36,487 nucleotides of DNA. Source: Candidatus Saccharimonadota bacterium (GTDB lineage: Bacteria > Patescibacteriota > Saccharimonadia > Saccharimonadales > Saccharimonadaceae). Shown here piece after piece: positions 1 to 36,487 of the stretch (the first letter of the stretch is position 1; each line of letters opens with the position of its first letter). The stretch covers positions 1 through 36,487 of the forward strand of contig JAFUCF010000014.1 in assembly GCA_017459845.1 (NCBI GenBank), in the 5' to 3' direction. The notes under the pieces were generated by a model. The model ran no database searches. It had not been told where the DNA came from and worked only from the letters and a program-made list of their open reading frames with translations. Both the position numbers and the translations under genes were made by a program.

Positions 1-215
1 CTAAACCAAGGGTTAGGGGCACAAAAAATGCCATAACGGCAAAAATAGAGACTTTTGGGGTTCTCTTATTTAATAGTGTACCCCCCCCCCATGTGGATAT
101 TTAGCATTTTAGTTTCTCCTTCCTATTAATTGGCCTTACGTTAGAAATCATTATAATGCATATGGTTCTGAAAAACAAGGGTTGAAAATTATAAAGAATA
201 TAGTGTAATAAAAAC
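1..215. other. Left-edge non-coding stretch with C10 homopolymer
   Basis: I see no gene here. The stretch is A/T-rich and holds a run of ten C at about 81-90, which may be a phase-variable or sequencing-sensitive tract. It lies downstream of the minus-strand glycosyltransferase, but I see no convincing terminator hairpin with a T-run. Confidence 0.5.
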
Positions 216-1451
216 CTACTTTACCAGCCTCTGGTAGAGCGCAATTAATTTCCCAATCTGCGTAGATTGTAAAACCTCTCCCCGCCCCTCTAGGCAAAGC
301 CGGCTACGTTCCGCCAATTTTTCTGGATGCTCCGCCAAATTGTCTATCGCCTGCGCCATCGCGCGTGGCTCCGGCCCGCCCGCTAATATCCCGCCCGGCC
401 CCGTTACTTCTCGTAAATCTTTATCGCAAATCAGCGTCGGCAGTCCCATCGCCCTGGCCTCTAGTATCGTCATCGGCTGGTTGTCGAAACCATAAGATGC
501 TACCACAGAAAGTTGCGCCTTGTCCATCCGCCCTAACATCTTCGCGTGGTCTATCCGCCCGTGAAACTTTACATCCAGGTTTTTCTGTTTAGCATAACGC
601 TCGGCCCGCCCTAGTTCGTTACCATCGCCATAGACATCCAAGATTACCGGCGCCTTTACTTCAGCTAGCGCCTGCAAGAAGGGAATCATCCGCTTTTCTT
701 TAGACACGCGTGAGTTCCAAAATAGCCGCAGAGTCTCGCGTCCATCATAACTCCGTGTCTTCGGATGCTCATAAGACACCCCCGCCGCTATGAACCCAGC
801 CTTTAAAACGTCATCAGAAATCGCATTCGAAATCACTACAAAAGGCTTTTTCACCCCATAATATTGCAACTTCTCTTTAAAATGATGGGATGGCGTTATT
901 ACCACATCCGCAAAGTTCGCGTGATTTACCATTAACGTCCACATCTTGGCCCGCACAATCGTAGGCGCCAAATAATTATCCCGCCTTATCTTCACCGGGT
1001 GTGGCACCCCAAATTTATGTAAGAAACAAAGTAGTGCCCCGCCCAAAGTCTTCAAAGGATGCGGGATGTTCGTCTCTGCCGCCACGTCTTCTCGCCCATG
1101 CATCGTCTGCACCAACGGCCGCTTAAACTCTCGCGCTAGTTGCATCCCAGCGAGCGAGCAAGCCCCCTCGTAATGTACGTGTACTAAGTCAAAATCAAAA
1201 CCCGGATACGCCGCCAGAATTGCGCGCTTTACCGTTTTAATTCTTTTCGCAAACGGCGCCCCGCCCGGCCGCAAATATTTAAAAGACGGTACACCAAAGA
1301 CGCCCTCTGGCGTCTTCTTACCCGGGGTAGCAGGGCAAAACACGATAGATTCTATCCCATTTTTTGCTAGATATTCTCGTTGCGCTGTAATAGAAGACGG
1401 TATCCCGCCTGGCACGTCTAGAAAAACATCACTAAAAATCGCAACTCTCAA
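216..1451 (-). CDS. GT-B fold glycosyltransferase, family 4 type
   Basis: This is a 411-residue cytoplasmic glycosyltransferase that should transfer a sugar from a nucleotide-sugar donor to a lipid or glycan acceptor. The N-terminal Rossmann domain opens with RVAIFSD and a Gly-rich GGIPSS loop followed by a helix, as in GT4 enzymes. The C-terminal donor domain carries the E-x7-E type segment PMTILEARAMGLP near residue 330. The start is TTG: the upstream DUF362 gene stops one base earlier (TAG-C-TTG), with a GGAG motif inside that gene's 3' end, so translational coupling is likely. The acceptor cannot be told from sequence; a cell-envelope glycolipid or polysaccharide is an inference from the fold alone. 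No rearrangement is visible. Confidence 0.85.
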   Translation of the reverse strand: MRVAIFSDVFLDVPGGIPSSITAQREYLAKNGIESIVFCPATPGKKTPEGVFGVPSFKYLRPGGAPFAKRIKTVKRAILAAYPGFDFDLVHVHYEGACSLAGMQLAREFKRPLVQTMHGREDVAAETNIPHPLKTLGGALLCFLHKFGVPHPVKIRRDNYLAPTIVRAKMWTLMVNHANFADVVITPSHHFKEKLQYYGVKKPFVVISNAISDDVLKAGFIAAGVSYEHPKTRSYDGRETLRLFWNSRVSKEKRMIPFLQALAEVKAPVILDVYGDGNELGRAERYAKQKNLDVKFHGRIDHAKMLGRMDKAQLSVVASYGFDNQPMTILEARAMGLPTLICDKDLREVTGPGGILAGGPEPRAMAQAIDNLAEHPEKLAERSRLCLEGRGEVLQSTQIGKLIALYQRLVK

Positions 1452-1452
1452 G

Positions 1453-2331
1453 CTAAATCTCCACGAGCTCGTATTTAGTCGTGCCTAGCCCAATCTCTTC
1501 TGCATACGGCAAAATGTGGCGGCCCACCCGGCTATCAATCCGCTCTTTTAACTCACCCGCACCGTTATCGTTAGAAGCCCAAATTAAATCTATCGCCGCT
1601 TGGTCTAACGCCACCGGATCTTCCGAGGCTAAAATCCCAATGTCCGCCATTACCGGCGCACCTTGGTTGGCATCACAATCACAATCTACCGACATATTAT
1701 TCATTACGTCTATATACAAAATCTTCTTGCCATTTGCCGCAAAATAATCCGCCACTGCCTTCGCCGCCTCTGCCATAGATTCGATAAAAGCCTCTTGTTT
1801 TGGCTGGCGAACCCAGCAAAGCGTTGGGCTCTTAGTCTTGCCAGCAGAGTGGATATAAGCCTTGCCGTTTCTTGAGGCAACACCAATAGATTGATTCTTT
1901 AGCACGCCACCAAACCCGCCCATTGCATGCCCCTTAAAATGTGCAAGATTAAGCATTGCATCATACTTTTTTAGGCCTTCGCCCACAATATCATACTCTA
2001 AATGCTTTCCGCCCTCCACTGGGATTTCAAACTCCCCACTCTCATCCATAATATCAATCTCTGCAAAATCAAAACCGTGCTCTCTAGCCACTTCTAGATG
2101 TTCATCTGCCTTGTTGCGAGCCCCAGGATACGCTGTATTACACTCAATAATCGTGCCGCTAAGTTTCTTTACTAATGGCTTAATCAGCTCTGCCTTCAAA
2201 TAGTTTTGCGAACCCTTCTCGCCCGTAGAGACCTTTACGCCCACTTTCCCCGCTAGCTCCACTCCTAGCGCCTCATAGACTTTAATTAATCCTTCTGCGT
2301 CTAACTGTTTCGTAAAATATACTTTGCTCAT
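1453..2331 (-). CDS. DUF362 domain protein
   Basis: This 292-residue protein matches the DUF362 family. It has an N-terminal MSKVYFTK strand, a central GHAMGGFGGVLKN segment typical of the family, and a late CDCDANQGAP...ILASEDPVALDQAAIDL block. Cysteines at the CDCD motif could bind metal, but no full 2x[4Fe-4S] ferredoxin cluster is present. The role of the family is poorly defined. I start it at the ATG at 2331, not at a longer upstream reading frame that would run back through tRNA-Leu. An extended -10 (TGCTATAAT, TATAAT at 2338-2343) lies six bases before this ATG, which fits leaderless transcription. It is followed by and coupled to the glycosyltransferase. Confidence 0.8.
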   Translation of the reverse strand: MSKVYFTKQLDAEGLIKVYEALGVELAGKVGVKVSTGEKGSQNYLKAELIKPLVKKLSGTIIECNTAYPGARNKADEHLEVAREHGFDFAEIDIMDESGEFEIPVEGGKHLEYDIVGEGLKKYDAMLNLAHFKGHAMGGFGGVLKNQSIGVASRNGKAYIHSAGKTKSPTLCWVRQPKQEAFIESMAEAAKAVADYFAANGKKILYIDVMNNMSVDCDCDANQGAPVMADIGILASEDPVALDQAAIDLIWASNDNGAGELKERIDSRVGRHILPYAEEIGLGTTKYELVEI

Positions 2332-2337
2332 AAGTCT

Positions 2338-2370
2338 ATTATAGCATTTTTCATTCGCTCGTGATATAAT
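2338..2370. promoter_or_regulatory. Divergent -10 boxes for DUF362 gene and tRNA-Leu
   Basis: On the minus strand TGCTATAAT (TATAAT at 2338-2343) ends six bases before the DUF362 ATG. On the plus strand TATAAT (2365-2370) lies 11 bases before tRNA-Leu. Neither has an obvious consensus -35, consistent with extended -10 use on the minus strand. Confidence 0.6.
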
Positions 2371-2381
2371 ATTCTCTACCA

Positions 2382-2468
2382 GGGCGATTGGCGGAATTGG
2401 TAGACGCGCTAGACTCAAAATCTGGTTCCAGCAATGGAGTGTGGGTTCAAATCCCACATTGCCCACCA
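2382..2468 (+). tRNA. tRNA-Leu (anticodon CAA)
   Basis: The acceptor arms GGGCGAT and ATTGCCC pair over seven bases, with discriminator A and an encoded CCA end. The anticodon loop CTCAAAA gives anticodon CAA, reading UUG. A long variable arm (class II, as expected for Leu) precedes the T arm GTGGG-TTCAAAT-CCCAC. Confidence 0.95.
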
Positions 2469-2469
2469 G

Positions 2470-2494
2470 AAGGCTTAAAAACAGCCTTTTTTTC
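2470..2494 (+). terminator. Intrinsic terminator of tRNA-Leu
   Basis: A short stem AAGGCT/AGCCTT with an A-rich loop is followed by a run of T, directly after the tRNA CCA end. Confidence 0.75.
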
Positions 2495-2514
2495 TTGCTA
2501 CAGCATCTCCGTTA

Positions 2515-2543
2515 TCAAAAGCCCCACAAGGGGGGGACTTTTA
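2515..2543 (-). terminator. Intrinsic terminator of the Lys/Ala-rich membrane protein gene
   Basis: Read on the minus strand, AGTCCCC and GGGGCT form a G/C stem around a CCCTTG-type loop, followed by TTTT. It overlaps the stop region of the gene ending at 2541. Confidence 0.65.
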
Positions 2544-3755
2544 GAGCGATACTACTAAGTTGCGGATTTGCTCCTTAGTTAGATTTTTACCGGAGCTAGT
2601 AATTTTGTATAAAATACCGCCATTCACCCAAGCTGCAGAGCCCGGCTCGCTATAATAGGTAATACCTTGTTCATGCATGGTGGAATAATTGGACGAATAG
2701 TTGTTCTTAACATAGTTGTTTAACACAGCCGTAGAATCCCAAGTCGATTTTTCCTCGGTCAATATGAACGAATAACCTTCTGGGTTAACAAATTTCATCG
2801 TCACAATCCCATCTTTATTAGAAGCTACTGTCTCCATAGTATAATTACGCGGTACTACCTCTGGATAAGAAGCATCAATCCCAGTCTGCATAGCAGCTAC
2901 CTTTACAGAAATATTTGGCATATTAACCGCCACAAAAGCCCCAAGCGCCGCCACTACTGCCGCTGTGCAACCAAAGGCTAGCAAAATCCTACGGCCACGG
3001 TGTTGCTTTTTCATCGGCTTAACATTCTCCGTAGCTAGCCCACGCATCGCTGCACGCGCCGCATCAGAAGCAGCCTTGTTAGCATCTTTCGTTTTAACAA
3101 CCTTCGCAGATTTTAATCTGACTACTCTGCCAAATGGCCTCTTAGTGCCACCTACTCTCTTTTGCAATGCCCTTGGTTTCGCAACTGCCTTTGTGGCCTT
3201 TGGTTCTGTAGCCGCCTTTGACTTAACCGCAGCTTTTGCCACTTCATCCTTCTTAGCCTTAGCAGCCTCTGCCTTTACAGCATTCTGCGTTTCTGATGCC
3301 TTTTCGGCTACGGCCTCTTTTTCGGCCTTAGCTTTTTCTTCAATCTTGGCGATTTCTTTTTGGATCTCTGCCTTCAAATCCGCGGCAGCTTTTTCCGAAA
3401 CTTTCTTCGGCTCTGCCTTGTCTTCTTTAAATCTCTGAATAGCCTGAGACTTTTCAACTGCCTTCATCTTAATCGGAGCCTTTCCCGCAGACGCCGAAAT
3501 AGCCTCAGAAAGCTCTGCTGCCTTTGCCTTTGTCTTAAATGCAACCTCTGGCTCTTTACTATCTTTCTTAGCTACCATAGCTTTGTTAGTAAGCTGAGCC
3601 TTTACCACCTTTTGCGTATTTGTCTTTTTTACATCGTTAATCTTTTTCGTAGTACCTGGGCGACGCACATATTTACGCGAAAGCGTAGTAGATTTCTGAA
3701 GCGCCGGACGAGTGTACGAACTAGAAGATTTTGCTTTAGTGGCAGTTTTTTGCAT
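2541..3755 (-). CDS. Membrane protein with Lys/Ala-rich H1-like tail and DUF4367-like C-terminal domain
   Basis: A 404-residue single-pass membrane protein. Residues 1-255 are very rich in Lys, Ala and Glu, resembling histone-H1-like or coiled low-complexity tails. A hydrophobic helix follows a basic KKQHRGRR stop at about 257-280. The last ~115 residues look like a DUF4367-type extracytoplasmic domain (aromatic strands, TYYSEPGSAAW, then LTKEQIRNLVVSL at the end). With the basic stretch before the helix, the tail should be cytoplasmic, where it could contact nucleic acid or acidic partners; that is inference. AAGGA lies before the ATG, and TATAAT-like boxes lie further upstream. It is divergent from the PEGA-domain gene. 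Confidence 0.7.
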   Translation of the reverse strand: MQKTATKAKSSSSYTRPALQKSTTLSRKYVRRPGTTKKINDVKKTNTQKVVKAQLTNKAMVAKKDSKEPEVAFKTKAKAAELSEAISASAGKAPIKMKAVEKSQAIQRFKEDKAEPKKVSEKAAADLKAEIQKEIAKIEEKAKAEKEAVAEKASETQNAVKAEAAKAKKDEVAKAAVKSKAATEPKATKAVAKPRALQKRVGGTKRPFGRVVRLKSAKVVKTKDANKAASDAARAAMRGLATENVKPMKKQHRGRRILLAFGCTAAVVAALGAFVAVNMPNISVKVAAMQTGIDASYPEVVPRNYTMETVASNKDGIVTMKFVNPEGYSFILTEEKSTWDSTAVLNNYVKNNYSSNYSTMHEQGITYYSEPGSAAWVNGGILYKITSSGKNLTKEQIRNLVVSL

Positions 3756-3843
3756 CAGTAGTCCTTCTTTATTAATACGATTATACTTATTATAAACGTT
3801 AGAGAAATAAAAAACAAGAGCGTTTTTACGCTAAAAACTATGG

Positions 3844-3849
3844 TATAAT
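3844..3849 (+). promoter_or_regulatory. Extended -10 TGGTATAAT of the PEGA-sortase operon
   Basis: TGGTATAAT occurs 14 bases before the ATG at 3864. The predicted leader is only about eight bases and holds no Shine-Dalgarno sequence. Confidence 0.6.
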
Positions 3850-3863
3850 TTATATATCTATAT

Positions 3864-5291
3864 ATGGACAAAGAACGTCGCAAGAAAATCCAGACTACCA
3901 AGCTCGTCATTACCGAGATTTTTATGCTTATTATTATCGTATTAACAGTCATCGTTCTCACCTTCATCGTCATGGGTTATCGTCTTACAGAAGATGGTAA
4001 ACTAGAGCAGTCTGGTCTAGTACAGATAGACTCTATCCCTACCGGCGCCAAAGTCGCTATCGGGGAGGAGACTCTCCCAGGCGAAACCAACATCAGCAAA
4101 ATCCTCCCAGAAGGGAATTATGAGCTCAAACTTACCAAAGACGGTTATACCACATGGAGTAAATCCATCTCAGTCCACCCTGGTCTCTTGACTAAGCTCT
4201 CATACCCCCGTCTTTATAAACTGGACCGCAAACTAGAAGAAGTAATAGCCTTAAATGAGGCACCAGAAGTTTATTCTATCCCGCCTACTCGTGAATTTAT
4301 ACTACTAACCTCCCCAAACAGCCCAAAATTTCAAATCCTAAATATCCCATCTGACACAACCAAAGTCACAGAGATAGATTTAAGTAAACTCCTTCTAGAC
4401 AGTGACCAGTTAGTTTCTAACATCCAAGTTGTCAGCTGGTGTCATGATGCCAACCGTTTCGTCTTATCGTTTAAAAGTAATGATGGTAGCCATCTAGCGA
4501 TCGTTGATTTAGAGCGCCCAGAAAATAGCCTAGATTTAACTTCGTCTTTTGCCGTCCAGATATCCGATTTACAGTTTGCTAATAACCATGGCGATGAGCT
4601 ATTTATTTTAGAAAATGGCCATCTCCGCACTATTTCACTATCTAGCAAGCAACTTTCTGACGTCTTAGTCTCCGATGTCCAATCGTTTTCAAGTCATAAC
4701 AAAACCATCGCGCTTGTTCGCCAGCCAAAAGACAAAGAAAAAGAGTTTGTAATTTATAACAGCGACAATGGTTCTTCCGTGTTTCTCTCTAGCACTTCTG
4801 CAACCACAGCTAAAATCGCCATTTCAGAGTACTTAAACCGCCCTACTCTAGTTATAGCCGAAGACGATCTCTTATCTATCTACCGCGGTGATTTGCCAAC
4901 AGAAAATATCACCAAAGATAATCCCGACTACAAGCCGGCCGCCCAAATCAGCATAAAATCTGGCGCACCAGATTCACTACAATTCCACGCTAAAAACCAA
5001 GCCATCATTGCTATAAGAGATCAAAGTCGCACCGTCTTTGACTTAGAAAGCGCCACCACCACTTCTTACACCATAGAGAGTAACTTGACATTTTGGCCAG
5101 ATGAGTATACAATAGGTACAGTTTCAGGCGGGAGCTTAAACGTACGAGATTACGACGGTGGAAACCTCCAAACTTTAAGCCGGGCCGAGAGTGGCTATCC
5201 TGCCGTCATCACTAAAGACAATAAATATATATACTTTGTCCAAAAGAATGAGGATAAAGGTCTAATAATCGTAAGGGAAATAATTAAATGA
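3864..5291 (+). CDS. Membrane-anchored PEGA-domain protein with beta-propeller-like body
   Basis: This 475-residue protein has a short basic cytoplasmic tail, one transmembrane helix at about 15-38, then a PEGA domain at about 48-105 (VQIDSIPTGAKVAIG ... LPEGNYELKLTKDGYTTW). The remaining ~370 residues are repeated short beta-strand units resembling a WD40/TolB-like propeller. PEGA domains are common in surface proteins and are presumed to bind carbohydrate or other surface ligands. The stop overlaps the sortase start by ATGA, so the two are translationally coupled; this suggests a surface-assembly role. No LPxTG motif is seen, so it is probably not itself a sortase substrate. Confidence 0.75.
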   Translation: MDKERRKKIQTTKLVITEIFMLIIIVLTVIVLTFIVMGYRLTEDGKLEQSGLVQIDSIPTGAKVAIGEETLPGETNISKILPEGNYELKLTKDGYTTWSKSISVHPGLLTKLSYPRLYKLDRKLEEVIALNEAPEVYSIPPTREFILLTSPNSPKFQILNIPSDTTKVTEIDLSKLLLDSDQLVSNIQVVSWCHDANRFVLSFKSNDGSHLAIVDLERPENSLDLTSSFAVQISDLQFANNHGDELFILENGHLRTISLSSKQLSDVLVSDVQSFSSHNKTIALVRQPKDKEKEFVIYNSDNGSSVFLSSTSATTAKIAISEYLNRPTLVIAEDDLLSIYRGDLPTENITKDNPDYKPAAQISIKSGAPDSLQFHAKNQAIIAIRDQSRTVFDLESATTTSYTIESNLTFWPDEYTIGTVSGGSLNVRDYDGGNLQTLSRAESGYPAVITKDNKYIYFVQKNEDKGLIIVREIIK

Positions 5292-6316
5292 AGCAAGAAG
5301 CAGGTGGGCAGATGAGTTCGTATGAGCAGCAGAAGAAAACTGCCGCCGAAATCGCACGGAAGAAAGTCCTTGCGGCTTATAAGAATATCCCTGTAAAAAG
5401 TGTCCACACGCCAGACCTCAAAGAATATCACACTGCTTGGCAAAACTATTACCAAAAATACTATTCTGAATACTATTCTAAGGCCGCCCAAAATTACATC
5501 GCCAAAGAGCGCGCTAATTTTAAGTCCAGCCCCGCCCCAGAAACCATCTTAAAACAAACCATCCAGAAAAATGCCACCGACAAAGCCGCTAAAAGTCGTA
5601 AGTTCCAGAAGTATAAGCCAATCTTAGCTGGCGCCATCGTGGTCTTGCTACTACTTTTCTTGCAATACAACCGGTTAATTTTTGCTCCGCTCGCTGCATA
5701 CGTCTCACCAGGGAACAGCCTCGATACTTCTATCACAGCAATTGATCCCACCATTTCTGCCAACGTTGGCGATGAAGAACGCCTAATAATCCCTAAATTA
5801 AACATCGATGTTCCTATCCTATTTGGCCTATCTAATGATGCGGATACCATTATGGAGGGTATGAACTCTGGTGTCGTCCACTGGTCTATACCTGGCGCAT
5901 CCGCTCTACCAGGCGAAATTGGCAACCTTGTCATTACTGGCCATTCCGCCGGTGATATTTACACATCAAACCAATATAAATTCATCTTCTCTGGGCTAGA
6001 GCGTCTTACAGAAAACGATCTAATTTACGTAGATTATAATGGCGTCCGTTATACTTACTCCGTTACCAGGTTAGAAACTGTAGAGCCAACAGAGGTATCA
6101 AAACTAGTTTACGATACCGATAAACCTATGCTCACTCTCATTACCTGTACACCGCTCGGTACATCGCGTTATCGTTTGCTCGTTACCGCCGAGCAAATCT
6201 CCCCAGCCCCTTCTGGTACCGTCCAAGCTCCAGAAAGTTCAGAGACCACCCAGATGGTCGGCAACGCTCCAACCCTATTTGAAGCCATCGGTAATCTGTT
6301 ATTCGGAAAACACTAA
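5288..6316 (+). CDS. Sortase (class C/D/E-like) with long N-terminal cytoplasmic region
   Basis: A 342-residue sortase, a membrane-anchored cysteine transpeptidase that attaches surface proteins to the envelope. The triad is visible: His in TGHSAG (~218), Cys in TLITCTP (~288) and Arg in SRYRLLV (~296). A transmembrane helix lies at about 113-131. The first ~110 residues are a Tyr/Lys/Ala-rich, probably helical cytoplasmic extension that is much longer than in typical sortases. The start at 5288 overlaps the preceding stop (ATGA); an alternative is Met9, preceded by a GGTGGG-type sequence. No LPxTG-like substrate was recognised in the window, so the targets must lie elsewhere. Confidence 0.88.
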   Translation: MKQEAGGQMSSYEQQKKTAAEIARKKVLAAYKNIPVKSVHTPDLKEYHTAWQNYYQKYYSEYYSKAAQNYIAKERANFKSSPAPETILKQTIQKNATDKAAKSRKFQKYKPILAGAIVVLLLLFLQYNRLIFAPLAAYVSPGNSLDTSITAIDPTISANVGDEERLIIPKLNIDVPILFGLSNDADTIMEGMNSGVVHWSIPGASALPGEIGNLVITGHSAGDIYTSNQYKFIFSGLERLTENDLIYVDYNGVRYTYSVTRLETVEPTEVSKLVYDTDKPMLTLITCTPLGTSRYRLLVTAEQISPAPSGTVQAPESSETTQMVGNAPTLFEAIGNLLFGKH

Positions 6317-6323
6317 GTTGTGC

Positions 6324-6329
6324 TATAAT
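6324..6329 (+). promoter_or_regulatory. Extended -10 TGCTATAAT of gltX (leaderless)
   Basis: TATAAT ends six bases before the gltX ATG. Transcription is expected to start at or within a base or two of the start codon. Confidence 0.65.
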
Positions 6330-6335
6330 AATAGC

Positions 6336-7784
6336 ATGGAAAAAGCAGTTACTCGTTTTGCGCCTAGCCCTACCGGTTATATTCATATCGGCAACGTCAG
6401 AAGCGCAATTTACCCTTATCTCCTCGCCAAACAGACAGATGGCACTTTTATTCTCCGCATCGAAGATACCGATCAAGCCCGCTACGTAGAGGGTGCTACT
6501 GATTTAATCAAAGAGACTTTACTTTGGCTTGGCCTCAACTGGGACGAAGGCCCAGATATTGGCGGCCCGCACGCTCCGTATTTCCAAACCGAGAGAAAAG
6601 AGCTTTATCTAAATTGGGCTAAAAAACTTATCGCCGCCGGCCGTGCCTACGCTGATGCCACCCCATCAGAAAAAATTGATGAATACCGCAAAGAAGATAC
6701 CGCCAAGAAAATCCCTTATCTTTACCGCAATCATCGCCCTACAGAAACTACAGAGTGGCATGAGGGTATTCCAATCCGTTTCAAAGCCGAGCCGAAGAAT
6801 TACACTTGGGTAGATGAGGTAATGGGGGAATTATCCGCTGGCCCAGAAGTCCAAGACGATATTATCCTCATCAAAAAAGATGGCCTACCAACTTACAACT
6901 TCGCTCATATTATTGATGATATGGAAATGGGCGTCACTCATGTCATTCGCGGCCAAGAATATTTGTCTAGTATGCCAAATTACCTTGCGCTCTATGACGC
7001 ACTAGGCCTGCCTCGCCCAAAGTTTGTTTCTCTCCCACACATTCTTGCCCCGCAGGGTAACAAAAAATTATCCAAACGCGATGGCGCCAAATCTGTCACC
7101 GATTATCGTGAGGATGGCATTTTGCCAGAGGCCATGCTTAACTATCTTGCCTGCCTCGGCTGGAACGATGGTACCGAGCAAGAAATCTACACCATGGCAG
7201 AGCTACTAGAGCGTTTCTCTTTATCTCGCATCCAAAATTCTGGCGCCCGTTTCGACGAAACCAAGCTCCTCTGGATGAACGGTATGTGGATACGCAAAAT
7301 CCACGACGAGGAGGGAAATGATGTATTATATAGCAAAATCAACGAGAAGTTTTGGCCAGATTCCGCCAAAGATTACCCAGAAGAATATCGCAAAAAGGTC
7401 TTAAATATCATTTACGACCGCTTAAAAGCTTTGAAGGACCTCAAATCTTTCTCCGCCTATTTCTTTGAAGAGCCAACGGTAGACGCCAACCTAATCAAGA
7501 ACAATAAAATCCTCAAAAAGCTGTCAGAAGATGAATTGTCCAGCCTCTTAAACACCGTCTCTCTTAGGCTGTCAGAGATACAAGATTGGACCGAAGAAAA
7601 TCTACAAGACGTATTAAATGAGCTTCTAGAAACTACCGGCAAAAAGCCCGCCGAGCTCTTTAGTCTTATCCGCATCGCCGTATCATTTGCGCCGTTTTCG
7701 CCCGCTCTAAATCTTACCTTAGAGGCGCTTGGCCGCGAGCGCACTATCGCAAGGCTTAATTTAGCAGCAAGAAGTATAGATTAA
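6336..7784 (+). CDS. gltX: Glutamyl-tRNA synthetase
   Basis: This 482-residue class I synthetase charges tRNA with glutamate. The HIGH-type motif is PTGYIHIGN (residues 12-20) and the KMSKS-type motif is KKLSKRDG at about 244. RIEDTD follows the first motif, as in GluRS. The C-terminal helical anticodon-binding domain ends with the family signature around LGRERTIARLNLAA. Many Patescibacteria use a non-discriminating GluRS with GatCAB for Gln-tRNA; the sequence alone does not settle that here. I start it at the ATG at 6336 because TGCTATAAT lies six bases upstream and MEKAVTRFAPSPTG is the expected N-terminus. A tRNA-Glu lies 1.2 kb downstream on the same strand. Confidence 0.95.
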   Translation: MEKAVTRFAPSPTGYIHIGNVRSAIYPYLLAKQTDGTFILRIEDTDQARYVEGATDLIKETLLWLGLNWDEGPDIGGPHAPYFQTERKELYLNWAKKLIAAGRAYADATPSEKIDEYRKEDTAKKIPYLYRNHRPTETTEWHEGIPIRFKAEPKNYTWVDEVMGELSAGPEVQDDIILIKKDGLPTYNFAHIIDDMEMGVTHVIRGQEYLSSMPNYLALYDALGLPRPKFVSLPHILAPQGNKKLSKRDGAKSVTDYREDGILPEAMLNYLACLGWNDGTEQEIYTMAELLERFSLSRIQNSGARFDETKLLWMNGMWIRKIHDEEGNDVLYSKINEKFWPDSAKDYPEEYRKKVLNIIYDRLKALKDLKSFSAYFFEEPTVDANLIKNNKILKKLSEDELSSLLNTVSLRLSEIQDWTEENLQDVLNELLETTGKKPAELFSLIRIAVSFAPFSPALNLTLEALGRERTIARLNLAARSID

Positions 7785-7794
7785 AGGAGGCATT

Positions 7795-8976
7795 ATGTCC
7801 AAAAAAACTCAAAAATCAACCAAAAAATCTAAGAAAAAGCTTGTGGCTTTATGCATCATCTTGGCCATTGTCGTGGCTGGCGGCGTTACCGCTACGATGT
7901 TTTTACTCAATCGGAAAACTGAACCAGAGGCCGGCTCTACTAACAATACCTCAGGGGCACCAGCCGCTCCTAAATATTACAGCCGCCTCACCGGTCTTGA
8001 AATCGCCAACGATAATCTTAATAGCTCGCCCATCTTCTGTATTCAGGTGCCAAATGGCACCGATGGTGCTCGCCCGCACGCTGGGCTAGAAGAAGCTGCC
8101 ATCGTTTATGAAGCTATCGCCGAGGCCGGCATTACTCGTTTTGCCGCCGTCTTCCAAAACCCAGAAAATACTGCCATCGGCCCAATCCGCTCGCTTCGTC
8201 TCTATTATCTACAATGGGATACCCCCTTAGGCTGTACGGTCGTCCACGCCGGCGGCGCAGACGATGCAATCGCCGCGCTCCGTTCTGGCGGTTACAATGA
8301 GATTGACGAAGGTGCTTTCAACTGGCGTGATGGCTCAGATTATATCGCCCCAAACAACCTCTTTACCGACGCGGCAAACTTAAATAGTTTTGCTAAACAA
8401 TATGGGCTTGAGGGTACCGGCGATGCCGCCAAAGTCTACCCGCGTCTGCTCCCAGAAGAAGCTAAAAAAATCCAAGCCGAAAATCAAAAGGCTGCAGAAG
8501 ACACCACCGATGCAGAAGGTAATGTAATAAAAAGTACCACACCACTAGTAACAGAGGTTAATATCAATTTTGGTAATTTCCCAGACTTTAATACTCACTA
8601 TTCGTATAATCCAGCTACTGGCCTCTATGCTCGTTCTTATGCTTCTGGCGAGAAAGAATTATCTTACGATTGTACGAAAGAAGATCCTGTAATGTCACGC
8701 GAGTGTAATCTCGTCCAAATCGCGCCAAGTGCCGTAGTAGCTATGGAAGTAAACGAGTGGCTAGACGATGACAACTATCACCAGGTAATTGAAGCCATCG
8801 GCTCTGGCACGGCCTACATCTTCCAAAATGGCAGCGCCATAAAAGGCACCTGGTCTAAATCTTCCGCCGGCTCACAAATCGTCTTCCAAGACGCAAATGG
8901 GGCAGAAATCTCCTTCACCCCCGGCCAGCTCTGGATTTCCGCCATCCCTCGCGGCGTCGGCTCGGTTGATTATTAA
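7795..8976 (+). CDS. DUF3048 (YerB-like) membrane-anchored protein
   Basis: A 393-residue exported protein. A Lys-rich N-terminus and a transmembrane or signal helix at about 15-38 are followed by a low-complexity linker and the DUF3048 domain. Family blocks include ARPHAGLEEAAIVYEA, GPIRSLRLYYL, VVHAGG and the C-terminal TPGQLWISAIP. There is no lipobox Cys after the helix, so it is probably anchored by the helix rather than as a lipoprotein. YerB-family function is poorly known. An insertion at about 220-245 (KKIQAENQKAAEDTTDAEG) is low-complexity. Unlike its leaderless neighbours it has a strong AAAGGAGG that overlaps the gltX stop codon, so it is co-transcribed with gltX. Confidence 0.85.
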   Translation: MSKKTQKSTKKSKKKLVALCIILAIVVAGGVTATMFLLNRKTEPEAGSTNNTSGAPAAPKYYSRLTGLEIANDNLNSSPIFCIQVPNGTDGARPHAGLEEAAIVYEAIAEAGITRFAAVFQNPENTAIGPIRSLRLYYLQWDTPLGCTVVHAGGADDAIAALRSGGYNEIDEGAFNWRDGSDYIAPNNLFTDAANLNSFAKQYGLEGTGDAAKVYPRLLPEEAKKIQAENQKAAEDTTDAEGNVIKSTTPLVTEVNINFGNFPDFNTHYSYNPATGLYARSYASGEKELSYDCTKEDPVMSRECNLVQIAPSAVVAMEVNEWLDDDNYHQVIEAIGSGTAYIFQNGSAIKGTWSKSSAGSQIVFQDANGAEISFTPGQLWISAIPRGVGSVDY

Positions 8977-9006
8977 TGAAAAGTATGCTACAATATTTAG
9001 TAGCAT
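8965..9006 (+). promoter_or_regulatory. tRNA-Glu promoter with palindrome over the -10
   Basis: TTGATT, a 17-base spacer and TACAAT (8988-8993) form a sigma70-type promoter whose -35 lies inside the end of the DUF3048 gene. The -10 sits in an inverted repeat, GTATGCTA ... TAGCATAC, so a DNA-binding protein or a short hairpin could act here. Confidence 0.6.
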
Positions 9007-9010
9007 ACAA

Positions 9011-9087
9011 GGCTCCTTCGTCTAGTGGTCCAGGACGTCTGGTTCTCATCCAGAAAATCGCGGGTTCGACTCCCGCAGGAGTCACCA
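9011..9087 (+). tRNA. tRNA-Glu (anticodon CTC)
   Basis: The acceptor arms GGCTCCT and AGGAGTC pair over seven bases, with discriminator A and encoded CCA. The anticodon loop TTCTCAT gives CTC, reading GAG. The T arm is CGGG-TTCGACT-CCCG. A 21-base copy of the 3' end recurs at 9154-9174. Confidence 0.95.
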
Positions 9088-9288
9088 AAGAAAAACTAGC
9101 CCGTAGGGCTTGTTTTTATTTGGTGCGACGCCCGGGAGAAGGACGAAGTCCGCACTCCCGCAGGAGTCACCAAACAAGGAAACGAGTGAAACAAAAAAGC
9201 TCGCTTTTTTGTTTCCGAGTGACGCAGTTTGGAAGACACGAAGTGGCTACCAAAATAAAAAATATACCCGAAGGGTGTATTTTTTTGG
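9083..9288 (+). repeat. Array of long hairpins derived from the tRNA-Glu 3' end
   Basis: Three long hairpins follow one another: 9083-9125, 9170-9232 and 9250-9288. Each opens with (CA)CCAAA and closes with TTTGG(TG), so the tRNA's own A-CCA-AA end forms the outer arm of the first. The first contains AGCCC-gta-GGGCT and T-runs and can act as the tRNA terminator. Between the first two, a 21-base duplicate of the tRNA 3' end (9154-9174) pairs with GGTG..GAC..CGGGAG upstream of it. The second has a perfect 13-bp inner stem (GAAACAAAAAAGC). The third has ACCC-gaa-GGGT with a T-run. Confidence 0.75.
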
Positions 9289-9322
9289 CAAGAAAAAAGC
9301 CCGGCCTAAACCGGGCTCTTGC
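9288..9322 (-). terminator. Intrinsic terminator of the pyrophosphatase gene
   Basis: On the minus strand GCAAGAGCCCGG pairs with CCGGGC...CTTGC, with a TTTTTT run after the G/C stem, a few bases past the stop codon at 9330. Confidence 0.8.
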
Positions 9323-9329
9323 ATAGAGA

Positions 9330-11534
9330 TTAGAATAATCTATATGCATAGAAAAGGGAAGCAAGGGTATTTGACACTGTAGACATTGTTTTAATGAAGA
9401 TATCGAGGTCTGGTCCAACAACGTCTTTTCTAGTATCTCCTACCGTATCGCCTGTAACGGCTGCCTTATGTGCAGCCGAACCTTTACCGATAACGATAAA
9501 CTGTCCATTCTCATCGCGTATCGGCTCACCGTCTTCGCCTAATTTATAAAGCATTCCAGCCTCAATAAGCTTTTTCGCATTATCAAATGCACCGCCAGAA
9601 TTACCCATAAAGAGCGCACCGCGGATTGCTACTACTGTAGAGCCGCCTAAAAGTCCTAACACAAATTCCGGGCCAAACAAGAACCCACAGACTACCGGTG
9701 CCACCAAAGCTAAAACCGACGGTATAAGCATATTATGAAGGGCTTCATCTGCCGCCATGCTGATGATAGACTCGTAGTCCGGCATATCCGGTTCGTTCTC
9801 GTCCAGAATCTTCGGATTGTCAGTCAGCTGCTTTTCGCCAGCATCGGCTAATTTTTTAGCTGCTTTAATTGTATTATCAGTCAAAATTGCCGTAAAATAT
9901 TCAATTAAAGCGCCACCGATAATCGCCCCACCAATGATGCCAATAATCGTCATTGCATTTGTAAAATCAGCTGCTGGGTAAGAGCCAATATAAGACATAA
10001 TCAGCGCCACCGTCGCAAAACCCCCCGCGCCAATCGCATTACCCTTACCAATTGCTGCCGTAGTATTGCCAACCGCGTCGAGCTCATCCGTAATTTTTCT
10101 CACTTCTGCCGGCAGCCCACAGCTTTCAGCAATACCACCCGCATTGTCTGCAATCGGGCCAAAAGCATCAATCGAGACCGTTGTGCCAACAAAGCTCAGC
10201 ATTCCCAACGCTGCAATTGCAATGCCATAAGCGCCACAAAACGTGCCGGAAAGCATCATAGACACTACGATTACGAGTACTGGCGCCAATACCGAACGCG
10301 AACCTATAGCATCACCCTTAGTCACTACGAAGGCCTCGCCTTCGGTCGCCATATAAGCCAGTGACTTTACGTGATGATGTTTTAAGCTTGTATATAGCTC
10401 CGTGAGTTTGCCCACAGCTACCGAGCTAATCATACCAAGGCTCGCCGCCACCCAAGGCGAAAGCCAGCCCAGTTTAAAGGTATCCGTAAGGTCCATTCCG
10501 CCAAAGACTATTCTTGCGCCAATCAGGCTGATTACCATTACAGCTCCAGCCGATACATAAGTCGCAAAATCCAACTCTTCTGCCGGATCTACATCCTCAC
10601 GTGACACTTCCTGCTCTACTCCGTTGACAACTTTAATCCGTTTGCGGTTTTTCAAGATAATATAATTTACCCCTACTACGCTCGCAATCAAACCACCACC
10701 CGCCAAGACAAACGGAAACGTACAAGCCGCGTTCAACATCGCAATGTCGTCAGAGAAGATTGGCCCAGACACCAACATACAAGCCACCGGCGTAGCCACA
10801 AACGATTCCAAAAGGTCTGAAACGTTCCCAGCAATATCATTGACATTATCGCCAATAAAGTCGGCCACTGTATTTGGCATTCTAGAGTCATCTTCCGGTA
10901 AGTTATGAACATTCTTTCCTACGATATCCGCCGAAATATCTGCTGCTTTTGTGTAATTACCACCAGCCACTCTGTTAAACATTGCAACCAGCGAGCAGCC
11001 CAACGAATAGGTCGTTAGCCTCATCGTAGTCGGATTGTTCAAGACGGAAAGGAGCAACCCATGGGTTGTATCCATCGGTTTCATCCCGCCACAGAATATC
11101 CAGACTAATGACAAGCCAAACAGGCCAAAGGCCGGCACTGAATAGCCGCCAATACTCCCGCCCATCAGAGCAATTCTTACCGTCCGGCTCATTGCGCCAG
11201 TTACTGCAGCTGCATTAGCCGTACGAACATTGGCATACGTCCCGCCCCGCATACTGACAACGACAGCCAAACTACTCATCAATGCCCCCAGCATCAAGGT
11301 TACTGCAGACATTGGATCCATGAAAAGCGCATAAACGCCTGCAACAACCAGCGCCGTCGGTATAATTACCCGGTACTCTCGCCGCATAAACGTTTTTGCA
11401 CCATCACGAAGGATTTTTGCAAGCTCTACCATCTTTTTGTTGCCTTCATCGTGATTTTTAAGGTCCATAAAATTATGGTAAATCACCCCAAAGGTTAAGA
11501 TGGAAAGAGCCAGTACTACATAACACACTATCAT
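9330..11534 (-). CDS. hppA: Membrane-bound ion-pumping pyrophosphatase (K+-dependent type)
   Basis: A 734-residue, ~16-helix integral membrane enzyme that couples PPi hydrolysis to H+ or Na+ export. The substrate region reads DISADIVGK, PEDDSR, and DNVND; later blocks are DAFGPIADNAGGIAE, GNTTAAIGKG, and KAAVTGDTVGDTRKD. Ala in GNTTAA is the hallmark of the K+-dependent subfamily (K+-independent enzymes have Lys). Glu in DLLESF sits where Na+-type and other K+-dependent enzymes have it. Some usually fixed positions differ: GKVE reads GKNV, and DNVGDNVGD reads DFIGDNVND. The ATG is preceded by AAGGAGG at 7-8 bases, and a ~130-nt leader lies upstream. It probably supplies the main ion gradient of a fermentative host; pump ion is undecided. 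Confidence 0.93.
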   Translation of the reverse strand: MIVCYVVLALSILTFGVIYHNFMDLKNHDEGNKKMVELAKILRDGAKTFMRREYRVIIPTALVVAGVYALFMDPMSAVTLMLGALMSSLAVVVSMRGGTYANVRTANAAAVTGAMSRTVRIALMGGSIGGYSVPAFGLFGLSLVWIFCGGMKPMDTTHGLLLSVLNNPTTMRLTTYSLGCSLVAMFNRVAGGNYTKAADISADIVGKNVHNLPEDDSRMPNTVADFIGDNVNDIAGNVSDLLESFVATPVACMLVSGPIFSDDIAMLNAACTFPFVLAGGGLIASVVGVNYIILKNRKRIKVVNGVEQEVSREDVDPAEELDFATYVSAGAVMVISLIGARIVFGGMDLTDTFKLGWLSPWVAASLGMISSVAVGKLTELYTSLKHHHVKSLAYMATEGEAFVVTKGDAIGSRSVLAPVLVIVVSMMLSGTFCGAYGIAIAALGMLSFVGTTVSIDAFGPIADNAGGIAESCGLPAEVRKITDELDAVGNTTAAIGKGNAIGAGGFATVALIMSYIGSYPAADFTNAMTIIGIIGGAIIGGALIEYFTAILTDNTIKAAKKLADAGEKQLTDNPKILDENEPDMPDYESIISMAADEALHNMLIPSVLALVAPVVCGFLFGPEFVLGLLGGSTVVAIRGALFMGNSGGAFDNAKKLIEAGMLYKLGEDGEPIRDENGQFIVIGKGSAAHKAAVTGDTVGDTRKDVVGPDLDIFIKTMSTVSNTLASLFYAYRLF

Positions 11535-11679
11535 ACTCTTGCCTCCTTTTTAAAGAACTAAGCGGGCTAAATGCCCACCATCCACAGGTTACTGACGAGC
11601 TAGGCTCGCCATAAGTACAAGGGCCCGCTCGCCAGCCCACGTGGCGCAAATTTTCGTTTGCGTACCATCTCAGATTATA
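11535..11679 (-). promoter_or_regulatory. Promoter and structured 5' leader of hppA
   Basis: On the minus strand an extended -10 TGGTATAAT (TATAAT at 11674-11679) predicts a start near 11666 and an untranslated leader of about 130 nt. The leader can form CGCAAA/TTTGCG, GGCGAGC-cta-GCTCGTC and GGGC-attta-GCCC hairpins before AAGGAGG and the ATG. Such a long leader is exceptional among the short or absent leaders here. A riboswitch or other RNA control is possible; I could not match it to a known class. Confidence 0.5.
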
Positions 11680-11761
11680 CCACTTCTGTCCTAAAAACAC
11701 AATATACTTATCCCTGTTACTCTTATGCTTATCCCAGCTTGTCAGACAAAAGATTTTGTGT

Positions 11762-11767
11762 TATAAT
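11762..11767 (+). promoter_or_regulatory. Extended -10 TGTTATAAT of der (leaderless)
   Basis: TATAAT ends seven bases before the der ATG at 11775, and no Shine-Dalgarno sequence lies between. Confidence 0.6.
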
Positions 11768-11774
11768 TTTCTTT

Positions 11775-13250
11775 ATGAAAAGTCTCCCTATTGTAGCACT
11801 TATTGGCCAAACCAACGCCGGCAAATCCAGCCTGCTTAACCGCTTTGCGCACAAAAATATTGCCATTGTCGCCCGCGAAGAAGGCACCACCCGCGATAAT
11901 GTCTATGCTCGCATTGGGGATGATTTTCTCTTAGTTGATACTGCCGGCTTAAAAAAGCCAGAAGATGATTTTGAGGCTTCCATCAGAGAGCAAATAGATG
12001 ACGCTATAGACGCCGCCGCTATCATCTGCGTGGTGGTAGATTCCACTAAATATTTTGACGATCACGACCGTCAAATTGCCCGCTCCGCCCTCCGCTCTAA
12101 AAAGCCAGTCTATCTCCTGCTAAATAAGTCTGACCGTGGCGAGTCTTTAGATATCAATGAGTTCCGCGCTCTTGGTATTTCAGAAGACCATATCTTCCGT
12201 ACTTCTGCCACCACCGGACAGGGTATTACAGACTTAAAAAGAACATTAGAAAGAGATTTAGAGCAAAATATAGCCCATCCTGGAAAAACGCTGAGCCAAA
12301 CCCCAGACCTCAAAATAGCCCTCATCGGCCGCCCAAACGTTGGTAAGTCTAGCCTATTTAACTCTCTAGGCCAAAAACAACAAGCCATCGTCAGTTCCAG
12401 ACAGGGAACAACCAGGGACATCAACCGTATGGAAGTAAAATACAAAGGCAAAACTATTGAAATACTAGACACCGCCGGCCTACGTAAACCCGGCAAACGC
12501 GAAGTAGGAATAGAAAAGTTTTCCGCGCTCCGCACTCTTGCCGCCATAGAAGAAGCCGATATTTGCGCCCTTCTCATCGACTCCACCGAGCCACACGCTA
12601 AATTAGACCAAGCCCTCGCCGGCGAAATCATCAAAGCCGGCAAGGGGATTATCCTCATTCTTACTAAAACTGATCTGTTACAAGCTGGTAACCCTCGCCG
12701 GGCTGTTAAGGGGTGGCCCGAAAATGGGGTTCCCCCTGAAGAAGTTTTTTCCGAAGGAAAAAGTTCTTTAGGGGTGAATTTTCGGGACAGGGCCCCGCAA
12801 CACCCGCGCGGGACGAGCCAGCTTGCCACAGATAAGATCCTAGACGAACTAGAATATGATTTTAATTTTATACCTTTTGCGCCAGCACTCATTACATCGT
12901 CTAAAACCGGCAAAAACGTCACTCGGCTCTTTGAGCTTGCACTCACCGTTGACGAGCAACGTCACCATGAGATGAAAACTTCCGAGCTCAACAAAATTTT
13001 GCGTGATGCTATTATTTCCCATCCGCCAGCCGGCCTCAAAAATACCCGCCCAAAACCTAAATACATCGTTCAGACCGACACTTGCCCGCCATGGTTCGTT
13101 ATACACGGCCACGACTTAAAGTTGCTCCACTGGTCTTACAAGCGCTTTTTAGAGCGCAAAATCCGCGAGGTTTACCCCTTTATTGGCACCCCGATTATGT
13201 TCTCTTTCCGGAGTTCAGACCGCGATAATCCAAGAGATATGGTAAAATAA
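11775..13250 (+). CDS. der: Ribosome biogenesis GTPase Der with in-frame insertion
   Basis: This 491-residue double-GTPase assists 50S subunit maturation. G domain 1 has GQTNAGKSS (~9), DTAG (~55) and NKSD (~116). G domain 2 has GRPNVGKSS (~184), DTAGLRKPG (~233) and TKTD (296-299). A KH-like domain fills the last ~90 residues. Normally TKTD is followed within a few residues by the helix before SALTG; here ~48 extra residues (about 303-350) intervene, rich in Gly, Pro, Arg and unlike Der. They are encoded by a 145-bp palindrome. The frame is intact, so the protein may still function with an exposed loop. The start at 11775 is set by the N-terminal MKSLPIVALIG and the -10 seven bases upstream. 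pth follows, with its -10 inside the der stop region. Confidence 0.93.
   Translation: MKSLPIVALIGQTNAGKSSLLNRFAHKNIAIVAREEGTTRDNVYARIGDDFLLVDTAGLKKPEDDFEASIREQIDDAIDAAAIICVVVDSTKYFDDHDRQIARSALRSKKPVYLLLNKSDRGESLDINEFRALGISEDHIFRTSATTGQGITDLKRTLERDLEQNIAHPGKTLSQTPDLKIALIGRPNVGKSSLFNSLGQKQQAIVSSRQGTTRDINRMEVKYKGKTIEILDTAGLRKPGKREVGIEKFSALRTLAAIEEADICALLIDSTEPHAKLDQALAGEIIKAGKGIILILTKTDLLQAGNPRRAVKGWPENGVPPEEVFSEGKSSLGVNFRDRAPQHPRGTSQLATDKILDELEYDFNFIPFAPALITSSKTGKNVTRLFELALTVDEQRHHEMKTSELNKILRDAIISHPPAGLKNTRPKPKYIVQTDTCPPWFVIHGHDLKLLHWSYKRFLERKIREVYPFIGTPIMFSFRSSDRDNPRDMVK
12681..12825. repeat. 145-bp palindromic element inserted in frame in der
   Basis: Outer arms CAAGCTGG and CCAGCTTG are followed inward by further pairing segments: GGG/CCC runs, GGGG/CCCC, CCCGAAAAT/ATTTTCGGG, CCCCT/AGGGG, AGAA/TTCT and a TTTTT-CC-gaa-GG-AAAAA tip. 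The whole element is one long imperfect hairpin. It encodes residues about 303-350 of Der without a stop codon, and falls just after the TKTD motif, where homologous proteins have no comparable segment. Coding palindromic elements of this kind are known from Rickettsia. Confidence 0.8.
13243..13248 (+). promoter_or_regulatory. Extended -10 TGGTAAAAT of pth inside der 3' end
   Basis: TGGTAAAAT overlaps the last codons of der (Met-Val-Lys-stop) and ends six bases before the pth ATG, giving a leaderless message from within the upstream gene. Confidence 0.55.
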
Positions 13251-13254
13251 TCTC

Positions 13255-13770
13255 ATGAAACTAATCGTAGGCCTCGGCAACCCAGGTAATGACTATAATT
13301 TCACCCGCCACAACTCCGGTTTTTTGGCCCTCGATTTTTATGCCAAACTCCACGGCCTCAGCTGGGAGCCACATCCTAAGTTTGACGCAATCTATCTAAA
13401 AGATGGAGACAGTATATTCATTAAGCCACAAGGTTATTATAACACCTCTGGTATCCCTGTCCGCGCCTACCAAAACTTCTATAAAATCCTCCTAGAAAAC
13501 ATTCTCGTTATTTGCGACGATTTTAATCTAGAATTTGGTAAACTCCGCGAACGCGAAAAAGGCTCTGCTGGCGGCAACAATGGCTTAAAATCCGTCATCC
13601 AAGAGCTTGGGACCGAGAACTTCCCAAGGCTCCGCATCGGCACAGGGAACGATGAGCTCCGTCATAAAATGGGCGATGTAGATTTCGTCCTCTCGCGCTT
13701 TACCCCAGAGGAAAAGGCGCACCTCCCAGAAGTACTTAAAGAAGTCTCCGCGCGTATAGACAAAATCTAG
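13255..13770 (+). CDS. pth: Peptidyl-tRNA hydrolase
   Basis: A 171-residue enzyme that frees tRNA from prematurely released peptidyl-tRNA. GLGNPG (6-11) and the catalytic His in TRHNSGF (~20) are present. The Asp of CDDFN (~90) and the GSAGGNNGLKS loop complete the site. It is about 15-20 residues shorter than most bacterial Pth at the C-terminus, where a flexible lid-helix region is usual. Coding sense ends only two bases from the convergent dprA stop, so no separate terminator fits between the two genes. Confidence 0.95.
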   Translation: MKLIVGLGNPGNDYNFTRHNSGFLALDFYAKLHGLSWEPHPKFDAIYLKDGDSIFIKPQGYYNTSGIPVRAYQNFYKILLENILVICDDFNLEFGKLREREKGSAGGNNGLKSVIQELGTENFPRLRIGTGNDELRHKMGDVDFVLSRFTPEEKAHLPEVLKEVSARIDKI

Positions 13771-13772
13771 CC

Positions 13773-14645
13773 TTAGCGGAGCATCCAATTATTCATCCCT
13801 AGTGGCCTTACCACCCCTTTTATCTCCAGCATTGTAATAGATTGAGCAAATTCTGCTGCTGAAATGCCTAGTTCCTCTATTATTTTTTCTCCGCCCAAAA
13901 CCCCCTCAGAGATCTTGCCCGCTATCGCCTTCTCTGTTGGCGAGCCGGAAAACACCGGTACATTACTGCTACATTCTTCTCCTGGCAAACCGCCCGGATA
14001 GAGCTCCTCTAAAATATCGCTCGGCCGAGTATATACCCTCGCCCCCTGCGCAATCAGCCGATTACATCCCACCGAGGTTATCCTCGTAATATCCCCCGGC
14101 GCTACAAATAGTTCCTTCCCCTGATCCAAAGTATGCATAGCGGTATTCAAAGTCCCACTCCGCTCCGCTGCCTCCGTAATCAATACCATCTGTGATAGCC
14201 CCGCAATCAGTCTATTCCGATATAGAAACGATAATTTATAGTCTAATTTCTCGCCCGGCCCGTATTCAGATATAATTGCCCCGCCGTTTTGGACAATTTC
14301 CTCTGCCAGCCTGATATGCTCTCTTGGGTATATTTCATCAATCGGCGTGCCGAGGACCGCTACAGTCACACCGCCGGCATCTAGCGCCGCCCGCGATGCC
14401 ACGGAGTCTACACCGTAAGCCAGCCCAGACACTATCACTACGCCCGCCTTCGCTAACTCAAAAGCCGCCTCATAGGCCACCTTTTCACCATACGGAGTAC
14501 ACTTTCTTGCCCCCACAATCCCCACCGTTTTTACCACATTTTCCGGCAATTTTCCATTAAAATATAATATTTTAGGCTTAACCGCAATGGTTTCTAACAC
14601 CTCTGTAAATTTTGCCTCTTGGGGTGAAATTTGGTTGATTTTCAT
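13773..14645 (-). CDS. dprA: DNA-processing protein DprA
   Basis: This 290-residue protein loads RecA on incoming single-stranded DNA during natural transformation. The Rossmann-like core shows VGIVGARKCTPYG, VSGLAYGVDSVASRAALDAGG, TVAVLGTPIDEIYP and a late SGTLNTAMHTLDQGKELFVAPG. A C-terminal winged-helix (DML1-type) domain covers about 235-290. The N-terminal SAM-like domain of longer homologues is nearly absent, which is common in reduced genomes. I take ATG 14645 (MKINQISPQEAKF); a longer frame would run through the divergent ncRNA promoter. A minus-strand TTATAAT at about 14757-14763 might drive it. It implies DNA uptake capability but no other com genes are in the window. Confidence 0.92.
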   Translation of the reverse strand: MKINQISPQEAKFTEVLETIAVKPKILYFNGKLPENVVKTVGIVGARKCTPYGEKVAYEAAFELAKAGVVIVSGLAYGVDSVASRAALDAGGVTVAVLGTPIDEIYPREHIRLAEEIVQNGGAIISEYGPGEKLDYKLSFLYRNRLIAGLSQMVLITEAAERSGTLNTAMHTLDQGKELFVAPGDITRITSVGCNRLIAQGARVYTRPSDILEELYPGGLPGEECSSNVPVFSGSPTEKAIAGKISEGVLGGEKIIEELGISAAEFAQSITMLEIKGVVRPLGMNNWMLR

Positions 14646-14664
14646 TAAAAAACTTGAAAAAGTG

Positions 14665-14693
14665 TTGACTTTTATTTTTTTGTGTGATATAAT
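14665..14693 (+). promoter_or_regulatory. Near-consensus sigma70 promoter of an RNA gene
   Basis: TTGACT (14665-14670), a 17-base spacer and TATAAT (14688-14693) form one of the two best -35/-10 promoters in the window. It faces away from dprA and no protein ORF follows for nearly 400 bases. Confidence 0.75.
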
Positions 14694-14699
14694 CTCAAC

Positions 14700-15042
14700 A
14701 GTTGGGCATTTTCTAAATGTCCACACCGCACCTAAAAAATCATAATTCTACTTCCATTATAACGCGTTTCGCGTCAGAATGGAAGCCGAATTGCTGTGTT
14801 CTTGAACGCTTTTCGGGCTTACAATTTTTCTTATGATGGTCCCATCCATCCCGGTTGTAAGTTTAAAAGTATTACCTCCACTTTAGAAAAGATGTTCAAG
14901 GATATAGCAATCCCCATAACCGGCGGGCCCCGTTTTGTGTGAGGTGGGCTGCGCTTCCGGGGTGGCCCGGTATCTTAAAAGGAAGGTTGTGGGGCGAAAA
15001 AGCCCCTTGAGTAAAGCCCACCCATGCTCAAGGGGCTTTTTG
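14700..15042 (+). ncRNA. Unassigned ~340-nt structured RNA with own promoter and terminator
   Basis: The transcript from the strong promoter has no convincing ORF. Hairpins seen in order: CTTCCATT...AATGGAAG with inner ACGCG-ttt-CGCGT (about 14752-14787); CTTACAA...TTGTAAG with inner GATGG/CCATC (14819-14862); ACCGG and CCCCG pairing with CGGGG and CCGGT (about 14920-14975); and a terminator, AGCCCCTTGAG...CTCAAGGGGCT then TTTTT (15001-15042). I looked for tmRNA (CCA end, tag), RNase P (GAGGAAAGUC, ACAGAA), and SRP (GGAAGGAAGCAG) hallmarks and found none. 6S RNA cannot be excluded. The terminator also separates it from topA. Confidence 0.6.
15001..15042 (+). terminator. Intrinsic terminator of the structured RNA
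   Basis: An 11-bp perfect stem (AGCCCCTTGAG / CTCAAGGGGCT) with a 15-nt loop is followed by TTTTT. The first arm can alternatively pair with GGGGC just upstream (14992-14996), so an antiterminated form is conceivable. Confidence 0.8.
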
Positions 15043-15086
15043 GTGCTATGCTTGCTAAAATCAAAATCTATGATAGTATAATAAAT

Positions 15087-17474
15087 ATGTCTAAAAATCT
15101 CGTTATTGTTGAGTCGCCAGCCAAAGCTAAGACCATTGAAAAATATCTTGGTAAAGATTTTCACGTCCTCTCTAGCGTTGGCCATATTAGAAAAGATACT
15201 AAGGTGGATCCAACCAACGATTTTGAGGTTACTTATGAGATAGACGATGGCCACAAGGGCATCGTCGCCGAGCTCAAGAAAGAGGCTAAAAAGGCCGATA
15301 CCATCTGGCTCGCAACTGATGAAGACCGCGAAGGAGAATCTATTTCTTGGCATCTTTTGGAGGTTTTAGGGCTACCTAAAGATACCAATCGCATCACCTT
15401 CCACGAAATTACCGAGCCAGCCCTAAAAGAAGCCATCAAGCACCCCCGCACCGTGGATATGAACATGGTAGAAAGCCAGCAGGCCCGCCAAACGCTTGAT
15501 ATGTTAGTAGGTTATGATTTATCAGGGGTAGTACGCAAAAAAGTCCCAGGCGCCATTTCTGCAGGGCGTGTCCAAAGCCCAGCCCTTAGACTCATCGTTG
15601 AAAAAGAACGCGAAATAGAGAAACACAAGAGCAAATCCACATATAAGGTAACTGGCGAATTTAGCGCTAAGACGGGCCAAGAAGAGCTTTTCCCAGCCGT
15701 TCTAGAAAAGTACCCAGTGGAGACTGAACAAGCCGCCATAGAGCTTCTCACGCGGCTAAAAGATCGAAAATGGACGGTAGAAGGTATAGAAAGAAACGAA
15801 GGCGTCAAGGCTAACCCAGTCCCATTCGCTACCGCCGCCCTCCAGATTGAAGCCAATGCCAGGCTTGGCTTTTCTTCTTCCACTACTATGCGTGCCGCTC
15901 AGGGTTTATACCAAGCCGGCCACATCACCTACCACCGTACCGATAGCTTAAATCTCTCCGCTCAAGCGCTTGGCCAAATCGCAAATTACATCGAGAAAGA
16001 ATACGGCAAGGATTATCTCAAAGTCCGCCATTTTAAGACTAAATCCGCTGGCGCTCAAGAAGCTCACGAGGCCATCCGCCCTACCCATATCGAAAAAGTC
16101 ACCGCCGGCAGCAACGACTACGAAAAGAAACTATATAATCTCATTCGCACCCGCACTCTTGCCACCCAGATGGCAAACGCTAAAGTCGCCAAAACCACCA
16201 TCACCATCAGCCCAGAAGTTCAAGCAGTAAAGGGCTCTCTGAACAATAAAGAGAACCCTCTACGCTTGAACTTCATCGCTAAAGGTGAAATTATCATCTT
16301 TGATGGCTTCCTAAAGGTTTACGGCAACGCCAAAGAGACTGAGCTCCCAGATTTGAAGCAAGGTGATGAGGTAGCGATGCACAAAATCGTCGCCCACGAG
16401 ACTTTTGCCAAACCGCCAGCCAGATACACCGAGGGTTCTCTCGTTAAGAAATTAGAGGAACTCGGGATTGGCAGGCCTAGTACTTATGCCTCTATCATGT
16501 CTGCCATCCAAGCCCGCGGCTACGTCAAAAAGGGTGAATCGGAGGGTGAGCCACGTGAAATTACAGAAATTATTTTAGAGAAATCCAGTAATCAGCCCGT
16601 TATCAAAAAGGTTACTGAAAAAACCGGCTCCACTAAGGGCAAACTCATTCCTACCCCTGTAGGTGAGCTCGTATCGGACTTCTTAACCGACCACTTTAAC
16701 CAAGTTGTCGATTACGGTTTTACTGCCGAAATTGAGACAGACTTAGACAAAATCGCCGAAGCCAAGCTAAAGCGCGTTAAGATGCTCAAAGATTTTTATG
16801 GCCCATTTTCCAAGCTGATCGTCGCCTCGGATGGTATCACCCGTTACAATAACTCTACATCCCTAGGAAACGATCCTAAAACTGGCAAACCGATCTACGC
16901 CAAAATTGGCAAAAATGGTGGCTTTATCCAGTTAGGCGATAATGAGAAGGAGACCGGCGAAAAGCCTCGTTTTGCGCCGCTCCCTAAGGGTAAAACTGTT
17001 AAAACTGTCACGTATGAGGAGGCCTTAAAACAACTTGCCCTCCCGGCCCTTCCTAGAACACTTGGCAAGACCAAAGACGGCACAGAGCTTATTGCCGCCG
17101 CCGGCCCATTTGGCCCTTACTTAAAAGGCGGAAAATACAACATTCCTATCAAAGGTTATGATCCTTATACTATTACATTGAAAGAGGCTGAGCCACTTTA
17201 TCAAAAGAAAATAGATAGCATCATTTCGGATTGGGGCGACATCTCTATTGTTATTGGTGCTTACGGCCCATATGTTAAGGGCGCGGGCCGCTTCAACAAC
17301 GTTAAAATACCAAAAGAGCAAGATCCTAAGAAAATCACCAAGGAAGAAGCCGAAAAAATGTTAGCCGAAAAGCCAAAAGGCCGCAAAACTAGGGCTTCCA
17401 AGGCTACTAAGCGCGGTTCCACTCGTCATGCCTCCCACAAGGCCACTAAGGCCAAAAAGGCCAAAAAATCTTAA
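15087..17474 (+). CDS. topA: DNA topoisomerase I
   Basis: This 795-residue type IA topoisomerase relaxes negative supercoils. The Toprim domain opens with LVIVESPAKAKTIEKYLG (5-22) and has the acidic triad region LATDEDREGE (75-84). The nicking Tyr is in ITYHRTDS (Tyr282); His replaces the more usual Met in this motif. The C-terminus has TopA repeats with GPFGPYLKGGKY and IGAYGPYVKG rather than Cys zinc ribbons, and a very basic tail (KKAKKS end) that should add nonspecific DNA affinity. I start it at ATG 15087, four bases after TATAAT (15077-15082); an upstream ATG lies inside the terminator of the preceding RNA and is unlikely. Confidence 0.95.
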   Translation: MSKNLVIVESPAKAKTIEKYLGKDFHVLSSVGHIRKDTKVDPTNDFEVTYEIDDGHKGIVAELKKEAKKADTIWLATDEDREGESISWHLLEVLGLPKDTNRITFHEITEPALKEAIKHPRTVDMNMVESQQARQTLDMLVGYDLSGVVRKKVPGAISAGRVQSPALRLIVEKEREIEKHKSKSTYKVTGEFSAKTGQEELFPAVLEKYPVETEQAAIELLTRLKDRKWTVEGIERNEGVKANPVPFATAALQIEANARLGFSSSTTMRAAQGLYQAGHITYHRTDSLNLSAQALGQIANYIEKEYGKDYLKVRHFKTKSAGAQEAHEAIRPTHIEKVTAGSNDYEKKLYNLIRTRTLATQMANAKVAKTTITISPEVQAVKGSLNNKENPLRLNFIAKGEIIIFDGFLKVYGNAKETELPDLKQGDEVAMHKIVAHETFAKPPARYTEGSLVKKLEELGIGRPSTYASIMSAIQARGYVKKGESEGEPREITEIILEKSSNQPVIKKVTEKTGSTKGKLIPTPVGELVSDFLTDHFNQVVDYGFTAEIETDLDKIAEAKLKRVKMLKDFYGPFSKLIVASDGITRYNNSTSLGNDPKTGKPIYAKIGKNGGFIQLGDNEKETGEKPRFAPLPKGKTVKTVTYEEALKQLALPALPRTLGKTKDGTELIAAAGPFGPYLKGGKYNIPIKGYDPYTITLKEAEPLYQKKIDSIISDWGDISIVIGAYGPYVKGAGRFNNVKIPKEQDPKKITKEEAEKMLAEKPKGRKTRASKATKRGSTRHASHKATKAKKAKKS

Positions 17475-17537
17475 CAACCAAACTACTTCGTTTTCGCCAT
17501 ATCTCGAATAAAAAGTAAACATAAGCACAATAATTTA

Positions 17538-17631
17538 TTGACTTTTCAAAAAATATGCTATAATAAAAGTAATCGTGAAAAAGCCTCTCCGCTTTTACAC
17601 CGATAAACAGAAAAACCCCTTAAAATTGTAA
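17538..17631 (+). promoter_or_regulatory. Upstream promoter P1 and possible 18-aa leader ORF
   Basis: TTGACT (17538-17543) and an extended -10, TGCTATAAT (17559-17564), are 15 bases apart. Ten bases later a GTG at 17575 opens an 18-codon frame ending at TAA 17629-17631, whose peptide is basic. This could be a leader peptide or chance; the transcript would continue into the sigma4-HARE gene. Confidence 0.35.
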
Positions 17632-17640
17632 ATAATACTA

Positions 17641-17669
17641 TTGACATCATATCAAAATGATGTTATCAT
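17641..17669 (+). promoter_or_regulatory. Promoter P2 of the sigma4-HARE gene with palindromic operator
   Basis: TTGACA (17641-17646), 17 bases, then TATCAT (17664-17669). A perfect inverted repeat ACATCAT-N6-ATGATGT (17645-17664) fills the spacer exactly, a classic position for a repressor. The encoded regulator is itself a helix-turn-helix protein, so autoregulation is a natural inference. Confidence 0.65.
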
Positions 17670-17715
17670 AAGTTAAATAAAATTACAGGTAAGCGGTGGA
17701 TATAAGGAATTAAAA

Positions 17716-18753
17716 ATGGAGCAAAATCAGAAAGTAATTGACGAAGCCATCAAAAGCAGCCTAAGCATCATAGAACAAGACCGCGAGCGTGAAATTATCT
17801 CGCGCCGTTTCGGCCTGACAGGGTATAAAGAGACTCTGGAACAAATCGGCGATATGTTATCCATCACCCGTGAGCGTGTCCGCCAGCTAGAGAAGGCTAT
17901 TTTGATTCGCTTACGTATCAGCTCTGAAGATGGCGATATTCCTGCTCTCCCTACAGCTGAAAAGCTCCTCATCCGCAATCTTACCGAGATGGGCCGCGTT
18001 GCCAAAATCTCCGCTCTTGCCGATAAGGTTTATGGCCGCACCACTACGCCAGCAGAACGCGCTGGCATTAGTTTTATCGCCTCTGTTTCTAACAATCTAA
18101 CCATAATTGATGAAAATGATCGTTATTTCCAGTCCATTGGCATTGCCGAATACGGCGATGACCGCGAGGTTAAAAAGCGCGCCGATGAAATCGTAGAAGT
18201 CATCAAGAAGAACAAACAGCCTATGACACTTGATGAACTAGACAGCAAACTAAATTACGAGCACCCATCTCACATCGCTGCCATTGCTAGTATTTCTAAG
18301 CTACTAGCCACTCTTAACGGCCTCTGGGGGCTCGCTAAGTGGCCTACCGTCAACCCTAAGAACATCCGCGATAAAATCTACGTTGTTTTAGAGGCCAACA
18401 AAGAGCCAATGCATTTCTCTGAAATCGCCAAAACTATTGCAAACTCTGATTTCAAACGCAAAAATGTTACCGTACAAGCCATTCATAATGAGCTCATCAA
18501 AGATACTCGTTTCGTTTTAATCGGCCGCGGTATTTATGCCCTAGATACTTGGGGCTACAAGAAGGGGACTGTTTCAGAGATTATTAGCTCTATTTTAAAA
18601 GATGCCGGCAAGCCGCTCTCCCGCGAAGAAATCGTCCGCGAGGTTTTACATTCCCGCAAAGTTAAAGAGACCACCATTCTCTTAAATCTCCAAAACAAAA
18701 AGCTCTTTTCAAAGGTAGATCGCAACGCTTATACGCTCGCAAACTCCAAGTAA
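17716..18753 (+). CDS. Sigma70 region 4 fused to HARE-HTH / winged-helix domains
   Basis: A 345-residue predicted transcription regulator. Residues 22-68 are a clear sigma70 region 4 (REREIISRRFGL ... LEQIGDMLSITRERVRQLEK), but regions 1-3 are absent, so it cannot be a normal sigma factor. Three further helix-turn-helix-like units follow at about 155-210, 217-280 (HARE-HTH type with RGIYAL) and 285-343; the HARE-HTH family includes the delta subunit RpoE of Firmicutes RNA polymerase. It could bind -35 elements or the polymerase flap and modulate promoter choice. AAGGA precedes ATG 17716, and two promoters lie upstream, one with a palindromic operator. This is one of few SD-led genes here. Confidence 0.8.
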   Translation: MEQNQKVIDEAIKSSLSIIEQDREREIISRRFGLTGYKETLEQIGDMLSITRERVRQLEKAILIRLRISSEDGDIPALPTAEKLLIRNLTEMGRVAKISALADKVYGRTTTPAERAGISFIASVSNNLTIIDENDRYFQSIGIAEYGDDREVKKRADEIVEVIKKNKQPMTLDELDSKLNYEHPSHIAAIASISKLLATLNGLWGLAKWPTVNPKNIRDKIYVVLEANKEPMHFSEIAKTIANSDFKRKNVTVQAIHNELIKDTRFVLIGRGIYALDTWGYKKGTVSEIISSILKDAGKPLSREEIVREVLHSRKVKETTILLNLQNKKLFSKVDRNAYTLANSK

Positions 18754-18767
18754 ATCCTATTCAAAAT

Positions 18768-18794
18768 TACCACGTTTCATGGTAAAATAAAGTT
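18768..18794 (+). promoter_or_regulatory. Leaderless promoter of the VirD4-like gene with inverted repeat
   Basis: TGGTAAAAT (TAAAAT at 18783-18788) ends six bases before the ATG at 18795. The -10 is overlapped by TTACCA-N7-TGGTAA, an arrangement like the palindrome over the tRNA-Glu -10. Confidence 0.55.
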
Positions 18795-21674
18795 ATGCTA
18801 ACGGACATTATTCATTTTATTCTGATGCCGATAGTCTGGATTCCGATTGTCGGGGTTCTTGGGTTTTTGACCTATCGTAATTACAAGAAAGCCCGCCAGA
18901 GTAAAAATTTGAATGTTGAATCCGTTCTTTTAATGCTTGAAATCCCCCGCACCAACGACAAAAAAGAGCTCGCCGCCGAGCAGCTTTTTGCTAGCCTCCA
19001 CGGTATTTTAAGAGATAAAAATGAGCTAAAAAACTCTGGCGGCGTACAAGAGCATCTCAGCTTTGAAATCGTCTCCACCGGCGGCCAAATCCGTTTTTAC
19101 GTCTGGGTACCTAAAATTCTACAAAGCTTTGTAGAAGGCCAGATTTACGCCCAATACCCTACCGTCCAAATCTATCGTGTGAAAGAGGATTACGTAGATA
19201 AAGCCCGAGAGACTCACCATGTTGTTTACACTTCAGAGATTACGCTCGCTGAAAACGAGGTTTTGCCAATTAAGACCTTTGAAAACTTCGAGGTAGATCC
19301 GCTCGCTGGCATCACTGGTACCCTAGCCAAATTAAACTCCGAGAAAAACGAGGAATTGTGGGTACAAATCCTTACCCGTCCAATACCTGATGATTGGCAC
19401 AAATCCACCACCGACAAATGGGTTCAAAAGATGAAAGCCGGGCGGCGAAGCACTAACTTTCTTGGCATCGATTGGTACTGGGTAGTGACAGCTTTTGGCG
19501 CCCTCTTTCGCCCACCAGAAGGTGGCACCGGCTCAGATACCAAGCCAGAGCTTTCGGACCGCGTTAAAACCCAGATAGATAAGGCCGAAGAAAAGGCTAC
19601 CAAGCTTGGCTATGAGGTTAAAATCCGCCTTGCCTACCTTGGCAATGACCAAATAGACGCCAAGCTCAACATGCAAGCCCTTGTTGGCACCTTTAAACAG
19701 TTTAACTCCACCAACCTCAATGGCTTTACCTCTACTCCAGGTACCTTTGATCCAGCCGCGCTCAATGCCTACAAGGCCCGCCAATTCGCAGATTCTGGCT
19801 TCATCCTAAACATCTCCGAGCTCGCCTCAGTTTATCACCTCCCTCACACCTCTGTTGAAACCCCTAATATCGTCTGGGCTAACTCTAAAACCGCCGAGCC
19901 GCCGGCCTCACTCCCAGTTTTAACAGGGAATAGCATAGTAGACGAAAACATCTCTGCTTTTGGCCTTACTAATTTCCGTGGCATTAATCATCAATTTGGT
20001 CTCCTCCGCCGAGATCGCTCGCGCCACGTTTACATTATTGGCCAAACCGGCGCAGGGAAGAGCGGTATGCTAGAGCTCTTTGCGCTCTCTGATATTTTCT
20101 ATAATCAGGGCTACTGCATCATCGATCCACACGGCGATTTTGCCATTAACAATTTAAGATATGTGCCAAAATCTCGTATTAAAGATGTAGTTTATTTCAA
20201 CCCTGCCGACAGGGAATACCCAGTTGCTTTCAACCCTCTAGAAATATCTGATCCTTCCCGCAAGCCTAACGTTTGCTCAGAAGTTATCGGCGTCTTAAAG
20301 CGGATGTTTGGCGATTCTTGGGGCCCGCGCCTAGAACATATCTTGCGCTACACTCTGCTTGCTCTCTTAGACCGCCCAGAGACTACCTTGCTTGATATTT
20401 CTCGCCTCTTAACCGATAAAGATTTCCGTAAGGAGACTCTGGAATATTGCCAAGATGTCACCGTTCTTCAATTTTGGAAGCACGAATTTGGTCAATGGAA
20501 TGAAAAGCAAGTCAACGAGTCTATTGCTCCTGTTTTGAACAAGGTCGGCGCCTTTACTGCTAACCCCATCATCCGCAATATTATCGGCCAACCAAAGTCA
20601 AGCTTCGACGTTCGTCGTATTATGGATGAGGGCAAAATCCTCGTCGTCAACCTCTCAAAGGGCCTCATCGGCGAAGACAATGCCGGCATCCTAGGCTCAT
20701 TCCTAGTCACTAAAGTTCAGCTTGCCGCTATGTCCCGCTCTGATATCCCTAACGTCGCAGACCGCCGTCCGTTCTATCTCTACGTAGACGAGTTCCAAAA
20801 CTTTGCCACTGATTCTTTTGCTGTAATCCTTTCTGAGGCTCGCAAATACGGCCTTAATCTCACCGTTGCCAACCAATACATCTCCCAGATGACCGACTCT
20901 GTGCGCGATGCTGTCTTTGGCAACGTCGGTACCACCATCTCTTTCCGCGTCTCCGCCGACGACGCTCCAATCCTTGTCAAACAGTTTGAGCCAACCTTTG
21001 AGGCCCAAGATTTACTCCAGATGAATAACCGCCATTTTATCATCTCCATGATTATCAACGGGGAAAAGGTACCTGCTTTCTCAGCTACTACCCTGTCAAT
21101 CCCGCCAACGCCAGATGATAATTTTGCCGCAATCATAGAGAACTCTCGCAAAGGTTACGCCCGAAAAAGGGAAGAGGTAGAGAAAGAAATCCGCGATACT
21201 ATTGAGCAGTCAGAGAAATACAAGAAAGAACTTTCTGATTCTGGCCGCGCCGCTGGTAACCAAGCCGCTGATCTGAAAGATGGCCAAGGGATTAGTATCT
21301 CCCATAATTCCCCTGTTTTCCAGTATCAACCCGTACAAAAACCGAACAAGCCTAACAAACCTATTAAACGCCCATACCAGCCAAAGCCAACTACTCCTAA
21401 AGAAGATTTCCGCCGTCAAAATCTCTCCCCAGATGCCGCCGAAGGTAAAACCGACCGCCCAACCTTAAAAGATCTTGGTAAACTTCTTGCTGAAAAAGAA
21501 CAGAGGTCTACCCCTGTCAATTCCCCTTCTGTCACCCCTGAAGAACAGAGGTCTACCCCTGTTAATCGCTCAGAAGGCTCTAAAACGCATTCTAAGGGCC
21601 CAAATAACCATAGACGCAAGCATCAGCCATACCGCAACAAAAAGGGCAACAAGACGCAGGGAAATGCGAAATAA
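18795..21674 (+). CDS. VirD4/TraG-type conjugation or secretion ATPase
   Basis: A 959-residue membrane-anchored P-loop ATPase of the TraG/VirD4-HerA group. An N-terminal membrane helix (~5-25) is followed by a ~380-residue N-domain, then Walker A GQTGAGKS (416-423), IDPHGDF, and Walker B LYVDEFQNF (Asp665-Glu666). The NQYISQM segment fits the sensor region of these ATPases. The last ~160 residues are disordered, Pro/Lys/Gln-rich, with a tandem EQRSTPVN repeat, and end in a basic tail. No relaxase, VirB4 or VirB8 homologue is near, so whether it moves DNA, protein or pilin is open. It has its own leaderless promoter. Such genes are often chromosomal in Saccharibacteria. Confidence 0.85.
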   Translation: MLTDIIHFILMPIVWIPIVGVLGFLTYRNYKKARQSKNLNVESVLLMLEIPRTNDKKELAAEQLFASLHGILRDKNELKNSGGVQEHLSFEIVSTGGQIRFYVWVPKILQSFVEGQIYAQYPTVQIYRVKEDYVDKARETHHVVYTSEITLAENEVLPIKTFENFEVDPLAGITGTLAKLNSEKNEELWVQILTRPIPDDWHKSTTDKWVQKMKAGRRSTNFLGIDWYWVVTAFGALFRPPEGGTGSDTKPELSDRVKTQIDKAEEKATKLGYEVKIRLAYLGNDQIDAKLNMQALVGTFKQFNSTNLNGFTSTPGTFDPAALNAYKARQFADSGFILNISELASVYHLPHTSVETPNIVWANSKTAEPPASLPVLTGNSIVDENISAFGLTNFRGINHQFGLLRRDRSRHVYIIGQTGAGKSGMLELFALSDIFYNQGYCIIDPHGDFAINNLRYVPKSRIKDVVYFNPADREYPVAFNPLEISDPSRKPNVCSEVIGVLKRMFGDSWGPRLEHILRYTLLALLDRPETTLLDISRLLTDKDFRKETLEYCQDVTVLQFWKHEFGQWNEKQVNESIAPVLNKVGAFTANPIIRNIIGQPKSSFDVRRIMDEGKILVVNLSKGLIGEDNAGILGSFLVTKVQLAAMSRSDIPNVADRRPFYLYVDEFQNFATDSFAVILSEARKYGLNLTVANQYISQMTDSVRDAVFGNVGTTISFRVSADDAPILVKQFEPTFEAQDLLQMNNRHFIISMIINGEKVPAFSATTLSIPPTPDDNFAAIIENSRKGYARKREEVEKEIRDTIEQSEKYKKELSDSGRAAGNQAADLKDGQGISISHNSPVFQYQPVQKPNKPNKPIKRPYQPKPTTPKEDFRRQNLSPDAAEGKTDRPTLKDLGKLLAEKEQRSTPVNSPSVTPEEQRSTPVNRSEGSKTHSKGPNNHRRKHQPYRNKKGNKTQGNAK

Positions 21675-21825
21675 AACAAAATTTGGCTGGACCGCCACCA
21701 ACCAGCCAAATCCAGACGCATAGACAATCGTCTTTTCCTGCAAAATCCAATGTCGCACAATGCATATTTTACGACGCAACCACCAGACAACCCCACGAAC
21801 CCAGAAACCTAAATCAAGTTTTAAG
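21675..21825. other. Short intergenic stretch with G/C hairpin
   Basis: TTTGGCTGG and CCAGCCAAA pair perfectly (21682-21710) just after the stop codon of the ATPase gene. No T-run follows, so it is a weak terminator candidate or mRNA 3'-end stabiliser. Nothing else is evident before the palindromic element. Confidence 0.45.
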
Positions 21826-22039
21826 AAACTCAGCTTAAGGCTTGTTTAATATGTACTAAGGCTTTTCATCCGTATTGAACGAACCCGATTTTCGGTAAGT
21901 GGCTTACCTAGACGAGTACGCGATAGTCCGCGGCGCAGTCTAGGCTAAGCCACTTATCGAAAATCGGACGTGAGTGAACCTGTAGGATGAAAAGCCTTAG
22001 TACGTATTAAACGAGGCTGAATGGCCTTAAGTTAAGTTT
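21826..22039. repeat. Long palindromic element, left copy (inverted relative to right copy)
   Basis: The element is an imperfect hairpin. The outer arms AAACTCAGCTTAAGG / CCTTAAGTTAAGTTT are followed by a 28-bp stem (GTTTAATA-TGTACTAAGG... / ...CCTTAGTACGTATTAAAC), an asymmetric internal loop of 13 and 17 bases, a second ~28-bp stem (CCGATTTTCGGTAAGTGGC... ) and a 24-base tip containing GAGTACGCGATAGTCCGCGG. Its reverse complement matches 28294-28503 nearly base for base. There is no ORF. Confidence 0.85.
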
Positions 22040-22335
22040 CTTTAACACAGGCTTCTTGTCGCATTTCTAACCCTTCCAGAATTACAAAATTTGTTCAACA
22101 CGAATTTACAGGGGTAGGCGCGTGAAATTTCCACATTTCACGGCCAAATTTTTATAATTTGACATTTCCCCATTTTCATTCCCTATTCATAATTCCCTCC
22201 CTGTTATCTCCCCTCCATCCTTTCCTCCCTAGCAGAAAACCACCCCTAATAATTCCCTCGTTCAATTCCCTATTACCGAACAAAAACCGAACACTTTTTC
22301 CTTAATTTCACCCCTGTTCCACCCCTGTTAATTCC
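22040..22335. other. Gene-free, pyrimidine-rich stretch with short repeats
   Basis: The plus strand is C/T-rich, and AATTCCCT occurs at about 22193, 22251, 22266 and 22332, along with CACCCCTGTT repeats. A GTGAAAT-N6-ATTTCAC palindrome lies at about 22121-22140. ACCGAAC repeats near 22276 recur in the opposite sense near 28537-28590 beyond the right palindromic copy. On the minus strand this is the purine-rich 3' region of the ftsQ-like message. I see no gene. Confidence 0.5.
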
Positions 22336-23055
22336 CTATCCTTCTCCCTGTTCTGCCTCTATAAAGACATCTTCGCTATACTCTTGAGGTTGATATTCTA
22401 CCTCTGTATATTCCTCTACAGCATATTCTACCACATCATCAGTCTCCGCACTAGCCGTAGCGCCTTCTTCTTGTTCAGATGGCTGACTCTCCTCCTCCTG
22501 AGATGCTTCTTCTTGAGACGACGTATCTAGCTTATAATAAGCTTTCTCTTGCACTCTTAAATCTACGTATTCCACCCCCGTATAGCTTTTACTCTTTAAA
22601 TATCGCACTATTCTATCCATATCCTCTGCCGCCACACCGGCCCCTCTGTCTAGTGAGAGCTTAAAATATCCACCAAAATCATTGATATAAACATCTATCT
22701 CGCGCGATTTATTACGTGGTATAACCGCCCGCGCCAAAACTAATCCATATTCCTTTAAATCTTGCTCTAAATACCCCACAAACTCTTTCACCTTCCGCGG
22801 CACTCCGATAGATGCCTCATCCACAATCTGGGCGACCGGCTCTACTTCCAATTTCCCGGGTTTATCTATTTCTACTTCTCTCTTTTTCATACCGATAATA
22901 ATTGAAACAATCCCCAGTCCAATCACCGCTAGTATTGCCAGGTAAGTTACTACAGAAATCATCTTGCGGCGCTTGATTTTTTCGCGGTGTAAAAGCCGTT
23001 CTGATTCTGTTTCTACCTGCTCGCGTCTGCCGCCTATCGTCCTACCGATCCTCAC
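22336..23055 (-). CDS. FtsQ/DivIB-like division protein
   Basis: A 239-residue bitopic protein: basic cytoplasmic tail (1-31), membrane helix (~33-55), then a ~115-residue extracytoplasmic domain and an acidic Glu/Gln/Ser-rich tail (from ~180). The segment IVRYLKSKSYTGVEYVDLRV matches the end of the FtsQ beta-domain, where a VDLR-type strand is typical. Together with its place after murG, this supports FtsQ/DivIB, which joins FtsL/FtsB in the divisome. A full POTRA domain is not obvious, so it would be a reduced form. It starts with GTG and overlaps murG by 14 bases, so it is translationally coupled. The acidic tail is unusual. Confidence 0.6.
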   Translation of the reverse strand: MRIGRTIGGRREQVETESERLLHREKIKRRKMISVVTYLAILAVIGLGIVSIIIGMKKREVEIDKPGKLEVEPVAQIVDEASIGVPRKVKEFVGYLEQDLKEYGLVLARAVIPRNKSREIDVYINDFGGYFKLSLDRGAGVAAEDMDRIVRYLKSKSYTGVEYVDLRVQEKAYYKLDTSSQEEASQEEESQPSEQEEGATASAETDDVVEYAVEEYTEVEYQPQEYSEDVFIEAEQGEG

Positions 23056-24298
23056 CGTCTACCACCTTTATTAGAATAGCCGCTAGTTTCTCCGCCGCAT
23101 TATTCGCCGTAGTTTCGTGTAACTTCTCTGCTAGCTCCCGACGAGCCTTTGGACTCCGCACCAACCTCTGTATCATCTCAAGTAATTTCTCTGGCTTCTC
23201 CACCATTTCATTATCGGCAATCTGCTCTGCCGCACCTATTTTCTGCAGTCTCTCTGCGTTCTTTACTTGGTGCCCACCTGGGAGCGCCGCATATGGTACT
23301 AAAATCACCGCCTTAGATAAGGCCGCCATTTCCGCAATCGTCGTGGCCCCCGCCCGAGATACAATCACATCCGCCGCACCCAAAAGCTCGTGCATCGCCG
23401 GGTTAAATGCCCACATTCTAAAATTAGATTTAAGCTTCGCCTTCTCGTATATTTCATATTTTTTAAGATCAATCATCTCCTCATACTGCGTCCGCCCTGC
23501 CACCAAGCCTACAGAAGTAGTCTTCAAAAGCTCCGGCAAAATCTCACGCACAGAAATATTAATGTGCTGCGCACCTTGCGAACCACCCGTAAAGATTACC
23601 AGCGGCCTATCCACATCATACCCAAAAGTCTTTTTTAGCTGCGCCTGGCGAGTGGGTGAGACCTTCTTAAACTCTGGTGCCACCGGCACCCCTACTTCCA
23701 CAAATTCTGTCTTACCCTTTCTTGATGATGTTTTCGCTAACTCCTCTGCGTCCCATGATGTCGCCACTACTTTAGCCTTTCGTACCAAAAGCTTGTTTGC
23801 CAGCCCAAACACTGCATCCGATTCATGCACTACATATGGTATCCTAAGTAGCCTACAAGCAATCCCTACCGGCAGCCCCACGAACCCACCTTTTAAAAAC
23901 ACCACATCCGGGCGCGATTTCTTACTAACTAGCCTAAAGAAACTCTGTATCATCCCCGCAATAAAGCCAAAAAAACCTACAATGTTTAAGACTATTAAAT
24001 CTCTAAACGCCACATACGGATGTTCTAGGTAGTCAGATAATTTCCAACCAGAATACCGGCGGAATTTTCCTGATAAAACTTTGCGCACTCTAATATATTG
24101 GCGCTTACCAGACATTCTCTCTTCTTCGCCCCAGGCTACGCCAATCTCATTTGTTAGTTTCATCACATTGGCATAATATTTTTTATCCGTCCAAAACTCC
24201 ACCCGCGCTCGCGGCTTTTTCCTTAACAGTTCCCTTACTACCGCTACGGCCGGCGTAATATGCCCGCCACTGCCACCGCCAACTACTAAAACTTTCAT
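23042..24298 (-). CDS. murG: UDP-GlcNAc:lipid I N-acetylglucosaminyltransferase
   Basis: This 418-residue peripheral membrane GT-B enzyme converts lipid I to lipid II at the inner face of the membrane. GGGSGGHITPA (7-17) is the first G-loop. The central HESDAVFGLANK is the lipid-side loop, and FTGGSQGAQHIN and SRAGATTIAEMAAL belong to the donor domain. The later GGHQVKNAE matches the UDP-GlcNAc site. It is about 50 residues longer than E. coli MurG; an extra hydrophobic stretch at about 95-125 (LIVLNIVGFFGFIAG) may strengthen membrane contact. The start overlaps the ftsW stop (ATGA) and its end overlaps the ftsQ-like gene. Confidence 0.93.
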   Translation of the reverse strand: MKVLVVGGGSGGHITPAVAVVRELLRKKPRARVEFWTDKKYYANVMKLTNEIGVAWGEEERMSGKRQYIRVRKVLSGKFRRYSGWKLSDYLEHPYVAFRDLIVLNIVGFFGFIAGMIQSFFRLVSKKSRPDVVFLKGGFVGLPVGIACRLLRIPYVVHESDAVFGLANKLLVRKAKVVATSWDAEELAKTSSRKGKTEFVEVGVPVAPEFKKVSPTRQAQLKKTFGYDVDRPLVIFTGGSQGAQHINISVREILPELLKTTSVGLVAGRTQYEEMIDLKKYEIYEKAKLKSNFRMWAFNPAMHELLGAADVIVSRAGATTIAEMAALSKAVILVPYAALPGGHQVKNAERLQKIGAAEQIADNEMVEKPEKLLEMIQRLVRSPKARRELAEKLHETTANNAAEKLAAILIKVVDGEDR

Positions 24299-25431
24299 GC
24301 CTGTCTCCTTGTATATTGTGATGCCTGCATAGTCAGCCCCAAAGCATATGCCACAAACATCATTGATGTGCCACCATAAGAAAGTAGTGGCAAGGTAATA
24401 CCCGTGAGCGGTATCAGGCCCGTCATCGCCGCTACATTTACAATCAACTGTGATGCAATCCAGCCAAACACCCCCGCTACCATTATCGCTAAAGTATCGT
24501 CTAGAAACGGTATCATCTTAAGCAGTCTAAACAGCAAAAATGTAAATGCTAAAATCAGCAGCGTCAGCCCAAAGAACCCAAAGGTCTCGCCCATCACCGC
24601 AAAGACCGAGTCGTTAATAGACTCTGGGAGATACCCTGTTGCCTGGACAGAGTTACCTACTCCCACCCCCCAAAATCCACCCGTACCAATTGCAAGCAAA
24701 GCGTTGTCGATATGATAAGAAGAGTCAGAATCACCGCCCCCCTTAAAAGTTGTCAATCTCTCCATTCTGTGTGGAGAAATCAAGATAGCCATCGCCCCCG
24801 CCACTAAAATTGCTACGAGCGCCATTCCGAAATATCTTAGTTTCACCCCAGAGATAAAAAGCGATGCTAGAATAATTGCAATCATTGCTGCGCCCGTGCC
24901 CAAATCTTTTTGCAAAATCACCACGAAAAACAGTGAAATCCCAGAGACGAGAATAAACGGCCACCAAAACTCCCAGAAAGAATCTAGTTTCCCCTCTTCT
25001 TTCCGCCGCGCCATTAAATCCGCAAGATAAATCACTAGCGCCACCTTTAAAAACTCCGCCGGCTGGAAGCTTATACTACCCGAGCCTATCCATCTACAGC
25101 CTCCCAGCTGACAAATTGCAAAAGATGATTTCATCAACGCAAGTACCGCCAACAAAGCATTCATTAAAATCGCCGCCAACATTATCCATTTAGCATATCT
25201 ATTCAGCCATTTAATCGGCACTTTCATTGCTACAATAAACGCTATAATTGACATTCCCACGGAAAGCAGCTGATGCAAAAAGAAGCTATTATCAGAATAT
25301 TTTTCCACCCCTAAAGCCGAGTTCAAAAAGTTTGCCCTTTGCGGCCCAATCGCAAAAATAACCACCAACCCCACCGCCATCAGCGCAAGGGTTACCAACA
25401 AAATCCAATAATCTGGCTTATGCTTCCGCAT
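24295..25431 (-). CDS. ftsW: Lipid II polymerase FtsW (SEDS family)
   Basis: A 378-residue SEDS glycosyltransferase with about ten membrane helices, which polymerises lipid II at the septum with FtsI. Family blocks are GGCRWIGSGSISFQPAEFLKVALV, LQKDLGTGA and the late GLIPLTGITLPLLSYGGTSM. The conserved Asp in LQKDLG is present. FtsW is favoured over RodA because of its neighbours; the SEDS family alone does not separate them. The start is the ATG at 25431, six bases after TGGTATAAT on the minus strand, so it is leaderless despite lying within the ftsI-mraY-ftsW-murG run. It overlaps murG by four bases. Confidence 0.92.
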   Translation of the reverse strand: MRKHKPDYWILLVTLALMAVGLVVIFAIGPQRANFLNSALGVEKYSDNSFFLHQLLSVGMSIIAFIVAMKVPIKWLNRYAKWIMLAAILMNALLAVLALMKSSFAICQLGGCRWIGSGSISFQPAEFLKVALVIYLADLMARRKEEGKLDSFWEFWWPFILVSGISLFFVVILQKDLGTGAAMIAIILASLFISGVKLRYFGMALVAILVAGAMAILISPHRMERLTTFKGGGDSDSSYHIDNALLAIGTGGFWGVGVGNSVQATGYLPESINDSVFAVMGETFGFFGLTLLILAFTFLLFRLLKMIPFLDDTLAIMVAGVFGWIASQLIVNVAAMTGLIPLTGITLPLLSYGGTSMMFVAYALGLTMQASQYTRRQA

Positions 25432-25437
25432 ATAAAC

Positions 25438-25443
25438 ATTATA
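25438..25443 (-). promoter_or_regulatory. Extended -10 TGGTATAAT of ftsW (leaderless)
   Basis: Read on the minus strand, TGGTATAAT ends six bases before ATG 25431. It gives an internal promoter within the division gene run. Confidence 0.65.
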
Positions 25444-25490
25444 CCATAAATCAGAAGGCGGGACAGCAAACCCGACAAATCGGCTCAATA

Positions 25491-26522
25491 TTATCTAGAG
25501 ATAATCCCGCCAATTGCGGCCAAAAATACGCCAACAATCGCGAGTACGCCAGATATTACCCAAAACCGCATCACAATCTTCGCCTCCCCCCATCCTTTTG
25601 CCTCCAAATGATGGTGAATCGGCGCTGAAATAAACACTTTACGATGAAAGAGTTTTTTAGAGACAATTTGGACTAGCGACGAGCCCGCCTCTATCACTAG
25701 CAGCCCGCCAATAATCGGGAGTAAGAACAGCGAGTTTGTCATCATCGCCACCGCTCCAAGTCCAGAACCCAGCGCAAAAGAACCTACATCCCCCATCATA
25801 AACCGCGCCGGCGGCACATTAAACCAGACGTAAGAAAGCAACCATCCGCAGACCGTAAAGCAAAACCCAGCCAGCATCCATTGGCCCTGAAACAGCGCAA
25901 TTACACCAAAGGCGCCGTAAGAAATCATCGTAATCCCCCCCGCCAAGCCATCTAACCCATCCGAAATGTTCACAGCGTTAGACGTTGCTACCACCGCAAA
26001 AGCAAAGACAACAATCATCAACCATTCTGGCAAAAGCCATTCCCCTACAAACGGAATATGAATAGAGCTCCACCCAAGTTTCACTGCAAAATACCAGCCC
26101 AGCGTCACCCCCACCACGGTAATCAAAAAGAATTTTACCGGCGCCCGCAACCCAGCTGCGCCTTTACCAGAGCCAAAAACATTAATTAAATCATCAATCA
26201 GCCCCACGATAGAGCCCGCGATAAACGCCACTAGCGGCAGCCAAGTCTGCCCCCTATCCCAGTTACAAATTATCGTTACAAACCAAACCGTCACCACCCC
26301 CACAATCCCCGCCATTGTTGGGAAAGCCCGGCGAAACTTATGCGCGTGCAGCCGCGACATTACCGGCAAAGCCTCGCCGGTCAAAGTCTCTTTTTTCTGC
26401 TTCTTCCACCATTTATATTTGTAAGCAAAGTAAGTATAAATCGGCGTTAAAAACATTGCAAAAAGGAATGCCCCAAGGGCCAACACTAGCCCATAAAACA
26501 TTTCGCCTTTCATATTCATCAT
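25491..26522 (-). CDS. mraY: Phospho-MurNAc-pentapeptide transferase
   Basis: A 343-residue integral membrane enzyme that joins UDP-MurNAc-pentapeptide to undecaprenyl phosphate, forming lipid I. The Mg2+-binding pair is Asp110-Asp111 in GLIDD; the NAVNISDGLDGLAGG block lies at 182-196, FMMGDVG (Asp245) follows, and the His cluster APIHHHLE is at 300-307. About ten helices are visible. The start ATG directly follows the ftsI stop (TAA-ATG) with GGAG about nine bases upstream; a second ATG follows at once. It therefore depends on ftsI transcription and translation. The WW-KK region at 38-45 is usual for a cytoplasmic loop. Confidence 0.94.
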   Translation of the reverse strand: MMNMKGEMFYGLVLALGAFLFAMFLTPIYTYFAYKYKWWKKQKKETLTGEALPVMSRLHAHKFRRAFPTMAGIVGVVTVWFVTIICNWDRGQTWLPLVAFIAGSIVGLIDDLINVFGSGKGAAGLRAPVKFFLITVVGVTLGWYFAVKLGWSSIHIPFVGEWLLPEWLMIVVFAFAVVATSNAVNISDGLDGLAGGITMISYGAFGVIALFQGQWMLAGFCFTVCGWLLSYVWFNVPPARFMMGDVGSFALGSGLGAVAMMTNSLFLLPIIGGLLVIEAGSSLVQIVSKKLFHRKVFISAPIHHHLEAKGWGEAKIVMRFWVISGVLAIVGVFLAAIGGIISR

Positions 26523-28253
26523 TTAGCTTGTCTCCGTATTTGGTTTTATTTTTAGATAGTCAATTAGCCACATCTTCAAATCTTCAAATACTGGTCTTAC
26601 TTCTTCATCTGAGGAAACCGTTCTATTCGGCTCCCACATCTTAGTAATTATAACATACTCCGGGTGGTCTTGAGAAGAGCCGCCAAAGCCAATGTAACCA
26701 GAGATAAACTCGTCCATCACGTAAGCCCCATCTCTAATCGCCTGTGCTGTACCAGTCTTACCACCAAAGTAATATTCATCCGGATCCCCCATCCACCACC
26801 GTGTATCATGCAACATAGACCGCATTGTAGCTGAGGTCTCTGCCGAGACGGTATTTGTCCTCACCGGCTCCTTCTGCTCTGCCTTTTTAAACTTCCCATT
26901 TTCATCCATATATCCCGCCACCACTGTCGGTTGATAATAATTCCCTCCGTTGATGATAGAGCTCCACCCCGCCGCCACTTGCACCATCGTCACATCCAAC
27001 CCTTGGCCAAAAGTCATGTTGGCATAGGTAGAGTTATAGGCATATTCTGAATCTGGCGACACCACCGTGCCCGGGCTCTCAAACAGCTCAATCCCCGTGT
27101 ACTGCCCCAGCCCAAAATGATTGTAATAATAATCATAGAGTAGTTCCTTCCCCGCCTGAGTAATCGCATCCGTACTCCCGCCAAGCAGCCTCAAAGCCTG
27201 TACGCTCCCCGTGTTAAGCGACCATTTCAGCGCCGTCCGCATCGTAATCGTGCCTAGCTGTTGCGATGTGTCCGCGTTATCAATCTGCCAGTTATCTACC
27301 ATCGTAGAGCCATTATTTTCATAAGTTGTCTCTGAAGTCATTTTCCCCTCGTTAATTGCCGCCGCCATCGTAAAGCCTTTACAAATACTCCCCGGCTCAT
27401 ACGGCACCTCTAAAACTTCGTTTACGTATACGCTCGCATCCGCCACGTTGCCATACTCCGCTGGATTGTAAGATGGTAGGCTCACCATTGCTAGTACCTT
27501 ACCAGTATTCGGATCATAGACCATGGATGCCCCATGCGAAATCCCCGTGTCTTTTAAGTGTTGTTTTAAGACATCTTCTACCTTTTTCTGGATGTTTCTG
27601 TCTATCGTTAGTACCACGTTCTTCCCGTTTTCGGCCGGTATCCGTACGTTATCATCCCCGATAGAAAGCGCCACCTTGTTTACATCCGTAATGGTTTTTA
27701 GCATCCCGTTCTTCCCTGCCAAAGTCTCATTTAAAGCCCCTTCTACGCCGTATTGCCCTACGCCCTCTGCGTTCACAAAGCCCAGCGTACTCGCCGCCAA
27801 ATCCCCCTCTGCATAAACTCTCTGGTTGTAAGATTGCGCATACATCCCGCCCGGCGCCACCTCAGAAAAAGCCAAGTAATCATCCCGGCTCACACCTTTC
27901 GCCACCACTAAATATCTAATATTTTCATCCTTAAAAGCATCGTCAATCTCATTTATTGTCCAATGTTTTTTATCAATTTTCTGCATCGCCTCACGCATCG
28001 CGTCTTTGTCTGTCACCTGCGGATCTACCACGACTGTCCAAACGGTAGTATTTAGCACTACCGGCACCGGCTCATCCCCATCCATCATATAAATCTCCCC
28101 CCGCTTTGCTACAATATCATAAAGCGAGGTATGCTCTGCTGCCGCCTTTGCCACATACGTGTCATGCTCTAAAATCTGAATCTGAAAAAGCCGCGCCAAA
28201 ATAACCGCTACTGCTAAACCTAAGCACAAACGTAAAAACTTAACGCGCTTCAT
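26523..28253 (-). CDS. ftsI: Septal penicillin-binding protein (FtsI-type transpeptidase)
   Basis: A 576-residue class B PBP, anchored by a helix at ~8-24, which cross-links septal peptidoglycan. The dimerisation domain follows, then the transpeptidase with SxxK as Ser289-Ile-Cys-Lys292, SxN at Ser345-Leu-Asn, and KTGT at 499-502. All three motifs are intact. The canonical position after Ser, often Thr-Phe-Lys or Val-Phe-Lys, is Ile-Cys-Lys here. I start it at the ATG at 28253, six bases after TGGTATAAT (28260-28265). It leads the minus-strand division block and its promoter abuts the right palindromic element. No PASTA domains are seen. Confidence 0.92.
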   Translation of the reverse strand: MKRVKFLRLCLGLAVAVILARLFQIQILEHDTYVAKAAAEHTSLYDIVAKRGEIYMMDGDEPVPVVLNTTVWTVVVDPQVTDKDAMREAMQKIDKKHWTINEIDDAFKDENIRYLVVAKGVSRDDYLAFSEVAPGGMYAQSYNQRVYAEGDLAASTLGFVNAEGVGQYGVEGALNETLAGKNGMLKTITDVNKVALSIGDDNVRIPAENGKNVVLTIDRNIQKKVEDVLKQHLKDTGISHGASMVYDPNTGKVLAMVSLPSYNPAEYGNVADASVYVNEVLEVPYEPGSICKGFTMAAAINEGKMTSETTYENNGSTMVDNWQIDNADTSQQLGTITMRTALKWSLNTGSVQALRLLGGSTDAITQAGKELLYDYYYNHFGLGQYTGIELFESPGTVVSPDSEYAYNSTYANMTFGQGLDVTMVQVAAGWSSIINGGNYYQPTVVAGYMDENGKFKKAEQKEPVRTNTVSAETSATMRSMLHDTRWWMGDPDEYYFGGKTGTAQAIRDGAYVMDEFISGYIGFGGSSQDHPEYVIITKMWEPNRTVSSDEEVRPVFEDLKMWLIDYLKIKPNTETS

Positions 28254-28259
28254 ACCATA

Positions 28260-28265
28260 ATTATA
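28260..28265 (-). promoter_or_regulatory. Extended -10 TGGTATAAT of ftsI (leaderless)
   Basis: The minus-strand TGGTATAAT ends six bases before ATG 28253. It lies only about 30 bases inside the right palindromic element. Confidence 0.65.
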
Positions 28266-28293
28266 CCATAACCGCGACAAATCAGCATGCTAG

Positions 28294-28503
28294 AAAACTC
28301 AGCTTAAGGCCATTCAGCTTCGTTTAATACGTACTAAGACTTTTCATCCTACGGGTTCACTCACGTCCGATTTTCGGCAAGTGGCTTAGCCTAGACTCCG
28401 CCGCGGACTATCGCGTACTCGTCTAGGTAAGCCCCTTACCGAAAATCGGGTTCGTTCAATACGGATGAAAAGCCTTAGTACGTATTAAACAGGGCTGAAT
28501 GGT
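28294..28503. repeat. Long palindromic element, right copy
   Basis: The same imperfect hairpin as 21826-22039, in inverted orientation. It begins AAAACTCAGCTTAAGG, then shows the GTACTAAG...TTTTCATCC stem, GATTTTCGGCAAGTGGCTTAG stem, a CTCCGCCGCGGACTATCGCGTACTC tip region, and the returning arms. The few differences from the left copy are mostly single bases in arms and loops. Outer arms differ: CCATTCAGC/GCTGAATGG closes this copy. Confidence 0.85.
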
Positions 28504-28644
28504 ACTGTAGTCAAATATCCAAGTTACGAGCCGATTTGTTCGGTTTTTTGTTCGGTCCAAGTGTTCGGTTTTCCCCTGTTCTGTTCGGTGGAAAACTCAT
28601 GGTTTCTGGTGGAAAAATTACGAACAAAAAGTCCAAAAAAACTC
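28504..28644. other. Intergenic stretch with TTCGGT repeats
   Basis: Repeated GTTCGGT / TTCGGTTTT units occur at about 28537-28590, some separated by 5-10 bases, and match in the opposite sense the ACCGAAC repeats near 22276 outside the left palindrome's inner flank. CCCCTGTT is also shared with the left flank. No gene is seen. Confidence 0.45.
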
Positions 28645-28673
28645 TTGCAAAGTTTTTTAATTTCGTTTATACT
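28645..28673 (+). promoter_or_regulatory. Near-consensus sigma70 promoter
   Basis: TTGCAA (28645-28650), exactly 17 bases, TATACT (28668-28673). The predicted start is about 28680, directly before ATG codons at 28681 and 28685. Confidence 0.65.
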
Positions 28674-28684
28674 TAAGTCAATGG

Positions 28685-28819
28685 ATGACAAGACAAAAAT
28701 CCAGAAACAAAAACAAAAAGTACATTGAACGATTATGGGGACAAAGCACCAAGAGCCTGGTAAAACGTTTGGGGCTCTTAAGGAAACTTTTTGTAAAGCA
28801 GCACATTAATATCGTTTGA
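28685..28819 (+). CDS. Candidate 44-residue basic small protein
   Basis: The frame from ATG 28685 to TGA 28817-28819 encodes a strongly cationic peptide starting MTRQKSRNKNKKYIERLWG and ending KQHINIV. The C-terminal half (SLVKRLGLLRKLFVKQ) would make an amphipathic helix. It lies about four bases from the predicted transcript start, in line with the leaderless style of the window. I do not recognise it. An overlapping 15-codon frame from ATG 28681 is an alternative. It could be a nucleic-acid or ribosome-associated peptide, or the region could be a non-coding RNA, since AAGAGCC/GGGCTCTT can pair within it. Confidence 0.4.
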   Translation: MTRQKSRNKNKKYIERLWGQSTKSLVKRLGLLRKLFVKQHINIV

Positions 28820-29082
28820 GGTTGGCCAAATGGGAGTTTTGGTGCGGGTTTAGGATACCCGAAATCAAAACCATCCGCACCTCCATTAACACCTCCCAAT
28901 TAACTCTAATGAATCAACTTTAAATGCACAATAACCTCTCAACTGCCAAGATATGAGATGAACTCCGGTTCATCAGATCGTGGTAATAGTTATTGTAATT
29001 TATTTAAACAAAAACCATACAAACACAAACACACTAAAATTCTCATTTGGGCGATCTCAAACAAAGGTGTATAATATACACA
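28820..29082 (+). other. Hairpin-rich stretch before rsmH, and its leaderless promoter
   Basis: TGGGAG...CTCCCA encloses GGTGCGG...CCGCACC (about 28828-28901), and a perfect GATGAAC-tccg-GTTCATC hairpin lies at about 28960-28977. The first may terminate or stabilise the small transcript; there is no clear T-run. TGTATAAT (TATAAT 29070-29075) ends seven bases before the rsmH ATG. I found no mraZ gene and no convincing MraZ box here. Confidence 0.5.
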
Positions 29083-29964
29083 ATGAAGACATTTCATAAT
29101 CCTGTATTGTTATCACAAGTCTTGGCGGTTTTAAAGCCCGCGCCGGGAGAGTCATATTTAGATTTGACAGCCGGTTACGCAGGTCATGCCAGTCAGATTT
29201 TGGCGTTAACGCGGAATTATAAAGATTCATGTCTCGTGGATAGAGATGCAAACTCTATTAAATTCTTAGAGGCGAAGTACCATAATGGTGAAGCAATAAG
29301 ACTTATCCACGATGACTTTTATAACGCTGCGTTTTCTCTTAAGAGTAGTGGAAAGACTTTTGATTTAATACTGGCCGATTTTGGAGTGTCCTCTCCGCAG
29401 CTAGATGATGGAGAGCGTGGTTTTTCTTTCACGAATAACGGGCCACTAGATATGCGTATGGATTCTTCGCAGGCTTTGTCTGCTGATACTATCGTAAATC
29501 ATGGTTCCCTGCGGGCTCTAGCCGATATTTTCCAAAAATACGGTGAGCTAAGCCCTAACTTATCGCGAAAGCTCAGCCTTAAAATTATACAAGCTAGACC
29601 AATTAAAGATACTGCTTCTCTAGCAGATGTCGTGACAACGGTCTTGCCACGTCGTGGCCGGATACATCCTGCAACCAGGGTTTTCCAGGCGGTTCGTATT
29701 GCCGTCAACGACGAGTTAGGTATAATAGAACGCACTCTGCCGCTCATTCCAGATTTATTAAATCCCGGCGGCCGCGTCGCTATCATCACTTTCCATAGTC
29801 TAGAAGACAGGCTAGTCAAAAATTATTTCAAAGAAGTTTCTTCCTACGGTGAAGAATCGAAACTAGAGATAATCACTAAAAGCCCAATCACTGCAGAGAG
29901 TTTGGAGTTAGGTATCAACCCTCGCGCCCGCTCTGCGAAACTTCGCGCGGCCAAGCGAGTTTAG
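29083..29964 (+). CDS. rsmH: 16S rRNA m4C1402 methyltransferase RsmH
   Basis: This 293-residue SAM-dependent enzyme (formerly MraW) N4-methylates C1402 in the ribosomal decoding centre. HNPVLL at the start, the SAM loop DLTAGYAGHAS (where GG is more usual than AG), ADFGVSSPQLDDGERGFSF, and the later GGRVAIITFHSLEDRLVKNYF are all family blocks. It ends in the expected basic RSAKLRAAKR. I start it at ATG 29083 because TATAAT ends seven bases upstream and MKTFHNPVLL is the usual beginning. In most bacteria it heads the dcw cluster; here it is separated from ftsI by an inverted repeat and faces the other way. Confidence 0.95.
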   Translation: MKTFHNPVLLSQVLAVLKPAPGESYLDLTAGYAGHASQILALTRNYKDSCLVDRDANSIKFLEAKYHNGEAIRLIHDDFYNAAFSLKSSGKTFDLILADFGVSSPQLDDGERGFSFTNNGPLDMRMDSSQALSADTIVNHGSLRALADIFQKYGELSPNLSRKLSLKIIQARPIKDTASLADVVTTVLPRRGRIHPATRVFQAVRIAVNDELGIIERTLPLIPDLLNPGGRVAIITFHSLEDRLVKNYFKEVSSYGEESKLEIITKSPITAESLELGINPRARSAKLRAAKRV

Positions 29965-30004
29965 ATACAAATAAAAATCATAAAAACAAAAAAAGGAGGC
30001 ACCT

Positions 30005-30070
30005 ATGCCACGTCAAATCATTGTCGCGAACAAATCTCGCGCTCAAAAAATCAAAGTAAACTTCCGCTAG
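30005..30070 (+). CDS. 21-residue basic mini-ORF with strong ribosome binding site
   Basis: ATG 30005 to TAG 30068-30070 encodes 21 residues (MPRQIIVANKSRAQK...VNFR), six of them Lys or Arg. An AAAGGAGG sequence ends about five bases before the ATG, one of the strongest Shine-Dalgarno sites in the window, where most genes have none. It lies between rsmH and a multi-hairpin RNA region leading to ftsL. I do not recognise the peptide. It may be a leader peptide, a ribosome-associated microprotein, or a translation-coupled switch. Real translation is likely given the SD; function is unknown. Confidence 0.5.
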   Translation: MPRQIIVANKSRAQKIKVNFR

Positions 30071-30386
30071 TTTAACTTTGTCATAAAAAATTGTACCTTT
30101 AAATCTAGTCTAATTGGCCAACCTGCTCAATACGACTGAGCAGGCTGACCAACTTACTAGAAAACATAAATTATGGGGCTAATTTCGCTAAACGAAACTA
30201 GCTCCACCAGAGAGTTTAGAGTTATCTTTGGAGTGTGAAAAAAATATGACCTTCCCGAAGGAGTGGAGATAAGTGCCGGTGGCGACACCCTCCATCCTTC
30301 GGTCTATGTGGGACCGCCTACCGAACAGGTAAAACGTCCATACCAATCAAATATAAAAACATAACGAGTGGAGTAACAAAACAAAA
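30071..30386 (+). ncRNA. Multi-hairpin RNA region between mini-ORF and ftsL
   Basis: No ORF of note. Four hairpins are clear: CCTGCTCA/TGAGCAGG extended by TTGG..CCAA (30114-30153); GGGGCTA/TAGCTCC plus TTTCG/CGAAA ending in ACCA (30175-30209); CCGAAGGA..TGGAG/CTCCA..TCCTTCGG around GCC-ggt-GGC (30255-30302); and GGAC..TACC/GGTA..GTCC (about 30310-30340). It could be an ftsL 5' leader or a processed ncRNA. I could not match it to tmRNA, RNase P or SRP RNA despite the tRNA-like 3' end of the second hairpin. Confidence 0.5.
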
Positions 30387-30737
30387 ATGCGATCAGGGGA
30401 ATATACAACAAGACGAGGTTACGCCGGCCAAATGAGCTGGACACGCAACCGCAATACTGTTAAGCACGAAGGCAGAAGCCTCGGCCCAATTAGTCTTATT
30501 GGTATGTTCCTGATGCTCATCACTGTTATGGGTATGATTTACCTCACCCAAGGCACCAAAGCCACTTCGTATGATTATCAGCTAAACGAGCTAGACACAG
30601 AAATTGCCGAGCTTACCGCCGAAAAAGAAGATCTCGCCGTAGAAAAAGCTCGCCTTACTTCCATCGCTGCCGCTAACGATTCTGCCGTTGCCGCCGCCAT
30701 GCCGACCGCTTCCGTCTCCGGCTATGTAGGCGAATAA
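30387..30737 (+). CDS. ftsL: FtsL-like divisome protein
   Basis: A 116-residue bitopic protein with a basic cytoplasmic tail (1-34), one membrane helix (~36-55, ISLIGMFLMLITVMGMIYL) and an extracytoplasmic coiled coil (~63-97, with ELDTEIAELTAEKEDLAVEKARL). Size, topology and the place after rsmH all fit FtsL, which bridges FtsB/FtsQ and FtsI in the divisome. FtsL is too variable for motif-based proof. The Ala/Ser-rich end is atypical. GTGGAG lies about 15 bases before the ATG, rather far. An alternative start is the Met at residue 16. Confidence 0.65.
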   Translation: MRSGEYTTRRGYAGQMSWTRNRNTVKHEGRSLGPISLIGMFLMLITVMGMIYLTQGTKATSYDYQLNELDTEIAELTAEKEDLAVEKARLTSIAAANDSAVAAAMPTASVSGYVGE

Positions 30738-30742
30738 TTATC

Positions 30743-31723
30743 TTATCCTCTTGGTGGCTCGCCCTCTGAATCTTCTAGCAACTTCTTAGATTTAATCTCG
30801 TATCTCTTCCCGTTTACCGGCGAGACATAGTAATCTTCATTAATTAAGTTTACTAGCATCGACAAATCTTTGTCATCCATAATAATGATAGAGCCATCAT
30901 CATCTGTCATCAGCTCGAGATGCATCTCGTCTGCATAATCAATCACCTGCTCTTGGCTCATTTCCTCCTCAATGTCCATCGCCTGGACTTTTTTGAGGAT
31001 TGGTTTCTTATCTGCCAGTAAGGCATCCAGCGTCAAACCCTCCGCAAAGGATAGTTTATACTTCTCGGATAGCTCCTTGGCCTTCTCCTCGGCTAAAACT
31101 TGCGCCTTATAATCATATTGAAAGAGCGCCTCAAACTTCGTTTGGTTAAAGATAATCACATCATCGCCGATAATTGCCACTTGGTTGTCATCCGGCATCT
31201 TCAACGCCACCTCCGCCGAGAACGGCTCAAAACTCTCACCGTTTAGTTCCCAGCTCGTGCCCGCCTTCAGCGCCGCCGAGGCAGAAATCGCCTTGGCAAT
31301 ATAAAAACTCTTAGTCTCGCCGCTTTCTGCATCCGGGTAAGAAAACTTCGCGATAATCCCCTTAACTTTCTTAAACCCATATTCATTGTCTGAAAAGAAA
31401 TCAATATCCCGGTATTCTTGCTCAATCAGGTGCAAAAGCGTCTCCGCCCGCCCCACTTTGGCGAGTTTCGTGCGATAAATCACCTTATCTTCCCCGTCGC
31501 TCCGCTCATACTCGCGGCATTCTAGCCCCTTGTCAGCCTCCTCAATAATGTATCTCACCGCCTCGTTCATAAAAAGCTCTTTCACCGAACTCGTCAGAGC
31601 ATCTGAGTATCTCACTTTGTATGGGGTATAATTTTTGTTAAATAAGAACAGTTCCACCGACACATTGTTTTTAATCTCGTCAATCTCGTTTGCCCAGTGA
31701 AATACGTCAAAACTCTCTTCCAT
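30743..31723 (-). CDS. DUF4868 (KwaB-like) protein
   Basis: This 326-residue soluble protein resembles the DUF4868 family, which includes KwaB of the Kiwa anti-phage system. The middle part fits best: KSFYIAKAISASAALK, FSAEVALKMPDDNQVAIIGDDVIIFNQTKFEALFQYD. No membrane helices are seen. The acidic C-terminus ends in a short Pro/Gly tail. KwaA, the four-helix membrane partner of Kiwa, is not next to it; its neighbours are ftsL (convergent) and rnhA (divergent). It may be a housekeeping or orphan relative. GGAG lies seven bases before the ATG, and its -10 overlaps that of rnhA. Function is not known. Confidence 0.55.
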   Translation of the reverse strand: MEESFDVFHWANEIDEIKNNVSVELFLFNKNYTPYKVRYSDALTSSVKELFMNEAVRYIIEEADKGLECREYERSDGEDKVIYRTKLAKVGRAETLLHLIEQEYRDIDFFSDNEYGFKKVKGIIAKFSYPDAESGETKSFYIAKAISASAALKAGTSWELNGESFEPFSAEVALKMPDDNQVAIIGDDVIIFNQTKFEALFQYDYKAQVLAEEKAKELSEKYKLSFAEGLTLDALLADKKPILKKVQAMDIEEEMSQEQVIDYADEMHLELMTDDDGSIIIMDDKDLSMLVNLINEDYYVSPVNGKRYEIKSKKLLEDSEGEPPRG

Positions 31724-31747
31724 CTTTTTCTCCAGTTAGATTTATGG

Positions 31748-31757
31748 TATAATTATA
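31748..31757. promoter_or_regulatory. Shared palindromic -10 of rnhA and the DUF4868 gene
   Basis: TATAATTATA is self-complementary, so TATAAT reads on both strands from the same ten bases. On the plus strand it is TGGTATAAT, 10 bases before the rnhA ATG; on the minus strand it is ~30 bases before the DUF4868 ATG. Confidence 0.55.
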
Positions 31758-31763
31758 TCACAT

Positions 31764-32267
31764 ATGATTACGATGTGGACAGACGGAAGTGCGAGTCCTA
31801 ATCCCGGTCCGGGCGGCTTTGCCGTGCTATCTAGCACGGGTGAGCCTCTTGCCTTGGGTTCCGCTAGACAGACTTCTAACATCAAGATGGAAGCCTCTGC
31901 TCTTATCGCCGCGATGGAATATGCCAGCGGCCAGCCTTGTGAGATTTACACCGATTCAGAGTTTTGGATTAATGTTCTCACCAAATGGGCGCCCAAATGG
32001 GAAAAAAACGGCTGGCACAAAAAGCCTTTGCCGAAAAACCGCGATGGTTCTTTGAATATTTCGCCAGAAGAAGCCGAGAGTATCCCCAGCGATATTAAAA
32101 ATCTCGACCTCGTTAAAAAAGCCTATTCCCTCTACCAAGCTGGCAATACCGCCCTTATCTTCACTCGTGGTCATGTTGGTACCAAACTGAATGAAGCTGC
32201 AGATAAATGGGCGAACAAAGCCCGCAATGAGCACATCAACGAGATAAAGGAAGGAGTTTCATTATGA
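31764..32267 (+). CDS. rnhA: Ribonuclease HI
   Basis: A 167-residue enzyme that cuts the RNA strand of RNA-DNA hybrids, for example at R-loops and primers. The catalytic acids are all visible: Asp7 in TDGSASPNPGPGG, Glu43 in IKMEAS, Asp64 in YTDSEF and Asp147 in NEAADKWA, with His137 in the RGHVG loop. The basic-protrusion region has WEKNGWHKKP. The length is normal. Its message would be nearly leaderless (10 bases from -10 to ATG). The stop overlaps the next ATG (ATGA), coupling it to the CYTH-domain gene. Confidence 0.94.
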   Translation: MITMWTDGSASPNPGPGGFAVLSSTGEPLALGSARQTSNIKMEASALIAAMEYASGQPCEIYTDSEFWINVLTKWAPKWEKNGWHKKPLPKNRDGSLNISPEEAESIPSDIKNLDLVKKAYSLYQAGNTALIFTRGHVGTKLNEAADKWANKARNEHINEIKEGVSL

Positions 32268-32803
32268 AAACCGCCGTTGTAAAAGTTAAAATTAAAAGCC
32301 GCGAAGCGCTAGAAAACAAGATGAACGAGATAGATTTAGAGTTCGAGCCAATGGTTTGGCAGCACGACCGCGTCTATCTCCCACGCGGCTTTAAATCCGG
32401 CAATAATATGCCACGTATGATTATGCGTACCGAGATGAAGGCCGTAGACCGCCCGCCCAAGTACGAGCTGATCCTAAAACGTCACATAGAAGATTCTGGC
32501 ATAGACGTCGTTAATCGTGTTATCGTTAGCGATTACGTCGCCGCCGTCAACATCATTCACCAGCTTGGCTTTGAGCTAAAGTCGGAGGTCTCGCGCCGCC
32601 GCCAAATCTTACCCATCGGCGAGGATACTCGCATGTGCCTAGATAAGGTAGACCGCGTCGCCGGCTATTATCTAAAATTAGAAACCAAACTAAAAGATGA
32701 GGACAAAATCTCAGAGGTTATGGACGATTTAGCCCGCACCCTTATGGTCTTTGGTCAAGATCCTCGTTCCCAAGTAGAGCAGCCTTATTTCGCGCTCATG
32801 TAA
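32264..32803 (+). CDS. CYTH-domain (CyaB-like) protein with altered N-terminal motif
   Basis: A 179-residue protein of the CYTH / triphosphate tunnel metalloenzyme fold. The C-terminal half has the expected RRRQI...MCLDKVDRVAGYYLKLE run found in class IV adenylate cyclases and relatives. The N-terminal ExExK motif that binds metal in active family members reads VKVKIK here, so the two Glu are replaced by Lys or hydrophobics; activity on triphosphates may be lost or changed. It is coupled to rnhA by an ATGA overlap. Its substrate is unknown. A divergent or binding-only role is possible. Confidence 0.65.
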   Translation: MKTAVVKVKIKSREALENKMNEIDLEFEPMVWQHDRVYLPRGFKSGNNMPRMIMRTEMKAVDRPPKYELILKRHIEDSGIDVVNRVIVSDYVAAVNIIHQLGFELKSEVSRRRQILPIGEDTRMCLDKVDRVAGYYLKLETKLKDEDKISEVMDDLARTLMVFGQDPRSQVEQPYFALM

Positions 32804-32836
32804 AACACTTATAGTCTAGCTGTGCTCACAGCCTAA

Positions 32837-34267
32837 CTAGCCGTTCCACTTCTTGCTTAGCTGTTGCCTCAGCTTTTGTCGTGCGTGGCTTGTAAAGATT
32901 TTATCAAACCACGATTCTTTCGCAGTTTGCTTTTTAGAAGTCAAAATCTCTACCACGTCGCCGTGTTCTAATTTTTTATTCAAGTTACTCATCTTACCGT
33001 TTATCTTTACGCCACTCACGTGCTCCCCAATCTCCGAGTGTAGCCGGTAAGCAAAATCTAGCGGCAATGCGCCTTTTGGCAAATCAATAATGTCGCCCTT
33101 TGGTGTATAGACAAAAATCTTATCCGCAAATAGGTTCAGTTTTAGCTTCCGCATATCCACCTTTTTCCCTGTGCGCAGCTTCGCCGCCGTATTCTGAAGC
33201 TCTGTTATCCAAAGAAGTGAAGTTGGCAAATGCTGGATTTTACCCGTCCGGTAATTCTCTGTCAGCTTTTGTTCATTATAATAAAAGCTGGCCGCTAAGC
33301 CTCGCTCGGCATATTCGTGCATCTCTTTCGTTCTAATTTGGAATTCAATAATCCGCTTGTCTTTTGTAATCACCGTAGTGTGGATAGATTGGTAGCCATT
33401 CTGCTTTGGCACCGCAATATAATCTTTAATCCGCCCAGACATCGGCGTATAAAGCGAGTGTATCACCCCCAGCGCCAAATAACAATCCGTAATATCATTT
33501 ACAATCACACGTAAAGCCGTAAGGTCATATATCTCGCCCATATTCTGGTTGTGTTTTGCCAGTTTTTTATGTAGTGAGTATACAGATTTTACCCGCCCGT
33601 CAATCGTGAATTTAATTTTCTCGCGCCCCAGCGCCTCGGCCACTTCTTTTCGCACCTTTTTAAGCGCCGTCGCCGCGGATTTATTGTATTCTTCGATTAG
33701 CTCTTGTAACTTTCTAAATCTCGCCGGGTTCACATAAGAAAAAGCGATATCCGCCATCTCCACTCGCAGCCGCCCCATATTCAATCTGTCCGCCAGCGGC
33801 GCAAACACCTCTAGCGATTCTTTGGCAATCTTCCGCTGCTTTTCTGGCGGCAAAGCCGAGAGCGTGCGCAAGTTATGTAGCCTATCCGCCAGTTTAATAA
33901 TCAAAACTCTAATATCTGCGCCCATCGCGATTAAAAGCCTCAGCAAGTTATCTTTAGTCTCTGGTAGATATGTATCAATATCTCGCATCCCAGACCGCGC
34001 GTTGCTCAACTTTGTTACCCCGTCCACCAAAAACGCCACTTGCTCGCCAAACTCTTTCTTAATGTCATCAAGTGTCACATCCGTATCTTCTACCGTATCA
34101 TGTAAAACCGCCGCGATAATCGTGTCTTCATCCATTCCCCAATCTTCCACGATTTTCATCACCGCCAAAGGATGGGAAATATACGCATCCCCGCTCTTGC
34201 GGTACTGCCCCTCGTGGGCATCTGTTGCCATTTTGATGGCCTTTTCTACCCGTCTCTTATCTGCCAT
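32837..34267 (-). CDS. RelA/SpoT homologue, (p)ppGpp synthetase/hydrolase
   Basis: A 476-residue RSH enzyme that makes and degrades (p)ppGpp. The HD hydrolase domain is complete (His32, LHDTVED with His56-Asp57, and ADRLHNLRT). The synthetase domain has GRVKSVYSLHKKL, YDLTALRVI, RIKDYIAVPKQNGYQSIHTT and EFQIRTKEMHEYAE. A TGS domain follows (~365-430). The protein stops soon after, without the helical, zinc-finger and ACT/RRM domains of full RelA/Rel; this resembles a truncated Rel that lacks some ribosome-sensing modules. It is 11 bases downstream of parB and probably in the parA-parB-rsh operon. Confidence 0.92.
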   Translation of the reverse strand: MADKRRVEKAIKMATDAHEGQYRKSGDAYISHPLAVMKIVEDWGMDEDTIIAAVLHDTVEDTDVTLDDIKKEFGEQVAFLVDGVTKLSNARSGMRDIDTYLPETKDNLLRLLIAMGADIRVLIIKLADRLHNLRTLSALPPEKQRKIAKESLEVFAPLADRLNMGRLRVEMADIAFSYVNPARFRKLQELIEEYNKSAATALKKVRKEVAEALGREKIKFTIDGRVKSVYSLHKKLAKHNQNMGEIYDLTALRVIVNDITDCYLALGVIHSLYTPMSGRIKDYIAVPKQNGYQSIHTTVITKDKRIIEFQIRTKEMHEYAERGLAASFYYNEQKLTENYRTGKIQHLPTSLLWITELQNTAAKLRTGKKVDMRKLKLNLFADKIFVYTPKGDIIDLPKGALPLDFAYRLHSEIGEHVSGVKINGKMSNLNKKLEHGDVVEILTSKKQTAKESWFDKIFTSHARQKLRQQLSKKWNG

Positions 34268-34278
34268 CTGAAGTCTTT

Positions 34279-35121
34279 CTATTTTAGCTTGTTTAGTAGC
34301 TCTTTTAGCTCTTTCTCATCTTTCACCGAAAATGTCACCGAGCGCGATGCCACTCTAACCTTCGCCCCATATTTTTCGGACAGAGCCATCTCTTGTTTTA
34401 GCTGCGCATCCGTCTTCACCGCGATCACCGAGCTTTTTTTGCGGTTCGCCGCGATGTATTGCTCTACCCGCCGGGCGCTCCAACCTTCTGCCACAATCAG
34501 CGGCACCGCCTTTTCTACCACCTCTGGCTCCGCCGTAATCAATGGCCGCATTACTCCCTCTGATAAGTTATGTTCCATCATCGCCTTCTTCGCGGTATCA
34601 GGTAGATTTAAAAGCCGCATCGTATTCATCACCGCCGACTCGCTCTTACCTACTCTATCAGCAATGTCTTTTGCGCTCATATTAAATTGCGTTTTTAACT
34701 TGGCGTAAGCCGTAGCTAGTTCTATCGGGTTTAAATCTTCTCGCTGTGCATTCTCGATAATAGAAAGCTCCAACCGGTTTTGCGAATCTATCGTCCGCAC
34801 AATCGCCGGAAGTTTTTTAAGCCCCGCCATCTTGGCCGCCCGCCATCTACGCTCGCCCGCTACAATCACGTATTTCCCACCTTCTTCTACTACCACCAGC
34901 GGTTGTAATACCCCGTGTTCTTTAATTGATGCCGCCAGCTCTGCCAGCGCTGTCTCATCAAAGGTCTTACGCGGCTGCCCCTCGTCCCGCACGATTTTAG
35001 AAATCTCAATCTCTAAAAGCCGCGAAACTTTTGCGTCCGTCTCCGCCGTAATATCAAATCCTTCGTCTACTAAATCCGTGGGGATTAAACTAGAAAACCC
35101 GCGCCCCAAACCTCTTGCCAT
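34279..35121 (-). CDS. parB: Chromosome partition protein ParB
   Basis: A 280-residue DNA-binding CTPase that loads on parS and spreads. It begins with ARGLGRGFSSLIP, has the CTP-binding box GERRWRAAK, the ENAQREDLNP helix and a helix-turn-helix (MSAKDIADRVGKSESAVMN) typical of ParB/Spo0J, and a short C-terminal dimer domain. Its ATG shares one base with the parA stop (TAATG), so the two are tightly coupled. No parS-like TGTTTCACGTGAAACA site is visible in the window. Confidence 0.94.
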   Translation of the reverse strand: MARGLGRGFSSLIPTDLVDEGFDITAETDAKVSRLLEIEISKIVRDEGQPRKTFDETALAELAASIKEHGVLQPLVVVEEGGKYVIVAGERRWRAAKMAGLKKLPAIVRTIDSQNRLELSIIENAQREDLNPIELATAYAKLKTQFNMSAKDIADRVGKSESAVMNTMRLLNLPDTAKKAMMEHNLSEGVMRPLITAEPEVVEKAVPLIVAEGWSARRVEQYIAANRKKSSVIAVKTDAQLKQEMALSEKYGAKVRVASRSVTFSVKDEKELKELLNKLK

Positions 35122-35900
35122 TATTTCTGCTCCTTCTTCCCTGTCCGTTCCTCTACCTCGCGGGCAAACTCTTTGTAGGCCCTAGAACCGCGTGAGAAAG
35201 CATCGTAGCTCCCCACCGGCGCGCCGTGGCTCGGCGCCTCCGCCACACGTACATTGCGTGGTATCGTCGTATTAAAGGCCAAGTCCTTAAAATATTTCTT
35301 AATCTCCTCAAATACTTGCTGCGACAGAGAGGTACGTTTGTCATACATTGTAGCCACCACGCCAAGCAGCCTCAGGCTTGGGTTACCCGCCTTCTTTACG
35401 AGCTTCATCGTCTCTAGTAGCTGCGCCACCCCCTCTAGGGCATAAAACTCTGTCTGTACCGGCAGCAAAAGATAATCCGCCGCAATCATTGCGTTTACAG
35501 TTAAAAGCGAAAGGCTCGGCGGGCAATCTATGATGATGTAATCATATTTTTCTTCTACCGCCATAATCGCCTGTTTTAAGCACACGAATTTTTGCTTTAG
35601 CCCAGCCATCTCCACCTCCGCATTGGCAAGGTCTGTAGATGTTGGCGCTAAGGAAAGATTTTTGTATTTAGTCTCTATCACTACCTCATCTAGCCCTGCC
35701 TCCCCCATCGCGATGTCTGTCATGGTTTTCTTCAGCGTCTCTTTGTCTACCCCCAGCCCAGATGTAGCGTTCCCCTGCGGATCAAAATCAATCAAGAGCG
35801 TGCGGAATTTATCTTTCCCCAGATAATACGCAAGGTTGACCGCCGTAGTGGTCTTACCTACACCTCCCTTTTGATTAGAAACACAAATCACCGTCGCCAT
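35121..35900 (-). CDS. parA: Chromosome partition ATPase ParA (Soj)
   Basis: A 259-residue deviant-Walker ATPase that positions ParB-bound origins. The N-terminal KGGVGKTT (11-18) has the signature Lys11, with DFDPQGNATSGLG (~41) and IIDCPPSLSLLT (~125). I choose the ATG at 35900 because MATVICVSNQKGGVG is the family start; the longer frame would run through the upstream promoter. TGTTATAAT (35911-35916) lies ten bases upstream, with a terminator for rplU just before it. It heads parA-parB-rsh. Confidence 0.94.
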   Translation of the reverse strand: MATVICVSNQKGGVGKTTTAVNLAYYLGKDKFRTLLIDFDPQGNATSGLGVDKETLKKTMTDIAMGEAGLDEVVIETKYKNLSLAPTSTDLANAEVEMAGLKQKFVCLKQAIMAVEEKYDYIIIDCPPSLSLLTVNAMIAADYLLLPVQTEFYALEGVAQLLETMKLVKKAGNPSLRLLGVVATMYDKRTSLSQQVFEEIKKYFKDLAFNTTIPRNVRVAEAPSHGAPVGSYDAFSRGSRAYKEFAREVEERTGKKEQK

Positions 35901-35918
35901 ATATATAACTATTATAAC

Positions 35919-35946
35919 ACGAAAGCTCCCAAACGGGAGCTTTTTC
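35919..35946 (-). terminator. Terminator hairpin between rplU and parA
   Basis: AAAGCTCCC-aaac-GGGAGCTTT forms a 9-bp perfect stem. A T-run follows on the plus strand and CTTTCG on the minus, so it may act both ways; it separates rplU from the parA promoter. Confidence 0.6.
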
Positions 35947-35963
35947 AAGTATTTAATTCTGTT

Positions 35964-36272
35964 TTATTTAATTGAAGTAATCTCAATCTCGGAGTACTTC
36001 TGGCGATGGCCATTTTCCTTGTGCACGCGCTTTTTAGAGTGATAGCGTATCACGCGTACTTTATCGCCCTTTACCATTTCTTCTTTTACTTTGGCCGAGA
36101 CTTTTACGCCCTTAACCTCTGGCGCACCAACGGTGGTTTTATCGCCATCAATCACGAGAAGGGCTGGCAGCTCAAGCTCTTTAGTTCCTGCCGGGAGGAG
36201 GTCCACCCGTAGGGTCTCTTTCTCTGCAGCGAGATATTGTTTCCCGCCTACGAGAATCACTGCTTTCTTCAT
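35964..36272 (-). CDS. rplU: Large-subunit ribosomal protein bL21
   Basis: A 102-residue ribosomal protein that binds 23S rRNA. MKKAVILVGGKQYLAAEKETLRVD matches the L21 start, and the end KVRVIRYHSKKRVHKENGHRQKYSEIEI has the basic RNA-binding segment and the usual GHRQ-type box. I start it at ATG 36272 with AAGGA upstream; a longer frame would pass through its promoter. rpmA (L27), the usual neighbour, is not adjacent on the downstream side; parA follows with its own promoter. A TGGTAGAAT-type -10 lies about 30 bases upstream, so this ribosomal gene has a true leader and SD. Confidence 0.94.
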   Translation of the reverse strand: MKKAVILVGGKQYLAAEKETLRVDLLPAGTKELELPALLVIDGDKTTVGAPEVKGVKVSAKVKEEMVKGDKVRVIRYHSKKRVHKENGHRQKYSEIEITSIK

Positions 36273-36349
36273 ATCGTTCCTTAAATTATTAACTCCCCCT
36301 ATTCTACCACACTCTCTGGAAAAAGTAAATAGCACCAGCCCAGCTATGT

Positions 36350-36487
36350 TATTAACTTATGATAATGTCACCATATATATTAACTTATTAAAATGTCACC
36401 CTCCACTAGTTAAAATATTATTTAGAACATTAACTAATAATTAGCAGAAAGGTGACATGGAGACATTATACACCATGAATGAATTAA
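36350..36487 (+). mobile_element. Probable left end of an insertion sequence, with start of a transposase ORF
   Basis: Two direct repeats of ~21 bases, TTAACTTATGATAATGTCACC and its variant TTAACTTATTAAAATGTCACC (about 36353-36373 and 36380-36400), are followed by a reverse-sense copy GGTGACAT at 36451. Multiple subterminal ATGTCACC motifs are typical of transposase-binding ends, as in IS21-like or ISNCY elements. An ORF opens with ATG 36457 (METLYTMNEL) or ATG 36475 and runs off the edge. The family cannot be settled from ten residues. Confidence 0.4.

Follow-up and report, generated by a model that had tools for sequence, protein, structure and literature searches.

MITEs such as ERIC and the Correia elements are short, palindromic, dispersed and non-autonomous, often lie at gene ends, and have conserved inverted repeats at their termini and, in most cases, a target duplication. 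Integron attC sites are recognised as folded single strands with extrahelical bases and variable stems. Rickettsia palindromic elements (RPE) are palindromes of about 150–200 bp, present in several families per small genome, both in intergenic regions and in-frame in unrelated housekeeping genes. For such genes it was reported that the protein is still made (PMC10969869, PMC6649704), that the RPE encode a conserved peptide (PMC10969869) and that they lose repeat identity over time (PMC6649704). REP/BIME sequences with their RAYT (Y1) transposase are likewise palindromes of intergenic regions, possibly read in the form of folded single strands. A length of 20–40 bp is reported for REP (PMC3733652). 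Finally, perfect long inverted repeats are present in mitochondrial genes of Nematomorpha and were attributed to template switching (PMC6649704).

The window analysed here, a stretch of 36,487 nucleotides from a Candidatus Saccharimonadota bacterium, contains two palindromic elements that flank a block of cell division genes. el1 (21826–22039, + strand; best family match E 5e-109) is located between the convergent ends of the open reading frame 18795–21674 (o18795) and ftsQ (22336–23055), and el2 (28294–28503, − strand) lies 14 bp upstream of ftsI, between ftsI and rsmH, at a synteny breakpoint. Both are inverted repeats that fold, and both match our covariance model, at 21868–21986 (+) and 28348–28466 (−), respectively. 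Between them they form a 205-nt inverted repeat, whose arms at 21835–22039 and 28295–28499 are 94% complementary (192 of 205 positions identical in opposite orientation). Folding energies were −124.5 kcal/mol for the el1 hairpin (z −17.6) and −118.7 kcal/mol for the el2 hairpin (z −13.9); in neither case did any of 200 shuffled sequences fold equally well. A preliminary description of this DNA had recorded two near-identical inverted copies, each of them hairpin-forming in itself. This was borne out, with coordinates correct to a few bases and near-perfect hairpins far beyond shuffled sequence. Its gene names also held for rsmH, ftsW, mraY and murG; ftsI encodes a class-B penicillin-binding protein, and ftsQ, which has no family match, is named from its position only. 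On the evidence below we consider it likely that el1 and el2 belong to a genus-restricted, dispersed and probably mobile family of RPE-like palindromes, whose arms would be kept complementary by concerted evolution at the DNA level.

Using el1 as a BLAST query against its own genome (737,231 bases in 41 contigs), many dispersed copies were found. A covariance model (R1), built from an alignment of 17 copies (A1), detected 18 strong copies (E below 1e-21) and also picked up a second subfamily with five weaker members; together these copies are distributed over 16 contigs. The genome contains about 23 copies in total, at least 21 of them in addition to el1 and el2, and most are without a nearby inverted partner. 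The search for additional copies that the preliminary description had called for was therefore positive, with single unflanked copies as the rule, which argues against its proposal of a composite transposition unit. At one locus (L213, G000 C8, 10256–10640), two copies of this family, family A, adjoin in opposite orientation and have outer-arm sequence in common.

When 40 genomes were searched by BLAST with the 214-base el1, none of the 39 besides its own, which included 23 congeners, gave a match, because the stems share little sequence; covariance models do find the family in relatives. R1 detected it in 20 of 120 genomes and a broader model, R2, in 93 of 394, of which 92 belong to the same genus and one to a sister genus of the same family. 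The R2 survey scored only nine candidates per genome, and the copy numbers it gives are therefore minimum values; it found no family copy in any of about 166 further genera of the order. A viral origin was rejected, as two core patterns had zero matches in viral contigs. The closest named RsmD relatives are from Candidatus Saccharibacteria, mostly from ruminant guts. In the portion of the literature on palindromic and MITE-like repeats in Saccharibacteria that was covered, we found no description of these elements.

The elements are about 160–220 bp long, and family-A copies have the motifs CGARCC ... GAGYA-hairpin-GCGCA ... ACGYGAG in common. From the outside inwards, a tandem-GA/bulge internal loop (CGARCC/ACGYGAG) is followed by a stem of about 20 bp, a bulged C, a 7-bp stem, a second internal loop (GAGYA/GCGCA) and a small apical hairpin. 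In el1, the motif CGAACC on the 5′ side of internal loop 1 (21880–21885, +) corresponds to columns 13–18 of A1 and has a mean pairwise identity of 0.91; GGACGTGAG on the 3′ side, with its bulge (21966–21974, +), has an identity of 0.89 across copies, and columns 16 and 106 covary. The apical core CGAGTACGCGATAGTCCGCGGCGCAG (21913–21938, +) is conserved with identities of 0.75–0.94 across copies and includes the covarying P4 pair 55–64. The corresponding positions in el2 are 28449–28454 for CGAACC, 28360–28368 for GGACGTGAG and 28396–28421 for the apical core, all on the − strand. Within the genome the spacing of the motifs is nearly fixed at 89–91 nt, with one copy at 85.

Conservation is strongest in the loops (75–94% identity between copies), lower in the inner stems (55–72%), and at background level (26–29%) in those parts of the arms that lie over 20 bp outside the loops; these are still paired in all copies. 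The conserved unit is the folded architecture and not the ends. In A1, 93.3% of cells were paired compared with 75.7% after shuffling, both sides had changed in 24 of 35 pairs, and the covariation score was 0.483 compared with 0.166 after shuffling, with none of 500 shuffles reaching the observed score. When the partner was shifted by one base, pairing fell to about 40%.

This genome has at least six copies in-frame in conserved genes, namely those for ObgE, TyrRS, DnaX, LepA, PheT and RsmD; a seventh, at the edge of contig C12, overlaps an open frame there and is excluded from the six. ObgE and LepA of relatives hold palindromes at the same linkers. For LepA the palindrome families differ by species, and in other species the linker is short and lacks a long hairpin. 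TyrRS orthologues of congeners align on either side of the insert and not across it. For RsmD, the nearest relative has the insert, another species has a different palindrome and a third has none. In an AlphaFold2 model of a relative's RsmD (L074) the fold was of high confidence and insert residues 91–150 had a mean pLDDT of about 42–56; the insert is predicted to be disordered on an intact fold. Palindrome families vary between species at the RsmD and LepA linkers as well as at the ftsQ/o18795 junction, which may reflect replacement where palindromes already existed, and not fresh insertion.

As in RPE, multicopy palindromes of about 150 bp are inserted in-frame in unrelated functional genes. 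Unlike RPE, the present family keeps its pairing while the stem sequence is free, and is defined by conserved internal loops; its host belongs to another phylum, there is no sequence match, and no RPE family was among the NCBIfam matches listed for the host proteins. In-frame palindromic elements in essential genes, known from Rickettsia, are thus also widespread in an ultra-small, host-dependent phylum, with several families and at least 92 species in Saccharibacteria. With the coding palindromes of Nematomorpha the family has in common long inverted repeats in coding genes and arms kept complementary, but it differs in its conserved internal loops and in a shared core that is spread between loci.

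Dispersed related copies, together with congeners that lack the insert, indicate that the core has spread between loci, and the distribution points to transposition. Copies would persist where harm is small, that is at gene ends, at other intergenic sites and in in-frame protein linkers. Their arms may be kept complementary at the DNA level by template switching between the arms at the replication fork or in a cruciform; stem sequence would then drift freely and pairing would stay. Switching between palindrome arms has been published as a mechanism of concerted change of this type (PMC6649704). At the RsmD site shared by two species, the outer arms have diverged, yet they are paired within each species, and one mismatch is common to both. 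These data fit ongoing concerted change better than an inverse duplication of target sequence on insertion, which was rejected as the origin of the outer arms. Fixed loops combined with free but paired stems make the family a natural test of template switching versus selection for arm identity.

It is also conceivable, though we hold it only tentatively, that the element is a mobile DNA hairpin recognised by its fold (internal loops, bulges and fixed spacing) and not by its sequence, so that the stems could be rewritten at each site with mobility kept. If so, a fold-reading enzyme outside the families tested would be needed. attC sites offer a comparison in mode of action only, as folded single strands: in the present elements no R/L boxes were seen, there are no cassettes, the apex is conserved rather than variable and the conserved motifs differ. 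A genome-wide motif scan found one tyrosine recombinase, which, unlike an integron integrase, scores highest as XerD/XerC and remains below the integron-integrase cut-offs. Its gene (C12:1691–2635) and a family-A copy (C12:1256–1372) are about 300 bp apart, a closeness that may be coincidence. In contrast to REP/RAYT systems, neither this genome nor the element-bearing congeners searched have the Y1 transposase (PF01797), and an IS200/REP-type Y1 transposase was rejected as mobiliser on these grounds; among the congeners searched it was found in two (G040 and G057), neither of which is listed with family copies. Overall, the search for a mobilising enzyme found none.

The RVT_1 reverse transcriptase is almost confined to the genus among those searched, and this genome carries it on contig C15. 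We did not take it as the mobiliser, since its distribution within the genus does not follow that of family A and a DGR-like variable protein is encoded nearby. At this locus (L220, G000 C15, 2–439 and 1559–2728), the reverse transcriptase of about 390 aa is found near a protein with a DGR-variable-like end (GYYWSS..NKNLGFSVRC), and the locus is probably a diversity-generating retroelement.

Covarying stems would also result from compensatory selection on a folded nucleic acid. A structured RNA family, be it a ribozyme, a riboregulator or an RNase-processed hairpin, whose stems covary through a selected RNA fold, would account for the textbook covariation with conserved internal loops and bulges and for the many copies close to gene 3′ ends. 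If an RNA fold were selected, G–U should outnumber A–C among single stem mismatches. Counted without a folding program, G·T and A·C mismatches numbered 46 and 33 overall, no significant excess (p 0.18) in a test of limited power. In relatives the ratio was 24:22, and copies inside genes gave 10:10; in this genome it was 22:11 (p 0.08), a slight lean to GU. GU pairs make up about 1% of cells in A1. Moreover, intragenic copies are not confined to one orientation relative to the message, being antisense in ObgE but sense in TyrRS and LepA, and no Rfam family matched. Mismatch counts and orientations favour a DNA-level process over an RNA function, although selection on a folded strand is still conceivable, and we regard the RNA reading as improbable. 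Apparent covariation in bacterial repeats hence need not imply structured RNA.

Slightly less probable still is that the copies are non-mobile hairpins retained for gene expression, as bidirectional terminators or for mRNA stabilisation. Several copies do lie within tens of base pairs of the stop codons of one or both neighbours, and palindromes are present at the ftsQ/o18795 junction in six species. Five of 15 classified intergenic copies are between convergent genes, compared with a background of 30 of 177, but this apparent excess rests on few copies. On the other hand, seven of the 23 copies lie in open frames and two in divergent regions.

The dispersed palindrome family also resembles classical MITEs, non-autonomous transposons with conserved terminal inverted repeats that are cut by a DDE transposase encoded elsewhere: the elements are small, multicopy and palindromic, have no gene of their own, and three copies have longer arms in common. 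Unlike in MITEs, however, the ends are unconserved, with an outer-arm identity between copies of 0.26–0.29, equal to background, and conservation is central. By eye, no target-site duplication was evident, and no empty site from the same species was found. We therefore consider a classical MITE unlikely, at the lower end of the alternatives named so far.

Family A is accompanied by other palindromes. A fold census of the genome yielded 37 palindromes that are unbranched and have 55 or more stacked pairs, as well as branched ones, belonging to several families. One of about 167 bp (12670–12836, + strand; 64 stacked pairs), of a different, unclassified family, lies within the window in-frame in the Der/EngA GTPase gene (11658–13250), in the region of the second GTPase domain. 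A second family, B (CTAGACAATGCGTCAGCCGCCCCGC...GGCGGCGGCTAGCGTCTAG), has conserved stretches of its own and occurs in G000 for example at C12:3601, C12:5451, C31:4351, C33:17851, C38:37851 and C38:80801. Copies of a third, C (GGGGATACGGAGC..GGCGAGTAGTAGCGCC..GGACGCGCCCCGA), are found at C2:6201, C2:25201, C26:6751, C10:55001 and C36:6201; several are in open frames, and the family is also present in LepA of the relative G004 (L291). A fourth, D (GATGCGATGAAGCGGGAG..GTACT..AGTAC..CCGCTGAAGAAGCAG), is located at C9:3351, C12:4451, C12:6901, C12:16701 and C12:19201, with two copies in open frames.

SbcD is a nuclease of palindromes and hairpins. None of 60 genomes of the order had an SbcD over the curated cut-off; in control genomes the protein was detected in 13 of 14 and exceeded the cut-off in 8 of 14. 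Absence of a recognisable SbcD would make long palindromes tolerable and is thus permissive but not sufficient: it does not by itself explain the elements, because other genera of the order without SbcD have no family-A copies. The elements provide a natural test of long-palindrome tolerance in a genome without recognisable SbcD.

The ftsI-mraY-ftsW-murG-ftsQ block between el1 and el2 (22336–28280, − strand) keeps its order in relatives through the ftsQ/o18795 junction. Across 20 congeners compared, the usual order is o30743, rsmH, ftsL, ftsI, mraY, ftsW, murG, ftsQ and o18795, with rsmH to ftsQ in one direction and o18795 in the opposite one. In the present genome, the segment from ftsI through ftsQ to o18795 is intact, with el1 in the convergent ftsQ/o18795 junction, which is palindromic also in G048, G049, G042, G007 and G041, with two or more families involved. 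By this gene order, the junction at el1 is ancestral. An el1–el2 flip would break it and is hence not what happened. Compared with relatives, it is the rsmH-ftsL segment (29047–30737, + strand) that is inverted relative to ftsI. el2 is situated at the rsmH/ftsI breakpoint; the other breakpoint has no element, and two stop codons are separated there by a few bases. An assembly mis-join at el2 is possible, given 41 contigs and long repeats that resemble each other. On the reading preferred here, it is incidental that the two copies bracket the division genes; el2 nonetheless lies on a real rearrangement breakpoint.

Although 94% identical inverted copies bracket the block and el2 coincides with a real break in synteny, recombination between el1 and el2 that flips the 6.2-kb division block on and off is very improbable in view of about 23 dispersed copies on 16 contigs, the ancestral el1 junction, an actual inversion (rsmH-ftsL) with no copy at its other end, and no linked recombinase recognised in the window (the one XerC/D-like protein being encoded elsewhere in the genome). 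The invertible segment or site-specific inversion system of the preliminary description is thus not upheld; of its MITE pair or mobile unit, a dispersed, probably mobile palindrome family remains, and the pair does not.

Upstream of rsmH (28640–28680), in a region rich in GTTCGG repeats, a promoter-like TTGCAA-17-TATACT was noted that by scan is at or below chance expectation. In two relatives (L186, G050; L187, G043), the ftsQ end of the division block is located upstream of rsmH on the same strand, which indicates that the dcw cluster has been rearranged more than once in the genus.
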